Source: Candidatus Obscuribacter sp. | Lineage (GTDB): Bacteria; Cyanobacteriota; Vampirovibrionia; Obscuribacterales; Obscuribacteraceae | Length of the DNA: 64,000 nucleotides | Assembly: GCA_021772135.1 (NCBI GenBank) | Contig: JADYXQ010000138.1 | Location: 1 to 64,000, forward strand | Reading direction: 5' to 3' | Shown: piece after piece, positions 1 through 64,000 of the stretch | Position numbering within the stretch: the stretch's first letter is position 1 | Layout: each line of letters opens with the position of its first letter | Made by a program: the position numbers and the translations under genes | Notes under the pieces: generated by a model | What the model saw: only the letters and a program-made list of their open reading frames with translations | What the model was told of the DNA's origin: nothing | Databases searched by the model: none

Positions 1-422
1 GTCAAAAGCAACACTAAAGGTATGCAAAGGAAGGCGGCCTGATTAAAGTTTTTCAAAGAAAAGTAGCCGGCAATCCAGCCAATCACGGGATAAGCAATGG
101 GATAAACCGGAATTACCGAGGCGCTCAGAGCGGCGAAGAAGGCACCAATCAAGGCTCCCGATGGTGAACCTGACAATAGCTGGCGCACCAGAATGGCGCT
201 GAAATTCGACATGCGCAGCTCGTCGTTGGTAGGCTTGGACATCGGTGAGCCAAAAGTTACGCCCCAGATGATGGTCATGGTGAGAGGCAAATTGCAAAGC
301 ACATCACCGAAACGGAATTTACTTAAAAGCGCTAGCTGAATGAGCCAGACCAGTATGACCAGAAATGCGGCCAGACCAATTTCGCTTATGCGTTTGCGAC
401 TGCGCATGGAACCTAAAATCAT
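1..422 (-). CDS. mreD: MreD, rod-shape inner-membrane protein (3' end cut off)
   Basis: Reading the minus strand from an ATG two bases after the mreC stop gives an open frame of 140 codons that runs off the window. The product is very hydrophobic, beginning MILGSMRSRKRISEIG and holding several predicted membrane helices (for example AAFLVILVWLIQLALL and a Gly/Ala-rich segment around SPSGALIGAFFAALSA). Sequence alone is weakly diagnostic, since MreD diverges quickly, but the position directly after mreB and mreC in the same direction is the classical mreBCD order. MreD would link cytoplasmic MreB and periplasmic MreC to the lateral-wall peptidoglycan machinery. A second ATG five codons further in is an equally possible start. 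The C-terminus lies outside the window. Confidence 0.72.
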   Translation of the reverse strand, partial: MILGSMRSRKRISEIGLAAFLVILVWLIQLALLSKFRFGDVLCNLPLTMTIIWGVTFGSPMSKPTNDELRMSNFSAILVRQLLSGSPSGALIGAFFAALSASVIPVYPIAYPVIGWIAGYFSLKNFNQAAFLCIPLVLLL

Positions 423-424
423 AC

Positions 425-1249
425 TCAGTGCTCCAGGGGCGGCAGCACCAGTACCTGACTGATGTCGTAGCAATTTTCAGAGAGTTTGATGTCGATTTGC
501 ATTGAGCCGCTGTTATTGGCGTCACGACGCACCGCCGCCACGGTGCCGACCGGATGATTATCAGGGAAAGTACCGGCTTTCCCCAGAGTCACCACTTTGT
601 CACCCACGTCTACATTTGTGCCGCTGGGCACATAATCAATGCGCGCTAAATTTTGATAATTACCAACAAGAATGCCTGTCAGACCCAGCCTTGGCACAAG
701 TACGCCGATTTTTTGCTCGGGGTCGGTGACCAGGCGCACTACGCTGGCGTGATCGTCTACTTTCACCACTTGCCCGACCACTCCGGCAATTGAAATGACT
801 GCCGAGCCTACAGTGATTTTATCGGTCTTGCCTTTGTCGATTACGACTTGCTGAAACCAATTGTCGGGGTTACGACCGTCGACTTCGGCGGCCACAGTAA
901 CCCGTCCCGAGCGAGTTCTCAGGCCAAGCAAAGTGCGCAAGCGATCAGTGTCGCGCGACTGCTGCTTAAGTCTGGCGAGTTCTAATTCGTTTTTGGCCAG
1001 CTTGCTTTCTAAGGTACGAATACGCGAAGAAGCATTGAGTAATTGTTCAGCCAGATTTCTTGTGGAAACGAATGAATATTCGCCTTTGGCATAAATAGAA
1101 GAAAACCAGCTCGATGAAGAAAGGGCCATACCGCTCACCGGAACTGCCACCATTAAGATCAGCATGATCAAGAAGAGATACTCAGCAACCGACTGAGATT
1201 GAGCCTCGAGGTCAGACTCGTTTCTAACAGCCAAATCTATTCTCCTCAA
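425..1249 (-). CDS. mreC: MreC, rod-shape-determining protein
   Basis: A 274-residue bitopic membrane protein: a short cytoplasmic N-terminus, one membrane helix at about residues 22-42, a coiled-coil stretch at about 60-105 (NLAEQLLNASSRIRTLESKL), then the periplasmic beta domains of the MreC family, with the typical segment GSAVISIAGVVGQVVKVDD followed by VRLVTDPEQKIGVLV. Length is normal for the family. MreC is a periplasmic scaffold that couples MreB filaments to penicillin-binding proteins and RodA. It starts 18 bases after mreB and ends two bases before mreD, so the three are almost certainly one transcription unit. Confidence 0.95.
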   Translation of the reverse strand: MRRIDLAVRNESDLEAQSQSVAEYLFLIMLILMVAVPVSGMALSSSSWFSSIYAKGEYSFVSTRNLAEQLLNASSRIRTLESKLAKNELELARLKQQSRDTDRLRTLLGLRTRSGRVTVAAEVDGRNPDNWFQQVVIDKGKTDKITVGSAVISIAGVVGQVVKVDDHASVVRLVTDPEQKIGVLVPRLGLTGILVGNYQNLARIDYVPSGTNVDVGDKVVTLGKAGTFPDNHPVGTVAAVRRDANNSGSMQIDIKLSENCYDISQVLVLPPLEH

Positions 1250-1267
1250 GCCGCGTTAATTGCGAAT

Positions 1268-2299
1268 CTACTTACGAAATATGCACTGTTCAAGAACGCG
1301 CCTATAGCTAGGGTCTGTCAGCATCTTGCCTGTGCCTATGGCCACCGATGACAGCGGATCATCAGCGACAAAAACAGGAACTTCGGTTTCGCTGGAAATC
1401 AGTTCGTCCAGGCCTTGCAAAAGTGCGCCACCACCAGTGAGGACAATGCCGCGGTTGAAAATATCTGCCGCTAATTCAGGAGGAGTGCGTTCGAGTGTGC
1501 GTTTGACGGCTTCAACAATGGCCCAGAGCGGCTCTTGCATGGCCTCGCGCACTTCGCCGCGACTAATGGTTATTGTGCGGGGCATGCCGTTTAAAAGGCT
1601 GAGCCCGCGCACATCGATTTTGTCGTTATCAGCGGTTTTAAAAGCTGAACCAACCCGAAACTTGATTTCTTCAGCGGTGCGCTCACCAATGGCGAGACTG
1701 TGTACTTTTTTCAAATAGAAAACAATCGACTCACTCAATTCATCGCCGGCAATGCGAATTGATTCATTGACGACAATTCCAGAAAGACTGATAACAGCCA
1801 CTTCAGTGGTACCGCCACCGATGTCGACAATCATTGAACCAGTCGGTTCCACCACCGGTAGTGAGGCGCCTATAGCGGCGGCCATTGGTTCTTCCGGAAG
1901 ATAAATAAGATTAGCCCGGGCATTTTCAGCCGCTGATTTAATTGCAATGCGCTCTACTGATGTCACGCCGGAAGGCACTCCGATAGCCATATCTGGATTT
2001 TTGATACCACCAGCACCGGTGACCCGTTCGACAAATTTCTTAAGCATGATCTTGGCGTATTCCAGATCGGCGATCACACCATTTTGCAAAGGCCTGATGG
2101 CGCGAATGCCCTGCGGCGTGCGGCCAATCATGGCTCTGGCTTCCTCACCGACCCAGAGCACCATGTTGGTGTTTTCGTCTATGGCGACCACAGATGGCTC
2201 GCGCAAAACAACACCTTTATCGTGCACATAAATGAGCGTGTTTGACGTGCCCAAGTCGATACCGATGCCGTGCCAGAAGAAACTCTTGAACCAGACCAC
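1268..2299 (-). CDS. mreB: MreB, actin-like cell-shape protein
   Basis: 343 residues, full length for MreB. Actin-fold nucleotide-binding motifs are present: phosphate-1 loop GIDLGTSNTLIYV near the N-terminus, phosphate-2 IVDIGGGTTEVAVISL, and the adenosine motif GIVLTGGGALLQGLDEL near the C-terminus. The N-terminal MVWFKSFFWHGIG is hydrophobic and aromatic, consistent with the membrane-binding region of MreB. It forms ATP-dependent filaments beneath the inner membrane that steer side-wall synthesis. The start is a GTG with GGAG five bases upstream. It heads the mreBCD unit. Its leader contains a short 12-base-period repeat, described separately. Confidence 0.98.
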   Translation of the reverse strand: MVWFKSFFWHGIGIDLGTSNTLIYVHDKGVVLREPSVVAIDENTNMVLWVGEEARAMIGRTPQGIRAIRPLQNGVIADLEYAKIMLKKFVERVTGAGGIKNPDMAIGVPSGVTSVERIAIKSAAENARANLIYLPEEPMAAAIGASLPVVEPTGSMIVDIGGGTTEVAVISLSGIVVNESIRIAGDELSESIVFYLKKVHSLAIGERTAEEIKFRVGSAFKTADNDKIDVRGLSLLNGMPRTITISRGEVREAMQEPLWAIVEAVKRTLERTPPELAADIFNRGIVLTGGGALLQGLDELISSETEVPVFVADDPLSSVAIGTGKMLTDPSYRRVLEQCIFRK

Positions 2300-2360
2300 T
2301 GTTACTCCAAATATTGCCCACTAGAGAATGCTTAGTAGATATCGTCTGATTGCATCAACA

Positions 2361-2383
2361 ATATAATCGCCGATATAATCGCC
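2361..2383. repeat. Two 11-bp direct repeats in the mreB leader
   Basis: ATATAATCGCC occurs at 2361-2371 and again at 2373-2383, a period of 12 bases, 60-80 bases upstream of the mreB GTG. On the coding (minus) strand the unit reads GGCGATTATAT. It could be a duplicated regulator site, or the AT-rich parts could contribute a promoter. Only the repeat itself is directly visible. Confidence 0.6.
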
Positions 2384-2402
2384 ACAGGGCCCTAGTTTAG
2401 CA

Positions 2403-2627
2403 CTATTTGGCCTTTCTGGCGCGATATCCGAGAATGGCTGAGCGCAGTAAAGTCATTTCTGAGCCGTCTTCTTGCTTGATATGGAAGGCTTCTTCGTCAA
2501 ACCAGCGTAAAGAGCCGACATACTTGTTTTTGCCGTCAAGCGATAAAAATTCGAGCACCGTTTCAGCTCGAATAAACTTCTGCAACTCGGCCGTGGTCGG
2601 AGTTTTGTTGTCTTGGGTAATCGACAT
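2403..2627 (-). CDS. hfq: Hfq-like RNA-binding protein (cyanobacterial type)
   Basis: 74 residues. The layout resembles the short divergent Hfq of cyanobacteria: an N-terminal helix (TAELQKFIRAETVLEFLSL), then five short strands of an Sm fold (VLEFLSLDGKNKYVGSLRWFDEEAFHIKQ, with TLLRSAILGYR at the Sm2 position where cyanobacterial proteins have an IWRHAL-like segment). The enterobacterial YKHA Sm2 motif is absent, as in cyanobacterial Hfq. Hfq normally forms a hexamer; the cyanobacterial form acts with type IV pili rather than as a classic sRNA chaperone, and whether this one does either is unknown. The start lies three bases after the stop of the upstream glycosyltransferase gene, suggesting co-translation. 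Confidence 0.7.
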   Translation of the reverse strand: MSITQDNKTPTTAELQKFIRAETVLEFLSLDGKNKYVGSLRWFDEEAFHIKQEDGSEMTLLRSAILGYRARKAK

Positions 2628-2630
2628 TTT

Positions 2631-3869
2631 TTATTCTGTCAGGTCTCGGCTGAGCAATTGCCCAGAGCGGCTGTCAATTTGCCCATCTTCAGACTCGATG
2701 GTTTTGTGCATATTAACCACATAGCGACGGCCTTTCCAGTTCACCTGCCCGCCTGTATGCACTAGATATGCCGAATGCAGATAAAGGGCGCTGATGGTCA
2801 TGCAACCAAAGGGCGTGAGGAAAAAGTGATACCATTTCAAACCGGCATGGTGGCAAGAAGTTCTTTTTTGCCAGAGAGCGAGCACGGCAATTTGAACCGC
2901 CACAAGGGCCGTAAGCCCCAGGAGCACCTGATCGATATCTCCGCTGACATAGCGAGATATGACGTAGCCCAGATAAAGCCATGGCAAAACAACCACGCAA
3001 TTCATCAGAATAATCATCATCAGTAAATTAGAGATTTTGCTCTCTATAAAGGAATAAAGATTCTTGGTCCATCCCATCCAGAGCGATTCCAGGTCGGTAT
3101 ACATGCGCACCGAATAGAGACTCTTACCATCGGCCACTTCAATCTTGAAGCCTTTCTCTTTGAAAACCCTGGCGATGGCATGGTCTTCCACAATTTCATC
3201 CCGTACGCTCTGGTGGCCACCGGCGGCTAGATAGCTGCTGCGGCGGCAAAGTATATATTGACCGTAAGCATAAGCGCGGGTGTTTTTGGGATTGTTGACG
3301 GCGTGAAATGGATCGCCGATTAAAAACGAACTGAGCAAGACCGGCATGATTAGCCGCTCTGAGAAGCTGCCTAATTCCTGCATAGGCACAAAAGACATCA
3401 AGTCGACTTTGTTGTCGATGGCATGAGTAACCGAATCTCGCAGAGAGTTGGCATGGTGATAAGTGTCGGCATCAGTAAAAATGAAGAACTCGCCTGAGGC
3501 GTGGCCGACAGCGTGGGCCAGGGCGTTACATTTACCAATCCAACCAGGGGGCGCATCTTTGCCTTTGACATACTTGACTCGATCATCGCTTTCAGCAATG
3601 CTTTGAATTATTTGCCCGGTGGAATCGGTTGAGCGATCGTCAATAACAATGAGCTCAAAGTTCGGATAATTTTGCTTGAGCAAAGATTCAAGACAACGCC
3701 TGATTTTGCCTTCTTCGTTGCGAGCCGGCACCAGTACAGAGATAAACGGCAAATCACGATCGCTGCGTCGGCTGGTTTCGATGGGCTTGAGCAGCACGTA
3801 ATAAATCAGGGTGGCTCCGTAGAGCACCATAATAGACAAAGTTGTGATCAGGAAAATACTCAGGAGCAC
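2631..3869 (-). CDS. Membrane-bound family 2 glycosyltransferase (HpnB/CrtQ-like)
   Basis: 412 residues. An N-terminal membrane helix (about 1-24) precedes a GT-A catalytic domain: nucleotide-binding start ISVLVPARNEEGKIRRCLES, IDDRSTD, the metal-binding DxD in FTDADTYH, and an acidic ED in VEDHAIARVF. Three membrane helices follow in the C-terminal third. The architecture fits GT2 enzymes such as the hopanoid-associated HpnB or carotenoid/lipid glycosyltransferases, which add sugars to lipids at the membrane. No hopanoid or carotenoid genes lie nearby, so the acceptor is unknown. The start is GTG with no clear Shine-Dalgarno, six bases after the dehydrogenase stop, so coupling is likely; an ATG 13 codons in is an alternative. 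Confidence 0.8.
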   Translation of the reverse strand: MLLSIFLITTLSIMVLYGATLIYYVLLKPIETSRRSDRDLPFISVLVPARNEEGKIRRCLESLLKQNYPNFELIVIDDRSTDSTGQIIQSIAESDDRVKYVKGKDAPPGWIGKCNALAHAVGHASGEFFIFTDADTYHHANSLRDSVTHAIDNKVDLMSFVPMQELGSFSERLIMPVLLSSFLIGDPFHAVNNPKNTRAYAYGQYILCRRSSYLAAGGHQSVRDEIVEDHAIARVFKEKGFKIEVADGKSLYSVRMYTDLESLWMGWTKNLYSFIESKISNLLMMIILMNCVVVLPWLYLGYVISRYVSGDIDQVLLGLTALVAVQIAVLALWQKRTSCHHAGLKWYHFFLTPFGCMTISALYLHSAYLVHTGGQVNWKGRRYVVNMHKTIESEDGQIDSRSGQLLSRDLTE

Positions 3870-3875
3870 TTCTAA

Positions 3876-4745
3876 TTAACCACCGTATTCATAGAATCCC
3901 TTGCCGGTTTTTTTACCTAAATGACCAGCCGCCACCAGTTGTTTAATTACAGGACAGGGTCTGTATTTCGGATCTCCAAAGCCTTCCTGCAATGTCTCCA
4001 GAATATGCAAACAAACATCAAGACCGATGAAATCTGCCAGAGCTAAAGGGCCCATCGGATGATTATAGCCAAGCTTCATTCCCGTATCGATTTCGTCGGC
4101 GCTGGACAGTCCTTCCATCAGCGCAAACGCAGCTTCATTGATTAGCACCAGGCCAAGCCTAGTTGTGATAAATCCTGGAAAGTCTTTCGAACAAATGAGC
4201 GTCTTACCAAGCTCCTCACCAAACTTTTTCACCTTTGTCAGAGTTTCATCGCTGGTGTCAAAACCAGGAATTAATTCCACCAGTTTCATGACGTGGGCTG
4301 GTGAGAAGAAATGCATACCGATAAATTGGCGCGATCGCTTAGTAGACGCTGCCAGGGTGGTTATTGGCAGTGAAGAAGTATTTGAGGCAAAAATGGTCTC
4401 TTTCTTGCAAATGTTGTCAAGGCGCTTGAAAAGGTCTTTTTTAATAGCCAGGTTTTCGGCAATGGCTTCAATGACGATATCGCAGTGTGCAGCTAACTTG
4501 TCAGACTGGGTGGTGTGTATGCGCTTCTTTAAATCGGCGAGCTGGTCTGCATTGAGAAAACCTTTCTCTACACTCGATTTACCAAATTTATCGATAGTAG
4601 CTTCAGCTTTAGCTAGCTGAGCTTCAGAAATATCATAAATCTGCACGCTGGCAGATGTTTTTGAAGCAACCAAAAAAGCGATGGCTGATCCCATGAAGCC
4701 GCTGCCGGCTACAAAGACAGTCGGAAAAGTACTGGCTCCTGCCAT
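3876..4745 (-). CDS. 3-hydroxyacyl-CoA (3-hydroxybutyryl-CoA) dehydrogenase
   Basis: The ATG at 4745 is preferred over the longer frame from 4814 because GAGG lies six bases before it; this gives 289 residues, the usual length of the stand-alone enzyme. N-terminal Rossmann fold with VFVAGSGFMGSAIAFLVAS (GxGxxG), substrate loop ASNTSSLPIT, catalytic histidine region IGMHFFSPAHVMKLVELI, and a C-terminal helical domain with NHPMGPLALADFIGLDV and GKKTGKGFYEY. It interconverts acetoacetyl-CoA/3-hydroxyacyl-CoA with NAD(P)H in fatty-acid oxidation or butyrate/PHB metabolism. No thiolase or crotonase is in the window, so direction and pathway are open. Confidence 0.93.
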   Translation of the reverse strand: MAGASTFPTVFVAGSGFMGSAIAFLVASKTSASVQIYDISEAQLAKAEATIDKFGKSSVEKGFLNADQLADLKKRIHTTQSDKLAAHCDIVIEAIAENLAIKKDLFKRLDNICKKETIFASNTSSLPITTLAASTKRSRQFIGMHFFSPAHVMKLVELIPGFDTSDETLTKVKKFGEELGKTLICSKDFPGFITTRLGLVLINEAAFALMEGLSSADEIDTGMKLGYNHPMGPLALADFIGLDVCLHILETLQEGFGDPKYRPCPVIKQLVAAGHLGKKTGKGFYEYGG

Positions 4746-4883
4746 CTCAAACCTCGAAGTTTCCCGCAATTTCACCAGTATTCTGGCGAACCTCTCAGAT
4801 CCTACCATCAACACAGGGCTGAACCCGCTTTACCCAACACTGTGACAACTGTCTTGCTCCGCGCAAAAACTGTTTCGAACCGG

Positions 4884-4945
4884 GTAATCAGGAGGAAATC
4901 ATAAGATCTGCTCAAATTATATAAATGAGTTTAACTCCTGGTTAC
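4884..4945. promoter_or_regulatory. Long inverted repeat in the divergent dehydrogenase/carboxylase spacer
   Basis: The 343-base spacer between the divergent dehydrogenase (4745) and carboxylase (5089) genes contains GTAATCAGGAG at 4884-4894 and CTCCTGGTTAC at 4935-4945, complementary at 10 of 11 positions. Inside lies a smaller CTCA/TGAG pair around an AT-rich loop. It could be a paired operator or a leader-RNA hairpin for the plus-strand operon. No regulator gene is adjacent. Nothing else in the spacer is convincing. Confidence 0.45.
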
Positions 4946-5088
4946 AGTCAATGAAAGAATATGCAGAAGCAATATCGATCGAGCTCAAGATTAACGAAAA
5001 GCCCAAACTGAAACCTGGATCGATATCCATTCGGACTGTAAAGAGAGCACCTGAGCCCTCACCCACACACCATCGAGGAATTTTTCCC

Positions 5089-6936
5089 ATGTTCAAAAAG
5101 GTACTGATTGCTAACCGCGGCGAAATCGCAGTGAGAGTGATTCAAGCCTGCCGCGAATTAGGTTTGGCTACTGTGGCAATTTTTTCTGAACCGGATAAAG
5201 ACGGCAAACACGTCAAGATGGCCACAGAGCAGTGGCGTCTTGAGGGGCAACCGGCCAAAGTTTATCTTGATGGGGCGCAAATTCTTGATATTGCAAAGCG
5301 AGCCGGTGCTGATGCCATTCACCCTGGTTATGGATTCTTAGCAGAAAATGCTGACTTCGCCAGGCAGTGCGGCGAGGCCGGAGTTAAGTTCATCGGACCA
5401 AGCCCTGAAGTAATTCATAAAATGGGCTCAAAAATCGAGTCACGACGGGTAATGGAAAAAGCAGGGGTACCTGTGGTCCCAGGCACCACCGATCCTGTAA
5501 CCACCGCTGAAGAAGTACGCAGTTTAGGTAAAAAATATGGTTATCCCATTGCTATTAAGGCTAGTGCCGGCGGCGGTGGCAGAGGCTTGCGCGTGGTGCG
5601 CAAAGAAGAAGATGTTGAGCAAGCGCTAGCTGGAGCACAGCGAGAAGGAGCCAGCTATTTTGGTAGCGATGAAGTCTATGTAGAAAAATACCTGGATCAT
5701 CCCCGACATATCGAAGTGCAGATTATCGCCGACGAACATGGCAATATCGTGCACCTTTACGAACGTGATTGCTCCAGTCAAAGACGCCACCAAAAACTTT
5801 TAGAAGAAGCGCCTGCGGCTAAACTCAACCAAGAGCTGCGTGGTCGCCTGACCGCAGCAGCCGTGAAAGGGGCAAAGGCTCTGGGATATTCGTCAGCCGG
5901 CACAGTCGAGTGCATGGTCTCCGGCAATGAATTTTATTTTCTCGAAGTCAATACTCGCATTCAAGTTGAGCATCCAATTACCGAGATGGTAACTGGAATA
6001 GATATCGTCAAAGAACAACTGCTGGTCGCCAGTGGCAAACCATTATCTTTTAAACAAGAAGATATTGAACCACGCGGACACGCGATTGAATGCCGCATAA
6101 ACGCTGAAGATCCGCTTAAGAATTTCATGCCCAGCCCCGGCGCCCTGACTCGCTTTGAACTGCCGCACCATCCCTGGGTACGCGTAGATACGGCCTGCTA
6201 TCCCGGTTATACGATTTTGCCTTTCTATGATTCACTGCTGGCCAAGCTGGTTGTCTGGGGTAGAAATAGAGAAGAAGCCATTGAGCGCACAAGGGTGGCA
6301 TTGAAACACTTCATCATTGAAGGAGTAGCCACCACTATTCCATTTCATATCGCCATGCTTGACGATGCTGCTTTTCTGTCCGGCGACGTTTTCACAACGT
6401 ACGTGGAACAAGAATTTATGAAGCGTTTCACGGCGGCGGCGGCCGAAAAAAGTCAGAGCGAAAAAGTCGCAGCCACCGCTCCTGGTGCCAACGGCAACGG
6501 TTCGCACAGTCAATCTGCATCCGGCAGTGCCGAAATCGCCATGATCGAAAGAGCCGACACGAGAAGCTTTGAAGTAGACGTCAATCAAAAAATCTTCAAA
6601 GTTGCCGTAACTGAAATGATTGATCCGGCTAAACCAAGATTGGTACAGACCGTCAGAGCGGGGGCCAAAGCAGCTGCACCGGTAAAGGAGCGCGCTGCTA
6701 AAAGTGCATCAGCTGCTGGTACCGGCAAAGTGCAATCAACCATGCACGGGCTTGTTAAAGAAATCATGGTGAAGGAAGGCGCTGCAGTTAAGACCGGCGA
6801 GAAAATCATGATTTTTGAAGCTATGAAAATGGAGTCTGACATACTTGCTGATCGCGACGGAATCGTCAAAGAAATAAACGTAAAATCTGGCCAAACTGTA
6901 GACGCTCACTCACTTTTGCTGGTGATCGGCGACTGA
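5089..6936 (+). CDS. Acyl-CoA carboxylase alpha subunit: biotin carboxylase fused to biotin carrier domain
   Basis: Starts at MFKKVLIANRGEIAVRVI, where GAGGA lies eight bases upstream; the frame is open back to an ATG at 4951 but without a ribosome site there. 615 residues: biotin carboxylase at 1 to about 445 (KASAGGGGRGLRVV ATP-grasp loop; EVNTRIQVEHPITEMVTG), a low-complexity Ala/Ser/Gly linker, a short beta region RSFEVDVNQKIFKVAV, and a biotinyl domain at about 545-615 with EAMKMESD (biotinylated Lys near 580). It carboxylates its own biotin with ATP and bicarbonate, for transfer to an acyl-CoA, pyruvate or similar acceptor by a separate subunit. No carboxyltransferase is adjacent; AccA and AccD are encoded at 21-23 kb. 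It could therefore be the general acetyl-CoA carboxylase half or part of a propionyl-type enzyme. Confidence 0.93.
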   Translation: MFKKVLIANRGEIAVRVIQACRELGLATVAIFSEPDKDGKHVKMATEQWRLEGQPAKVYLDGAQILDIAKRAGADAIHPGYGFLAENADFARQCGEAGVKFIGPSPEVIHKMGSKIESRRVMEKAGVPVVPGTTDPVTTAEEVRSLGKKYGYPIAIKASAGGGGRGLRVVRKEEDVEQALAGAQREGASYFGSDEVYVEKYLDHPRHIEVQIIADEHGNIVHLYERDCSSQRRHQKLLEEAPAAKLNQELRGRLTAAAVKGAKALGYSSAGTVECMVSGNEFYFLEVNTRIQVEHPITEMVTGIDIVKEQLLVASGKPLSFKQEDIEPRGHAIECRINAEDPLKNFMPSPGALTRFELPHHPWVRVDTACYPGYTILPFYDSLLAKLVVWGRNREEAIERTRVALKHFIIEGVATTIPFHIAMLDDAAFLSGDVFTTYVEQEFMKRFTAAAAEKSQSEKVAATAPGANGNGSHSQSASGSAEIAMIERADTRSFEVDVNQKIFKVAVTEMIDPAKPRLVQTVRAGAKAAAPVKERAAKSASAAGTGKVQSTMHGLVKEIMVKEGAAVKTGEKIMIFEAMKMESDILADRDGIVKEINVKSGQTVDAHSLLLVIGD

Positions 6937-6970
6937 TTGCGTAAATAACTAGAAAATTAGAGGTGTCTTT

Positions 6971-7456
6971 TTGTCAGCGAATATGCGAATTGGCCAGGGT
7001 TACGACATTCACAAGTTGGTGGAAGGGCGCCCTTTGATTTTGGGCGGACTGACTATCCCTTTTGACAAAGGACCGCTTGGTCACTCAGATGGTGATGTTT
7101 TAATTCACGCCATTATTGACGCCCTTCTAGGTGCCCTTTCGCTGGGAGACATCGGCCAGCACTTCCCCCCCTCAGATGAACGCTATAAAGGCGCTAACTC
7201 TCTCGATATGCTGGCTCAGGTTAAAGGGTTTGTCACCAGCGAAGGATACGTAATCGGCAATATCGATTCAACCATAATTGTCGAGCAACCCAAAATGGCT
7301 CCCCATCTAGAATCTATTCGCAAGCTCTTAGCCGAAGTTTTAAACATCAACCTCGAGCGCGTAAGCGTTAAAGCGAAAACTCACGAAGGTCTCGACGAAA
7401 TTGGCAGAGGCAACGCCCTGGCCTGCCAGGCCATTGCTCTGCTTTATCAAGGCTGA
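6971..7456 (+). CDS. ispF: 2-C-methyl-D-erythritol 2,4-cyclodiphosphate synthase
   Basis: 161 residues, normal for IspF. Family signatures are clear: RIGQGYDIHKLVEGRPLILGG with the zinc-binding Asp-x-His, then HSDGDVLIHAIIDALLGA and GDIGQHFP. The enzyme forms MEcPP in the non-mevalonate isoprenoid pathway as a cytoplasmic trimer. The likely start is TTG at 6971, with AGAGGTG five bases ahead; ATG at 6983 is the alternative, with poorer spacing. It lies 34 bases after the carboxylase gene, probably in the same transcript, although the functions differ. Confidence 0.96.
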   Translation: MSANMRIGQGYDIHKLVEGRPLILGGLTIPFDKGPLGHSDGDVLIHAIIDALLGALSLGDIGQHFPPSDERYKGANSLDMLAQVKGFVTSEGYVIGNIDSTIIVEQPKMAPHLESIRKLLAEVLNINLERVSVKAKTHEGLDEIGRGNALACQAIALLYQG

Positions 7457-7468
7457 GACTTAAAAGAG

Positions 7469-8239
7469 TTAAGCCGGCAGTGAAAAGATTGGTCTATAGG
7501 TATTGCTGGCGGTGAATTTCACCGCCGTATCCAGCCACTTTTGCATTGCTTCATTTTCGAGGGCACGGTGCGGTGCCGCCATGCGTTCGATTGAAGCAGC
7601 GAGGGTGACCTCATCGGCGCTTTCCATCACAGTGAGAAATTGACCCACTGGTTTTGGCGCCTTTCCGGTCACTTTAGCATTGGCGTCCACCGGCGCACTG
7701 CCACTCCAGGTAGAGTAGCGCCGAAGTGCCGAGATGCCGGGAATGTCAGCCATCAACCTGGGCAAATAGGAAACTTGATACCACTGGCGAAATTCTTCTA
7801 CTTTCTCAGGCAAAACTTCGGAAGTAAAATAAAGCAGGTGCTGATTGGCAAAACGACCGGCAGCCGGCCGCCTGGAATGCTCATAAGTCAGCTGATAGTT
7901 CACCCGTGAAAATCCACTGACCTGCTCTTTCCAGCGCTTGAACTCAGCCATTTCTTCAGCCAAACCGGTGCGAGTAAATATTTCGTCGGTATTCTTTAAA
8001 GACTCAGTTGAAGCCAGTTCATAGATGGTCAAAAATTCTCCAGCGGCCGCTTCAGAAGCGGTGGTGGAAGCAGCGCGGTCAGACTGATAGCGCACGATGT
8101 TCTTCACTTCCGGAGCGACCGACAACAATTTCGGCAAATACTGATGCTGATAGAAGCGATCGAACTCTGCCTGCTTAGCCTGTTCCAGCGAGAATGCCAC
8201 CACCATTATCGGCGCCACCTGGGTCGACACGTCAATCAT
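7469..8239 (-). CDS. Unknown protein with two tandem ferredoxin-like (dimeric alpha-beta barrel) domains
   Basis: About 256 residues. The two halves resemble each other: FDRFYQHQYLPKLLSVAPEV followed by NIVRYQ in the first, and FRQWYQVSYLPRLMADIPGI followed by ALRRYS in the second, each later followed by a GEFLTIYEL / GQFLTVMES strand. This is the pattern of the EthD-like/DABB superfamily, in which small barrels bind or act on hydrophobic or aromatic ligands. The function is not known. ATG at 8239 has GAGGAG eight bases upstream; a TTG one codon earlier is also open. The gene lies 15 bases after the secreted protein gene and may share its transcript. Confidence 0.7.
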   Translation of the reverse strand: MIDVSTQVAPIMVVAFSLEQAKQAEFDRFYQHQYLPKLLSVAPEVKNIVRYQSDRAASTTASEAAAGEFLTIYELASTESLKNTDEIFTRTGLAEEMAEFKRWKEQVSGFSRVNYQLTYEHSRRPAAGRFANQHLLYFTSEVLPEKVEEFRQWYQVSYLPRLMADIPGISALRRYSTWSGSAPVDANAKVTGKAPKPVGQFLTVMESADEVTLAASIERMAAPHRALENEAMQKWLDTAVKFTASNTYRPIFSLPA

Positions 8240-8254
8240 CAAAAGCTCTCCTCA

Positions 8255-10020
<1,766 letters not shown>

Positions 10021-10162
10021 CTATTGTGCCACAAATATGAGCGCGAGCCTCAAATCCGCCCAGTCATCCATAAACACTGAAATGAACCGCCCGGCCACAA
10101 TCCAGTCAGCTAGGTCGGCGACGGCGTTGAGGATACAAGACAGGGAAGAAACGGCAATAAAT

Positions 10163-10519
10163 ATGGCAAGTGGGGCAAAGATCGTCGAAGCAAAAACCGT
10201 TTTGCTTTTAATAGACGTCATTAATGAACTCGATTTTCCCTGTAATGAGGAAATAATCAAGGGCGTGCCCGAGCTGGCTCTTGACAAAATGAAAGCGAAA
10301 AAATCGGTTCTGCCCGGCCTGGCCGCCGATATTTGTGTAATCTACACCGCCAATGACGCATATATGCGCGGTTTTGAGCTAACCGTAATCGAAGACGGCG
10401 TGCTGGCCAACACTCAACAAGACACCGCTATCGCTCTGCAGAAAATGAAAACTTTGCTCAAGGCGAAAATAATCGACGCAGATCATTTTATTGCCCAATT
10501 GAGCAGCAAGCAAAAATAG
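10163..10519 (+). pseudogene. Isochorismatase-family hydrolase with central part deleted
   Basis: An open frame of 118 residues. It begins like a cysteine hydrolase of the isochorismatase family (AKTVLLLIDVINELDFP, containing the catalytic Asp of the first strand) and jumps after about 40 residues to GLAADICVIYTANDAYMRGF, the conserved segment around the catalytic Cys, then ends normally. Intact relatives are roughly 180-200 residues, so I estimate that 60-100 central residues are missing, including the region of the catalytic Lys. The frame is kept across the junction. Either a recent in-frame deletion or a shortened, repurposed protein; loss of activity is the simpler view. The start shown is the ATG where homology begins; the frame is open further upstream without support. 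Confidence 0.6.
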
Positions 10520-10914
10520 GACCAAAATTACGCACACCACCTATAGTGCCGCTGCGATGAGAAAAATAGATGTGGGAATTGACTGTACCTTGGTGGGAAA
10601 TAGTGGTGCGATCACTTATCCTGTCGGCTTGCTCAACTTAATTGGCCACCGCTGGAAAGCCGTGGATCGCATTTTGGAAGGAGCGCCAAAAATTTTGATA
10701 CACAATGCAAGGTCAATGCCAAAACATTGCAGCAAGAGCGCCTCAGTCACGCTGACGTGATGCGGGCGATTCGATAATGCGGCTGCCTTTCTATTGCCAA
10801 TGTGCAGGTGGCGATTGTTGACTAACGGCAAAATTAGTATCGTGCCCCGTCCGTAGGAGCTCGGCCGGGCCATGTTTCTAGAAGTACTATGGCTAGCTAT
10901 ACAAAAAATGGGGG

Positions 10915-11019
10915 CTGGTTGAACTTGTCCGTTCTGGTCCATGACCTATGAAGGTCACACTATGGATGCCACTCCGGCATCACCTAAGAGTAAGGGCGAG
11001 GATTAATCCCCGCCCTTTT
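10915..11019 (+). ncRNA. Candidate structured RNA: consecutive hairpins ending in a terminator
   Basis: The 546-base stretch between the truncated hydrolase and groEL has no convincing gene. Its right end holds adjacent hairpins: TGACC/GGTCA (10942-10946 with 10953-10957) enclosed by TCCA/TGGA (10938-10941, 10963-10966); GATGCC/GGCATC with a five-base loop (10965-10970, 10976-10981); and a GC-rich stem with a T-run (10994-11019). Further upstream GCCAT/ATGGC can pair around 10870-10892. This density suggests a small RNA or structured 3' end read from the plus strand. It matches none of the 6S, tmRNA, SRP, RNase P or riboswitch patterns I tried to recall. No clear promoter was found. Confidence 0.3.
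10994..11019 (+). terminator. Rho-independent terminator (plus strand)
   Basis: GGGCGAGGATTAATCCCCGCCC folds on itself with one mismatch and is followed by TTTTC on the plus strand. The minus-strand reading lacks a T-run, so it is not the obvious groEL terminator although it lies 47 bases beyond the groEL stop. Confidence 0.65.
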
Positions 11020-11065
11020 CTTAATTGCTTGAGCAAATGAAATCTAAGTATGAGCTGGGCTCAAT

Positions 11066-12712
<1,647 letters not shown>

Positions 12713-12774
12713 CTATTGGAATAGGGTTTTCTTTAAATGTGTTGTGTACTTAAAACGGATTTTTAAAAATCGAA

Positions 12775-13086
12775 TTAACCGACTACAGCGAGAATGTCGC
12801 GCTCAGTCATGATCAAATATTCAACACCTTCGATTTTTACTTCAGTCCCGGAGTATTTAGCGAACAATACTTTGTCGCCAACTTTTACTTCCATCGGTGT
12901 ACGGGTGCCTTTGTCATCGACGCGGCCTGGACCTACGGCCAAGATTTCGCCTTGCTGAGGCTTCTCTTTGGCAGTATCAGGAAGCACGATGCCACCTGAT
13001 GTTTTTTCTTCAGCGTCAAGTTTCTTCAAAACAACGCGGTCAGCCAAGGGTTTCAGTTGAAGCTTGTTTGCAGATGCAGTAGCCAA
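12775..13086 (-). CDS. groES: 10 kDa co-chaperonin GroES
   Basis: 103 residues, with [19 protein letters not shown], the mobile-loop region [19 protein letters not shown] and [19 protein letters not shown]. It caps the GroEL ring. The start is TTG, supported by AGGAGG eight bases upstream and by the N-terminal alignment. First gene of groES-groEL. No CIRCE element is seen; a different inverted repeat lies upstream. Confidence 0.98.
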
Positions 13087-13140
13087 GGTTCTATCCTCCT
13101 ATTACGAAGATTCACTCGCAATTAAAATGTGTAGTGGAGC

Positions 13141-13167
13141 CAATCTTCTGCGGAAACAGGAAGATTG
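13141..13167. promoter_or_regulatory. Perfect 8-11-8 inverted repeat upstream of groES
   Basis: CAATCTTC (13141-13148) and GAAGATTG (13160-13167) are exact complements separated by 11 bases, 54 bases before the groES start. The 27-base overall size equals that of CIRCE (9-9-9), but the sequence is unrelated to TTAGCACTC. It could be a heat-shock operator or a leader hairpin. A weak TATACA lies just upstream on the minus strand. Confidence 0.45.
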
Positions 13168-13344
13168 CTCACAACAGAAGTGTATAGACCAATAGCCAGA
13201 GCAGCCTTGCTCTAGCTATATTTCTTAAGAATTAGCCATTACCTAAAAACACATAATGGCAACGCCTGAAAGAGCCAATACACAAACATGGATTGATATC
13301 GATCCACGTCCAAAATTTCACCCACAACCAGGACCCCCTGGCCA

Positions 13345-15024
13345 TCACCCGTTCTTTTTCTTGCCCACCAAACTACCCGGTTTAGCCAACCAAGTAGCAT
13401 ATTCTGGGGTAGCAGAAAGGCGGCTTTGCAAACGGCCCTGACGTTCTGAAATTACAGCCATTTTGGCTTGACTAGCCAGGTCGTTCCAGGCAATGCCGCC
13501 GGCTCCAGTATCGCTAAAGCTACCGGTCTGGGCGCCCTTAATACGATCGCGACCTTCAAATTTGGCCACATTCAAGGCCTGTTCAGCGTCTCGCATCACT
13601 GAAGCAGCGTCTTCGGCATTAGCAGGAAAACTGGCGATGCCGATAGAAACAGTAATAAGGCCGATTCCGGGAGCTGGCGATTTACGAATTTTCTGACGCA
13701 AACGCTCGGCCACTTCCATAGCGCTGGCGTGGTTGGTTTCAGGCAGCATTACGGCAAATTCTTCACCGCCGTAGCGAGCGGGCACATCTATGTCGCGCAG
13801 CGCCAGTTTAACGGTGTTGGCCACGTGCTTAATGGCTTCGTCGCCCCGGTTCTGGCCGAGCATGTCATTGATCTGACTGAGGTGGTCAATATCTATTAAA
13901 AGTAAGGCCATTTCGCGATTGTGTCTCTGCGAACGGTCAATCTCTTTATTCAGTGCCTGATCGAAGTGCACACGGTTGGAGAGGCCGGTGTGAGCATCTA
14001 AAAATGCCATGGCATTATTAGATTCATGCGAAAGGGCAATGTTGAGTGAGGTCGAAACTTGCTTTGAGAGCGACTCCAGCAGCTCAATTTGCTCACGCTG
14101 GAAAGCTCTTGATTCGGTAGAAAAGACTTCCAGAACGCCAATTTTGCGCTGGGCGAAAATTAGAGGAATGGCCAGAGCACTGGCGAATGGCCGACCGCCC
14201 ATGGCCCTTGGCAAGCCGAAAGGCTCCCTGGAGCCGTCGCCGAAAATCTCTGTGGCACTTGAACGCAGACAACTGCCGGCAATGGATTTGCGCACTGACA
14301 TATCAAATTCGCCCAGACTGGGGCCATCAAGCCCTTTAAAGGCGGCCAACTGCAAAGTGTCAGAATCGCCGTCTACCAAGACAATGGCACAACTAGGTGT
14401 ATTGGCCAACACCAGAGCCGTATCGGCTGCCACTTGCAAAACCTGCGTAATTTCCAGTGCGCTCTCATTCAAGGCGCAGGTAGTGCTGTAGAGGGTGGCT
14501 AGACGCTCCCGCTCATACTCACTGCGGCCGAACATTACGGCATTAGCTACGGAGGTTGCACAGAGGTCGGCGATATCTTGCAAAAAATCGACCAAAGATA
14601 ATGTCTGGGAATTGTTCACTTCAAGGAGAACTGCGCCCACAAGCATGTTAGACGTGGTCATGGGTATGGCGATTTGCCCTTTGGAAGATTCGCGCTTCAT
14701 AATCGTAGCGCTAAAATCGGGGGCAGAAGCCGTATCGGCAGCTGTAAGGGCTACTCGTTTCTGGTAGACATACTTGAGCAGACTTTCCAAATTAAAAGGA
14801 ACGATTTTGAGCTGATCGAGCGAGCCCTCGGTATAGCCCTTAGCCGCCATCAGTTTGAAAGACATGCTTTCGTTGTCGGCTAAAAAGATGGCGACTTTGG
14901 CACCGCCCGCCATTTCAGCAAACATCGAGACCACTGAATCGAGAACGTCTTTCAGTCGAAGAGACGAAGTGAGTGTTTTTTGCAGCTGCAAAAAACGAGG
15001 CAGAATATTCCCTTCACTTGTCAT
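13345..15024 (-). CDS. Diguanylate cyclase with two GAF domains
   Basis: 559 residues: GAF-like domain at about 15-175, a second at about 185-345 (GRPFASALAIPLIFAQRKIG), then a GGDEF domain at about 350-510 with DAHTGLSNRVHFDQAL, LLLIDIDHLSQIND and the active-site motif RYGGEEFAVMLPET. The inhibitory RxxD site (RDID) lies exactly five residues before GGEEF, so product feedback is likely. It should make cyclic di-GMP in the cytoplasm in response to small ligands or redox signals sensed by the GAF domains; no membrane helix is seen. A C-terminal tail of about 50 residues is unassigned. ATG with GGAG eight bases upstream. Monocistronic, divergent from the HIT gene. Confidence 0.95.
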   Translation of the reverse strand: MTSEGNILPRFLQLQKTLTSSLRLKDVLDSVVSMFAEMAGGAKVAIFLADNESMSFKLMAAKGYTEGSLDQLKIVPFNLESLLKYVYQKRVALTAADTASAPDFSATIMKRESSKGQIAIPMTTSNMLVGAVLLEVNNSQTLSLVDFLQDIADLCATSVANAVMFGRSEYERERLATLYSTTCALNESALEITQVLQVAADTALVLANTPSCAIVLVDGDSDTLQLAAFKGLDGPSLGEFDMSVRKSIAGSCLRSSATEIFGDGSREPFGLPRAMGGRPFASALAIPLIFAQRKIGVLEVFSTESRAFQREQIELLESLSKQVSTSLNIALSHESNNAMAFLDAHTGLSNRVHFDQALNKEIDRSQRHNREMALLLIDIDHLSQINDMLGQNRGDEAIKHVANTVKLALRDIDVPARYGGEEFAVMLPETNHASAMEVAERLRQKIRKSPAPGIGLITVSIGIASFPANAEDAASVMRDAEQALNVAKFEGRDRIKGAQTGSFSDTGAGGIAWNDLASQAKMAVISERQGRLQSRLSATPEYATWLAKPGSLVGKKKNG

Positions 15025-15063
15025 CTTGCATACTCCAAACTGCCCATAGGCTTTTTTCCACGC

Positions 15064-15081
15064 CGGCTAATTAATTAGCCG
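15064..15081. promoter_or_regulatory. 18-bp perfect palindrome between cyclase and HIT genes
   Basis: CGGCTAATTAATTAGCCG is fully self-complementary and sits in the 144-base divergent spacer, 40 bases from the cyclase start. Its size and symmetry suit a dimeric regulator that could control either or both genes. No adjacent regulator gene. Confidence 0.5.
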
Positions 15082-15168
15082 AAATCCAAATTATTCTAAG
15101 ATCCCCTATAAGGATAAACTCATCAGCGCAAAAGTGGTCTGTTTGTTACTTATCTAAGGAGAGAAACA

Positions 15169-15534
15169 TTGAGCGAAGCACTAGAATCGCCCGGAAATTT
15201 AGAGGATTGCCTGTTTTGCAAAATTGGCAACGGTTTGATCAGCTCTAAATTTGTCCATGAAGACAAGCATTGCTATGCCATTGCCGATATTACGCCGCAA
15301 GCACCGACTCACATTCTTGTTATTCCTAAAAGGCATTATGCCAACGTCACAGCTTTAGACGACAAATTATTGATGGGAGAACTTTTTTGCACGGCCGCGC
15401 AAGTGGCACGCAGCGCAAATCTGAACTCTGGCTTTCGCCTGGTTGTGAACACTGGTGCTGACGGTGGTCAATCAGTGGGCCATCTGCATATACACGTAAT
15501 GGGCGGTCGACAGATGCTCTGGCCTCCAGGCTAG
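15169..15534 (+). CDS. Histidine-triad (HIT/HINT family) nucleotide hydrolase
   Basis: 121 residues. The histidine triad reads GQSVGHLHIHVMGGRQMLWP near the C-terminus, as in HINT-branch proteins; the N-terminal CLFCKIGNG and ITPQAPTHILVIPKRHYANV are also standard. Such proteins hydrolyse nucleoside phosphoramidates or adenylylated compounds and form cytoplasmic dimers. The start is TTG, with AAGGAG seven bases upstream. The physiological substrate cannot be told from sequence. Confidence 0.93.
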   Translation: MSEALESPGNLEDCLFCKIGNGLISSKFVHEDKHCYAIADITPQAPTHILVIPKRHYANVTALDDKLLMGELFCTAAQVARSANLNSGFRLVVNTGADGGQSVGHLHIHVMGGRQMLWPPG

Positions 15535-15717
15535 TGAAAAATGGTTGCCTTCGTGGCAAGAACCTGATTCCACGCCATCTTCAGTAAGTCCTGAAAGTTT
15601 TGTATCGCAGTAACCGAAAATGCCAGTTTCGCGCACTGTCAATTTGGGTATTACTACTGAGGAAGGACAGAGCAGAGTTTGAAAAAAGACTGTAAGCGGG
15701 AAACGGGGATAAAGGCC

Positions 15718-16014
15718 ATGGTCACCAAAGAAACAACGGATCAAGTTCTCTGGATGGCTGACTGTTACAGCCTCGCCAAGAGATTTCCCAATCCACACAC
15801 CTGGCTATCTCTGCTGGAACCGGTGGAAACTCTGGACATCGAAAAACTCAATCCATTTCACTACTGGCTCTGGATGGAAATCTGGAAAGCGGCACAGTTA
15901 GCTGAAAAAGATTCGGCTGATTCGAACGTAGAGGTTCGGGATGGCGAACACGATTTGGCCCTCACAACCAAAAAAGCAGTGGCAGGGCCGAGCACGGCTA
16001 AGTGCCCCTCTTAA
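15718..16014 (+). CDS. Small unknown protein rich in Trp and Leu
   Basis: About 98 residues from the ATG at 15718 (a TTG at 15679 would give 111). The core, DQVLWMADCYSLAKRFPNPH then WLSLLEPVETLDIEKLNPFH and YWLWMEIWKAAQLAE, looks like an amphipathic helical domain with many tryptophans. The last 35 residues are polar and probably disordered. No family recognised. Ribosome site modest (GGGGA nine bases ahead). It lies 183 bases after the HIT gene and converges with the nucleotidyltransferase gene. Confidence 0.5.
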   Translation: MVTKETTDQVLWMADCYSLAKRFPNPHTWLSLLEPVETLDIEKLNPFHYWLWMEIWKAAQLAEKDSADSNVEVRDGEHDLALTTKKAVAGPSTAKCPS

Positions 16015-16050
16015 TTACGAACTAAGTTAACTAGTTAGCTGAAGTAAAAA

Positions 16051-17142
16051 TTAGACGCAGGTTTCAACGCAATCGCGATCTTGGACCTGCGTTTTATTTG
16101 CAGGTCCCTGCGGCTTTGGGTCGGCATTTACCCGCTCGCCTACTTTTGTCAGACCGGCCGGTGATTGAATAATGCCATCAAGGGTGGTTGCAACATCAAC
16201 TTTACTGTCTGGCCACAGTATGCTGTTGCACAGCCTGCAGTCAGGTTCAATCACGCTGTGATCGCCTATTACAACATTACCAGTGAGCACCACATTGGCT
16301 TTAATTTGCGATGCTTTGCCGACAATGACATTGCCTTCAATTTTTACTGATGGATCAATAACCGCACCGTCAGCCAGATACAAATTGTACTGACCGCGTT
16401 TTTCTTTCTTGTAACCGGGCAGATCGGTTTTGAAGCGGCCTGAAAGCACATCAAAATTGGAAATTTGATATTGCTCGAGGGTTCCGACATCAGACCAGTA
16501 CGACTCGATTTCTACACCGAGCACAGGCAAACCGGCTTTGACTAAACTGGGGAAAAGCTGGCGTCCAAAACCGAAGTCGCCGCTGGCCGGAATATGGTCA
16601 AACACTTCCGGCTCGAGAATGTAAATGCCGGTGGAAGCCAGGTTAGACAGCGCTTCTTCCTTGGTAGGTTTTTCCTGGAAACCAACAATAAATTTGTCGT
16701 CGTTTAAAACGGCTACTCCAAAACGACTGACGTCGTCCACTTGCTTGAGAGCAATGCTAGCTACTGCTTTTTTCCGTTTGTGTTCGGCCACGATATAAGA
16801 AAGATCAGCGTCCGTAAGCAGATCACCCATGAGCACAATGAAAGTGCCGTCTTGCAAAAAGTCACGACAATAGCGCACACCGCCGGCATCGCCGCTCAGT
16901 TTTTCTTCTACGCGAAACTGCACATTGGTGCCGAATTTTTTACCGTCGCCGAAATAGTCAATTAAACGCTCGGGCAGATAATGGAGATTGGCAATAACAT
17001 CGGTGAAACCATGCCCCTTGAGCAAATTGAGCAAATGCTCCATGACAGGAAAGTTGGCTACCGGTACAAGTGGTTTAGGAGTGGACGCAGTCAAAGGGTC
17101 CAGTCGCGAACCAACACCCGCCGCTAAAACCATTGCCTTCAT
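16051..17142 (-). CDS. Sugar-phosphate nucleotidyltransferase with C-terminal left-handed beta-helix
   Basis: Starting at MKAMVLAAGVGSRLDPLT (GGAGG six bases upstream), 363 residues; the longer frame to 17214 is not needed. N-terminal Rossmann-like nucleotidyltransferase with the STPKPLVPVANFPVMEHL signature, VLMGDLLTDADLS for metal and sugar binding, and GFQEKPTKEEAL. From about residue 255 hexapeptide-like repeats (VIDPSVKIEGNVIVGKAS, VVLTGNVVIGDHSVIEPD) form a beta-helix. Closest in pattern to mannose-1-phosphate guanylyltransferase or glucose-1-phosphate uridylyl/thymidylyltransferase; the sugar is not certain. It supplies activated sugar for envelope polysaccharide. Confidence 0.88.
   Translation of the reverse strand: MKAMVLAAGVGSRLDPLTASTPKPLVPVANFPVMEHLLNLLKGHGFTDVIANLHYLPERLIDYFGDGKKFGTNVQFRVEEKLSGDAGGVRYCRDFLQDGTFIVLMGDLLTDADLSYIVAEHKRKKAVASIALKQVDDVSRFGVAVLNDDKFIVGFQEKPTKEEALSNLASTGIYILEPEVFDHIPASGDFGFGRQLFPSLVKAGLPVLGVEIESYWSDVGTLEQYQISNFDVLSGRFKTDLPGYKKEKRGQYNLYLADGAVIDPSVKIEGNVIVGKASQIKANVVLTGNVVIGDHSVIEPDCRLCNSILWPDSKVDVATTLDGIIQSPAGLTKVGERVNADPKPQGPANKTQVQDRDCVETCV
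16055..16107. repeat. Two overlapping, mutually exclusive hairpins at a convergent gene end
   Basis: ACGCAGGT (16055-16062) pairs with ACCTGCGT (16085-16092), followed by TTTATTT on the plus strand, a possible terminator for the small plus-strand gene. The same right arm can instead pair as GGACCTGC (16083-16090) with GCAGGTCC (16100-16107). Both lie inside the last codons of the nucleotidyltransferase gene. Confidence 0.45.
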
Positions 17143-17308
17143 TTGTGGGCCTCCGTCAAATCTGTCCCAAGTACGTACATAACCAGCCAATTCTAGCCAG
17201 ATCAGACCATACAAATGGCTAATAACCTAGCGCATATATCTAATGCACCTGTGCTTAGTGCTTCCCACGGGCATTTGCACGAGGTGAAGATTGCCTAATG
17301 TTGTTACT

Positions 17309-17330
17309 GCTGAGCCTGAGCAGGCTCAGC
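17309..17330. repeat. Perfect 10-bp hairpin downstream of a small gene
   Basis: GCTGAGCCTG directly followed by AG and CAGGCTCAGC: ten base pairs, GC-rich. It begins seven bases beyond the stop of the 57-residue minus-strand gene. No T-run follows on either strand, so it is not a standard terminator; it could protect the 3' end of the message or bind a protein. Confidence 0.55.
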
Positions 17331-17336
17331 GCAATG

Positions 17337-17510
17337 CTAAGCGGCTTCGGCGCTTTCGAAAACTTGACGTGTTTTTTCTATCTGCGCCTGGTAGCGATTA
17401 AAATCTTGCTGGTAGCGCGTCTGCACATCATTTTTATTTTCGGTTTGTAGACCCGGTACATTACTTCTCGACGAATGCAAATTCTTTTCTTTCTTCTTCT
17501 CTATTGCCAT
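17337..17510 (-). CDS. Small polar protein, 57 residues
   Basis: An open frame from ATG at 17510 to TAG: it starts MAIEKKKEKNLHSSRSNVPG and continues with QTRYQQDFNRYQAQIEKTRQ before a short acidic/Ala end. Highly charged, Gln-rich, probably helical in its second half. No family recognised. Support comes from a purine-rich ribosome site (GAAGAGA) about eight bases upstream, repeated three times, and from the hairpin just after the stop. It is isolated between a nucleotidyltransferase and a transporter gene on the same strand. Confidence 0.5.
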   Translation of the reverse strand: MAIEKKKEKNLHSSRSNVPGLQTENKNDVQTRYQQDFNRYQAQIEKTRQVFESAEAA

Positions 17511-17518
17511 TTCTATAC

Positions 17519-17551
17519 TCTCTTCAACTTCTCTTCAACTTCTCTTCAATA
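17519..17551. repeat. Three 11-bp tandem repeats covering the ribosome site of the small gene
   Basis: TCTCTTCAACT, TCTCTTCAACT and TCTCTTCAATA follow each other without gaps. On the coding strand each copy carries GAAGAGA, a Shine-Dalgarno-like run; the nearest one lies at normal distance from the ATG at 17510. Confidence 0.7.
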
Positions 17552-17822
17552 CGTCTTTAAAACGATGGGTTCTAACTTATTTGTGATTCCTAAAACTTGC
17601 TCAGTCGCTAACATCAGCGTTCGAAATGACGGTTAGTGACAACTCTTGATTCCGGTGAAAGCAGCTTGGATACAGACTATTTATATATATCCCAGGCGAA
17701 GTTAAGCAGTCACTAAGAACAAATCACAAACTTGAGCCAAAAATAATATATCACGAACATACACTGTGGGCCACTGCTTGCCAAGAGCAAGCCGCACATT
17801 TAATCCATTCGCATGAGAAATT
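17552..17822. other. Gene-free spacer
   Basis: With the adjoining repeats, about 310 bases separate the small 57-residue gene from the MFS gene. I see two weak structures: TTAGTGAC (17633-17640) with its complement GTCACTAA (17709-17716), and a GCTTGC/GCAAGC hairpin (17776-17792) 31 bases beyond the MFS stop without a T-run. No coding signal on either strand. Confidence 0.5.
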
Positions 17823-19010
17823 TTAGTGAGCAGCGGTAGAGCCGGGCTCAGTTTCAGGAAGTTTGAGACTGAGAGCGACGACAATGAGCATGCACACTCC
17901 GCCGGCGATATAAGGGCTCATATAACCGAACTGTCCAAATAGCGCACAACCGACAATTGGTCCAAAAATTCTTCCCAGGGTAGAAACTGATTGACCAAGA
18001 CCAAGAACACCACCGACAGTCTCTTCTGGAGCCAGTTTCGAGATGATACTCTGGTTGCAGGGATTATTTATGCCTGAGCCCACAGACAAAAGTGTCATGC
18101 CAAGCCCCAGTACAAGCCAGTTGTTGGTCAGGGGAGTGACGAACAGTCCAGCGGCAATCAGAATCGAACCAACTGTTATCAGCTTGCGCTCGCTATATTT
18201 TTTAGTCAGCTGGCGAATCATCCCACCCTGAACAATGACAATCAAAATGCCGATGTAGACAAACAAGAAAGTATTTTCTTTCGGACCCCAGTTGTAAAGC
18301 TTAGCGGTGAGCAAAACCAGTGTCGCTTCCATATTGGCGAAAGCAAAAGTAGAAACGAAGAAAATTAAAAAAGAAACGCGCAGCTTTTCGCTGGTGATAT
18401 TTTTCAGGTAAAAGTCCAGACCTAGGCCGAAACGTTCTTTGCCGAAATTGCCGCGCTCTTTCGGTTCAGGTAATAAGAAAAACGTCAAAACCAGATCGAG
18501 CAAACTGAAGCCGGCGGCAAAGAAACCTACGGTTTGCAAACCATATTGCACCAGAGCACTGCCAAGCGCCGGTCCAAGAACAAAACCGAGGCCGAAGGCA
18601 GCACCCACCATACCCATTCCGCGGGCGCGGTTTTCTTTGGTGGTGATGTCAGTAATGTAAGCCTGGGCCACGGCGATATTGGCATTGCCGAATCCGGCCA
18701 CAATGCGCGAAGCAAATAGACCAACCAGCGATCCTGAAAAGCCCCAGATCATATAGCCGATGAATGAGGCTACCAGGCTGATTAAAAGCACCGGCCGCCG
18801 GCCGATTCGATCCGACAACCGGCCCCAGAACGGGGTGAAAATAAATTGCATCACTGAGTAACTGGCTATCAAGAGGCCGATAACCAGATCTGAGGCATGC
18901 AACTGTTGCGCGTAGGTCGGCAAAATGGGAATGACCAGGCCAAAGCCCATCAAATCGATGAAGACGGTCATGAAGATGAGAAGCAGCGGCGCTTTATTGG
19001 CAGATGACAA
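17823..19010 (-). CDS. Major facilitator superfamily drug/metabolite exporter (DHA1 type)
   Basis: About 395 residues with 12 predicted helices. MFS signature WGRLSDRIGRRPVLLISL lies between helices 2 and 3, and GFGLGFVLGPALGSAL resembles the drug:H+ antiporter motif C of helix 5, so export is likely. Similar to TetA-like and arabinose-efflux-type proteins; the substrate is unknown. The start at 19010 is TTG with AGGAG nine bases upstream; a TTG at 19058 would add 16 residues but has no ribosome site. Single gene. Confidence 0.85.
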   Translation of the reverse strand: MSSANKAPLLLIFMTVFIDLMGFGLVIPILPTYAQQLHASDLVIGLLIASYSVMQFIFTPFWGRLSDRIGRRPVLLISLVASFIGYMIWGFSGSLVGLFASRIVAGFGNANIAVAQAYITDITTKENRARGMGMVGAAFGLGFVLGPALGSALVQYGLQTVGFFAAGFSLLDLVLTFFLLPEPKERGNFGKERFGLGLDFYLKNITSEKLRVSFLIFFVSTFAFANMEATLVLLTAKLYNWGPKENTFLFVYIGILIVIVQGGMIRQLTKKYSERKLITVGSILIAAGLFVTPLTNNWLVLGLGMTLLSVGSGINNPCNQSIISKLAPEETVGGVLGLGQSVSTLGRIFGPIVGCALFGQFGYMSPYIAGGVCMLIVVALSLKLPETEPGSTAAH

Positions 19011-19374
19011 AATTGTGGTCTCCTGAAAACTTAGCTGCCAGTTTTTCGTTTTTGGCAACAGTTCTGCAATTGCATGGCTATTTTCCGGCCAGCTAGTTAA
19101 TTCTGTCCGCTTGGCGGGCGGCTTTCTACAGCAAGGACGGTATCTGAAGCAATTTAAAGGCCGATGTGAAAGAGTAAACGGCTGCTCTGGTTATCTTTAA
19201 GGCCTTCAGTTAATATTTGCTCGCTTTATTGCTGAGATATTAAGAAGCAAACCGTTAAGATGTTTGTAGATCACGGCTCTGGGTAATTAAAAGTAAGATG
19301 GCAGGGGGAAATTGCCTTTTGGCGATTCATTTACTACTTACTAGAGAGAACTGGCGTTCCGCTAGCAGATTTGT
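19011..19374. other. Divergent spacer between transporter and kinase genes
   Basis: About 360 bases (or 316 if the longer transporter start is used). AT-rich towards the kinase, with several TAAT/ATATTA stretches but no promoter pair I would defend. No open frame with a ribosome site, no repeat or strong hairpin noted. Confidence 0.5.
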
Positions 19375-21078
19375 ATGAAACTTTGTCTGATATGTAATTT
19401 TCAGACTGCTGGCGAGCAAGATATCTGTCCTCGAGATGGATCGTCTATGGTCACCGTCGGTGATGACCCACTACTGGGAATGGTGGTGGAAGGTCGCTAC
19501 AAGATCCAGTCAGTCATTGGTCAGGGTTCGGCAGGCACAGTCTACCGGGCGGTGCAGGAATTGATTGGCCGCGAAGTGGCAGTCAAAGTTTTGCATGACT
19601 ATCTGGTATCAGATGATGAGTTCATCAAACGCTTTAAGCAGGAAGCCAAGGCTTCCAGCCGACTGAACCATCCTAATATCATCACCATTTACGATTTCGG
19701 CGTTATTCCTCAGGGTGGCGGCAGGCCTTACATTGCCATGGATTTACTCAACGGCACGCCGCTGTCTGACTTCATTGCCGAAGTCAATCACATTCCACCG
19801 GTAGAAGCCGTTCCGATTTTCACCCAGGTTTGCGCCGCATTAGCAGAAGCACATCGTCAGGGCGTTGTCCACCGTGACATCAAGCCGGAAAATATTGTTC
19901 TGGTGGAACGTGGCGGCCAGAAAAATTTCCCTATCGTGGTAGATTTCGGCATCGCCAGACTTGTGCAAGAAGAATCTGACCAGGCTAAAATTACACGCAC
20001 GGGCACCGTATGTGGTAGCCCCACTTACATGAGTCCTGAACAGTGCACATCGAGCAAAGTTGATCATAGAAGTGACATTTATTCGCTCGGTATCGTCTTT
20101 TACGAATCTCTAACAGGCGAAGTGCCTTTCCAGCATGAAGAGCTGGTGCGAGTAATGGCTATGCATCTGTCTGATGCCCCTGTTCCCTTAAATGAAATGC
20201 GACCTGATTTGAATTTCCCCGAAGCTTTGATGCAAGTGGTGCACAAAACTCTGCTGAAAAATCCAAACGATCGCTATCAAACAATGGACGAACTTTCTCA
20301 GGCCCTTGAGGAAGCAATGAAAGAGCCTGAAACCAAGACTTCCGTCGGTATTACTCAAACATTGCATAAAGACATGATACCGGGCCCTCTTGCTCAAGAT
20401 GATGCCTTGCAACACCGCAAAGAATCGCGAGAAATGTTGCAGCAAAGGCCGCTCACCCGCGAGATGCTCAATCAGCAAAATGCCACCAATCCTGCCGGCA
20501 TCGGTGTGACCGGGCAGCCCCAGCCGGCCGAAGAGGTCGGTCAGCGCACCATGGGTTATGCCGATCAAGTGGCCGCTTATCGCGACGCACAAAAATACGC
20601 TGATAATTCTCATAGCCAGAATAAAGCTGCCACTAATTTCTCCGCTGGCCGTGGTGGCCCTGGTGGTATCGGTCGCATATTCTCTACCGCCCTGCGATTC
20701 TTGCCGGTACTGGCTACTCTTGCTTTAATTGGCGCGGCCGTAATGTTCGCTATGAACTCTGCGCAATTCCAGGGCATGATGCCCTGGGCCAAATCGGCCG
20801 ATTCGAAAACTGTCAACGAAGACGATCCGGAAGCTTTAATAAAAGCTGGTAAATTGGCTCAGGCTGTAGCTTTAATGAAATCGATGAAAGCTCAAGGCAA
20901 ATTGCCTTCCGATCTGACCGACAAGTATTACACCACTTGCGTTAGTCTCGGAAAGCTCTATATGAAAGACAAAAAGTTTAACGAAGCGGTGGCCGTGTTG
21001 CAACAAGTACCCGGCAAAGTCACTCAAAGTCAATCAGCCAAAGATCTATTGCGCAAAGCCAAGAAGCAAGCCAAATAA
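19375..21078 (+). CDS. Ser/Thr protein kinase with zinc-ribbon N-terminus and membrane anchor
   Basis: 567 residues. N-terminal CLICNFQTAGEQDICPRDG looks like a small zinc ribbon (CxxC then C). A complete PknB-type kinase follows (about 41-310): GQGSAGTVY, Lys71 in VAVKVL, HRDIKPEN (Asp168), DFGIARL (Asp190), GSPTYMSPEQ. A Gln/Pro-rich linker leads to one membrane helix near 441-462 and an extracytoplasmic part of about 100 residues with TPR-like helices (KLAQAVALMKSMKAQG, KKFNEAVAVLQQV). All catalytic residues are intact. Probably a membrane sensor kinase; substrate and signal unknown. Single gene converging with accA, six bases apart. Confidence 0.95.
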   Translation: MKLCLICNFQTAGEQDICPRDGSSMVTVGDDPLLGMVVEGRYKIQSVIGQGSAGTVYRAVQELIGREVAVKVLHDYLVSDDEFIKRFKQEAKASSRLNHPNIITIYDFGVIPQGGGRPYIAMDLLNGTPLSDFIAEVNHIPPVEAVPIFTQVCAALAEAHRQGVVHRDIKPENIVLVERGGQKNFPIVVDFGIARLVQEESDQAKITRTGTVCGSPTYMSPEQCTSSKVDHRSDIYSLGIVFYESLTGEVPFQHEELVRVMAMHLSDAPVPLNEMRPDLNFPEALMQVVHKTLLKNPNDRYQTMDELSQALEEAMKEPETKTSVGITQTLHKDMIPGPLAQDDALQHRKESREMLQQRPLTREMLNQQNATNPAGIGVTGQPQPAEEVGQRTMGYADQVAAYRDAQKYADNSHSQNKAATNFSAGRGGPGGIGRIFSTALRFLPVLATLALIGAAVMFAMNSAQFQGMMPWAKSADSKTVNEDDPEALIKAGKLAQAVALMKSMKAQGKLPSDLTDKYYTTCVSLGKLYMKDKKFNEAVAVLQQVPGKVTQSQSAKDLLRKAKKQAK

Positions 21079-21083
21079 TTTGC

Positions 21084-22046
21084 CTATCTAAAGCTGCCGA
21101 ATGCTCTGAACTTATCCTGGCGATGCTGGCGCACTTCTTTTGGCGAGAGCTTAAGCAGTTCTTGCAATTGCAAGACAATGGCAGCCTTCAAATTGGCAGC
21201 TACAGCCTGATAGTCATGATGAGCGCCACCGAGAGGCTCTTTAATCACTTGATCAATTACGCCCAACTGCAAAATTTCTTTGGCCGTCATCTTCATGGCC
21301 TGACAGGCTTCCGATACTTTGTCGTTCGAACGCCATAAGATAGATGCGCATCCTTCTGGCGTAATCACTGAATAAACCGAATGCTCGAGCATCAAAATGC
21401 GATTGGCTACCCCAATGGCGAGGGCACCACCTGAGCCACCTTCACCGGTAATCGCTGCCACCACGGGCACTGTCACACCCGCCAGCTCCATGAGATTCTC
21501 GGCAATCGCTTGCGATTGATTATGCTCTTCGGCGGCAATACCGGGATAGGCTCCCTGAGTGTCTATCAAACAAAGAATAGGCAATTTAAATTTGTCGGCA
21601 TGGCGAAAAAGTCGCAATGCTTTGCGGTAGCCTTCAGGTTGCGGCATGCCGAAATTACAGTGTTGCTTATCGCGAAGTGTGCGACCTTTTTGCGTGCCTA
21701 CTGCCACCACTTTAATGCCGTCAATTTCCAGCAGGCCACCCACCATGGCGGCATCATCAACGCCCTTACGATCGCCGTGGAGTTCAATCCAGTTAGGATC
21801 CCAGGCCGAAAAATAATCTCTTGTATAAGGTCTTTGCGGATGACGGGCAATGGCAAGATGGTCGATAGGTCGCAAATTGAGATAGAGTGAGCGTTTAAGC
21901 GAATTATATTGCTCTTGCATGCGGTCGAGGTCCGCTTCCAGTTCCGGATTGTCCGACAACTGTTTTTCCAGAGCGTCCATGTTCTGAGCCAGAATTGCCA
22001 GGGGCTGTTCAAATTCTAGAGGTATTGGTTTTTTGTCGGTAGCCAT
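21084..22046 (-). CDS. accA: Acetyl-CoA carboxylase carboxyltransferase alpha subunit
   Basis: 320 residues, normal for AccA. N-terminal helical part then the crotonase-like fold with RPYTRDYFSAWDPNWIELHG, CLIDTQGAYPGIAAEEHNQS, ITGEGGSGGALAIGVANRIL and TPEGCASILWR. With AccD it transfers the carboxyl group from biotin to acetyl-CoA, the committed step of fatty-acid synthesis. It follows accD after 18 bases; such adjacency is not universal but guarantees equal expression. Confidence 0.98.
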   Translation of the reverse strand: MATDKKPIPLEFEQPLAILAQNMDALEKQLSDNPELEADLDRMQEQYNSLKRSLYLNLRPIDHLAIARHPQRPYTRDYFSAWDPNWIELHGDRKGVDDAAMVGGLLEIDGIKVVAVGTQKGRTLRDKQHCNFGMPQPEGYRKALRLFRHADKFKLPILCLIDTQGAYPGIAAEEHNQSQAIAENLMELAGVTVPVVAAITGEGGSGGALAIGVANRILMLEHSVYSVITPEGCASILWRSNDKVSEACQAMKMTAKEILQLGVIDQVIKEPLGGAHHDYQAVAANLKAAIVLQLQELLKLSPKEVRQHRQDKFRAFGSFR

Positions 22047-22064
22047 GACTCTCGTTTCGCTTGA

Positions 22065-23018
22065 TTAATTGCGCGCACCTAACGGTTTAGGCTCGGAGGA
22101 ACCCTGACCGTTAGAATTTTCGCTGGAGTTATTCGCGTTGGCTGAAGTGCCGGCGCCCTGGTGGAAAGTAATTAAGCGGGCCAAAGTCTCTTTCAGCTTA
22201 TTGCGGCTGACTACCATATCTACCTGGCCATGCTTGAGCAGATATTCAGCGGTTTGAAAATCAGCGGGCAACTTCTGGCGAATAGTTTGTTCAATTACGC
22301 GACGGCCAGCAAATCCGATGCGAGCTCCCGGCTCGGCGATGATAAAGTCACCGAGCATGGCAAAACTGGCAGTGACACCACCGAAAGTAGGTTCGCTCAA
22401 AATAGAGATATAGAGTCCACCAGCATCATTGAATGTCTTCAAGACCGAGCTGGTCTTAGCCATTTGCATCAAACTCAAAATGCCTTCTTGCATCCGGGCA
22501 CCACCGGAGCTGCACACTACAATCAACGGTGATTTGCGCTCGAGGGCCGCTTCAGTCAAGCGGGTAACTTTTTCTCCCACAACCGAGCCCATAGAGCCGC
22601 CGAAGTGGCCAAAATCCATACAGCCAAGGGCCGCGGTTTGACCCTCGATCTTGCATAGACCGGTGAGCACCGCTTCGCGCAAACCCGATTTGCGGCTGGC
22701 TTCATCCTGTCTCTTTGTATAAGCTTCAGTATCAAAAAAGTTAAGGGGATCGGAAGAGCGCATGTCGGCATCAAGCTCTTCAAAAGAGTTTTCATCGGCC
22801 AATTGTTCAATGCGGTCCAGTGCACCTATTCTGAAGTGATAATCACACTTCGGGCAAACATCTAAATTAGTACGCAAGTCGCGGGTATAAAGAAGCTCAC
22901 GGCACTGGAAACATTGTTTCCATAAAGCGCAATACTCTTCCGTTGTCAGGGGCTGAGTAATTACTTCTTGAATCTCGCGGCGCTTCTGCCGGCTGGCGAA
23001 CCAGTCTTTTAAATCCAT
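22065..23018 (-). CDS. accD: Acetyl-CoA carboxylase carboxyltransferase beta subunit
   Basis: 317 residues. The four-Cys zinc finger is present (CFQC at about 37-40 and CPKC at about 55-58), followed by the carboxyltransferase core GHFGGSMGSVVGEKVTRL, CSSGGARMQEGILSLMQMAK and EPTFGGVTASFAMLGD. The C-terminal 25 residues are Asn/Ser-rich. The zinc finger may bind nucleic acid in some species, which matters because the leader contains repeats. Start ATG with GGAG five bases upstream. First gene of accD-accA. Confidence 0.98.
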   Translation of the reverse strand: MDLKDWFASRQKRREIQEVITQPLTTEEYCALWKQCFQCRELLYTRDLRTNLDVCPKCDYHFRIGALDRIEQLADENSFEELDADMRSSDPLNFFDTEAYTKRQDEASRKSGLREAVLTGLCKIEGQTAALGCMDFGHFGGSMGSVVGEKVTRLTEAALERKSPLIVVCSSGGARMQEGILSLMQMAKTSSVLKTFNDAGGLYISILSEPTFGGVTASFAMLGDFIIAEPGARIGFAGRRVIEQTIRQKLPADFQTAEYLLKHGQVDMVVSRNKLKETLARLITFHQGAGTSANANNSSENSNGQGSSEPKPLGARN

Positions 23019-23042
23019 CGCTACTCCAGTGGCCTCAAATGA

Positions 23043-23086
23043 TGCTCGAATGATGCTCGAAAGATGCTCGAAACATGCTCGAATGA
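23043..23086. repeat. Four 11-bp tandem repeats in the accD leader
   Basis: TGCTCGAATGA, TGCTCGAAAGA, TGCTCGAAACA, TGCTCGAATGA, with a degraded fifth copy (CCTCAAATGA) at the accD side. They lie between the predicted transcription start near 23104 and the accD start codon, so they should be transcribed. Confidence 0.85.
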
Positions 23087-23110
23087 TGGAGAATGGGTGA
23101 CAAAGAGGTC

Positions 23111-23119
23111 ATTATACCA
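23111..23119 (-). promoter_or_regulatory. Extended -10 promoter for accD-accA
   Basis: On the minus strand TGGTATAAT is a perfect -10 hexamer (23116 down to 23111) with the extended TGN. No good -35 is seen 17 bases upstream, as is common for extended -10 promoters. Expected start near 23104, giving an 86-base leader. Confidence 0.6.
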
Positions 23120-23197
23120 CTGGCTGCCGCATAGCCAGGGACAGGCAAGGGTACTGATGCGAATAGTCACAAAGAAGCAGATTATCTACGAGGCAAA

Positions 23198-24088
23198 ATG
23201 AGCCCCGACAGCTCTACAGCAGGCAGCGCAGACGACGACTTTAAATTAAGCTCGACTGCTTCATATTCAAGTTTTTTCTTACCGCCCCAGGCTTTCTCGA
23301 CACAAAGCGGCCGGGCGGTTACTGACGATGCCGCCATCTGCCATCAGCTGCGCAAAGTTCTGCGGCTCAAAATCGGCGACGGCATAAGATTGCTCGATGG
23401 CGTAGGCCACGCCTGGCTCGCCACTATAGTTTCCCTGGAGCGCTACAGCACTGTCTTCAAATTGGAGACGCTGTGTGACCAGGGTGAATCCACAGCAAAA
23501 GAGCGTTGCCGCATAGTCTGCTTGCTGCCGCTCATCAAAGGGCACCGCTTTGAGTGGGCACTAGAAAAGTTGACCGAAATCGGCGTGCATCAAATTATGC
23601 CCTTTGCCACCACCCGTACTATCGTGAAAATTAAAGACGACAATCAGGGACGTCTCAAACGCTGGCAATTAATTACCAAAGAAGCAGCGGAACAATCCGA
23701 GCGCCTGACACTGCCCACAATCGACGAGCCGGCACCACTAGCAGAAGTTCTGCATAATCTTGCCGCACCAGCTGGAAGTTCCAACGATTCGAATAACACC
23801 TACCGCCTGCTGCTCAGCGAAAGAAGCAAGGCACCAAATATGGTTCAACTATTGGCCCGGGGAAAATCCTCTACTGACAACAGCGACACGGCAGCGGGTG
23901 GCCCATCGACGCTATGTCAAATAGCGCTAATTGTTGGTCCGGAAGGTGGTTTTACTGAAGAAGAATGTGGTCTGATTCGGGAAAATAATTTTCTTCCTGT
24001 CTCCATGGGCGACACCATTTTACGAAGTGAGACGGCTGCCATTTTGGCCGCCGGAATGGCAATCGCAATAGCTTCAACCTTAGACTAA
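23198..24088 (+). CDS. rsmE: 16S rRNA (uracil-1498-N3)-methyltransferase
   Basis: 296 residues, somewhat longer than the usual 240-250 because of an N-terminal Ser-rich extension and an inserted Ser/Asn/Asp-rich loop. SPOUT/RsmE signatures: PLIKGHRFEWALEKLTEIGV, ITKEAAEQSERLTLP, the cofactor-knot IVGPEGGFTEEE and the end GDTILRSETAAILAAGMAIA. It methylates U1498 of 16S rRNA using SAM. ATG with GAGG five bases ahead. Divergent from accD. Confidence 0.95.
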   Translation: MSPDSSTAGSADDDFKLSSTASYSSFFLPPQAFSTQSGRAVTDDAAICHQLRKVLRLKIGDGIRLLDGVGHAWLATIVSLERYSTVFKLETLCDQGESTAKERCRIVCLLPLIKGHRFEWALEKLTEIGVHQIMPFATTRTIVKIKDDNQGRLKRWQLITKEAAEQSERLTLPTIDEPAPLAEVLHNLAAPAGSSNDSNNTYRLLLSERSKAPNMVQLLARGKSSTDNSDTAAGGPSTLCQIALIVGPEGGFTEEECGLIRENNFLPVSMGDTILRSETAAILAAGMAIAIASTLD

Positions 24089-24258
24089 AAAAATTTATTG
24101 CACCATTGGAGATATCACTCCAGTCTTTGCAAAAGGCATATCTTCGATACCGACTCCATCAAGGCAGAGACCACTGGATAGGCAGAAAAGATATAGATTT
24201 CGCCCACTGACAAAGCGCCGCCTGGCGGGTGGTGCGAAGATAAATTTTCTGTGGAGAC

Positions 24259-24288
24259 TTGACAAAGGGATCTTATCCGAGCGTTAAT
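24259..24288 (+). promoter_or_regulatory. Probable promoter for yggS-sepF
   Basis: The 336-base gap after rsmE has no gene. TTGACA (24259-24264, perfect) and GTTAAT (24283-24288) are 18 bases apart. A leader of about 130 bases would follow, with a possible GCGTC/GACGC hairpin. A small TGGAG/CTCCA hairpin near 24108 may belong to the rsmE message end. Confidence 0.5.
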
Positions 24289-24424
24289 AGTAGGCGTCGG
24301 TGGTGGCATCAGCGGTGACGCTTATCAAACCTCACGAAGCCCCCCAAAGATTTACTCGCTTCAACTTCAAAAAACTTCTGCTCACTGGTTTGCTCGGTCA
24401 AATTAAAGTCGTAATTTACTACTA

Positions 24425-25147
24425 ATGCCCGACCAATCACAAAGCTCATCAGCCGCATCAGGTTCAACTCCCAACTTCCGAGGAAACTCAGCCGTGGCCG
24501 CCAATCTCGCACAAGTGAGAGAAGCTATCGACGAACAAACCGTAAGGTTGATCGCCGTAACTAAACACGCCAGCAATGCGCAAATCGAAGAAGCGTTCTC
24601 ATTGGGAGTGTGTGAATTTGGTGAGAGTCGCATTCAGGACGCTTTGAAAAAACGTCAAACTTTGCCACCACACGTAGCACTAAATTCCAACTGGCATTTT
24701 ATCGGACACTTACAGTCGAACAAAGTCAAGCAGGCCGTCGGCAACTTTTCTTTGATTCACTCGGTCGATTCGCTGAAGCTGGCCCTAGAGATTTCCAACG
24801 CCGCCGCGCACAGTGGCACCACTCAATCAATTTTGCTGCAAATCAAAATGGTGCCTGATAATTCAAAATCAGGATTTACTCCAGAACAATTGAGAAATTC
24901 TCTAGCCGACATTCTCGCTTTGCCTTGTATAAAGGTAGAAGGTTTAATGACCATCAGCCCTCTAACAGATGACGTAAACGTATGGCATGAGAGTTTCTCC
25001 GGTCTCACCGCCCTGCGCGATCAACTGGCAAGTGAGTTTGCTGTTCCTCTTAAAGAGCTATCTATGGGAATGACGAACGACTGGCGAGAAGCCATCGTAT
25101 GTGGTTCAACTATGATCAGGCTCGGTCGAGCAATTTTTGGCAATTAG
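24425..25147 (+). CDS. yggS: YggS-family pyridoxal-phosphate homeostasis protein
   Basis: 240 residues. Single TIM-barrel of the alanine racemase fold: PLP lysine in RLIAVTKHAS, then EFGESRIQDALKK, NWHFIGHLQSNKVKQAV, VEGLMTISP and the phosphate-binding end SMGMTNDWREAIVCGSTMIR. No catalysis is known; the family balances PLP levels. The order yggS(ylmE)-sepF(ylmF) is that of Gram-positive bacteria and cyanobacteria next to division genes. Confidence 0.94.
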   Translation: MPDQSQSSSAASGSTPNFRGNSAVAANLAQVREAIDEQTVRLIAVTKHASNAQIEEAFSLGVCEFGESRIQDALKKRQTLPPHVALNSNWHFIGHLQSNKVKQAVGNFSLIHSVDSLKLALEISNAAAHSGTTQSILLQIKMVPDNSKSGFTPEQLRNSLADILALPCIKVEGLMTISPLTDDVNVWHESFSGLTALRDQLASEFAVPLKELSMGMTNDWREAIVCGSTMIRLGRAIFGN

Positions 25148-25244
25148 CCACCAAAGTTTTTCACACTCGGGATTATTGACTTACAAAACGTAGAGAATTC
25201 GGTAGAGACTTTTAATTTAGACCAACAGGGTAAGGAGGAAAGTA

Positions 25245-25763
25245 GTGAGCATCGTTCAAAAGTTCAAAAGCTTCTGGTTTGGGCCTGCAGATAACTACGA
25301 GCGCGAGGATTTCGAAGATCTTTTTGAGACTTCCGACGACGTTTACGCTACCAATGGACAACTAGCTCTTGATCCGGTTGCACACGCTCAAGAGCCTGTG
25401 AAGACCGCAAGAGTACACCAAATGATTCCCGGCACTGGCGCCAAAATTTTGGATCATCCAAACGCCCAGGCCATGAGTGAAGTTCTGGTGATCGAACCTA
25501 GACAATTCGAAGAGTCTTTGGATATTGTTGAACATCTTCGTGGTCGCAAGTCTGTGCTTCTTAATTTGCACATGCTCGACAATGAAGGATCGCAACGAGT
25601 AGTAGATTTCCTCTCCGGCGCCTGCTGGGCTATCGATGGCCATCAGCAACGCATCGGCGATGGCGTATTCCTCTTTGCGCCAGCTAGCGTGACCATCAGT
25701 TCAGAATCTACTTCTTCCAAAGTAATTAAAGAAGCGTTCTGGAATAAAGCCCAACCTATTTAG
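25245..25763 (+). CDS. sepF: Cell division protein SepF
   Basis: 172 residues: an N-terminal amphipathic membrane-binding helix (IVQKFKSFWFG), an acidic variable linker, and the SepF core at about 80-160 with SEVLVIEPRQFEESLDIVEH, LLNLHMLDNEGSQRVVDFLS and GDGVFLFAPASVTI. It anchors FtsZ to the membrane and polymerises into rings. The start is GTG with AAGGAGG well placed. A terminator follows closely. Confidence 0.96.
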   Translation: MSIVQKFKSFWFGPADNYEREDFEDLFETSDDVYATNGQLALDPVAHAQEPVKTARVHQMIPGTGAKILDHPNAQAMSEVLVIEPRQFEESLDIVEHLRGRKSVLLNLHMLDNEGSQRVVDFLSGACWAIDGHQQRIGDGVFLFAPASVTISSESTSSKVIKEAFWNKAQPI

Positions 25764-25803
25764 AGTTCAGGCGTCCCGCAGGAAACCCAGGAAACATCAA
25801 GAG

Positions 25804-25835
25804 AAAGAGGCAAGGTCACACTTGCCTCTTTCTTG
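25804..25835 (+). terminator. Terminator after sepF
   Basis: AAAGAGGCAAG (25804-25814) and CTTGCCTCTTT (25821-25831) form an 11-bp stem with loop GTCACA, ending in a T-rich tail. The right arm runs into the palindrome that follows. Confidence 0.8.
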
Positions 25836-25870
25836 TGGAAAAATACGTCCGGACGTATTTTCCACAAGAA
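25830..25870. repeat. 41-nt near-perfect palindrome between convergent genes
   Basis: Left arm 25830-25850 and right arm 25851-25870 are complementary over 20 bp with a single extra A in the left arm and no spacer; the centre is ACGTCCGGACGT. It lies between the ends of sepF and the M23 gene and could terminate the latter's transcript on the minus strand, or form a cruciform. Confidence 0.8.
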
Positions 25871-25882
25871 CTACAGTACAAA

Positions 25883-26893
25883 TTAAAAAGCTTTGCTATA
25901 CCACTGCTTGGGATTCGAAGCCACTTTGTTGCAGTAAATACTGAAGTGCAGGTGCGGCCCATTGGCCCGGCCTGTCTGTCCCACAGCTCCAATAGTCTGT
26001 CCGGCGGCCACATTTTGACCTAGTTTGACGTTCAGTTTTTGCATGTGGATATAGAAAGAAACCACGCCCTGGCCGTGATCGAGAGCAACACAGTTACCGT
26101 GTAGTTTGAAAACTCCGGTACTGGCCAGTATCACCGTCCCTGGTGCGCAAGCATAAATGGGGCTGCCCTGAAATCCGGCATAATCGAGGCCGCTATGAAA
26201 ATAATCGGGCAAGAGTTTGCCGTTCACAATGCGGCGCAAACCAAAGCCGGCTGACACTCTTGCTTTAGAAGGAACATTGAAATTCTTGCTCCAGTGACGC
26301 TCGACGCTGACAGTGGCCTTAGCTTTGTCCACAGCTTCTTCTTCGCCTATAGCCATGTTGAAGTTGTTTTTGGAAGACGGCAAAGACAGGCGTTGCACCG
26401 GATAATGAGCGTCAGTGACGATTACACGAGTTGAAAGCCCGCCTACGGTGAGCGGCTGCAATCCGGCTTTTTCAACCACCGGCACCGTCACTAGTGCGCG
26501 GTAAGCAGGACCGTCTTCAGTATCAAAAGCAAAAAGCTTGTATTTGTTTTTGAGAAATTCGAGTGCCGGAGCCTCTGAACCTGCTTCCCGAGCCATGTCT
26601 TTGGCGAGAACGACAATTTCCATCACTTCGCCTTGTTTCGGCCGAGAATTTGAAATTTTAATTGGTGAGATGGCGACGTCGCCCTGACTTTCTTCCGCCC
26701 CAGCAATTTTAGAAGCAGAAAGACCTCCGCCCGGGTTTTTAGCCGCACCAGCAGAGGTCGCTGTTAGCACTGAAAGAACAAGAGAAAGACAACTGGAGAC
26801 AAGAAGACCAGATTTTTTTGATTGCAGCAAAATACTTAGCAATGCTCCGTAGCTAGGACAAGCTACTTTCTCAGCAACCAGTTTTTTTTGCAA
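25883..26893 (-). CDS. Exported M23-family metallo-endopeptidase (LytM-like)
   Basis: 336 residues. Hydrophobic signal segment at about 29-48 with an Ala-rich cleavage region. C-terminal LytM domain at about 215-330: zinc residues in YFHSGLDYAG (HxxxD) and GPHLHFSIY (HxH), plus VALDHGQGVVSFYIHMQKL; all metal ligands are present, so it should be active, unlike EnvC/NlpD-type activators. It would cut peptide cross-links in peptidoglycan. The N-terminal half is an uncharacterised beta-rich region. TTG at 26893 is the reported start, without a clear ribosome site; the true start may lie somewhat further in. Confidence 0.88.
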   Translation of the reverse strand: MQKKLVAEKVACPSYGALLSILLQSKKSGLLVSSCLSLVLSVLTATSAGAAKNPGGGLSASKIAGAEESQGDVAISPIKISNSRPKQGEVMEIVVLAKDMAREAGSEAPALEFLKNKYKLFAFDTEDGPAYRALVTVPVVEKAGLQPLTVGGLSTRVIVTDAHYPVQRLSLPSSKNNFNMAIGEEEAVDKAKATVSVERHWSKNFNVPSKARVSAGFGLRRIVNGKLLPDYFHSGLDYAGFQGSPIYACAPGTVILASTGVFKLHGNCVALDHGQGVVSFYIHMQKLNVKLGQNVAAGQTIGAVGQTGRANGPHLHFSIYCNKVASNPKQWYSKAF

Positions 26894-26929
26894 CTGTTTA
26901 ATCGCCCGGAACAGCTTGAACAGCTAATT

Positions 26930-27151
26930 CTATTCTTCAGCCGAAGCAGGCACCAGTCGATCAATCGCTTCTTTGAGAGCGGCAATTTTATCGATTGGCA
27001 GAGCAATACCCTTTTTGGTCGGCTTCTCTTCCTGGTCTTTATCGACGTACCATTCGCGAATGTGGAGATACTTGGTACCTCGATATTCGCCGATATATAC
27101 GTTAATCGTCTCGCCACGAGCTTTTTCGTGGATTGTGATTCTCTCTTCCAA
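26930..27151 (-). CDS. PC4/YdbC-like single-stranded DNA-binding protein
   Basis: 73 residues resembling the transcriptional coactivator p15 (PC4) fold: GETINVYIGEYRGTKYLHIR then YVDKDQEEKPTKKGIALPID and a C-terminal helix KIAALKEAIDRL. Proteins of this kind bind single-stranded DNA as dimers; the bacterial role is poorly defined. The start is TTG with GGGAGG seven bases upstream. It lies 36 bases ahead of the M23 gene on the same strand. Confidence 0.85.
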   Translation of the reverse strand: MEERITIHEKARGETINVYIGEYRGTKYLHIREWYVDKDQEEKPTKKGIALPIDKIAALKEAIDRLVPASAEE

Positions 27152-27316
27152 GGCCTATCCTCCCGGTTTGCTGCAAGTCTTCTTGGATAAGTATTCTTGC
27201 GCCTGTTCTTTAGTGCTATGAAAAACTCAAAGGTCCCAGCTATTCTGATGCCACGTAGAAGAGTAAAACCCAACAGATCTAGAACTAAGTATATATAAAT
27301 TATTTTCTAGTTAAAG

Positions 27317-27352
27317 GATCTGTATAAGATCTATCTAGTTATCAGACAGATC
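27317..27352. promoter_or_regulatory. Inverted GATCTGT/ACAGATC pair upstream of obgE
   Basis: GATCTGT (27317-27323) and ACAGATC (27346-27352) flank further AGATCT copies in an AT-rich segment 24-59 bases before obgE, with a TATAAG that could serve as -10. Possibly an operator; no regulator nearby. Confidence 0.3.
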
Positions 27353-27375
27353 AAGATCAAGTAAAAAGAAAAACA

Positions 27376-28719
27376 ATGAGCCAGTTAATCGACCAGGTAG
27401 AAATAGAAGTGCTGTCCGGCGACGGCGGCAACGGGGCCGTGATGTGGCGCAAAGAAAAGTATGAGCCCATGGGGGGCCCATACGGCGGTAATGGCGGCCG
27501 CGGCGGCAGCGTCTTTATTGAGGCGACCCTGGACCTCAGCACCCTGGTAGATTTCCGCTTTAAGCAAAAATTTGAGGCTGAACCAGGCATCAAGGGTGGC
27601 AACAAAAATTGCCACGGCAAAGGCGGCAAAGACATCGTTATTCGCGTGCCAGTAGGCACAGTGATTCGAGATCTGGACAAAGATAAGGTCATAGCCGATC
27701 TGATCAAGGCCGGCCAGCGGGTCATGGTGGCTGAAGGCGGATACGGCGGCAAGGGCAATTGCGAACTGGCCACGCCGACCAAACGCGCTCCCCATTATTG
27801 TGAACCTGGTCAACCAGGCATCGCCAGGCGTCTGCAAATGACCCTGAAGCTCCTTGCCGACGTCGGTATTATCGGACTACCCAACGCCGGTAAATCAACC
27901 CTTCTAGCGGCTGCCACGCGTGCCAAACCAAAGATCGCCGATTATCCGTTCACCACCCTCGAACCCAATCTCGGCGTAGTCAAGCCTGAGCACGGCGCCA
28001 ACTACGAAGGCTATGTCATGGCTGACATTCCCGGCTTAATTGAAGGAGCTTCACAAGGCATCGGTCTAGGGCACAACTTCTTGCGCCATGTAGAGCGCAC
28101 CCGGCTTCTCATTCACATGGTCGACATCAATGCTGAAGACGTACTGGCCGACATGGAAATCATCAATAAAGAGCTCGCGCTTTACGACAAGCGCTTGAGC
28201 GATCTGCCCCAGCTGGTAGTGCTTAACAAGGCTGAACTGATGCCAGAAGAAGACGCTGAAGCAATCAAAACAAGAGTAGCAGCGGCTATCGCGCAGCGTA
28301 CCAAGACGGCCTTGTACGAAGACGATTTGAAATTGAAAGAAAGAGTCTTTTTGCTTTCAGCCTATTCGCGCATGGGCATGCCTGATTTGCTCGACATCAC
28401 CGGCAAGCTGGTTATTCGATTGAAAGAACTGGCGGCCAAAGTAGAACCTGCTCAAATCGAAGATGACGAAGCGGCCGTGGATCACGGCAGCACCGGCTTT
28501 GAAATCGTGCAAATAAAAGGTGGACTGCTGGTTGACAGCGACAGAGCCACTCGCATCATTCAAGTGACCAACTTAAAAGAGCCAGAAGCGCTCTTCAGCC
28601 TCTGGCAACGGCTTAGAGCCATGGGGATTATTGATGCATTAATTGAAGCCGGAGCCGAACCAGGAACAGACGTCACCATTGGCGGTGTGATCTTCACTTT
28701 CGGTGAGGGTCTTCAATAA
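27376..28719 (+). CDS. obgE: Obg-family ribosome-associated GTPase
   Basis: 447 residues with all three Obg parts. Gly-rich Obg fold at 1-158 (GDGGNGAVMWRKEKYEPMGG), GTPase at about 159-335 (G1 GLPNAGKSTLL, G3 DIPGLIEGA, G4 VLNKAEL, G5 LLSAYS), and the C-terminal OCT domain (FEIVQIKGGLLVDS ... GVIFTFGEG). In the GAD-type G4 region Lys-Ala-Glu replaces the usual Lys-x-Asp, seen in some homologues. It acts in 50S assembly and stress control. Confidence 0.98.
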   Translation: MSQLIDQVEIEVLSGDGGNGAVMWRKEKYEPMGGPYGGNGGRGGSVFIEATLDLSTLVDFRFKQKFEAEPGIKGGNKNCHGKGGKDIVIRVPVGTVIRDLDKDKVIADLIKAGQRVMVAEGGYGGKGNCELATPTKRAPHYCEPGQPGIARRLQMTLKLLADVGIIGLPNAGKSTLLAAATRAKPKIADYPFTTLEPNLGVVKPEHGANYEGYVMADIPGLIEGASQGIGLGHNFLRHVERTRLLIHMVDINAEDVLADMEIINKELALYDKRLSDLPQLVVLNKAELMPEEDAEAIKTRVAAAIAQRTKTALYEDDLKLKERVFLLSAYSRMGMPDLLDITGKLVIRLKELAAKVEPAQIEDDEAAVDHGSTGFEIVQIKGGLLVDSDRATRIIQVTNLKEPEALFSLWQRLRAMGIIDALIEAGAEPGTDVTIGGVIFTFGEGLQ

Positions 28720-28742
28720 AAATCTGATTTAGGTGAACCGGA

Positions 28743-28907
28743 TTATTTCGCTGCTTTAGCGGTTTTTTCTGGTTTGCCGGCAGCCTGGCTAACTTCTTTC
28801 ACCAATTTTTTGACCTGGCGAACTACAGCAGCTTTTTTGGCCACAACTTTTTTGCGAGCTCTTTCGGCCACTTTGACCGCTCTTTTCATGCCTTTTTGCT
28901 GAGCCAT
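28743..28907 (-). CDS. Small highly basic protein, 54 residues
   Basis: ATG at 28907 with AGGAG eight bases upstream opens a 54-codon frame ending TAA: it starts MAQQKGMKRAVKVAERARKK and is followed by alternating Lys/Ala/Val segments and an end rich in Lys and Ala. About one third of residues are Lys or Arg. It resembles histone-H1-like or ribosome-associated basic peptides in composition only. It lies between obgE (convergent, 23 bases) and a NUDIX gene on the same strand. Coding is supported by the ribosome site and codon pattern; function unknown. Confidence 0.68.
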   Translation of the reverse strand: MAQQKGMKRAVKVAERARKKVVAKKAAVVRQVKKLVKEVSQAAGKPEKTAKAAK

Positions 28908-28952
28908 TACTGGATCTCCTGAATTTATGTTATTTGCAAGTGGGCAATGATA

Positions 28953-29432
28953 CTACATCCAGAGATTGCCAAGATAGCGAATGCAGCCTTTCGTTGAGCT
29001 TGGTAAAGAATCAATCACTGTTTTTCCCACTGGCGGAAAGAGCGTTAAGCTGTGCAGATCCTTGATCGGCAAGTAGTCAACAGCAGCTAAAACCGGCTCG
29101 TCACCTAACTTCAAAATGCCGCCTACAACATGGGCAGTCAGGTAGACGTTGACAATATGGCGAGAGCGATCGGGGGCAATGGCCTCCGAAAGAAAGACAA
29201 AGTCGTCAACTGCCACCTCCAGGCCGGTTTCTTCCTTCATCTCGCGCACGGCGCACTCTTCGAAGCTCTCGCCATATTCAAGTCTGCCGCCGGGCAAGAC
29301 CCAGTACTGGCGATTGCCTTTGCGATGTTTGACCAGCAAAATTTGTTCGTCCGCCACCACTATGACCGATACCCGCGTGGTGGGAATATTCTGCGCACTT
29401 TTGCTGAATTTCCTGAATTTTGGTCTTGGCAA
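28953..29432 (-). CDS. NUDIX hydrolase
   Basis: 159 residues. A complete Nudix box is present: GGRLEYGESFEECAVREMKE continuing ETGLEV (Gx5Ex7REUxEExGU), so metal-dependent hydrolysis of a nucleoside diphosphate derivative is expected. The preceding strand VSVIVVADEQILLVKHRKGN is typical. Substrate not predictable. Start TTG with GGAG five bases ahead. Divergent from pheS. Confidence 0.92.
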   Translation of the reverse strand: MPRPKFRKFSKSAQNIPTTRVSVIVVADEQILLVKHRKGNRQYWVLPGGRLEYGESFEECAVREMKEETGLEVAVDDFVFLSEAIAPDRSRHIVNVYLTAHVVGGILKLGDEPVLAAVDYLPIKDLHSLTLFPPVGKTVIDSLPSSTKGCIRYLGNLWM

Positions 29433-29577
29433 ATTGGCTCCAGGGGTTCAGAAAATGTACTGTTTTATTTTATGACAATTTCGCGCGATAAAAATTGCAA
29501 ATCGCAACGACTGTCAGCTTTTCAAGTTATGGTGCGAGGGTCATCTGCTAATCTAGCAAAAATAGGATGTCTAACTA

Positions 29578-30618
29578 ATGGATGCCAAAGAATTCGAGAA
29601 CAAAATCGACGGCCTGGTGAGCGCTGCTCTTTCAGCCATAGAATCGACCGCTAGTTTAGACGGTCTGGAAAATTTGAGATTGCAATATCTGGGTCGAGAA
29701 GGCGAATTGACCGTGATTCTACGCGGCCTCGCCAGCCTTGATAAAGCATTCCGGCCCACTGCCGGCCAGCTGGGCAACCAGGCCAAGCAAAAAATCGAAC
29801 AAAGTCATGAGGGAAAACGCAAATATCTTTACGAGGCCGGTTTGACAGAACGCATGGCCCGCGAAGCAATCGATGTTACCGCCCCTGGTGCTCGCTATCC
29901 CATCGGCCATGTCCATCCACTTTCGCAAATCAGCAGTGAAATCATCAGCATTTTCTACAGCATGGGCTTTTCGGTTGCCGACGGCCCTGAAGTAGAAACC
30001 GACTACTATAATTTCGACGCACTGAACACCCCCGCCTCGCATCCCGCTCGCGATGAGCAAGATACTTTTTACACAAACATGGGTCCGTCAGTGCTTTTGC
30101 GCAGTCAGACATCGACAGTGCAAATTCGCGTTATGGAAAATAATAAGCCTCCCTTGCGCATCATTGCGCCCGGTCGCGTTTATCGCAATGAAGAGGTAAA
30201 CGCGCGCAAATACCCGCTCTTTCACCAGGTGGAAGGTTTGCTAATTGATCGCGACGTTACTTTCGGCCAACTGAAAGGCACGCTTTCCGCCTTCATTCAG
30301 GCTCTTTTTAAAAAGCCTTTAAAAGTGCGATTTCGTCCGGACTTTTTCCCTTTCACCGAACCCAGCGCTGAACTCGATAGCGAATGCCCTTTTTGCAACG
30401 GTAAAGGCTGTAAGACTTGCGGCGGACGCGGTTGGCTTGAACTTTTAGGTTGCGGCATGGTCGATCCAAATGTGCTCAAAGGGGTCGGAATTGATCCTGA
30501 AGAATTTAGTGGATTTGCCTTTGGCATGGGGCTAGAACGGCTGGCCATGCTCAAATACGATATCAATGATATTCGCAATTTTTATACTAATGATTTGCGT
30601 TTTCTGGAGCAGTTCTAA
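29578..30618 (+). CDS. pheS: Phenylalanyl-tRNA synthetase alpha subunit
   Basis: 346 residues. N-terminal coiled coil, then class II motifs: HPLSQISSEIISIFYSMGF, FDALNTPASHPARDEQDTFY, APGRVYRNEEVNARKYPLFH and ELLGCGMVDPNVL. A CPFC...CKTC cluster just before the last motif could bind zinc, as in some PheS proteins. Forms an alpha2-beta2 enzyme with PheT, whose ATG follows immediately after the stop. Confidence 0.99.
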   Translation: MDAKEFENKIDGLVSAALSAIESTASLDGLENLRLQYLGREGELTVILRGLASLDKAFRPTAGQLGNQAKQKIEQSHEGKRKYLYEAGLTERMAREAIDVTAPGARYPIGHVHPLSQISSEIISIFYSMGFSVADGPEVETDYYNFDALNTPASHPARDEQDTFYTNMGPSVLLRSQTSTVQIRVMENNKPPLRIIAPGRVYRNEEVNARKYPLFHQVEGLLIDRDVTFGQLKGTLSAFIQALFKKPLKVRFRPDFFPFTEPSAELDSECPFCNGKGCKTCGGRGWLELLGCGMVDPNVLKGVGIDPEEFSGFAFGMGLERLAMLKYDINDIRNFYTNDLRFLEQF

Positions 30619-33186
30619 ATGAAACTTTCATTCGACTGGCTGTCTGAGTTTGTTGATCTCAGTGGCCTTACCGCTCATCAGGTGGCCGAAAAGCTCACCA
30701 TGGGAGCCTTTGAAGTAGAAGAAGTAACCCTGGTAGGGCCTGACTTGACCGGTCCTATTGTTGTGGGCGAAATTCTCGAAATTACTCAGCATCCCAATGC
30801 CGACAAAATCAGATTGACTAAAACCCGCATCAAGGTAGGCGCTGAGCCTCTCGATATCGTATGTGGTGCCGGCAATATTGAAGTAGGCCAATTAATACCA
30901 GTGGCATTGGCCGGCGCTAAAGTAATTAATCGCCATGACGGATCGCCGCTTTTAATCAAGGCTTCCGCCATAAGAGGCGTGCAATCAAACGGTATGCTTT
31001 GTTCGCCGCCTGAGTTGGGCATCACCGATAGTGCCACCAAAGACGGCATTTTAATTCTCAATGCCAATGGTGAGAAGCCCGAACTGGGAAGCGACATTCT
31101 CCAGTTGCTGCCCATTCAACGAGACTTTATTTTGCACGTAGAGCCGCGCTCCAACCGTGGTGACGCTCTTTCAGTTATGGGTCTGGCTCGCGAAGTTGCC
31201 GCCCTCTTTGGCCGTCCGTTAAAACCAGCCACCTGGTCGTTAAGCGAACTAAAAACCGATGCCACCAAATCTAAATTCAATAATGTAGTGATCGAATCTG
31301 CTCCAGAAGATTGTCCGTTTATCACCTTGCGCGTTCTTGAAGGCATCAAAATTGGTCCGTCTCATCCGCTCATATCCACACGGCTCACCGCTATCGGCAT
31401 GCGCACAGTCAATAATGTGGTAGACATCACTAATTACGTCATGCATGAACTGGGTCAACCGCTCCATGCTTATGACCTGAAAAAAATCAAAAATGAAGCT
31501 GCTTTAACCGTTCGGCGGGCCAAAGCCGGTGAAACCATTACTACGATTGACGCTAAAGAACGCAAACTGACTGAAGAAATGCTCGTGATCGCTGACGGTG
31601 ACACTGATACCATCGTCGGTGTGGCCGGGGTGATGGGTGGAAAAGACAGCGAAATAGACGATCAGTCAGACGCTCTGGTGCTCGAAGCAGCATGCTTCGC
31701 CCCAGCGGTGGTGCGCCGCGCCTCTCGATTACTTGGTCTTTCCAGCGACGCCAGCTTGCGTTTTGAAAGAGGCATCGATCCGGCCAGTGTGCGCCACGCT
31801 GCCAATCGGGCCGCCTACCTCATAGCGAAATATTGTGGCAACGAAGCTAGTACTGCATCGCTTGGCCCCTTGCTGGCAGCCGGCTCAGATCAAGTCAGCG
31901 CCGCCAAAGTACCTTTGCGTTCGTCGCAGATAAAAAGATTGCTCGGTATTGAAATTAGCGCCGAACGCGTCGCTGAGCTGCTTACGCCGCTAGGATTTTC
32001 AGTCAGCGGAGCGGGCGAGCAAATTGAAGTAATGGTGCCAAGTTTTCGCATCAATGATGTGAAGCGCGAGATAGACTTAATTGAAGAAGTTTGCCGCTTG
32101 AATGGCTACGATCAAATTACAGCTTGCATGCCTGCAGCTACTCTGGCTGTGGCAATGCCTGATGATACTTTGCAGCTGGCCAGAAATTGTCTTACCGGCC
32201 AAGGCTTATCAGAAGCCTGGTTATCGAGCCTGGTACCAATTGATCAAGAAGGTGCGTCAATGGATCTTGCTGTGCAAGTTCTCAACCCGCTTTCTAAAGA
32301 TCACCAGCTGATGCGCCAGAGTCTCATTCCCGGTCTAATCAATGCCTGCAGTTATAACCAGGATCATGGTCGCAAAGACGTCTGGCTTTTTGAACATGGT
32401 CGGGTCTATTTCAAAGATTTTGAAAACGCGGCCGATAATCATGGTAAAAGCGGAAACAAAATTACCACCGGCGTCAAAGAAAACAATCATCTGGCTGGCC
32501 TTATCTGCGGTCAGAGTTTTAAGGCCTTCAATAAAGAAGCATTGGCAGTAGATTTTTATCTGGTCAAAGGTATGGTGGAGAATCTACTTAGTGTGCTCGA
32601 TATTGATGAGCGCAAACTTGCCTGGCATGGCTTATCGAATCACGAAGATCTTTATCCCTGGCTCCATCCTTACCGATCGGCGCTCCTTACCTTGAACCGG
32701 CCGGCCAAGCCTGCCAATAAAGGTGCGGGGAAATCAAGCAGCCTCTTTGAGAGCAATATTACTCTTGGCTACGTCGGACAATTGCATCCGCGGTTTGCCG
32801 ACAGCAAAGACGTGCGCGATCAGGCCTTTATTTTCGAACTAGATCTCGACCGCCTTAAAAAAGAGCGTAAAGCGAAGAAATTCACAGGCATTGCCACCGG
32901 CCCCGAAATGGTAAGAGACATTACTGCCGATTTTGATGTGACTGATAAAGAAGTGCTCTATGAGCAGCTCTCCAAACTGATCTGGAAAGCTGGCGGCAGC
33001 AATTTGCAAATGGTGGAACTGGTAAGCATCTACAAAGCTTCACCGGAATCCAAGCGGTCGGCCATCACTTGCAGGTTAACTTTTCAGCATGCCAATGAAC
33101 CTGTTGCCAACGAAGAAATCGACAAAGTTCTTGGCGGCATTCGAGAAAGTTTGAGCCGCGATTTGGCCGCGTCGTTTAGACTATAA
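30619..33186 (+). CDS. pheT: Phenylalanyl-tRNA synthetase beta subunit
   Basis: 855 residues, about 50 longer than most because of charged inserts near the C-terminal third. Domains in order: tRNA-binding OB fold (VVGEILEITQHPNADKIRLT), editing B3/B4 region (RVLEGIKIGPSHPLISTRL; VVDITNYVMHELGQPLHAYD), B5 (LLGIEISAERVAELLTPLGF), the catalytic-like core, and the C-terminal FDX-ACB anticodon domain. It charges tRNA-Phe and edits mischarged Tyr. No spacer separates it from pheS. Confidence 0.98.
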   Translation: MKLSFDWLSEFVDLSGLTAHQVAEKLTMGAFEVEEVTLVGPDLTGPIVVGEILEITQHPNADKIRLTKTRIKVGAEPLDIVCGAGNIEVGQLIPVALAGAKVINRHDGSPLLIKASAIRGVQSNGMLCSPPELGITDSATKDGILILNANGEKPELGSDILQLLPIQRDFILHVEPRSNRGDALSVMGLAREVAALFGRPLKPATWSLSELKTDATKSKFNNVVIESAPEDCPFITLRVLEGIKIGPSHPLISTRLTAIGMRTVNNVVDITNYVMHELGQPLHAYDLKKIKNEAALTVRRAKAGETITTIDAKERKLTEEMLVIADGDTDTIVGVAGVMGGKDSEIDDQSDALVLEAACFAPAVVRRASRLLGLSSDASLRFERGIDPASVRHAANRAAYLIAKYCGNEASTASLGPLLAAGSDQVSAAKVPLRSSQIKRLLGIEISAERVAELLTPLGFSVSGAGEQIEVMVPSFRINDVKREIDLIEEVCRLNGYDQITACMPAATLAVAMPDDTLQLARNCLTGQGLSEAWLSSLVPIDQEGASMDLAVQVLNPLSKDHQLMRQSLIPGLINACSYNQDHGRKDVWLFEHGRVYFKDFENAADNHGKSGNKITTGVKENNHLAGLICGQSFKAFNKEALAVDFYLVKGMVENLLSVLDIDERKLAWHGLSNHEDLYPWLHPYRSALLTLNRPAKPANKGAGKSSSLFESNITLGYVGQLHPRFADSKDVRDQAFIFELDLDRLKKERKAKKFTGIATGPEMVRDITADFDVTDKEVLYEQLSKLIWKAGGSNLQMVELVSIYKASPESKRSAITCRLTFQHANEPVANEEIDKVLGGIRESLSRDLAASFRL

Positions 33187-33329
33187 AATAACTCAGAATA
33201 ATGCTTCTTAAGAAGATCTCCTGACAAATTGAGTCAGTGATTTTTTGACTGTTAGTAATCCTTTGGCCGGGTATAAAGGAAGCAACCCTTAAATGGCTTG
33301 GGACAAGGAAAGGTAGCTAGCAAAGATTC

Positions 33330-36300
33330 ATGTACAGGCTCAGATTCCGGAAGAGTTGGATAGGCTTGCTGGCTTTAGTCGGCGGTGCAATCATAATGAC
33401 CGTGATGCGTCTGAATCCGTTCAGTGCAGGAACGAACTTTGACCTGCCTCTACTCTGGATTCTGCCGGCTCAGATAGTTTTGCCGCTCCTCTTTGCTTTT
33501 TATCAATATCGCACCTGCCCTACTATTCAGCAGGTTGGCGCATATTGCTGGACTATCGCCATGATTAGCGCATTTGGCTTGATTGCCGATCTTTGCGTTA
33601 TGAGCGAAATCGACCGGGTCTTCCGCTTCGCTGTAATTCAAGAAGGCTGGCTCTTTCACTTTAATGCCGTGACACTCGGCTTGATGAATATTCTTGGCAT
33701 GATTGCCGCAGTCAATCTCATGCAAGCTGAACAAATAAGTAGCTTCGCCGACGCCAAGGTGGCTGAAGCTCAACTGGGACGGTTGAAGGCAGTCAAAGTC
33801 GACCCCGAAACCCAGAACAAATGGGAAAAAGCCGCCTCTCATGGTGGAGCTCAGGCCGATGGCCGCAGCTTGCGTTCTACCATGACCAACCTCAAAGCCA
33901 TAAGTTTGCAGGACCCATCGCAGAATCTCAGCGGACCTTCGCCCACTGTGCCTAGAGAAATGCCCCTGCGTACTCCTGAAAATTCAGGGGAAGCTGGCAG
34001 TCTGGCGAGCTTGCTCGACCGCATCGGCGACGAACCGGCAGCCATTGAAGGTGAAGACTCAGGTCAACATCCGACCGCAGCCTCAGTAGCTGAAGTGGCA
34101 TTTGACCCACTAGCTGCTGCTCCTGTATTTGAACCACAGTTCGATCTACTGGAAATAGCAGCTCTAGACGAAAACCCTGAACCAAAAGAAAGCGTCTCTA
34201 CCGGCATGATGGGCAGCTTCAAACCCACAAGCCAGTCAAGTAAAGAAGCAACGCCAAGCGAACCTTTTGCTACAGCCACGTCGCAAGCCAGCCCTCAAGC
34301 CAACGCCGAAGCGGCATCACAACCGAGTGTGCAGGCACAAGTAAGCGCTCAAGCGGCGGTCAACACGCCAAGCAGCTTAGAATCGCCAACAGCATCGAAC
34401 ACTCGCTTGCAGGCGATGAAGCGCAGAAACACCAGCACATTCACCAAATTACAATCACTTTCATCGAGCAGCACCGGTTCGCTTAAACCACAAGCCCTTG
34501 ACTCTACGCCGCAAGCAGAGCCTGACAGCCTGAAAAGCTTGCTCGACCGCCTCGACGATGACCACGTGCAAGAGCCTGCTCAAGCATTAACTCCTCCTGT
34601 AGAACTGGTTTTAGATACTGTCTTTAAAGAAGATGGCCATCTTGAAGTGACTGTCGCCTCATCTTCGTCATCAGTTCCTTCAGTTGACAGCATTGCTGTT
34701 TCTAAACCTGATTCAACCGGCGCTGTTCCGTCAGCGGCAGTACAGGCGGCTCTCGCCAAAGCAAAAGAAATGGCTGCAGCAGAGGCAGAAGCAGAAGCGG
34801 CAGCTGAAGTAGGTAGCTCAAGCGGCAATCATTCCAGCTTGAGCGATCGCTTAACGGCCTCCAGCGCCATTGAAGCTCCATCTCTGGCTAACTTGCTCGA
34901 TACCGCAGAACCTAATGCCGAGCTGGTTGAAGACGAAGAACCAGAAGCACTATTCGCCGGTGGTGTTGATAAAGACATCGATAATCTCTTCTCTGATCTA
35001 GCTCCAGCGGAAGCGCAAAAAGTAGTAGAAGGTTCTGAGTTTGCTCGTATTGACGAAACTGAAGCAGCAAGTGAAGCTATCGAGACGCCGGCGTTTGAAC
35101 TTAATCCTTTACTCAGTGCCCCTCTGGAAAACGCTCAAGATCAAATTAGCGAACCAGCGAGTTTCTCTGGTGCAGACGAAGCTGAAGTGGAAGAAGAATC
35201 AACAGGCCTGTTTGAAGGCGGCGTAGATTCTGATATTGACGATATATTCTCCGAACTGGCACCACCTGAAGCTCAAAAAGAAGTCGGTCAGGTTCTCGCT
35301 AAGAGCGATGCCAGTGACGTCGATGCCGATGTCGCCGGTATGATTTCGAACTTGTCTGCACAACAAGCCGCAGCTGACGATAGTGATGACGATGAATCTA
35401 CAGGCACCTTATTTGGTGCCGGCGTCGACTCAGATATCGACAACATTTTCTCAGAGTTAGCACCGCCTGAAGCTCTTATGGAAGTTAAGGATGTCCTTAA
35501 ACCCAGAGCCGAAGCCGCACCTGAAGTGGCCGCGAGAGTTGAAGACTTTAGCGTTCCTGAAGCTGAAGCTGCCGAAGATCAAGAAGAAGGTCTGTTTGGT
35601 GAAACTTTAGGCGAAGATCTCGACAATTTATTCTCTGAATTGACTGATGATAAACAGCTAGAAGTAAGCCCCGAAACTCTAGCGAAAGTCAAAGGCACCA
35701 TCGTCGAAGAAGAAACTGCACCTCTTGCAAAAGCTCCGGCCAAGCCACCTTCGCCCCGTGCCACTGGTGACATGCCGGCCCTCAGTGCCGAGCAAGCTGA
35801 AGAAATCAAAGACGCAGTAGAAGAATCGGTGGTCGAAGCATCGGTAGCAGAAGAAAAAGTTGCGGCAAAAGCTGACGATAAAAAAGATAACGATCCAAAA
35901 GGTCCTAATTACAAAGAAGTAAAAGAATTTGGTCGCCTCTCGACCCGCTCCGGTTCGCTCAAATCAGCACCGGAAACCGTAGGCACCATGAAGACCATCG
36001 GCAAGCTTCTGCTTGACGTAAAAGCCGTAGAGAACATCATAAAGAGCGGTGAGAACAGAAAAATCGGCAGCGGCCTTTCAACAGCCAAAGTAATCAGTGC
36101 TGCTCGCGGTGAAGGCATCAAACAAATTCTCGTCACCATCGATTCGTATGAAGGCGTAGCCGGCAGTTTAATCGTCGGTCATGACGGCCTGGTAATTGCT
36201 TCTACAGTTGGCCAGGGCTGGGACAAAGACATGCTCGGTGCGCTTTCTACTGCTCTGCTTTCCACGTCCAACCTGGCAACTAAAAAGCTAGAAATCGGCA

Positions 36301-36476
36301 AACTAAAGCAGATGGTCTTACTGACCAAGCTGACTACCGATGAAGGCGATGTGCTCAAGAGCACTTTGCTGACAGACGTAGAAGTCGGTATTTTAGCCGT
36401 GTTCATTGAGCAGACCGACTTGTCTAAAATCGATGGCCTGCTTGAGACAATTCAAAAAACCATTCACGGCACTTAA
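33330..36476 (+). CDS. Large membrane protein with acidic repeats and a C-terminal Roadblock/LC7 domain
   Basis: 1048 residues. About four membrane helices lie in residues 1-130. A long Ala/Glu/Ser/Pro-rich, probably disordered region (135-900) carries two motif families: SLASLLDR, SLKSLLDR and SLANLLDT near 223, 400 and 517; and GGVDKDIDNLFSDLAP, GGVDSDIDDIFSELAPPEAQ, AGVDSDIDNIFSELAPPEAL and LGEDLDNLFSEL near 544, 629, 698 and 757. The last 120 residues form a Roadblock/LC7-like domain (ILVTIDSYEGVAGSLIVGHD, GLVIASTVGQGWDKDMLGAL). Roadblock proteins such as MglB regulate small GTPases and polarity. No GTPase is adjacent. The whole architecture is unfamiliar to me. ATG chosen; ribosome site weak. 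A TATAAA at 33272 may be its -10. Confidence 0.85.
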   Translation: MYRLRFRKSWIGLLALVGGAIIMTVMRLNPFSAGTNFDLPLLWILPAQIVLPLLFAFYQYRTCPTIQQVGAYCWTIAMISAFGLIADLCVMSEIDRVFRFAVIQEGWLFHFNAVTLGLMNILGMIAAVNLMQAEQISSFADAKVAEAQLGRLKAVKVDPETQNKWEKAASHGGAQADGRSLRSTMTNLKAISLQDPSQNLSGPSPTVPREMPLRTPENSGEAGSLASLLDRIGDEPAAIEGEDSGQHPTAASVAEVAFDPLAAAPVFEPQFDLLEIAALDENPEPKESVSTGMMGSFKPTSQSSKEATPSEPFATATSQASPQANAEAASQPSVQAQVSAQAAVNTPSSLESPTASNTRLQAMKRRNTSTFTKLQSLSSSSTGSLKPQALDSTPQAEPDSLKSLLDRLDDDHVQEPAQALTPPVELVLDTVFKEDGHLEVTVASSSSSVPSVDSIAVSKPDSTGAVPSAAVQAALAKAKEMAAAEAEAEAAAEVGSSSGNHSSLSDRLTASSAIEAPSLANLLDTAEPNAELVEDEEPEALFAGGVDKDIDNLFSDLAPAEAQKVVEGSEFARIDETEAASEAIETPAFELNPLLSAPLENAQDQISEPASFSGADEAEVEEESTGLFEGGVDSDIDDIFSELAPPEAQKEVGQVLAKSDASDVDADVAGMISNLSAQQAAADDSDDDESTGTLFGAGVDSDIDNIFSELAPPEALMEVKDVLKPRAEAAPEVAARVEDFSVPEAEAAEDQEEGLFGETLGEDLDNLFSELTDDKQLEVSPETLAKVKGTIVEEETAPLAKAPAKPPSPRATGDMPALSAEQAEEIKDAVEESVVEASVAEEKVAAKADDKKDNDPKGPNYKEVKEFGRLSTRSGSLKSAPETVGTMKTIGKLLLDVKAVENIIKSGENRKIGSGLSTAKVISAARGEGIKQILVTIDSYEGVAGSLIVGHDGLVIASTVGQGWDKDMLGALSTALLSTSNLATKKLEIGKLKQMVLLTKLTTDEGDVLKSTLLTDVEVGILAVFIEQTDLSKIDGLLETIQKTIHGT

Positions 36477-36598
36477 GTACTGAAGTATGAAGGTACTTGC
36501 GCCCACATTAAACCAATCCTAAATAGAAGCTTGGAGATCAATGAATCTGCTCCGCATTCTGTAAGAATGCATCCAGCACGCTCTATTAGGAGAGAATC

Positions 36599-37078
36599 AT
36601 GACATCACCACAAAGCACAAGCAGCATTTTGAAAGTGGGCGACAAAGCTCCAGCATTCGATCTGCCTGCATTTGTTCACGGCCAGGCCGCTGGTAACATC
36701 AAACTGGCTGATTATGCCGGTTCTAAAAATGTAATTCTGGCCTTCTATCCCAAAGACGATACACCAGGCTGCACCAAAGAAATGTGTGCCTTCTCCGAAG
36801 ACATGGGCACTTTTGCAGAGCACAATACACAGCTTCTCGGTATCTCTACCGATGACGTTGTCTCCCACGAAAAATTCGTCGCTAAATTTACCCTTAAACA
36901 GCCTCTATTGGCCGACCAGGCTGGGCAAATAGGCAAACTTTACGGTACCGTAACTGAAGGCAAAGCGACCGCCAGCCGCGTGCTTTTTGTCATCGACAAA
37001 AGCGGTGTTGTCCGTCACGTTGTTGAAGGCATGCCTACCAACACCGAATTGCTCGAAATCGTCAAAGAGTTGAAGTAA
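36599..37078 (+). CDS. bcp: Thiol peroxidase of the BCP/PrxQ family
   Basis: 159 residues. Thioredoxin fold with the peroxidatic Cys in FYPKDDTPGCTKEMCAFSED and a second Cys five residues on, the PrxQ arrangement of resolving cysteine. It reduces hydrogen peroxide and organic peroxides with thioredoxin. ATG with AGGAG seven bases before. Converges with the DsbD-like reductase gene 13 bases away, so thiol chemistry genes are side by side. Confidence 0.96.
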   Translation: MTSPQSTSSILKVGDKAPAFDLPAFVHGQAAGNIKLADYAGSKNVILAFYPKDDTPGCTKEMCAFSEDMGTFAEHNTQLLGISTDDVVSHEKFVAKFTLKQPLLADQAGQIGKLYGTVTEGKATASRVLFVIDKSGVVRHVVEGMPTNTELLEIVKELK

Positions 37079-37091
37079 CAAATACTTCCAG

Positions 37092-39104
37092 CTACTGACT
37101 TTTGCCGGCCTGGTCGAGGCTATCGAGCACCAGTTGCACTGTAATTATTTCAGGCAACACGATTGGTGACTGCGCTTTACCGGCAGGAAAAATAACATAT
37201 AACGGAACTCCTGCGCGACCAAACTTGCTCAGGAGTTTTGTTATATCAGGATCTTGTTTGGTCCAATCAGCGCGCATAAAAACTACACCAAGCGCTTTCA
37301 TTTTGGCTTGCACAGCGCTATTAGAAAGCACGGTTTTTTCATTGACCTGGCAGGTCTGACACCAATCGGCAGTAAAGTCGAGCAAAACCGTTTTCTTTTC
37401 AGAAAGCAACTGGTCTAATTTCGCCACGGTAAAATGGACATATTCGCTTTCGCTACTTTCAGCTTGCTGAGCGACCGCAGTTTCACCGGTTTTACTATTG
37501 AGCAAGGCTGCCATGACCTGTGGTTGCGCAAAAATGCAAAGCCAGGTGATACCACCAAACAAGAGGGCAGTAATCAAATAAACTTTGGCTTTGCGCTCAG
37601 TAGTGCTGGTCAAATCCGTAAACGAGGCGATAATCCAGGCGGCGAAAGCCAGGGCAACGAGCCAGTAATTAACGAAAGAAGCAGGCTCAGCGCCAATCTG
37701 TCTGGTCAAAACGAAGTCTAGCCAGACCATTGTGGCAAGCAAAATGAATCCCATAGACTGTTTGAATTTTTCCATCCAGGCTCCCGGTTTGGGCAACTTT
37801 TGCAGCCAGGCCGGGTTGAAAGTCAAAAGCAAATAGGGCAGCGACATACCTAAACCGGCGCTAAAAAATATGGCGGCGATGATATGAGCCGGCTGAGCAA
37901 AAGCAAAGCCCAGAGCCGGTGCCAGAAGCGGTGCAGTGCATGGTGTCGATAATACAGTGGCCAGTACACCTTTGAAAAAAGTACCAACTACACCTTCTTT
38001 TTGCGAAAGTTTATCCACATCTGGACTAACAGCAATGTTGACGTAGAAGAGGCCGAAAAACGATAGAGACATGAGCAACACTACAGCGCACATGATTATT
38101 AAAAAGCCCGGATACTGAAATTGGAAACCCCAGCCTATAGTTTGACCGGCGGCCTTAAGAGCAATAACAATGGCTGCCAGAGCCATAAAAGAAGAAATGA
38201 TGCCCGCAGAAAAAACAATGCCTAAAACGCGCACACGGGCTGGTGAATCTTGCGCTTGTTCAAGAAAGCTCATTACCTTTATAGCAATGACCGGCAAAAC
38301 GCAGGGCATTATATTGAGGATAAGTCCACCCAATAATGCCCCACCAAGAAAACCCAGCAGCCCACCACCTTCGGTGCCTTCAACTTTATAGTCAGCATCT
38401 AGAACCGATACATTAGCTGAGGGTGCAGCGGCTTTAGAGCCAGTGGGCAGACTTTCCAGCACCTTCCCGGTGCCGTTAAAACCACCGCCTAGGGCGTCAA
38501 ATTCTGCTGCCTGGGGCGAGGCGACGGCTTTGCTTACGACGGGTATCTGTAGTGACACATCACCTTTGCCCGGCAGACAAATGTCTTTGCACGACAGCCA
38601 TTTTACTTTCGCTTTAAAAGTAAGCATCGTGCCTGCTTTCAAATCAGCCGGTGCTGTAACTTCACTGGCTAAAAGCACTTTGTCGTGATAGCCATAAGTG
38701 ACGATACCTGCATCTACGAATTTTTCCGGTTTCTGCCAGATCAACTCAGAAGCAGTAAAACCAGGAGGCAATTGCCATTCGATACTGGTCTTCATACCAG
38801 CGTCACCGGGCTCTTTATAATATGTGTGCCAGTCAGGCGCCATATCGAGATGAACGCCAATTTTGAACTTTTCACCGGCGACTACACCAGTAGTGTTTGC
38901 CACCAGATGCGGTGTAACATAAACAGGCTCGGCAGCGGCCTTGGCCTCAGCTTCAGCGGCAGATTGGGCCAGCGCCGGAGGGGCGACAAGAGCAAAAATT
39001 GCATTATGGCCGAAGCTAGCGCCAGAGCAACACAAGGCAAATAAAAGCATAAGCTTGATCGAAGATTTCAATTGCCTGACGTGCCTCGCTTGATATATGG
39101 TCAT
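37092..39104 (-). CDS. DsbD/ScsB-like transmembrane thiol-disulfide reductase
   Basis: About 670 residues from the ATG at 39104 (AAGG five bases ahead; TTG at 39152 is the longer choice). Signal segment, a periplasmic DsbD-alpha-like domain with a Cys pair in KWLSCKDICLPGKG, an eight-helix core with one Cys in NIMPCVLPVIAIKVMSFLEQ and the partner in STPCTAPLLAPALGFAF, and a C-terminal thioredoxin domain with DFTADWCQTCQVNEKTV. All three Cys pairs are present, so electrons could pass from cytoplasmic thioredoxin to envelope proteins (cytochrome c maturation, peroxidases or copper tolerance in relatives). Confidence 0.93.
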   Translation of the reverse strand: MTIYQARHVRQLKSSIKLMLLFALCCSGASFGHNAIFALVAPPALAQSAAEAEAKAAAEPVYVTPHLVANTTGVVAGEKFKIGVHLDMAPDWHTYYKEPGDAGMKTSIEWQLPPGFTASELIWQKPEKFVDAGIVTYGYHDKVLLASEVTAPADLKAGTMLTFKAKVKWLSCKDICLPGKGDVSLQIPVVSKAVASPQAAEFDALGGGFNGTGKVLESLPTGSKAAAPSANVSVLDADYKVEGTEGGGLLGFLGGALLGGLILNIMPCVLPVIAIKVMSFLEQAQDSPARVRVLGIVFSAGIISSFMALAAIVIALKAAGQTIGWGFQFQYPGFLIIMCAVVLLMSLSFFGLFYVNIAVSPDVDKLSQKEGVVGTFFKGVLATVLSTPCTAPLLAPALGFAFAQPAHIIAAIFFSAGLGMSLPYLLLTFNPAWLQKLPKPGAWMEKFKQSMGFILLATMVWLDFVLTRQIGAEPASFVNYWLVALAFAAWIIASFTDLTSTTERKAKVYLITALLFGGITWLCIFAQPQVMAALLNSKTGETAVAQQAESSESEYVHFTVAKLDQLLSEKKTVLLDFTADWCQTCQVNEKTVLSNSAVQAKMKALGVVFMRADWTKQDPDITKLLSKFGRAGVPLYVIFPAGKAQSPIVLPEIITVQLVLDSLDQAGKSQ

Positions 39105-39207
39105 TTTAGCCTTTCTGTTCTTTTGCCGCCAATTACTATGGCTATTTTTCAAACTGAAACGTTAACGGTTCAGTTTTTTGAAGGCTTCAACCTATGACTT
39201 ACCCGTT

Positions 39208-40605
39208 CTAGAGCGCATTGTTTTTGGCAATCTCGGCGTAAACTTTAGCGCTCGCTCTTAGAATTCTTTCCTGACTGGGATAGCTCACGCGAATCAAACC
39301 AAAGCGTGCTTTCAAACCTTCTGCCCATTCGAAATTATCCAGCAAAGACCAGTGCAGGTAACCTTTTACGTCAACACCGCTGGCAATGGCACGGTGCAAT
39401 TCCTTCAAATGCGACTCGAGATAATCCACTCGTTTTTGATCGGCTAACGACCAATCACCCTGGTCAAGGTCAGCGGCAAACAGACTAGCATAGCCGTTTT
39501 CAGTGATAATCACCGGCCGGCGTGAGCCGTCGGTATTAAATTGATAGTGCAAAGTGTCTCTTGTGAGTAGATCGTAAAGCCCCTGGGGGTAGATTTCCCA
39601 GCCGATTTCGTTGACGGCCAATTCAGTATCGGGCGAACTTTCACCAAAAATATCGATGGGCCATGACGGCCTAAAACGCGAGAGCTCACGGGTGTAATAG
39701 TTGATGGCCAGATAATCGCATTTGCCCTTCAGACCTTCGACTTGGCCCGAAATGGAAATAATCTCTTTGTTGGTACTGAGAGGGAAAGGAAATTTGACCT
39801 CACCGCTTTCCACTGAGCTGGAAAAGAGCTGATTGAAAGTGAAGTCGCGGTAGAAACGCACCATGTGGTCCATGGGATTTAAAGGATTTTTCGGCATAAA
39901 CGGCCGCCAGTGCAAGGTATAGCTCACCTGCGCAGCCGGATTGACAGCTTTAATGGCGTCGTATGCTGCTGCGTGTCCTTCCAGCATGCGACGCACGCAC
40001 TTAAAGGCAGATAGATAGTCGTATTTCGTCCCGGGGGGCCAGGCGCCGGCGACATAGCTTTGATAGGCGTAGGCTAGCGGCTCGTTAATGGTGATCCAGT
40101 AATCAACCAGGTCGTTGAATTCAGCCACTAAAAGCTCGGTAAAGCGCTTGAATTCGCTTACGGCATAGGCCGATGTCCAGCCGCCTGCCGCGGCTAACCA
40201 GTCGGGCAAAGTGAAATGAAACAAGGTAGCAAAGGTGGTCACACCACTTTCTTTCAAGCTGGTGAGAATGCGGCGGTAATATTCAACCTGCTCGGGGTCG
40301 AGGCGACTGGGAGCGACCCTCGTGCCCGGTGGCTCTTGCAGAAGAGCGGGCCAGTTGAAAGAAAGGCGAAAAGCATTGAGATTCATGTCGCGAATTAGAG
40401 CGATGTCATCTTCATATCGTTGATAAAATTCGCAAGCCTTGTCTGCTGATGTGCTGTCTGAAATACGGCCGCTTTCATTGGTCCACAAAGCCCAGTCAGA
40501 TAGACGCGCCTGTATCTCTTTGGGATGGCCCTCTACCTGGAAATGCGAGGTAGCGGCGCCCCATAAAAAACCATTTGGAAATTTGAGCGAACCATCACCC
40601 AACAA
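39208..40605 (-). CDS. Glycoside hydrolase family 1 (beta-glucosidase-like)
   Basis: 465 residues. GH1 hallmarks: FPNGFLWGAATSHFQVEG at the start, acid/base in WITINEPLAYAYQSYVAGAW (NEP), nucleophile in PVIITENGYAS (TENG), and HWSLLDNFEWAEGLKARFGL near the end. No signal peptide, so cytoplasmic. Both catalytic glutamates present. It would release beta-linked glucose or galactose from short oligosaccharides; specificity unknown. Start TTG with GGAG upstream (a second TTG follows directly). Confidence 0.95.
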   Translation of the reverse strand: MLGDGSLKFPNGFLWGAATSHFQVEGHPKEIQARLSDWALWTNESGRISDSTSADKACEFYQRYEDDIALIRDMNLNAFRLSFNWPALLQEPPGTRVAPSRLDPEQVEYYRRILTSLKESGVTTFATLFHFTLPDWLAAAGGWTSAYAVSEFKRFTELLVAEFNDLVDYWITINEPLAYAYQSYVAGAWPPGTKYDYLSAFKCVRRMLEGHAAAYDAIKAVNPAAQVSYTLHWRPFMPKNPLNPMDHMVRFYRDFTFNQLFSSSVESGEVKFPFPLSTNKEIISISGQVEGLKGKCDYLAINYYTRELSRFRPSWPIDIFGESSPDTELAVNEIGWEIYPQGLYDLLTRDTLHYQFNTDGSRRPVIITENGYASLFAADLDQGDWSLADQKRVDYLESHLKELHRAIASGVDVKGYLHWSLLDNFEWAEGLKARFGLIRVSYPSQERILRASAKVYAEIAKNNAL

Positions 40606-40734
40606 AATAAGCTCTCCAATTCAAAGCGACAACCATCAGTGGAAGTGTATTAAGCATTCTAAGCATTATCTTCATTCAAATCTGCCCCTCCCAAGCCAAT
40701 CCACCTGCTTGGCAACAATATAATAGAAGCGCTT

Positions 40735-43074
40735 ATGAATTCTTCCGCCATCACTCATGACAAACAAAGCCGTCTTTTCGGGCTTTTCGCCGTTATCATC
40801 ATTGTTTTAGCCAATTGGCTTGCTTACAGCAATTGTTTCAATGGTTACTTTCTGGCCGACGATTTTGTCCACGTAGACTATCTTTATCACGCCATATCAA
40901 AACAGTTTCAACCTCTTCTAGCCAACTTCTGGGGCAACTGGATGCAGGCTCAGGGCACGACTTTCTATCGACCGCTGATTTCAGTCACTCTGGCTCTCGA
41001 TTATTTAGTCGGTGGTCCACACCCATTTATTTTTCACTTCACAAACTGGCTTTATCAGACTGCTGCCAGTTGCCTGACATTTCTTTTAGTCAGGCGCATC
41101 GGCGCCGCTTTCAGACCGGGTCAAATGCAGCTAAACCAAAATCTGTCTCTGGCCGCCGCCCTTGTTTTTAGTTTCTATCCGCTCCACAGCGAAGTGGTCA
41201 ACTGGATTATCGCCCGGGTTGACAGCGTTGCGCTCACTTTTTGCCTGGCTTCGTTCTGGCTCTATTTAAAAAACGACAAACCATCTCCCTGGGCAGCCAG
41301 AGCCAGTTTACTAGCGTTCATTTGTGGCCTGATGTCGAAAGAAATGGCAGTCACTCTGCCGCCAACGCTTTTGCTTTTTCGCTTGCTGACTAATTTTGCG
41401 CCAGAGCAAGAACAGTTGAAACCGTGGCAGCGTATCAAACTAGCCCTGAAACAGACTTTGCCTTACTGGATTATTCTGGCCTGTTATTTTGTCTTCCGCC
41501 TGCTGGTGTTAGGCACCATATCCGGAGGCTATGAAGGTTCAGTCGGCCACAGCCTTTCCAGCAGCATGGGGCGGCGCTGGCTTGACGGCTCACTCTGGCG
41601 CATACTCTACCCGTTCAATATCGAAGTGTTCGGCGCTAAACATAATTTCAACGGGCAGCTGCGCATTATCTATCTGGCCATGGTAGCCAATTTCGCCGTG
41701 TTGCTCATTACTTCAAAAGAGCGCTCAGCCGCGGTGCGCGGTCTGCTTTTCGGCCTGGGCTGGCTGGTACTGGCACTTTTGCCCACCTATCAAGTCTGGA
41801 ATTTAACTGATTCCCTGCAAGGGGGCCGCCTGATTTATTACGGTACCGCACCTATCGCTTTGATTTTCGCCTGGCTGCTTTTTCCCGGCGACGGCGTTTT
41901 TGCCAGAGCGGTAACCACTTTGCGATATATTCTAGCCACCTGGTTCTGCACACTATTACTTCTAATTACCCATGGAAACAACCAGCCCTGGACCTCCGCA
42001 ATGCAGGAAGTGAGCCGCTTTCGTCAGGCCGTGGCCGACAAGATTTTGCAACTGCCCCCTGGTCAATCTCTTTGTCTAATCAATGTGCCCCAGACCTATC
42101 GCGGCGCTCACATGCTCTATAACGCCGCCACCATGTCAGTGCTTTTGAGCCCTCCCTTAACTGAAAAAGCAGTCTATCAGAGGGTCAAGAGCTTCGAGCC
42201 GGCAACATTCGGCGACTCTGACCTGGTAAACATTTCACGCGTCAGAACTCTATGCGCTGACAAGAGCAACCAGTTCATGCGCTGGGACAGGCAAAAAATG
42301 CAATTGCTTGCCGTGCCGCTCACATGTAAACAGACATCGCTCGCGGCCCCACAGCGGGCTGTACCACAAGCGGCCGAAGGTCTTGACTCTACACGTGCGA
42401 TTCTATCGCCTGAGCTGAAAATGGATGTGCTTGATTGTGACTACATTGATATCAAATACGGTGGCGGCAAAAATGCGGGTAAAGCTGTTTTAATTTTAGA
42501 AGCGTTCAATATCGAAGGCGATCGAGCAGCTTTAAGTTTGCCATTAAATAAGAGTATCGATGGCCGTTTGCGCTTTCAAGTTTCAGAGCACAAACAATGG
42601 TTGGCTCTCAACCGCGTCAATCAAATAGTTCTATCTTTACAATCTCCCGTGGCGGCCGAACCTTTGACAATTAGCGCACTGGAATTCGGCGCTCTAACAA
42701 CAAAGCGGCCCATACTTAAATGTGATGGCATCACCCTGGTGGAGGATATTGACGGCATTTGCCGCCCACGAGGACAGGTGGAGCGCTCGGCCTTTTCATA
42801 CGATGCCAGTAATGTGGCGGGGGCAGCGACGGTCTATTATGAGGTATCAAAACCAAACAGTTGGTTTGAACATTACAGCGGCACTTTAAGAGACAATCAG
42901 CAAAGTGACGAAGCACAGTTTACAGGTACCCTGGCCAAGCTCAAGGGTAGTGCCATTCCCATAACTTTTTCTGGCTTAAAAGGTCATGGTTTTTACCAGT
43001 TACGGTTAGCGGCACTAGACGAGAAAGGCAAATTAGTCGGCTACTTCAGTGACCCTCTGAATTTTCACATTTAA
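40735..43074 (+). CDS. GT-C-type membrane glycosyltransferase
   Basis: 779 residues. About 11 membrane helices in the first 420 residues. GT-C signature: acidic pair in the first loop, NGYFLADDFVHVDYLY (Asp42, Asp43), and FYRPLISVTLALDYL, FYPLHSEVVNWIIARVDSVA. The C-terminal 350 residues form a soluble, beta-rich extracytoplasmic domain. Enzymes of this fold use polyprenyl-phosphate sugars to glycosylate proteins or lipids on the outer face of the membrane. Close to the TMTC/PMT-like family. First of three plus-strand genes with spacings of 7 and -4 bases. Confidence 0.8.
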   Translation: MNSSAITHDKQSRLFGLFAVIIIVLANWLAYSNCFNGYFLADDFVHVDYLYHAISKQFQPLLANFWGNWMQAQGTTFYRPLISVTLALDYLVGGPHPFIFHFTNWLYQTAASCLTFLLVRRIGAAFRPGQMQLNQNLSLAAALVFSFYPLHSEVVNWIIARVDSVALTFCLASFWLYLKNDKPSPWAARASLLAFICGLMSKEMAVTLPPTLLLFRLLTNFAPEQEQLKPWQRIKLALKQTLPYWIILACYFVFRLLVLGTISGGYEGSVGHSLSSSMGRRWLDGSLWRILYPFNIEVFGAKHNFNGQLRIIYLAMVANFAVLLITSKERSAAVRGLLFGLGWLVLALLPTYQVWNLTDSLQGGRLIYYGTAPIALIFAWLLFPGDGVFARAVTTLRYILATWFCTLLLLITHGNNQPWTSAMQEVSRFRQAVADKILQLPPGQSLCLINVPQTYRGAHMLYNAATMSVLLSPPLTEKAVYQRVKSFEPATFGDSDLVNISRVRTLCADKSNQFMRWDRQKMQLLAVPLTCKQTSLAAPQRAVPQAAEGLDSTRAILSPELKMDVLDCDYIDIKYGGGKNAGKAVLILEAFNIEGDRAALSLPLNKSIDGRLRFQVSEHKQWLALNRVNQIVLSLQSPVAAEPLTISALEFGALTTKRPILKCDGITLVEDIDGICRPRGQVERSAFSYDASNVAGAATVYYEVSKPNSWFEHYSGTLRDNQQSDEAQFTGTLAKLKGSAIPITFSGLKGHGFYQLRLAALDEKGKLVGYFSDPLNFHI

Positions 43075-43081
43075 GTGAGCA

Positions 43082-45079
43082 ATGACCCAGCAAACATCAA
43101 TTAGTGAATTACAAAAAAGAAGGCTGGCGCCGTCGTCTGTGGACCTTGCCTCGACAAAAACGCAGATGCTTTTAGGCTCACTTTTTGTAGGTTTGTCATC
43201 GGTACTTGCGTACGCCGGCACGTTGTCGATTGGTTTTCTTGGCCAGGAAACAGCAGCGCTGCAGAGCCTGGCCAGCGCCTTGAACGGTTCTTTTTCACTT
43301 TTGCAAAGTCAGATGGAAAACCTTTGCTTTTTAGACTATTCAATTTTTCACGGCAATTATGCCGGTTATCACTGCGTCAATATTTTGCTGGCAACGGTTT
43401 GCGCTATTTTTGTCGGCCTTATAGCTCTTGAATTAACAGGTCGTCTCGGTAACCGCAATGGCGCTGTGACGGCTTTCTGGGCCGGATTACTGTTCTCCGT
43501 TTATCCTCTGCACGCCGCCACATTGGCACCAGTTATTGGCCGCTATGAAATTTTAGGTGCGCTCTTTTATCTGATTTCGTTATTTCTATTTTTACGCTAT
43601 CGCCTGATTGAAGAAAAGAAGCTCTATCTGTTGTCGCTCTTGAGCGCGGCAATAGCCCTGCTGTGCCAGCCTCAGTCACTCACTCTGGCAGTGGTGATAA
43701 CGGCCTTTGCCATTCATCCGGCTGTGCCGCCCTTTGCCGCAGAAAGAAATTCCAGTGCCTTTAAATGCAGTGCGCCCTACTGGTTATTGAATTTGCTTGC
43801 CTGGTTTTTCCTCTGGTCGCACAATGAGACAAATATCTTCGATTTTAAGCAGATCGACAAAAATATTATTTTGCAAATTTTCGTACCGGTCAATCAAAGT
43901 ATTACCACAAACAATATTTTGATTGCTGTAGTTCCACTGGCAGCCGCTCTGGTAGTGCTTCTATTGAAGTCGGTCATTGCCGGACAACGCAGTGACACTG
44001 GGGCTGAAATTGGTACTAAAAGTATACAGCCGCCCAGTTCAACTATCACTTGTATGATTTTGCTGCTCTGGTTGGCCCTCTCGACATTGCTTAGCGCCGG
44101 TGATCATTATTTTCTCAGCGCTGCACCACTGTCGATTTTGCTTGCCCTTTGCGCTCTGGAGAGCGGTAATAACAGCAGCAGCAAAGCGAAGATGCTCTTT
44201 GTCTGCGGCTTGGTAGCTTTAAGTAGTCTCTACCTTTCGTGGAGCTACCTGCTTACTCTCAATCTCAAACCATTTATTCAAGCCAGCAAAATTGTGGATA
44301 GCTACCGCAAACAAGTAACTGTTTTGAAAATATTGCACGGCCAATTGTTATTAGTCAATTTGCCCTCCAATCGAGGCCCGGTATCACCCATAGGCAATCT
44401 AGACAACCTCAAAAGATTTCTGGCACCGCCTTTTAGTCAGACCGATATCAGCCAGAATCTGCTCTTGGTCAAAGAGAAAAATCAATACAACAAGGCGCTG
44501 CTGACCGCCGCTCGCGAATTATATTTGTGGGACAACGCCGATCAAGTAATGCTTCCCCTGCCTGTACCCAGTGCTGCAGAAGGTCAGAATAGCTATCAAT
44601 TTAGATTTACTGATTTGAATTATTTGAAAAATTGCGGCTGGCAAACGGGCTTACCGGGCCAGTGGCAAAACGCCAGCAGAGCAGAGCCTGTCATATCGCC
44701 GATGGACGGTGTGGCGAGTTTGCGAACCTTTGACCAACCGGCCATATTCTGGCTGCCCTTTAAAATTCAACATCCGATCACCAACGCAAACTTATGGTAT
44801 TTGCAGGTGCATACAGGTGACCGGAACAATAAGATCACAGTTGTCACCCGCGACGTCGACACTGCATTTGACGTCAAACATCAAGGCCTGTCTGGAGAAT
44901 CAAAAACTGACGGTCTGCTGCAGTTTAATTTAAGTGCTTCAGATACCTATATGCTCAGCCACCGCCCGCAACAGATAGGTCTTCGCCTGGGGGCCAATCA
45001 GAACATGTCAGTGACGCTAATAGAGCTCACCACTGGTACTTTATCGCAAGACAAAACAAAATTTGGAGCAAACAGATGA
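43082..45079 (+). CDS. GT-C-like membrane protein lacking the acidic pair (paralogue of its upstream neighbour)
   Basis: 665 residues, same architecture as the preceding protein: N-terminal helices, FSVYPLHAATLAPVIGRYEI matching FYPLHSEVVNWIIARVDSVA upstream, more helices, then a C-terminal beta-rich domain. At the place of the upstream LADDF the sequence reads GFLGQETAAL (Gln55, Glu56), so the catalytic Asp pair is missing. It may be a non-catalytic partner that forms a complex with its neighbour, or may use different residues. Overlaps the next gene by four bases. Confidence 0.7.
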   Translation: MTQQTSISELQKRRLAPSSVDLASTKTQMLLGSLFVGLSSVLAYAGTLSIGFLGQETAALQSLASALNGSFSLLQSQMENLCFLDYSIFHGNYAGYHCVNILLATVCAIFVGLIALELTGRLGNRNGAVTAFWAGLLFSVYPLHAATLAPVIGRYEILGALFYLISLFLFLRYRLIEEKKLYLLSLLSAAIALLCQPQSLTLAVVITAFAIHPAVPPFAAERNSSAFKCSAPYWLLNLLAWFFLWSHNETNIFDFKQIDKNIILQIFVPVNQSITTNNILIAVVPLAAALVVLLLKSVIAGQRSDTGAEIGTKSIQPPSSTITCMILLLWLALSTLLSAGDHYFLSAAPLSILLALCALESGNNSSSKAKMLFVCGLVALSSLYLSWSYLLTLNLKPFIQASKIVDSYRKQVTVLKILHGQLLLVNLPSNRGPVSPIGNLDNLKRFLAPPFSQTDISQNLLLVKEKNQYNKALLTAARELYLWDNADQVMLPLPVPSAAEGQNSYQFRFTDLNYLKNCGWQTGLPGQWQNASRAEPVISPMDGVASLRTFDQPAIFWLPFKIQHPITNANLWYLQVHTGDRNNKITVVTRDVDTAFDVKHQGLSGESKTDGLLQFNLSASDTYMLSHRPQQIGLRLGANQNMSVTLIELTTGTLSQDKTKFGANR

Positions 45080-46116
45080 AAGACGGCAACGCAAGGTTGG
45101 TACTATATTTAGTGCTGGCGGGTCTGGCGATTTATGTCGCCATTCAACTGCAAACTTTGATTATTTGCCTGATAGCGGCCGTCACTTTAGCAGCGGCGCT
45201 GGCACCGTTGGCTGAGCGCTTGGAACAAAAGAAAATACCCAGAGTGGCAACAGTGCTGGCAGTCTACGGTTTTGTCGCAGTTCTTTACATATGTGTCGGC
45301 GCGGGCTTAGTTCCAGTTTTAAAAGAGCAGGCAATCGGCCTTTTTGACAATACTCCAGGTTACGTCGATTGGGCCATTGACCAGGCACACAAACTCAATG
45401 ACATGGGTGGTCCAGATTTGACACATACAAAAATTGCCGCTGCCGACATCAAGCAATTGACCATGAGCACTGCTTCCAAACTCGTGAGATTTACCGGGTC
45501 GATTTTCGGTTCTTTAATTAATGCCTTATTTATTCTCTTTCTCACCGGTTATTTTGTGGTGGCAGCTAAAGAGATCACTTCGTCTTTACTGGCATGGCTT
45601 CCTTCGCCACATCGCGAGCGTTGGGCGGCTCTTATTCGTCCGATAGAACTGCGGCTGGGAGGTTATGTAAAAGGGCAAATGCTGGTCAGTCTCGCCGTAG
45701 GCACCATCATCGGCGGTGGCCTGGCCCTGATTGGCAACGATAAAGCGTTAATTCTCGGTGTCATGGCCGGCCTACTTAATCTGGTACCATTTGTGGGCTC
45801 GATGATCACATCGGTCTTTGCTATTATCATCAGCTTTATGCAAGCACCATGGATGGGCATGGCTACAATCGCCCTTGTTGTTGTAGAGCAGTTTTTGGAA
45901 AGCAATTTCATTGTGCCCATGCTGCTCGGTAAGCAGGTTGACCTCCATCCGCTGGTGGTCATGCTCTCAGTAGTTATCGGTGGCAGTTTGCTTGGTTTAA
46001 GCGGCGCACTAATTGCGGTGCCGGTGGCGACCTTGACAATATTATTGGCTGAAGAATTTTACAAAAAGAATTTGACTGCAGCTGGGCCCAGCGTGCCCAC
46101 AAGCAAGAATAGCTAG
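45076..46116 (+). CDS. AI-2E (TqsA/PerM) family membrane transporter
   Basis: 346 residues with seven to eight helices. N-terminal pairs of helices (LVLYLVLAGLAIYVAIQL), a soluble stretch around 90-150, and the conserved C-terminal half GYVKGQMLVSLAVGTIIGGG, GLLNLVPFVGSMITSVFAI, VVEQFLESNFIVPMLLGKQV. The family is linked to export of autoinducer-2, sodium or unknown solutes; the AI-2 label is historical. Its ATG overlaps the previous TGA (ATGA), so it belongs to the glycosyltransferase operon and might move a substrate related to it. Confidence 0.9.
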   Translation: MKDGNARLVLYLVLAGLAIYVAIQLQTLIICLIAAVTLAAALAPLAERLEQKKIPRVATVLAVYGFVAVLYICVGAGLVPVLKEQAIGLFDNTPGYVDWAIDQAHKLNDMGGPDLTHTKIAAADIKQLTMSTASKLVRFTGSIFGSLINALFILFLTGYFVVAAKEITSSLLAWLPSPHRERWAALIRPIELRLGGYVKGQMLVSLAVGTIIGGGLALIGNDKALILGVMAGLLNLVPFVGSMITSVFAIIISFMQAPWMGMATIALVVVEQFLESNFIVPMLLGKQVDLHPLVVMLSVVIGGSLLGLSGALIAVPVATLTILLAEEFYKKNLTAAGPSVPTSKNS

Positions 46117-46117
46117 A

Positions 46118-47263
46118 TTATCGGTTTGGCAGATGAGCCAGCAACTTCTGGCCAAGGGTGTCATTGCCCACTAGCTCTGATATTGATGCTTTTTCTTTTT
46201 CAAGGGCGAGAGCCAGTTGAGCCAGCATTTCCATAATCAGAAAGGGCCCTTGATAAACAAGAGCTGTATAAAGCTGCACGGCAGAGGCACCAGCAGCGAT
46301 GGCGGCAACGACATCGGCAGCGCTCGAGATTCCACCGCAAGCAATAACTTGCTGACTGGAATCCTTGAGCAAACTCACCTTCCCCACCTGGCTGAGCATC
46401 CGCTCTCGCAGGGGTGGCCCGCTCAGGCCCCCAGCACCACAAGCCGTGACCACGGCATTATTAGTATTGAGGCCGCTGCGACTAACTGAAGTATTGCCGC
46501 AGACAAAACCGGCCAAGGCAAACTCTCGACTGAGATTCACCACCAGTTGCATAAATTCATCAGTACTGTCCGGTGAAAGCTTGAGAAAAAGCGGAAAGTT
46601 TCGGCAATTGGCAGCGCTAATCGCTTCTAAAATCAGCTTCAGCTCAGAAGCTTCATTGAGCGCGCCGTCATGAGTATTAGGACAGCTGGTATTAATAGTG
46701 ACGTAAAGCAAATTATTTTTCTGAAATTGCTCAAAAGAACTGAGTAAATCAGCAACCGCCGCGGCACCGTGCAGGCCTGGTAAATTACTCTTGGCGATAT
46801 TGAGGGCTACCGGAAATTGAATCATGCCCGACTTGTAGGCCCGGTCTAAGCGTGCAGAAATTTTCTTTGCGCCGTCGCCGTTTAAGCCCATGCGGTTAAT
46901 CACCGCCTGATCAGCGGGCAGGCGAAACAACCGCGGTCTGGTATTACCCACTGAGTAGTCAGCGGTGACCGAACCAATTTCCATAAATCCAAATTCAAAT
47001 TCGTGAAACGATGAAACGTATCTGGCGTTTTTATCAACACCGGCTGCTACTCCCACAGGATTAGCTATTCTAGAACCGGCAATGGCAGTCTCAAGCCGTG
47101 GCCAGGCGCTTAACACATCATCGCTGAGAATAGCTGCTCGTCCTACTTTAAGCATTCCGGTAGAGGCCGGCAAAAGATGCAAACCAAAATCGTGAGCTTC
47201 TTCAGGGTCAAGCAAGAAAAGCAGATGCGCTAGAAAATTTCGATAGAACCAGGTTGCCAGCAT
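46118..47263 (-). CDS. pyrD: Quinone-dependent dihydroorotate dehydrogenase (class 2)
   Basis: 381 residues. The N-terminal membrane-associating helices typical of class 2 are present (FYRNFLAHLLFLLDPEEAHD), then the FMN barrel: NPVGVAAGVDKNARY, INRMGLNGDGAKK, TINTSCPNTHDG with the catalytic Ser typical of class 2, and IACGGISSAADVVAAIAAGA. It oxidises dihydroorotate to orotate with quinone in pyrimidine synthesis. One base separates its stop from that of the convergent transporter gene. Confidence 0.97.
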   Translation of the reverse strand: MLATWFYRNFLAHLLFLLDPEEAHDFGLHLLPASTGMLKVGRAAILSDDVLSAWPRLETAIAGSRIANPVGVAAGVDKNARYVSSFHEFEFGFMEIGSVTADYSVGNTRPRLFRLPADQAVINRMGLNGDGAKKISARLDRAYKSGMIQFPVALNIAKSNLPGLHGAAAVADLLSSFEQFQKNNLLYVTINTSCPNTHDGALNEASELKLILEAISAANCRNFPLFLKLSPDSTDEFMQLVVNLSREFALAGFVCGNTSVSRSGLNTNNAVVTACGAGGLSGPPLRERMLSQVGKVSLLKDSSQQVIACGGISSAADVVAAIAAGASAVQLYTALVYQGPFLIMEMLAQLALALEKEKASISELVGNDTLGQKLLAHLPNR

Positions 47264-47289
47264 GCGCCACCACTAGATGAATCAGTCGC

Positions 47290-50200
47290 TTATAAATCGC
47301 TCACAGGCTTAGTATCGGCATTTGTTTGACCAAACTGGCTGTCGATCTGAGCCCGCATATTCTCTTTATCGCTTGCGGCACCGGCAGCGAAACGAAAAAC
47401 CGTGCGTTTAAGCCACTTCTGAAAATCATCAACATAGGTAAAGACTACAGGAATCACAATCAATGTAAACATAGTGGAGGTAACAAGTCCACCAATCACC
47501 GATATGGCCATGGGCGCCCTTGCTTCTGAGCCGGCGCCGATTCCTAGTGCCACCGGCATCATACCGGCAATCATTGCGATGGTGGTCATCAAGATAGGTT
47601 GCATGCGAGTCTCGCCTGCCAGCATAATTGCCTCTCTTTGCGGCACACCTTGTTTCATAGACATCAAGCCATATTCAACTAATAAAATGGCGTTTTTGGT
47701 CACCAGTCCCATGAGCATGGTGATGCCTATCAGTGCATAAAGACCCACTGATTGATGGAAAAGTACCAGGCCGATGAGGGCACCGCAAAGTGAAAGAGGC
47801 AATGACATCATAATCGTCAGCGGATGGAAAAATCCACCAAACAAAACCACGAGCACGGCGTAAATGAGTAAAACAGCTGAACCAATGGCGGTGGCAAAGC
47901 CGCTGAAAATGTCTCTTTGAATTTCGGCGTCACCGAGTGGCAATTCAGAAATCGAACTAGGCAGGGCTTTGAAAGCCGGCAATTCATGCACCTTTTTAAT
48001 GGCATCGCCAAGCGGTATGGTGCTTTCCAGCCCTGACTCTAAAGTTACTTGCCTCTGGCGATCGAACCTGTCAATTTGAAAAGGACCGCTGCCGAATTTG
48101 ACCGAGGCTACGCTGCTGAGCGGCACCAGTCGGCCACCATTGGCAGCGACTTTCATGTCTTCGATAATGCGCAAATCATTGCGATATTGAGGATCTAATT
48201 GCACTCTGATATTAACCTGGCGATCATCGAGATTGAATTTGGCCAGATTGGCCTCACTATCTCCCAGAGTGCCGATAAGCGCGGTGCGGGCAATAGACTG
48301 CACCGATACTCCCTGTCTGGCGGCTTTGTCAAAATCGGGTGTGACCAGAATTTCGGGTCGCAAAATACCGGCTGACGAACTGACATCATAAAGACCTTTT
48401 ACCGAACGCATCTGGTCTTTGATTTCTTCGGCCACCCGCTCAAGTTGATTAGCATCTGACGAAGTCAGCACCATGCGTAGTGGCTTACCGCCCATCCCTC
48501 CTGAGCGTGAGAAACTCAGTCTGGCACCGGCGATGGCGTCGAGCTCGGCCCTTACATTCTCTTCAAATTGTTGTTGGCTTAAGCGTCTTTCATTGCGCGG
48601 TTTAAGCGAGATATAAATAGTAGCTTTCGTGACGTCGCCCTGGTTGCCGGCGGAAGTGCGTTTGGCTGAAGTAGGCGTACCGACGAAGCTGACTACGTTC
48701 ACAGCCTCAGGATGTTTTTTGATAATAGCGCTGCATTTTTCGGCCACGGATCTCGTATCGTCGATGTCGGAGCCAGGCGGCATCTCGATTGTCAGCAGTA
48801 CTTCGCCCCTGTCTACATTTGCCATGAGTGATGTGGGCATTGATTTAAATAAAGCGATGGAACCGGCGAAAAGCAAAAAGGCACAGAACACCGCTGTCAG
48901 TCTATGCTTCATGGCCAGGTTTAAAATCGGGCCATAATATTTCATAAAAGTACGTTTTTTGTCGACTTTTTCTTCTGTGGCGCGCATGCCATAAGCGGCA
49001 ATCATGGGTGTAATCATGCGGGCCACAAGCAGTGAGAATAATACCGCCACAGTGACAGTGAGGCCGAACTGTTTGAAAAATTGTCCGGGAATGCCGCCCA
49101 TAGATGCCACCGGCACAAAAACCACAACGATAGTCAAAGTGGTGGCGATAACGGCCAGGCCGATTTCTTCGGCTGCCTCGATAGAGGCCTGATAAGCGGG
49201 CTTGCCCATGCGAATGTGCCTGACGATATTTTCAATTTCTACAATGGCGTCATCTACAAGAATGCCTATCACCAGAGCCAGACCTAGAAGTGACATACCA
49301 TTTAGAGTAAAACCTGCCCATTGCATCACGGCAAAAGTTGGTATCACCGATAGAGGAATAGCAATTGCTGTGATTGCTGTAGCCCGCCAGTCTTTTAAGA
49401 AAACCCAGACCACGAACACGGCCAGTAGCGCGCCAAAAATGAGCGACTCCAGCGAGGCGTCGTAAGAATCTTTGATATACCGACCGTTGCTGCGCAGCTT
49501 AACCACTTTCAGTGAACCCGGGAGAATTTCGCTCAACTCTTTGATTTTAGCGTCCACGCCGCGCTCTACATCAACGAGATTAGAACCGGTGCTGCGTACT
49601 ACTGAAAAGGCTACCACCGGTTCGTTATTGAGCAGAGCCATCTGCCTCACTTCAGAAGTGCTATCCTGCACCTTTCCTAGAGTGTCTAAGCGGGCCCTTC
49701 TGCCGCTCGGTAACGTAATGTCGGTTTTGGCCAGCTGTTCTACAGTTAAGGCGCTTCCCAATAAGCGAATAGATTGCTCACCTTCACCCACCTGGCCACG
49801 CCCGCCGGGTAAGTTGATATTGAGCTGACGAATCTGGTTGCTTACGGTATCGGCGGTAATACCAAGGGCTTCCAATCTGGTGGGGTCGAGATTGATTCTA
49901 ATTTCTCTATCGACACCACCGGCTCTTTGCACCTGCCCCACTCCCGGAACGGAAAGCAGAGCGCGGGCAACGTCATTATCTACCACCCATGACAGTTCAG
50001 CGGCAGGCAATACCTTTGAGTCGATTGTGTAAGTGACGAAAGGACCGCCGACAAAATCAAGTCTTTGAATAATCGGCTCTTCAATGCCCTGGGGCATATC
50101 CTGGCGAATTTTAGAAATGGCGTCGCGCACATCATTGACCGCTCTATCGGTATTGGTGCCAAGATTGAATTCGATAGAAGTTGATGAGGCACCGTCGGTG

Positions 50201-50457
50201 ATACTGGATGAAATGTGTTTGATATTACCTATGCCGGCAATGGCATCTTCAATTTTTCGCGTTACCTGAGTCTCTAATTCGGCTGGCGCCGCTCCCAGCT
50301 GAGATACTGAGACGGTTACTACCGGAACGTCGATATTGGGGCTTTCGTCGATGCCCAGCTTGACAAAAGATATTGCCCCCATCAAAGTCAAAACTAAAAA
50401 GAGCACGATTACTGGAACCGGGTTTTTAATCGACCATGTGGAAAGATTGAAATTCAC
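47290..50457 (-). CDS. RND efflux pump inner-membrane transporter (AcrB/HAE1 type)
   Basis: 1055 residues, full length. Twelve helices in two halves, two large periplasmic loops. N-terminal KNPVPVIVLFLVLTLMGAIS; proton-relay acids in LVIGILVDDAIVEIENIVRH on helix 4; FFHPLTIMMSLPLSLCGALI and ITMLMGLVTKNAILLVEYGL in the second half. It exports hydrophobic compounds by proton exchange as a trimer. Overlaps the adaptor gene by four bases. No outer-membrane TolC homologue is in the window. Confidence 0.96.
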   Translation of the reverse strand: MNFNLSTWSIKNPVPVIVLFLVLTLMGAISFVKLGIDESPNIDVPVVTVSVSQLGAAPAELETQVTRKIEDAIAGIGNIKHISSSITDGASSTSIEFNLGTNTDRAVNDVRDAISKIRQDMPQGIEEPIIQRLDFVGGPFVTYTIDSKVLPAAELSWVVDNDVARALLSVPGVGQVQRAGGVDREIRINLDPTRLEALGITADTVSNQIRQLNINLPGGRGQVGEGEQSIRLLGSALTVEQLAKTDITLPSGRRARLDTLGKVQDSTSEVRQMALLNNEPVVAFSVVRSTGSNLVDVERGVDAKIKELSEILPGSLKVVKLRSNGRYIKDSYDASLESLIFGALLAVFVVWVFLKDWRATAITAIAIPLSVIPTFAVMQWAGFTLNGMSLLGLALVIGILVDDAIVEIENIVRHIRMGKPAYQASIEAAEEIGLAVIATTLTIVVVFVPVASMGGIPGQFFKQFGLTVTVAVLFSLLVARMITPMIAAYGMRATEEKVDKKRTFMKYYGPILNLAMKHRLTAVFCAFLLFAGSIALFKSMPTSLMANVDRGEVLLTIEMPPGSDIDDTRSVAEKCSAIIKKHPEAVNVVSFVGTPTSAKRTSAGNQGDVTKATIYISLKPRNERRLSQQQFEENVRAELDAIAGARLSFSRSGGMGGKPLRMVLTSSDANQLERVAEEIKDQMRSVKGLYDVSSSAGILRPEILVTPDFDKAARQGVSVQSIARTALIGTLGDSEANLAKFNLDDRQVNIRVQLDPQYRNDLRIIEDMKVAANGGRLVPLSSVASVKFGSGPFQIDRFDRQRQVTLESGLESTIPLGDAIKKVHELPAFKALPSSISELPLGDAEIQRDIFSGFATAIGSAVLLIYAVLVVLFGGFFHPLTIMMSLPLSLCGALIGLVLFHQSVGLYALIGITMLMGLVTKNAILLVEYGLMSMKQGVPQREAIMLAGETRMQPILMTTIAMIAGMMPVALGIGAGSEARAPMAISVIGGLVTSTMFTLIVIPVVFTYVDDFQKWLKRTVFRFAAGAASDKENMRAQIDSQFGQTNADTKPVSDL

Positions 50458-51848
50458 GGCAATATATTGACCGTATCACCGTCTTTAATAAAGCCGGCAC
50501 CCTTAGCCACAATTTTGTCGCCCGGCTTTAAACCTGAACGCAGTTCGATGAAGTCGCCATCACGGTCACCAACTTCGACAAAGTGCATGTGGGCCTTTTT
50601 ATCGTCGCCGGTGGTGTAAACCACCGCTCGATTGTCTTTAAAAACAACAGCGCTGGAAGGCACCGCCAGTGTAGTTTGTCCACCGAGGCCGATTTCTCCT
50701 TTGACAAAATTGCCCGGCCGCAGAGTGGTATTTTTGGGCAGGTCAATACGCACCATACCCAGTCTGCTTTCTTGATCAATCATGGGGCTGATTTCTCGCA
50801 CTCTGCCGCTCACGCCACCAATGCGCACCAGTTGACCGGCTTTAACAGCGGCAATATCGGCCTCAGGCAAATTAGCTCGCAGCTCTAACCGACCGTCGCG
50901 CACCAGATCGAACATCACTTTATTGACGCTGGCAATGTCGCCGATGTGAACCGAGCGTTTGAGCACCAGGCCATCACATGGAGATTGAATGGTGGTCTGC
51001 GCCAGTTGCGATTGGAGCTCGGCGATGCCGGCCGAAATTTCGGCCAGCTGCGATTTTGAAATAGCAACGTCTTCGGCCCGACCACCAGAATTCCCCATGG
51101 TCAAACGGTCATGAGCCTGCTCGGCAGCTAGTTTAGCTGCTTTTACCTTCTGCTCGCCATTGTGCACTTCCGCCTGAAAAACTTTCGCTTGAGTGGTGCG
51201 GTTATCTGCATCTTGCGCACTGACTGCACCCTGACTAACCAGCCATGTGTAACGCGTAGAGTTGGCATCGGCCTCGGCATGATTGGCCTGGGCTCTGGCC
51301 AAATAAGCTTCTTCTTGGGCCACATTGGCCTGCGCTTGATGATAAGCATATTTGAGCGAAGTCAAATCTTCAGGACGATTAGGTTGAATTGCCTTGATTA
51401 ATGCGGCCTGGGCACCGGCTAAATTAGCGCGTTTCTTGGCCAGTTGGGCTTCGATAATGCTGCTGTTAAGTTTGGCCAGGGTTTGTCCGCGCACCACCCG
51501 AGCACCATCATCAACCAGCACCGATTGCACTTTCAAGCCATTAACTTCTGAACCGACCTGAACCGGGTCCCAGGCCCAGACAGTGCCGCTTACTAGAAGC
51601 TCTCTTTCAAAAGATCTTGTCTTCACCGGAGTCAACTGCACGGTCAGTACAGCTTGAGTGTTGGCACGGGCGGCGGCCTTAGCGGTATCGGCCGGTGCTA
51701 AAAAAGTCAGCTTGTCTTTACCCACATAGCCGCCCAGAGCCAGCACCAGGGCCAGGCCTACCCAGAGCTGCTTGCGGCCTTTATTACGCGGCAAACCGCC
51801 CAGTTCAGGTTGAGTCGATGAAATCTGTTTTTCTAATTTGGCATCCAT
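50454..51848 (-). CDS. RND pump periplasmic adaptor (membrane fusion protein)
   Basis: 464 residues from the ATG at 51848 (AGGAG five bases upstream; TTG one codon earlier also open). One N-terminal membrane helix, biotinyl-lipoyl half (VNGLKVQSVLVDDGARVVRG), a long alpha-hairpin with Ala/Gln-rich coiled coil (LAGAQAALIKAI ... NHAEADANSTRYTWLVSQGA), the second lipoyl half (TIQSPCDGLVLKRSVHIGDI) and beta-barrel. It bridges the pump and an outer-membrane channel. Confidence 0.95.
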   Translation of the reverse strand: MDAKLEKQISSTQPELGGLPRNKGRKQLWVGLALVLALGGYVGKDKLTFLAPADTAKAAARANTQAVLTVQLTPVKTRSFERELLVSGTVWAWDPVQVGSEVNGLKVQSVLVDDGARVVRGQTLAKLNSSIIEAQLAKKRANLAGAQAALIKAIQPNRPEDLTSLKYAYHQAQANVAQEEAYLARAQANHAEADANSTRYTWLVSQGAVSAQDADNRTTQAKVFQAEVHNGEQKVKAAKLAAEQAHDRLTMGNSGGRAEDVAISKSQLAEISAGIAELQSQLAQTTIQSPCDGLVLKRSVHIGDIASVNKVMFDLVRDGRLELRANLPEADIAAVKAGQLVRIGGVSGRVREISPMIDQESRLGMVRIDLPKNTTLRPGNFVKGEIGLGGQTTLAVPSSAVVFKDNRAVVYTTGDDKKAHMHFVEVGDRDGDFIELRSGLKPGDKIVAKGAGFIKDGDTVNILP

Positions 51849-51924
51849 CAAAACTCCTGGCTCACTAGAAGTAGTGCTGACTGCCGACTGTGGAGCTTAT
51901 AGAAATTATAGCTGAAGTTGTCAG

Positions 51925-53262
51925 TTAGCGGTTCTTGACATTTAGCACACCGCTTTCGGCTTTTTCGATGCAAAAGTCGGAGCACTCGCCGGTAAGCAAG
52001 CTGGCAATTAGCTTATAAGGAATAAGGTGTTTGAGCCGCAACTTACTGATGTCGTACACCGCCAGATTGGCGGCCAATGGACCAGCTACGCTGGCCTGGC
52101 CAAGACGCAAATGATTGCCCTGACGTGGTTTTGGATCGTCGCCGAAATTGTAGCCCGCCCGGCGAATGAAAGACGAGAGTTTTAGATTGAGATCGTTGGT
52201 GGCACAGAGCAACATCAATTTGCCCGAATACATTTTTATCGCTACTTGCGAATGTTTGAACGAGCTGACATCAACGTCGGGTCGGCAAAGCACAACAGCA
52301 GAAAACATCTGTTCTGGTGTCAATATTTCTTGTTGAAGAGCGTTCTGGCAGTAATCTTGCAGCGCATGAATACCGAGGCTGTGTGCCACGATCACAATTT
52401 TATCGCGGCCGATTTTCCTGACCAGCCGCTGGAGAAATGCGGTGAAATTTGTGCGGCAACCGGGTAACCGGGCAAGAGATCCCGGATAGTTATAGTTAGG
52501 AGTAGCCCAGTCATAGGCCAGAAGCGGACCATTGAGCCCCTGGGCCTGCAGAGCTTGATGAATGTCGTTGGCCTGAATCAGATCTTCGTTAAAGCTGACG
52601 CAGCAGCCGTGCACAAAAATCGTCAGCGGCCGTCCCGAACTTTCCATCTCCTGGATCAAGCGTTTGAAGAGCTGTTCTTCGCTAAACAATGAATCTTTAT
52701 CGGCCCGACGGTCGCCGTATGAAAGGTCTTTACTGGTGCGCCCGAGCCAGTCAGAGGCACTGATGCGCGTGCCTTTAAGGGCCAATTTGCGCTCGCAAGC
52801 AAAATAGAGACCGGGTTTTTTAGTGTCGTCTTGACTGACCGCCGACGCCTCCTGGGTGCCATTGATGTCTTTGATGTCTTTGATGTCTTTGATATCTTTG
52901 ATGTCTTTGATATCAATGCGCACGCCATCGGCGCCCACCACACTGTCACCGCTACTGCTGCCTCTAGTTTCTCCCACCAGGCTACTTGCTCCTGTTACAC
53001 GCTGGCGCCTGGGCGACGAGCCTACCCCCAGCCTCAACGGCGCGCAACCTCGGGCTGCTCTTTCAATATATACGCCATTAGTACTATCGGCCGCGTAAAC
53101 AGCTGAGCTAGCCAAAACGGGCACCAAGATAGTCAATAATGCCGAGCAAGAGAGGAAGATATTGCATGACTGAGTCCTTTTCACAAAACTCAGTATGGCA
53201 ATATTGGCACGGGTCATTGTTCTAGCAGCAACAGTTAGGTAACTGATCGGTTGAGAAAGCAT
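51925..53262 (-). CDS. Exported alpha/beta hydrolase of the DUF900 type, with a (Asp-Ile-Lys) repeat
   Basis: 445 residues. A hydrophobic segment near 35-57 ending ASSAVYAADS is a likely signal peptide, late because the ATG at 53262 may be upstream of the true start (ATG at 53217 is an alternative; neither has a good ribosome site). After a low-complexity stretch with five DIK units the hydrolase begins: RPLTIFVHGCCVSFNEDLIQ, LAYDWATPNYNYPGS and the nucleophile elbow KIVIVAHSLGIHALQDY. Esterase or lipase activity is possible; natural substrate unknown. Nine bases downstream of preA, so possibly transcribed with the pyrimidine genes. Confidence 0.8.
   Translation of the reverse strand: MLSQPISYLTVAARTMTRANIAILSFVKRTQSCNIFLSCSALLTILVPVLASSAVYAADSTNGVYIERAARGCAPLRLGVGSSPRRQRVTGASSLVGETRGSSSGDSVVGADGVRIDIKDIKDIKDIKDIKDINGTQEASAVSQDDTKKPGLYFACERKLALKGTRISASDWLGRTSKDLSYGDRRADKDSLFSEEQLFKRLIQEMESSGRPLTIFVHGCCVSFNEDLIQANDIHQALQAQGLNGPLLAYDWATPNYNYPGSLARLPGCRTNFTAFLQRLVRKIGRDKIVIVAHSLGIHALQDYCQNALQQEILTPEQMFSAVVLCRPDVDVSSFKHSQVAIKMYSGKLMLLCATNDLNLKLSSFIRRAGYNFGDDPKPRQGNHLRLGQASVAGPLAANLAVYDISKLRLKHLIPYKLIASLLTGECSDFCIEKAESGVLNVKNR
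52864..52917. repeat. 9-bp in-frame tandem repeat inside the hydrolase gene
   Basis: Five units GATGTCTTT (one reads GATATCTTT) plus a decayed sixth (GATATCAAT). In the reading frame each unit encodes Lys-Asp-Ile, so copy-number change lengthens or shortens the protein without shifting frame. Confidence 0.9.
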
Positions 53263-53271
53263 CCTTACATA

Positions 53272-54609
53272 TTAGTGTATGTGGATGTTAGCTGTCTCGC
53301 GGTAAGCTTCCATTTCTTCCCATTCAAGAACTTCCGGTTTGGACTTAACCAGCTCATTCCAGGTGATGTGCGGCCTACCTGTGTCGATTTCCACCATTGT
53401 GATGCAATCGTCTACGGGGCAAACACGTGAACAAAGGTCACAGCCGACGCAATCTTCTTCGCGCACGACCGGCCAGAGCCGCTCTTTAGCCTCATCAGTA
53501 ATTTGTAGCGATTTGAGATCGATACACTGGTGCGCGGCGTCATTACAGGCGATATAACAGAGATTGCACTGGATACATTTATCATGATTAATGCGGGCCA
53601 CGGACTGGAAACCGAGGTCGAAATCGCCGAAATTGGAAACCCGGGGCAATGACTTGCCGATAAAATCGTTGCAAGTCTCAAAACCTTTCTCTTCCATCCA
53701 GTTGCTCATGCCTTCAATCATGTCTTCCACAATGCGGAAGCCCCAATGCATCACGGCTGTACAGACCTGCACCGAGGTGGCTCCAAGGAGCATAAATTCC
53801 ACGGCGTCACGCCAGGTTTCTACACCGCCCATACCGGAGATTGGCAAACGAGAATTAAGGATGTCTGGATCGGCCGCCACGGCGCTGAGCAAATGCAGGG
53901 CAATCGGTTTAACTGCCGGGCCGGCATAACCGCCGTGACCACCTTTACCGCCCACATTGGGCTGCAATTCAAAAGTGTCGAGGTCAACGCCCATCACGCT
54001 ATTGATGGTGTTGATTAAAGAAAGACCGGAAGCACCACCAAGTAAAGCAGCCCGTGCCGGCAGCACAATATCGGTGACGTTGGGTGTGAGTTTAACGATT
54101 ACCGGTTTGGTGGCAACCTCCATTACCCATTCGGTGACCATGCGAGTGTATTCGGGCACTTGCCCCATGGCAGAGCCCATACCGCGTTCAGACATACCGT
54201 GTGGGCAACCGAAATTGAGTTCAAAACCATCGATGCCTGTTTGCTCTGTACGTTTGACGATTTCTTGCCAGGCTTCTTTTTTTGATTCCACCATAATCGA
54301 AGCGACAATGGCATGGTGAGGAAAATTGCGTTTGGCTTCAGCCATTTCTTTGAGATTGAGCTCTATAGGCCGGTCTGAGATTAACTCGACATTGTTCAAG
54401 CCGATGATCTTGCTGCCTTTGTAATCCATGGTGCCATAACGATTACAAACGTTTAGCACAGGGGCGCCGATAGTTTTCCAGACTGCACCACCCCAGCCTT
54501 GTTCAAAGGCTTTCTGTACCTGATAGCCGGAATTGGCAGGCGGAGCGGATGCCAACCAAAAAGGATTGGGTGATTTGATACCACAAAAGTCGATCGATAG
54601 ATCTGGCAT
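53272..54609 (-). CDS. preA: NAD-dependent dihydropyrimidine dehydrogenase, FMN/FeS subunit PreA
   Basis: 445 residues. FMN barrel with NPFWLASAPPANSGYQVQKA, the active-site loop LNFGCPHGMSERGMGSAMGQ (catalytic Cys as in mammalian DPD), and SGMGGVETWRDAVEFMLLGA. A C-terminal ferredoxin domain holds CIQCNLCYIACNDAAHQC and CVGCDLCSRVCPVDDC for two 4Fe-4S clusters. With PreT it reduces uracil and thymine to the dihydro forms. Starts 11 bases after preT. Confidence 0.96.
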   Translation of the reverse strand: MPDLSIDFCGIKSPNPFWLASAPPANSGYQVQKAFEQGWGGAVWKTIGAPVLNVCNRYGTMDYKGSKIIGLNNVELISDRPIELNLKEMAEAKRNFPHHAIVASIMVESKKEAWQEIVKRTEQTGIDGFELNFGCPHGMSERGMGSAMGQVPEYTRMVTEWVMEVATKPVIVKLTPNVTDIVLPARAALLGGASGLSLINTINSVMGVDLDTFELQPNVGGKGGHGGYAGPAVKPIALHLLSAVAADPDILNSRLPISGMGGVETWRDAVEFMLLGATSVQVCTAVMHWGFRIVEDMIEGMSNWMEEKGFETCNDFIGKSLPRVSNFGDFDLGFQSVARINHDKCIQCNLCYIACNDAAHQCIDLKSLQITDEAKERLWPVVREEDCVGCDLCSRVCPVDDCITMVEIDTGRPHITWNELVKSKPEVLEWEEMEAYRETANIHIH

Positions 54610-54620
54610 TATGTTTTTCC

Positions 54621-56018
54621 TTACCTTTTTGAAACAGCTTCTGCAAGTGGCCGAGCCACACCCACCAGCTGCTCAGCCATGGAGGCAGCGGCAATTTTGC
54701 CGTCTTGCACGGCCATCACTGTAGAAGCCTCGCCGTGACTGCGAATGCAATCACCACCAGCAAATATTTTCGAATGAGCGGTGCGATTGTGCTCATCCAC
54801 TTTTATGTAGCCTTTCTCCGTCTCAATACCGAACGGTGTCAGCATGGAGATAACGCCTTCTGGTTTGACCTGGCCGATTGCCTTAATCAGCATGTCGCAA
54901 GGCACCACAAATTCAGAATCAGGCACGTGCACCGGCCGTCTGCGTCCGGAAGCATCTGGTTGACCCAGGTCCATGCGCACGCATTTGACCCCGTGAACTT
55001 TGCCGTCCTTGCCCAGTATTTCTACTGGTTGAGTCAAAAACATAAAGCTCACGCCTTCTTTCAAAGCAAATTCGTACTCAAAATGATAGGCAGGCATCTC
55101 TGCTTCCGAGCGACGATAAATCATTGTGACGCGCTCGGCACCAAGTCTTCTGGCAATGGTGGCACAGTCGATGGCAGTGTTGCCGGCACCGACCACGCAA
55201 ACCCGCTTGCCAAATTTGATTGTATTGAGCGCCTCGGTTTTGGTTTCTTCGACAAAATCGAGACCGTCATGAACGCCGTCCAGATCTTCGCCCGGTATCT
55301 CCATTTCAGGAACATTACCAAGACCGATTGAGACGAAAATGGCGTCATTTTCGGCCAACAATTCTTCGAATGTAAGATCTTTGCCAATCTCGATGCCATT
55401 GCGGATGGTGACACCAAGTTCTTCAATCATTTTCACTTCAGCCAGGCTGACTTCTACAGGCTCGCGGAAAACCACGATGCCGTAAGTAGAAAGACCACCG
55501 GCCCAGACTTTTTTTTCATAAATGGTGACGGCGAAACCAAGCTTTGCCAGTTCACCGCCACATGACAGACCGGCAGGACCGCCGCCTACGACTGCTACTT
55601 TTTTACCATTGGGCTGACCGGCTTTAAAAAAGCGTATGCCTTTTTCGTTGGCATAGTCAGTGGCATAGCGCTGCAAGCGTCCGATAGCAATTGGTTTTTC
55701 ATCGGCGTGCAAGACGCAATCGCCTTCACACAACACTTGCACCGGGCAAACCCGGGCGCAAGTAGCGCCCATCAAATTAGATTCGAGAATGGTTTTAGCA
55801 GAACCTTTGACATTACCAGTAGCGATCTTTCTGATAAAAGTGGGAATGTCGATGCCGGTGGGGCATGCCACCATGCACGGTGCATCGTGGCAATAAAGGC
55901 AGCGGTTTGCTTCCAGCACCGCGTCCCTCTGCGAGAAAGGTGGGTAGACTTCCTGAAAGCGTTCCTCCAGAGTAAGTTCCCAGGCCTTGTATTTAGTCGG
56001 CTTGTAATGCTCTGCCAT
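54621..56018 (-). CDS. preT: NAD-dependent dihydropyrimidine dehydrogenase, flavin subunit PreT
   Basis: 465 residues. N-terminal FeS region CLYCHDAPCMVACPTGIDIP and CARVCPVQVLCEGDC, FAD site VAVVGGGPAGLSCGGELAKL, NAD(P) site CVVGAGNTAIDCATIARRLG, and the FAD-closing IFAGGDCIRSHGEASTVMAV. It feeds electrons from NAD(P)H to PreA. The resemblance to GltD-like small subunits is strong, but the PreA neighbour settles the call. Confidence 0.95.
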   Translation of the reverse strand: MAEHYKPTKYKAWELTLEERFQEVYPPFSQRDAVLEANRCLYCHDAPCMVACPTGIDIPTFIRKIATGNVKGSAKTILESNLMGATCARVCPVQVLCEGDCVLHADEKPIAIGRLQRYATDYANEKGIRFFKAGQPNGKKVAVVGGGPAGLSCGGELAKLGFAVTIYEKKVWAGGLSTYGIVVFREPVEVSLAEVKMIEELGVTIRNGIEIGKDLTFEELLAENDAIFVSIGLGNVPEMEIPGEDLDGVHDGLDFVEETKTEALNTIKFGKRVCVVGAGNTAIDCATIARRLGAERVTMIYRRSEAEMPAYHFEYEFALKEGVSFMFLTQPVEILGKDGKVHGVKCVRMDLGQPDASGRRRPVHVPDSEFVVPCDMLIKAIGQVKPEGVISMLTPFGIETEKGYIKVDEHNRTAHSKIFAGGDCIRSHGEASTVMAVQDGKIAAASMAEQLVGVARPLAEAVSKR

Positions 56019-56038
56019 TGCGTCCTCAGCTTTGAAAT

Positions 56039-56956
56039 TTAGAGTTTGACCAGAGTCTCGTATGTCTCAGGTCGTCTATCGCGGTAGAACTGCCAGGTAT
56101 TGCGCACTTCTCTAATTTGATCAAGATTGAGGTCGGAAACTAAGAGTTCTTCTTTATCTCTGCTGGCGCAAGCAATAATTTGACCGCGGGGATCGCAGAA
56201 ATAACTGGAGCCGTAAAACTCGCCGATATTCCACGGCGCTTCGGTGCCTACGCGATTAATGGCGCCGACAAAATAGCCATTAGCAGCCGCGTGAGCCGGT
56301 TGTTCAAGCTTCCACAGATATTCTGACAAACCAGCCACGGTGGCGGAAGGATTAAAGACGATTTCAGCACCATTGAGACCGAGAGCGCGAGCGCCTTCAG
56401 GGAAGTGACGGTCATAACAGATATAAACGCCGATGGTGGCATAAGCAGTTTGGAAAACAGGGTAACCAAGATTGCCTGGTTTGAAGTAGAACTTCTCCCA
56501 GAAACCTGGGGCCACATGAGGAATGTGATTTTTGCGATATTTGCCGAGATATTGTCCATCAGCGTCGATTACGGCAGCGGTATTGTAATAGACACCGGTA
56601 TTTTCTTTTTCGTAAATCGGGACAACCAGTACCATTTTGTATTTCTTTGCCAGTTCTTGCATCTTCTTAATGGTAGGACCATCAGGAATTTCTTCAGCCG
56701 AGTCATACCAGCAAGTTTCTTGTTCGGCACAGAAATATGGCCCGTTGAAAATTTCTTGATAGCAAAGAATTTGCACGCCTTTGTCGTGAGCATCTTTCGT
56801 ATAGTCGATGTGTTTTTTCAACATACTGTCTTTAATTTCAGCCAGCAATTTCTGGTTGGTGCCGCCAGAAGGTGAAACCACGTCGTTCTTGGTTTGAATC
56901 AAACCGCAACGAACCATATTTTTGCCTTTGTCATTCTCTGAGCCATTTTTGGCCAT
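56039..56956 (-). CDS. Beta-ureidopropionase-like carbon-nitrogen hydrolase
   Basis: 305 residues from the ATG at 56956 (CAGGAG seven bases upstream). Nitrilase-superfamily triad: Glu in CYQEIFNGPYFCAEQ, Lys in YRKNHIPHV, Cys in GVYICYDRHFPEGARALGLN. The YDRHFPEGAR context is that of beta-ureidopropionase and N-carbamoylputrescine amidase. In this operon the former fits: hydrolysis of N-carbamoyl-beta-alanine to beta-alanine, ammonia and CO2. Confidence 0.92.
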   Translation of the reverse strand: MAKNGSENDKGKNMVRCGLIQTKNDVVSPSGGTNQKLLAEIKDSMLKKHIDYTKDAHDKGVQILCYQEIFNGPYFCAEQETCWYDSAEEIPDGPTIKKMQELAKKYKMVLVVPIYEKENTGVYYNTAAVIDADGQYLGKYRKNHIPHVAPGFWEKFYFKPGNLGYPVFQTAYATIGVYICYDRHFPEGARALGLNGAEIVFNPSATVAGLSEYLWKLEQPAHAAANGYFVGAINRVGTEAPWNIGEFYGSSYFCDPRGQIIACASRDKEELLVSDLNLDQIREVRNTWQFYRDRRPETYETLVKL

Positions 56957-57005
56957 CTTGCAACTCCTGATTTTATTTAAAAAAGTACTCAAGTCTAAAA
57001 AATAG

Positions 57006-58319
57006 TTATGCGCTGACGCCCACTTTGACCAGGCTTTCCATGCATTTTTTAACTACTTTGAGCATAGTGTCCACATTTTCTTTAGTGATATTGAGCGGCG
57101 GTTTGATACGAATAACATTGCCGAACATTCCACCCTTACCGATAATCACACCTTCGTCTTTAGCCATTTCAACAATGCGCATGGTTTCTTTTGTCAGTGG
57201 CACTTTGTTTTTATCTGCCAGCTCCATACCCACCATAAGGCCCTTGCCGCGCACATCACCCACCAGTTGTGGGAATTGCTTTTGCAGATCCTTCAAACCA
57301 GCCATCAAATATTCGCCCACTACCCGAGCATTTTCCATCAGCTTTTCTTCTTCGATGGTCTCCAGCACAGCCAGTGCTGTAGCTGCGGAAACAGGGTTGC
57401 CACCAAATGTGTTGATAGTTTGCTTTTGCAGCGCTTTAGCCACAGCTTCGGTGGTGATTACAGCACCGATAGGCAGACCATTCGCGAGACCTTTGGCCAT
57501 GGTGATGATGTCCGGTTGCACGCCATAGCTGCTGATACCGAACCAGTGTTTGCCCGTGCGGCCCACGCCGGTTTGTACTTCATCGGCAATGAAGAGCGCG
57601 CCGTACTGATCAAGAATTTTCTTCACTTCAATGAAGTAATCATCTGGAGGAGTGATGGCCCCGCCTACACCCTGAATGGGCTCGGCAATCATTACTGCAG
57701 GTTTGCCGCTGGTTTGCGATTGGATGACGCGCTCTACATCTTGAGCGCATTCCAGACCGCAACTATCAGGAGATTTTTTAAAGGGACAGCGATAGCAATA
57801 CGCGTTGGCGGCATAAGCCACACCGGCAGCCGGCATGGTATCAGGGCGCCAGTTATGATTGGCAGTCAGCGTAGAGGCCAGGTGTGATTCACCATGATAT
57901 GAATGTTCAAGAGCAATGACTTCGTGGCGACCGGTTGCCAGTCTGGCAAAGCGAATTGCTGCTTCGTTAGCTTCGGTGCCTGAATTGGTGATGAACGATT
58001 TGCCCATGTCACCAGGGGCGATATCAGCCAATTTTTCACCCAGGTCGACCATGGGTTGCGTCATGAAAATAGTGGAAGTGTGTTGCAGAGTATTGAGCTG
58101 TTCCACAGTGGCTTGCACCACTTTTGGATGGCAGTGACCGACTGAGACGGTAACAATTCCAGCGAACATATCGAGATACTGACGGCCGGTCTCATCGAAA
58201 AGATACTGCCCTTTGCCTTTGACGAAGTGAGGTGGATCGGCATACATTTGCTTGACGCCCGGGATGATGAATTTCTCACGCTTCTTTTTAAGCTCTTCGC
58301 GATTCAAGGGAACTGACAC
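57006..58319 (-). CDS. Class III aminotransferase (AGXT2/beta-alanine type)
   Basis: 437 residues. PLP lysine in DIITMAKGLANGLPIGAVIT, cofactor Asp in FIADEVQTGVGRTG, and GTEANEAAIRFARLATGRHE with YHGESHLASTL. A Cys-rich insert (CYRCPFKKSPDSCGLEC) is as found in AGXT2-like enzymes. In context it probably removes the amino group of beta-alanine or 3-aminoisobutyrate made by the ureidopropionase. GTG start with AGGAGG five bases ahead. First gene of the operon. Confidence 0.93.
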   Translation of the reverse strand: MSVPLNREELKKKREKFIIPGVKQMYADPPHFVKGKGQYLFDETGRQYLDMFAGIVTVSVGHCHPKVVQATVEQLNTLQHTSTIFMTQPMVDLGEKLADIAPGDMGKSFITNSGTEANEAAIRFARLATGRHEVIALEHSYHGESHLASTLTANHNWRPDTMPAAGVAYAANAYCYRCPFKKSPDSCGLECAQDVERVIQSQTSGKPAVMIAEPIQGVGGAITPPDDYFIEVKKILDQYGALFIADEVQTGVGRTGKHWFGISSYGVQPDIITMAKGLANGLPIGAVITTEAVAKALQKQTINTFGGNPVSAATALAVLETIEEEKLMENARVVGEYLMAGLKDLQKQFPQLVGDVRGKGLMVGMELADKNKVPLTKETMRIVEMAKDEGVIIGKGGMFGNVIRIKPPLNITKENVDTMLKVVKKCMESLVKVGVSA

Positions 58320-58620
58320 TTATTCCTCCTCAGACGCCGAAGCGACCGTTAGTTTGTTCAAACAGAGATTTGCCGGCGCAGCAAAGAATAATCGAGCTAA
58401 TGCCTTTCCCGGTGGTCAGCTCGTATGAAAAATAGGGATGCCATCTGTAAAACGCCGAATATATCAAATGGTACTAATGTATCTTTTGTATAGTCAATAT
58501 CTCGTAATTAATGCTTGTTAATGCTGAGCTGAAAAAGGTTCATTAGAGCACTCTTCTATAAGCCAGGTGCATCCTCTTATATACTGACATGGCTAAGCAC
58601 GTGAGCTGCCAAACCAAAAT
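58320..58620. other. Divergent spacer, aminotransferase/MBOAT
   Basis: 301 bases, AT-rich in the middle. On the minus strand TTGACT followed 18 bases later by TACCAT is a weak promoter candidate for the pyrimidine operon. On the plus strand TATACT near 58577 could be a -10 for the MBOAT gene without a good -35. No open frame or hairpin worth calling. Confidence 0.35.
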
Positions 58621-60117
58621 ATGATTTTCAGCAGTGTTCAATATCTGATTTTCCTGCCGGTAGTGGTCTTCATCTACTGGCGGCTCAAAGGCAGGCCGCG
58701 GCTGCTTTTCACCGTAGCCGCCAGCTATTTTTTCTATATGAGCTGGATGCCGGTGTACGGCGTTTTGTTGGCATTGCTTTCAACAGTCAATTGGCTTCTG
58801 GCGCGCTCTATCGAAGACGTGAACGGCAAGCGGGGCAAAGGCAATCTTCCCGCCAAATTGCTTTTATTGAGCGGACTATTTCTCAATGTGGGCGCTCTTT
58901 GCTATTACAAATACGCCAATTTCTTTTTTGAAAATTTGAGCCTGCTGGTTCACGCCGTCGCTCCCGTAGTGCCGGTTTTCAGTGCCCAACTGGCGAGCTA
59001 TCAAGCGCCTTTGATGGCCGTATTTCTACCTCTGGGCATAAGCTTTTTTGTTTTTGAATTTGTCCATTACCTCACTGACGTCTACAAAGGCGACAAGTCA
59101 GTCAAGTCACTATTTGAGTTTGCCGCCTTCGCCGTATTCTTTCCTTCGCAAATTGCCGGACCAATTAAGCGCTATCAAGATTTTCTCGCCCAGCTGCGAC
59201 AGCCATTGGTTTTAGACAGTGCACTGATGGCGGAAGGGACCACACTTTTCATGCAGGGCTTGTTTAAGAAGGCGGCCATGGCAGACCCTATCGGCGCGCT
59301 CATACTCAAACCTTACGACATGACTCAGATGCTCTCGGGGCCTGACGCCTGGATCGCCGTAATTGGTTTTACCATTCAGATTTATTGCGATTTTTCGGGC
59401 TACACCGATATGGGCCGGGGATCGGCACTGTTACTCGGCATCAGACTGCCAATCAATTTCAATTTACCTTTGCTTTGCGGTGACATTTCAGTATTCTGGC
59501 GGCGCTGGCACATTTCTCTCAGTACCTGGCTCAAAGACTACGTTTACATTGCCCTGGGCGGATCAAGATATGGCGAATGGCTGCAGGCACGCAACCTGTT
59601 TATCACCATGGCTATCTCTGGCCTCTGGCACGGCGCCAGCTGGCACTTTGTTCTATGGGGAGCGCTTCACGGTGTCGCCATGATCGTTCACCACCAGTGG
59701 TGCCGACTGCTTGAAGCCGCACCACTTCTTAAAAGAGCGGCAGCAAGTACGGTAGGAAATGGCGCGGCAATCATCATTACACAGCTTTTTGTGGCACTGG
59801 CCTTTGCCCTTTTCCGCGCCCCTGACATTCCTCATGCATTCAATATGTGGGCCAGCCTCCTTAACTTTGGCGGAGAAGCCACTCTGGTTGAACCGTTGCT
59901 CAAATCTGGCTGCCTCGTTATTGCCGGAGGCTACCTGGCCTTCTGGATCTTGATTGAATATTTACGCCGCCATCAAACCATGTTTGATGGTTTGCTCAAA
60001 GGCCCCGACCAGAGCTTCCTGCCTCAAGTGCGGCTGGCTACTTACACCATGGCAATAATTCTGGCTGTGGCCTCGAAGCCGCTTGAAGCAGTGCCTTTCC
60101 TTTACTTCCAGTTTTGA
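58621..60117 (+). CDS. MBOAT-family O-acyltransferase (AlgI/DltB-like)
   Basis: 498 residues, about 11 helices. MBOAT hallmarks: FSSVQYLIFLPVVVFIYW at the start, FPSQIAGPIKRYQDFL, IQIYCDFSGYTDMGRGSALL, FWRRWHISLSTWLKDYVYI and the catalytic His in GLWHGASWHFVLWGALHGVA. It carries acyl groups across the membrane for O-acetylation of a surface polysaccharide or teichoic-like polymer. The following SGNH protein is the expected partner that completes transfer. No polymer synthesis operon is adjacent. Confidence 0.95.
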   Translation: MIFSSVQYLIFLPVVVFIYWRLKGRPRLLFTVAASYFFYMSWMPVYGVLLALLSTVNWLLARSIEDVNGKRGKGNLPAKLLLLSGLFLNVGALCYYKYANFFFENLSLLVHAVAPVVPVFSAQLASYQAPLMAVFLPLGISFFVFEFVHYLTDVYKGDKSVKSLFEFAAFAVFFPSQIAGPIKRYQDFLAQLRQPLVLDSALMAEGTTLFMQGLFKKAAMADPIGALILKPYDMTQMLSGPDAWIAVIGFTIQIYCDFSGYTDMGRGSALLLGIRLPINFNLPLLCGDISVFWRRWHISLSTWLKDYVYIALGGSRYGEWLQARNLFITMAISGLWHGASWHFVLWGALHGVAMIVHHQWCRLLEAAPLLKRAAASTVGNGAAIIITQLFVALAFALFRAPDIPHAFNMWASLLNFGGEATLVEPLLKSGCLVIAGGYLAFWILIEYLRRHQTMFDGLLKGPDQSFLPQVRLATYTMAIILAVASKPLEAVPFLYFQF

Positions 60118-60128
60118 ACGGGTAAATC

Positions 60129-61535
60129 ATGGTCGCCAGTTTAAAATCAACCAAAGAGAATAGAAGCGAGGCTGCAAGCACTGAGCCGGCCGCTTTGCCC
60201 AAACGCAGCCTGCTCAAGAAACTGGCGCCTTATATTGCCTGGCAAATAGTGGCACTACTGACGGTGGAGCTGATTTTGTCGCTGGCCGGATTGGGCGAAG
60301 AAGAAATTTTCAAACTGGATAAACAAATCGGCACTGTGCACATGGTCAATAAAACTGTCACCTGGCGCAAAGAGGGTTATGCCCATTCTTATTTGTATGC
60401 ATCGGGACTACGGGAGCCGGCCGCAGTGGCCAAGGCACCTGGCGTCTATCGCATTGTACTTTTAGGTGATTCGCAAACTGAGGCAATGCAAGTCGGTTTA
60501 GACAAATCTTTCGGCAAAATTTTGCAGGCAAAACTTAACGCCAAGCTTGGCCGACCTGTGGAAGTTTTGAATTTCGGCGTCTCTGGTTATTCTACGGTGC
60601 AAGAGCTTTTACTGATGCGACGTCAGGTGTTTGCTTACGCACCAGATTTGATACTGGTGGGTTATAACGCCCGCGATATGTTTGAAAACTGGGCCATTCC
60701 CGATGCTGCCATCGCCAATGTTCGCCCCATTGCCTTAAAGTTGCCCAAACAAAAAGTGGTGATTGATCATAGCGCTGTAAGCGGCTGGCTCAAATCACCG
60801 CGAGGCAAATTCTTGAACAGCATCGAATTTGTGCGCTCGCGTTCGCGCATCTGGGGCTTGATTGCTTCCTTTGAATCTGATGCCAGCACCCATAACCCAA
60901 TTTATAAAAATGTGGTGGCCTTCTCCACTTCGCCGGTCAATTCAGTCAAGCAGTTCAAAGTAGAAATAGCACAGCCGGACTATTTCACCAAGCTCAATGA
61001 CGGTTTGAAACAATCATTTGATCAGGCCTGGCAAGAGCAGAGCGCCCAGTGGGATTTTGCAAAAGTGCTGGCCAGCACCAGCGCAGCACCTGTGCCTGAA
61101 TCTGTAGCAGCAGCACCTGCACCAGTAAAAAAACCAGTGATCGAAAGCAAACCACTCAGCGACAGCGACAAACTATTCCATGATGTCATTGCCAACACGA
61201 TGAACGCTCTATTGCAAGAATTTAAAAGCGACAGTGCTGCGCACAAATGCAAACTGATTGTGGTCGGTTTACCTTCCAGAGCCACTCTCGCTCCTATTGC
61301 CGGCATGGACGCAGCCACACTGGGAATGAACTACGAAGGCGAGCTGGCCTTGCTGCAAAAGCAGTGCCGGCAAAATCAAATTCCTTATATAGACGCTCAA
61401 GCTCCTGCTTTGAATTTCAGCAGCGCCCAAATAGAAAAGCTCTTTTACACGGCTCACCTTAATAATGAAGGCCAGGTATATGTGGCCGATACCATTGAGG
61501 CAGACGTGGCAGGAGCAGTCCAGAGCGGTTTATAA
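60129..61535 (+). CDS. Membrane-anchored SGNH-hydrolase-like O-acetylation partner
   Basis: 468 residues. One N-terminal membrane helix (about 35-55), then an SGNH/GDSL fold: nucleophile in YRIVLLGDSQTEAMQVG, VLNFGVSGYSTVQELLLMRR for block II, LVGYNARDMFEN, and a C-terminal TAHLNNEGQVYVADTI that supplies the His. A Pro/Ala-rich insert near 315-345 interrupts the domain. Such proteins work with MBOAT proteins to place acetyl groups on polysaccharide outside the cell. Eleven bases after the MBOAT gene. Confidence 0.85.
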   Translation: MVASLKSTKENRSEAASTEPAALPKRSLLKKLAPYIAWQIVALLTVELILSLAGLGEEEIFKLDKQIGTVHMVNKTVTWRKEGYAHSYLYASGLREPAAVAKAPGVYRIVLLGDSQTEAMQVGLDKSFGKILQAKLNAKLGRPVEVLNFGVSGYSTVQELLLMRRQVFAYAPDLILVGYNARDMFENWAIPDAAIANVRPIALKLPKQKVVIDHSAVSGWLKSPRGKFLNSIEFVRSRSRIWGLIASFESDASTHNPIYKNVVAFSTSPVNSVKQFKVEIAQPDYFTKLNDGLKQSFDQAWQEQSAQWDFAKVLASTSAAPVPESVAAAPAPVKKPVIESKPLSDSDKLFHDVIANTMNALLQEFKSDSAAHKCKLIVVGLPSRATLAPIAGMDAATLGMNYEGELALLQKQCRQNQIPYIDAQAPALNFSSAQIEKLFYTAHLNNEGQVYVADTIEADVAGAVQSGL

Positions 61536-61577
61536 GTACGATTCAATTTATAAACGCAAGAATATCGTCACTTGTTC

Positions 61578-61607
61578 TTGACGGAGGGATAAGAGCGCTG
61601 ATAGGAT
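61578..61607 (+). promoter_or_regulatory. Probable promoter for tRNA-Lys
   Basis: TTGACG (61578-61583) and TAGGAT (61602-61607), 18 bases apart, 57 bases upstream of the tRNA. Confidence 0.45.
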
Positions 61608-61663
61608 GGGCTCTTGTGGTTGAGACGTGACTGCTTCAATAAGTCATCTCTCTTGTCGCATAT

Positions 61664-61736
61664 GCGTCCGTAGCTCAGCTGGTAGAGCACTCGGCTTTTA
61701 ACTGATTGGTCGTGCGTTCGAGTCGCACCGGACGCA
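61664..61736 (+). tRNA. tRNA-Lys (anticodon TTT)
   Basis: 73 bases with all four arms: acceptor GCGTCCG/CGGACGC, D arm GCTC...GAGC, anticodon loop CTTTTAA (anticodon TTT), T arm GTGCG TTCGAGT CGCAC, discriminator A. The first anticodon-stem pair is a C-T mismatch. The 3' CCA is not encoded. Confidence 0.96.
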
Positions 61737-61794
61737 AATTTATTATCCCGATAAGAAATATCTCAAGATATTGTCAGGATCAAAAAGAATAGAG

Positions 61795-61826
61795 AGCCCC
61801 GTATTTTGAAAGACGGGGCTTTTTTG
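61795..61826 (+). terminator. Terminator after tRNA-Lys
   Basis: AGCCCCGT (61795-61802) pairs with ACGGGGCT (61813-61820), followed by TTTTTT. Strong rho-independent terminator 58 bases after the tRNA. Confidence 0.88.
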
Positions 61827-61893
61827 CCTTTGCCACGGCGACCTTTCGGTGCCCTCGGATGAGTCTGTCAAAACGCTGTCTAGACCCTTTTTC

Positions 61894-61934
61894 ACAACCT
61901 AGAAGTTGTAGAGCGATACAACCTTGAGGTTGTA
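61894..61934. repeat. Pair of related small hairpins
   Basis: ACAAC/GTTGT (61894-61909) and TACAACCT/AGGTTGTA (61917-61934) share the ACAACCT half-site. They lie in the gene-free 262 bases between tRNA-Lys and the convergent 154-residue gene. They could be a double protein-binding site or transcript-end structures; a GGCGACC/GGTGCC hairpin lies just before them. Confidence 0.5.
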
Positions 61935-61998
61935 AAAATCCTTAGGCGGCGAAAAGAGACATAGCCAGACGGGAAGCCCAGGCCAGATGCAAAAGTAA

Positions 61999-62463
61999 TT
62001 ACCAGGGGAAATTAAAGCGAGCAAACATCGGCACGCTGCCGGCAGTTAAACCTTGCCTGAAGTCGAGCACGCCAATTTGCACGCCTCTATCTTCAAAAGT
62101 ATCAGGGTAGAGGTACAGCGAAACCGAAAACTGCTCTACATAACCGCGTCCGGTAGCTCCCGGCGCCAATTCAAATACCACTTCTAAACCACGCGGCGTT
62201 CTTACCGATTCATTGAGCTCAAAATATTTCTCCAGCAGCACGTCATCCTCGCCATAGGGTGGCGGCTCGTCGAAATCTACAGGCACCGAATGGGTGGTCC
62301 ACTGCCAGAGCACATGATCCGTGCCTGACTTCTTCAAGCTGACGTTCAAGCGCGGAAACCAGTCATCGCTGCAGGTCGACTCTCGATACACAGACAACCG
62401 GCCCTTGCTCAGTAGCGGCCGATCAATCAGGAGTTGGCGCCCCTGGGCGTCGATCTCTTCCAT
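61999..62463 (-). CDS. Unknown protein, 154 residues
   Basis: No signal peptide or membrane helix. Predicted mainly beta-strand with several Trp and acidic loops (LLIDRPLLSKGRLSVYREST, HVLWQWTTHSVPVDFDEPPP, EVVFELAPGATGRGYVEQFS). Family not recognised. ATG at 62463, with weak purines upstream. Divergent from the LRR gene 81 bases away. Confidence 0.6.
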   Translation of the reverse strand: MEEIDAQGRQLLIDRPLLSKGRLSVYRESTCSDDWFPRLNVSLKKSGTDHVLWQWTTHSVPVDFDEPPPYGEDDVLLEKYFELNESVRTPRGLEVVFELAPGATGRGYVEQFSVSLYLYPDTFEDRGVQIGVLDFRQGLTAGSVPMFARFNFPW

Positions 62464-62544
62464 TTATTTGACTCTCCATTCAATACAAAGGAAAGAATAA
62501 CATCTGAAGACAGATTGGCCCCAATCGGATAATGTTTGAGGGTT

Positions 62545-63945
62545 ATGAACGGCATGACTGAAAGATTATTGCGATTCCCCCAGCGTTACTCCATGGGTGG
62601 ACTTTATACGGCTCCTTCTTCTCAACCTGAGACCTGGGATCTGTTTGAAAGGCCGCTCGGCCTGATTGTCAATCCTGAAAATCAACCTATTAACTGGCAG
62701 TGGTTGGATGAAGCTCGCGGTGACGTCATTATTCCCAGCCCAGAATCGTGCAAAATTCAGTTGAAAGTTTCGGCCAGCGCCGCTAATTTGCTTTCGCCAA
62801 TGGAAAACCTGCCGTCGCAATCTTTGCATGTGCTTGATATGAGCCGCACGCAAATAAACGACCTGAGCTTAACTCATATTTCTCACTTAGAAACTTTGCG
62901 AGTGCTGGAGCTGGCTTACACTCCAGTAGGCGACGCCGGGCTAGCGTTCATTGCGCGCTTGAGCAACTTAGAATCGCTTGGTTTAACCGCCACCAGCATT
63001 AGCGCCGACGGCCTCATACACCTGGCGGCACTGCCTCACTTGAAAGAGTTATGGCTGAACGGCACCAGTGTTGATGACAGCGCTGTGGAACACCTGACCC
63101 AGCTCACTGAGCTGAAATTGCTCGGTCTATCAGGAACCAAATTTACCGACAGCGGTTTAGAGGCACTGAGCGGCCTCAAAGATTTAGTCAGACTTTACTT
63201 GTTCAACACCGGAGTTACCGAAGCCGGCATCGCTAAGCTACGCGCCGAGCTGCCGGCTCTGCGCGTCAAATGGAAAAGAGCTGCGCCAACGAGACCCGAA
63301 TACACTCTGGCCGATCTGGTTGATTTGTCTATCAAAGCCGGCCCAGATCAGGGCAAAACTACTTCCTCAACATCACCGTCTAATTCCAGTACCAATTCCA
63401 GTTCTAGCCCCGCCGGCAATGCGGCCGCACTGCCAATGCCAGCACCGGCTCAGCTGCAAGAAACTCTCGCCGACCCGAGCAAATATATGAGCCAGGATGA
63501 TTTCTGGGATTTAATTGATTTGCTCAACTGGGATGAAGAGGGCAACGACGACGCTGTGATAGCACCGGCGGTGCAGCAGTTGGGTAACCTGACTGTAGAA
63601 GAGATTTTTGCTTTTCAAGAAATTTTGAGCGAAAAGCTCTGGCAGCTCGATGGCGAAAAATTTGCTCGTGAAATCGGTCGCGACGCTTTTAAGAACAACG
63701 AAAAGCAATTTTCTAAAGAATGGTTTTTGGCGGCGCGCTGCTGTGCCGTAGCCAACGGTCAACTATTTTTCAACGACATTCTCAAAGACCCGGCGACAAT
63801 GCCGAAAGACCTGGGATTTGTTTCGTTGACCAGTTTAGCTGGACGCGCCTACCGCAAGAAAACCGGCAACCATTTCAACTATTCTCCCAAGCATGCTTTT
63901 TCATCTTGCAGCAATAAAAGCGGCTGGCCTTCGCTCCATGCCTGA
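62545..63945 (+). CDS. Leucine-rich-repeat protein with C-terminal DUF4240 domain
   Basis: About 466 residues from the ATG at 62545 (TTG at 62536 and ATG at 62554 also possible; GAGGG lies just ahead). After about 90 unassigned residues come six LRRs of roughly 24 residues (TLRVLELAYTPVGDAGLAFI, HLKELWLNGTSVDDSAVEHL, ELKLLGLSGTKFTDSGLEAL). A Ser/Thr/Asn-rich linker leads to a DUF4240-like domain: MSQDDFWDLIDLLNWDEEGN, EEIFAFQEILSEKLWQLDG, CCAVANGQLFFNDIL. No signal peptide. DUF4240 is of unknown role and occurs in bacteria in toxin-immunity-like settings; the LRR part suggests protein binding. Confidence 0.8.
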   Translation: MNGMTERLLRFPQRYSMGGLYTAPSSQPETWDLFERPLGLIVNPENQPINWQWLDEARGDVIIPSPESCKIQLKVSASAANLLSPMENLPSQSLHVLDMSRTQINDLSLTHISHLETLRVLELAYTPVGDAGLAFIARLSNLESLGLTATSISADGLIHLAALPHLKELWLNGTSVDDSAVEHLTQLTELKLLGLSGTKFTDSGLEALSGLKDLVRLYLFNTGVTEAGIAKLRAELPALRVKWKRAAPTRPEYTLADLVDLSIKAGPDQGKTTSSTSPSNSSTNSSSSPAGNAAALPMPAPAQLQETLADPSKYMSQDDFWDLIDLLNWDEEGNDDAVIAPAVQQLGNLTVEEIFAFQEILSEKLWQLDGEKFAREIGRDAFKNNEKQFSKEWFLAARCCAVANGQLFFNDILKDPATMPKDLGFVSLTSLAGRAYRKKTGNHFNYSPKHAFSSCSNKSGWPSLHA

Positions 63946-64000
63946 GACTTCCAAGCGCAGTGCGCGGCTTTCCGGTAAGGCTCCCGACGGCGCGCAAGCT
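63938..64000 (+). CDS. Possible start of a further gene (cut off)
   Basis: An ATG overlapping the stop of the LRR gene (ATGCCTGA) opens a frame to the window end, starting MPETSKRSARLSGKAPDGAQ. No ribosome site of its own; coupling would be required. Too short to judge. Confidence 0.25.
   Translation, partial: MPETSKRSARLSGKAPDGAQA

Follow-up and report, generated by a model that had tools for sequence, protein, structure and literature searches.

A membrane-anchored Roadblock protein with repeated motifs, a putative scaffold of MglA switches in Obscuribacterales

The bacterial Ras-like switches understood in detail are those of Myxococcus, whose Roadblock regulators are small and soluble. 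With regard to this picture, an open reading frame of Candidatus Obscuribacter sp. raises a question: what is the role of a Roadblock protein that comprises 1048 amino acids, appears to be fixed in the membrane and carries the same short motifs several times? The gene (33330–36476, + strand, ATG start; identified by its reading frame, Pfam profile and hydropathy) resides in a stretch of 64,000 nucleotides that, in its entirety, is termed the window in the following, and stems from an assembly of 5.9 Mb on 333 contigs. The encoded protein is referred to as the scaffold.

The scaffold gene follows pheS and pheT (29578–33186, + strand), which lie outside the protein itself and were established as conserved upstream neighbors by gene-order comparison, while genes for a peroxiredoxin, DsbD and a GH1 glycosidase are located downstream. 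Loci fetched by sequence were nearly all from uncultured Obscuribacterales, often labeled Melainabacteria, the non-photosynthetic side branch of the Cyanobacteriota; the assemblies derive from metagenomes and are in part incomplete. Small losses aside, this arrangement, downstream genes included, is retained in nearly all of 34 related loci, and the scaffold gene is therefore an ancient, vertically inherited gene of the order. Two adjoining large open reading frames of the window without Pfam match (40735–43074 and 43082–45079) are kept downstream in most related loci.

The original prediction had placed a Roadblock-like domain at the C-terminus. This domain (residues 921–1047; 36090–36470, + strand) was recovered by Pfam profile, AF2 fold and PDB structure matches. 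PF03259 matched residues 932–999 with 24.7 bits at a cut-off of 23 and reached up to 70 bits in other members. AF2 modeling of residues 861–1048 yielded the succession helix, two strands, helix, three strands, helix with a pLDDT of about 70–84 for the domain, and the leading matches in a PDB structure search with this model were all Roadblock proteins, in the order Asgard Roadblock3, p14/MP1 of Ragulator and MglB, such that a fold of another kind did not emerge. When a sequence profile was compared with the PDB, Asgard and dynein Roadblock chains were retrieved at E values up to 0.1 and MglB was absent; in sequence, the domain resembles Asgard Roadblock proteins more than MglB. All tests made identify the scaffold as a Roadblock protein and, judged by length, anchor and sequence, it is not an MglB.

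At the opposite end of the protein, hydropathy indicated hydrophobic segments at residues 10–28, 39–57, 73–91 and 108–131, in line with the four N-terminal helices proposed earlier, i.e., four predicted transmembrane helices between residues 10 and 131 (33357–33722, + strand) whose topology is likewise predicted. As the N-terminus is basic, the positive-inside rule would place it on the inner side, and everything downstream of residue 131 is then most likely cytoplasmic. Residues 161–860 are rich in Ala, Ser, Glu and Asp, of low complexity and carry a net charge of -93; the acidic low-complexity region is therefore present as predicted, with a size nearer to 700 than to the 750 residues originally given. 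In an AF2 model of residues 526–1048 that was weak overall (mean pLDDT 53), the part formed by this arm was of low confidence. Two Ragulator-like features, namely a membrane anchor, here of four hydrophobic helices, and a long acidic low-complexity arm with low pLDDT, are consequently both present. A conserved extension of about 60 residues with the core IGKLLLDVKAVENIIK (residues 859–920; 35904–36089, + strand), delimited by conservation, precedes the Roadblock domain. Pfam contains no family for it (one unrelated match at 0.1 was disregarded); an assignment to the c-di-GMP-binding GspE/MshE N-terminal type was considered and dropped, as Pfam gives no such match.

Two families of short motifs recur along the arm (all + strand). 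Three SLxxLLDR motifs had been announced and three were found by pattern and shuffle comparison: SLASLLDR at residues 224–231 (33999–34022), SLKSLLDR at residues 400–407 (34527–34550; 80% mean identity) and, supported also by conservation, a third copy at residues 518–525 (34881–34904) that reads SLANLLDT and does not end in LLDR. The second family, originally described as four GVDxDIDNIFSELAPPEA-like motifs, comprises the copies LF..DIDNLFSDL (34950–35030; motif profile E 4.9e-14), LF..DIDDIFSEL (35208–35288; E 1.0e-15), LF..DIDNIFSEL (35409–35492; E 4.4e-15) and LF..DLDNLFSEL (35592–35675; E 1.2e-9), the last of which (LGEDLDNLFSELTDDKQ) deviates from the others in lacking the APPEA tail. 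The DIDNIFSEL-type motifs start at residues 549, 635, 702 and 763, and the resulting spacing of 86, 67 and 61 residues is close to the 60–85 residues first given.

Compared with the window protein, 14 orthologues showed a mean identity of 60–73% for the LF...DIDxIFS motifs as opposed to 16–31% for the linkers between and beside them; for the C-terminal region it was 80% and for the SLxxLLD motifs 49–80%. A single DIDxIF regular expression, with which the linkers of 27 relatives from the order were searched, detected 53 copies vs. a mean of 0.02 after shuffling, and the SLLDR pattern 36 copies vs. 0.16 in 28 relatives, being confined to the nearer ones. The copies are hence conserved in most homologues, as the original prediction required, and both this conservation and the comparison with shuffled linkers rule out chance or neutral low-complexity repeats. 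According to AF2, each DIDxIF motif forms a short, weak helix without defined contact within a disordered arm, which is what might be expected of a segment that folds upon binding. Docking of the motifs onto the protein's own Roadblock domain was not seen in the weak monomer model of residues 526–1048. All observations would fit a role of the motifs in docking several copies of one partner, which is put forward here as putative.

A profile of the motif, built from copies that included those found here, returned exactly seven matches from the entire 5.9 Mb genome (E ≤ 2.4e-9), and none of the next ones was better than 0.6; since the profile derives from these very copies, the informative point is the absence of other matches. 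Four of the seven fall into the window scaffold and three into a second long Roadblock protein on contig C254 (L001/L078), which shares only the protein end with the former. Complete relatives of this paralogue (L075, L083, L085 and others) consist of a zf-HC2-like N-terminus, a Pro/Ala-rich arm, the motifs, present in the paralogue as copies of its own (LFSLTDNDLDKLFSTNLG), and a Roadblock domain. Pfam matches to the zf-HC2-like segment, an anti-sigma-type zinc finger, are weak and below cut-off, while several of the sequences clearly display the Cys-His-Cys-Cys pattern. Among 26 genomes of the order, 23 contained matches to the motif profile, and these lay in frames that also matched a Roadblock query or could be traced to either scaffold kind. 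The idea that the motif is a general genome feature was rejected by the profile searches, in which a single stray match (E 0.003) concerned a 37-residue frame from a genome outside the order. On the basis of these sequence comparisons, the motifs mark a class of Roadblock scaffolds.

Scaffolds of this kind are not confined to the order. When 244 genomes of the phylum were searched with a profile of the C-terminal region, long Roadblock proteins emerged in 13 genomes outside the class, and 12 of these 13 proteins contain related motifs in one to eight copies (MFDAGGLDSALDDLFG, LFDVDKLDSSLDDLF, MFDAGGLDSALDDLF, LFPDGVDSSLDALF). Their N-termini vary and feature either a single hydrophobic helix that follows a signal-like segment or a strongly basic, lysine-rich stretch. 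The conserved unit thus consists of the motif array, the extension and the Roadblock domain, with an exchangeable anchor. Outside the class, too, the gene lies directly after pheT in all five loci whose flank shows it. Such linkage, retained across classes of the phylum, might be taken as a hint at a role tied to phenylalanyl-tRNA synthetase. We consider this highly improbable: no domain connects the scaffold with tRNA work, pheT and the scaffold gene are separated by a gap of 143 bases with a weak terminator-like site, and the zinc-finger paralogue, which shares motifs and domain, was not seen beside pheT in its fetched loci. Gene order kept by descent suffices as an explanation.

A search for Ras/MglA-like GTPases, as suggested at the outset, proved rewarding both in the host genome and across the phylum. 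The host encodes two MglA proteins, one on contig C155 (192 residues), which aligns over its full length with Myxococcus MglA (E 3e-79), and one on contig C34 (195 residues). Two mglA genes each were also encountered in the nearly complete genomes G068 and G076, in which no long Roadblock scaffold was detected at the threshold used. The C155 protein (L072, 1477–2055) is 100% identical in six genomes/species of the genus and 92–96% identical over most of the family; with only 66–67% identity within the genus, the presumed scaffold is far less constrained than MglA. Of the 39 genomes of the order, 37 encode MglA, both exceptions being about 65% complete, vs. none of 21 genomes from other orders of the class, and matches to the scaffold query follow the same split, with a few incomplete genomes matched by the paralogue only. 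Outside the class, MglA is present in all 13 genomes with a scaffold compared to four of 30 hand-picked from those without a scaffold match (Fisher p about 7e-8, ignoring kinship). The lineages behind this co-occurrence are related to one another, and common descent may account for some of it. The scaffold gene is not adjacent to mglA. Contig C181 encodes a short stand-alone Roadblock protein of 125 residues, a candidate for a further partner.

From the above, the scaffold could be read as a simple membrane-tethered MglB, i.e., its Roadblock domain would serve as GAP or exchange factor of MglA, the arm would set the distance and the motifs would bind something minor. This would agree with the Roadblock fold, the appearance of MglB among the structure matches, the co-occurrence with MglA and the role of MglB as a Roadblock GAP of MglA (PMC9481161). 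However, the motifs are conserved across classes while linkers and anchor are not, which counts against a mere spacer, for which no motifs are needed, and the stand-alone protein of 125 residues is the better candidate for an MglB. Overall, we regard a tethered MglB as unlikely.

The reading that we prefer, with a probability of roughly one half, is that of a membrane scaffold for an MglA/Roadblock switch with a Ragulator-like design, the motifs of which gather several copies of a partner. In such a scheme, the four helices would anchor the protein in the inner membrane, from which the long acidic and disordered arm would extend into the cytoplasm. The Roadblock end would form a pair, either with a second copy of itself or with a different Roadblock protein of the cell, and the resulting dimer would contact MglA as Roadblock dimers do elsewhere. 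Indeed, Roadblock dimers are established as binding small GTPases and as acting as platforms, for example in MglB-MglA and Ragulator-Rag (PMC9481161; PMC5680233). The repeated amphipathic motifs, LFxxGVDxDIDxIFSxL joined in close relatives by SLxxLLDR, would each serve to dock a component of this module, such that one anchored protein may gather several copies of that component at a single membrane site. The partner may be a Roadblock dimer, MglA or an effector, and, as its output, the switch would likely govern a surface structure or polarity.

A special form of this main explanation assumes that the motifs constitute a self-assembly code and bind Roadblock dimers, be they formed by the scaffold itself, by the zinc-finger paralogue or by the short protein, much as helices of p18 do in Ragulator; a cross-linked membrane cluster would result, with MglA as its client. 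In the profile-scanned genomes, LFx3-5[VL]Dx1-2[ILA]Dx[IL]F-like motifs are indeed restricted to proteins that also contain a Roadblock domain, and p18 wraps Roadblock dimers with short helices (PMC5680233). In addition, each of the five proteins from other classes with five to eight motif copies (L129, L131, L132, L134, L138) is followed by a stand-alone Roadblock gene for a product of about 110 residues, which is not the case for those with one to three copies. On the other hand, one clade of the order (L031, L033, L034, L096–L099) possesses proteins with two Roadblock domains, each with its extension, the inner copies of which group together in the tree, and these duplicated forms have few or no recognizable DIDxIF motifs, i.e., fewer instead of more. 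The motifs are accordingly not essential in all members. As the AF2 monomer did not show docking on its own domain either, self-assembly is possible, though somewhat doubtful.

Within the preferred scaffold reading, effectors form another group of conceivable motif partners. PATAN (DUF4388) is found at 19 places in the host genome (e.g., L068, 909–2129), and PATAN proteins number 3–22 per genome in the order vs. 0–1 in other orders of the class. In the host, the gene for one PATAN-GGDEF fusion adjoins mglA, and in other organisms PATAN genes are likewise located near mglA or mglB (PMC4316618), which renders PATAN a notable partner candidate. Pilus-type motor ATPases are also encoded in the genome and make a pilus or polarity output plausible; for polarity, this holds by analogy with MglA of Myxococcus. 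If the motifs docked effectors such as PATAN proteins or parts of the pilus or cell-division apparatus, the Roadblock end would act as a switch input that links the state of MglA to a membrane assembly. The abundance of PATAN proteins in the order, the PATAN-GGDEF gene beside one mglA and the presence of pilus-type ATPases would fit, but the sheer number of PATAN proteins singles out no partner and a direct link between motif and PATAN was not found, leaving effector docking rather unlikely.

How does a membrane scaffold of this type compare with described systems? With MglB of Myxococcus and Thermus it has in common the Roadblock fold and the occurrence together with MglA. MglB, however, is short and soluble, with homologues of 129–179 residues (PMC4316618), unlike the membrane-anchored scaffold of 1048 residues with its motif arrays, which is not encoded beside mglA and gave no sequence match to MglB in PDB searches. 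Ragulator/LAMTOR with p18 resembles it in combining a membrane-anchored, largely extended arm with Roadblock domains to form a platform for Ras-like GTPases (PMC5680233), although p18 is lipid-anchored and devoid of a Roadblock domain of its own, whereas the scaffold joins anchor, arm, Roadblock domain and repeated motifs; homology between the two arms is not claimed. The dynein intermediate chain is described as a disordered arm whose short segments bind dimeric light chains, among them Roadblock, at several sites (PMC9771362); with neither a Roadblock domain in cis nor a GTPase, it provides an analogy only. In Streptomyces, the conservons (CvnA-D) likewise combine a small GTPase with a Roadblock protein at the membrane (PMC4316618), but in these the anchor is a histidine-kinase-like protein and the separate Roadblock protein shares one operon with the GTPase.

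NCBIfam contains no family for the scaffold or for the zinc-finger paralogue. Neither did the literature on Roadblock, MglA, MglB, PATAN and Melainabacteria, of which subscription papers were mostly outside the coverage, yield a description of such a protein, in agreement with the original failure to match it to a described one. Taken together, these comparisons suggest a place for the protein in the Roadblock/MglA world, as a membrane scaffold that bears multiple motifs and combines a known family fold with an architecture not described in the literature covered. As a tentative extension, the class might represent a phylum-wide bacterial counterpart of Ragulator, in which the motif, roughly LFx3-5[VL]Dx1-2[ILA]Dx[IL]F, would be a multi-copy ligand of Roadblock dimers or MglA and would set the number of switch complexes per membrane site.

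A deeply branching, non-photosynthetic lineage within the cyanobacterial phylum would possess a membrane scaffold that has a Roadblock domain built in and bears a defined number of putative docking motifs, and a second scaffold with a zinc-finger-like head uses the same motif. A peptide of 25 residues would allow an immediate test of the motif-binding idea. Should Roadblock dimers or MglA turn out to bind the motif, GTPase platforms composed of a scaffold plus Roadblock proteins, best known from eukaryotes, would exist in bacteria as well.
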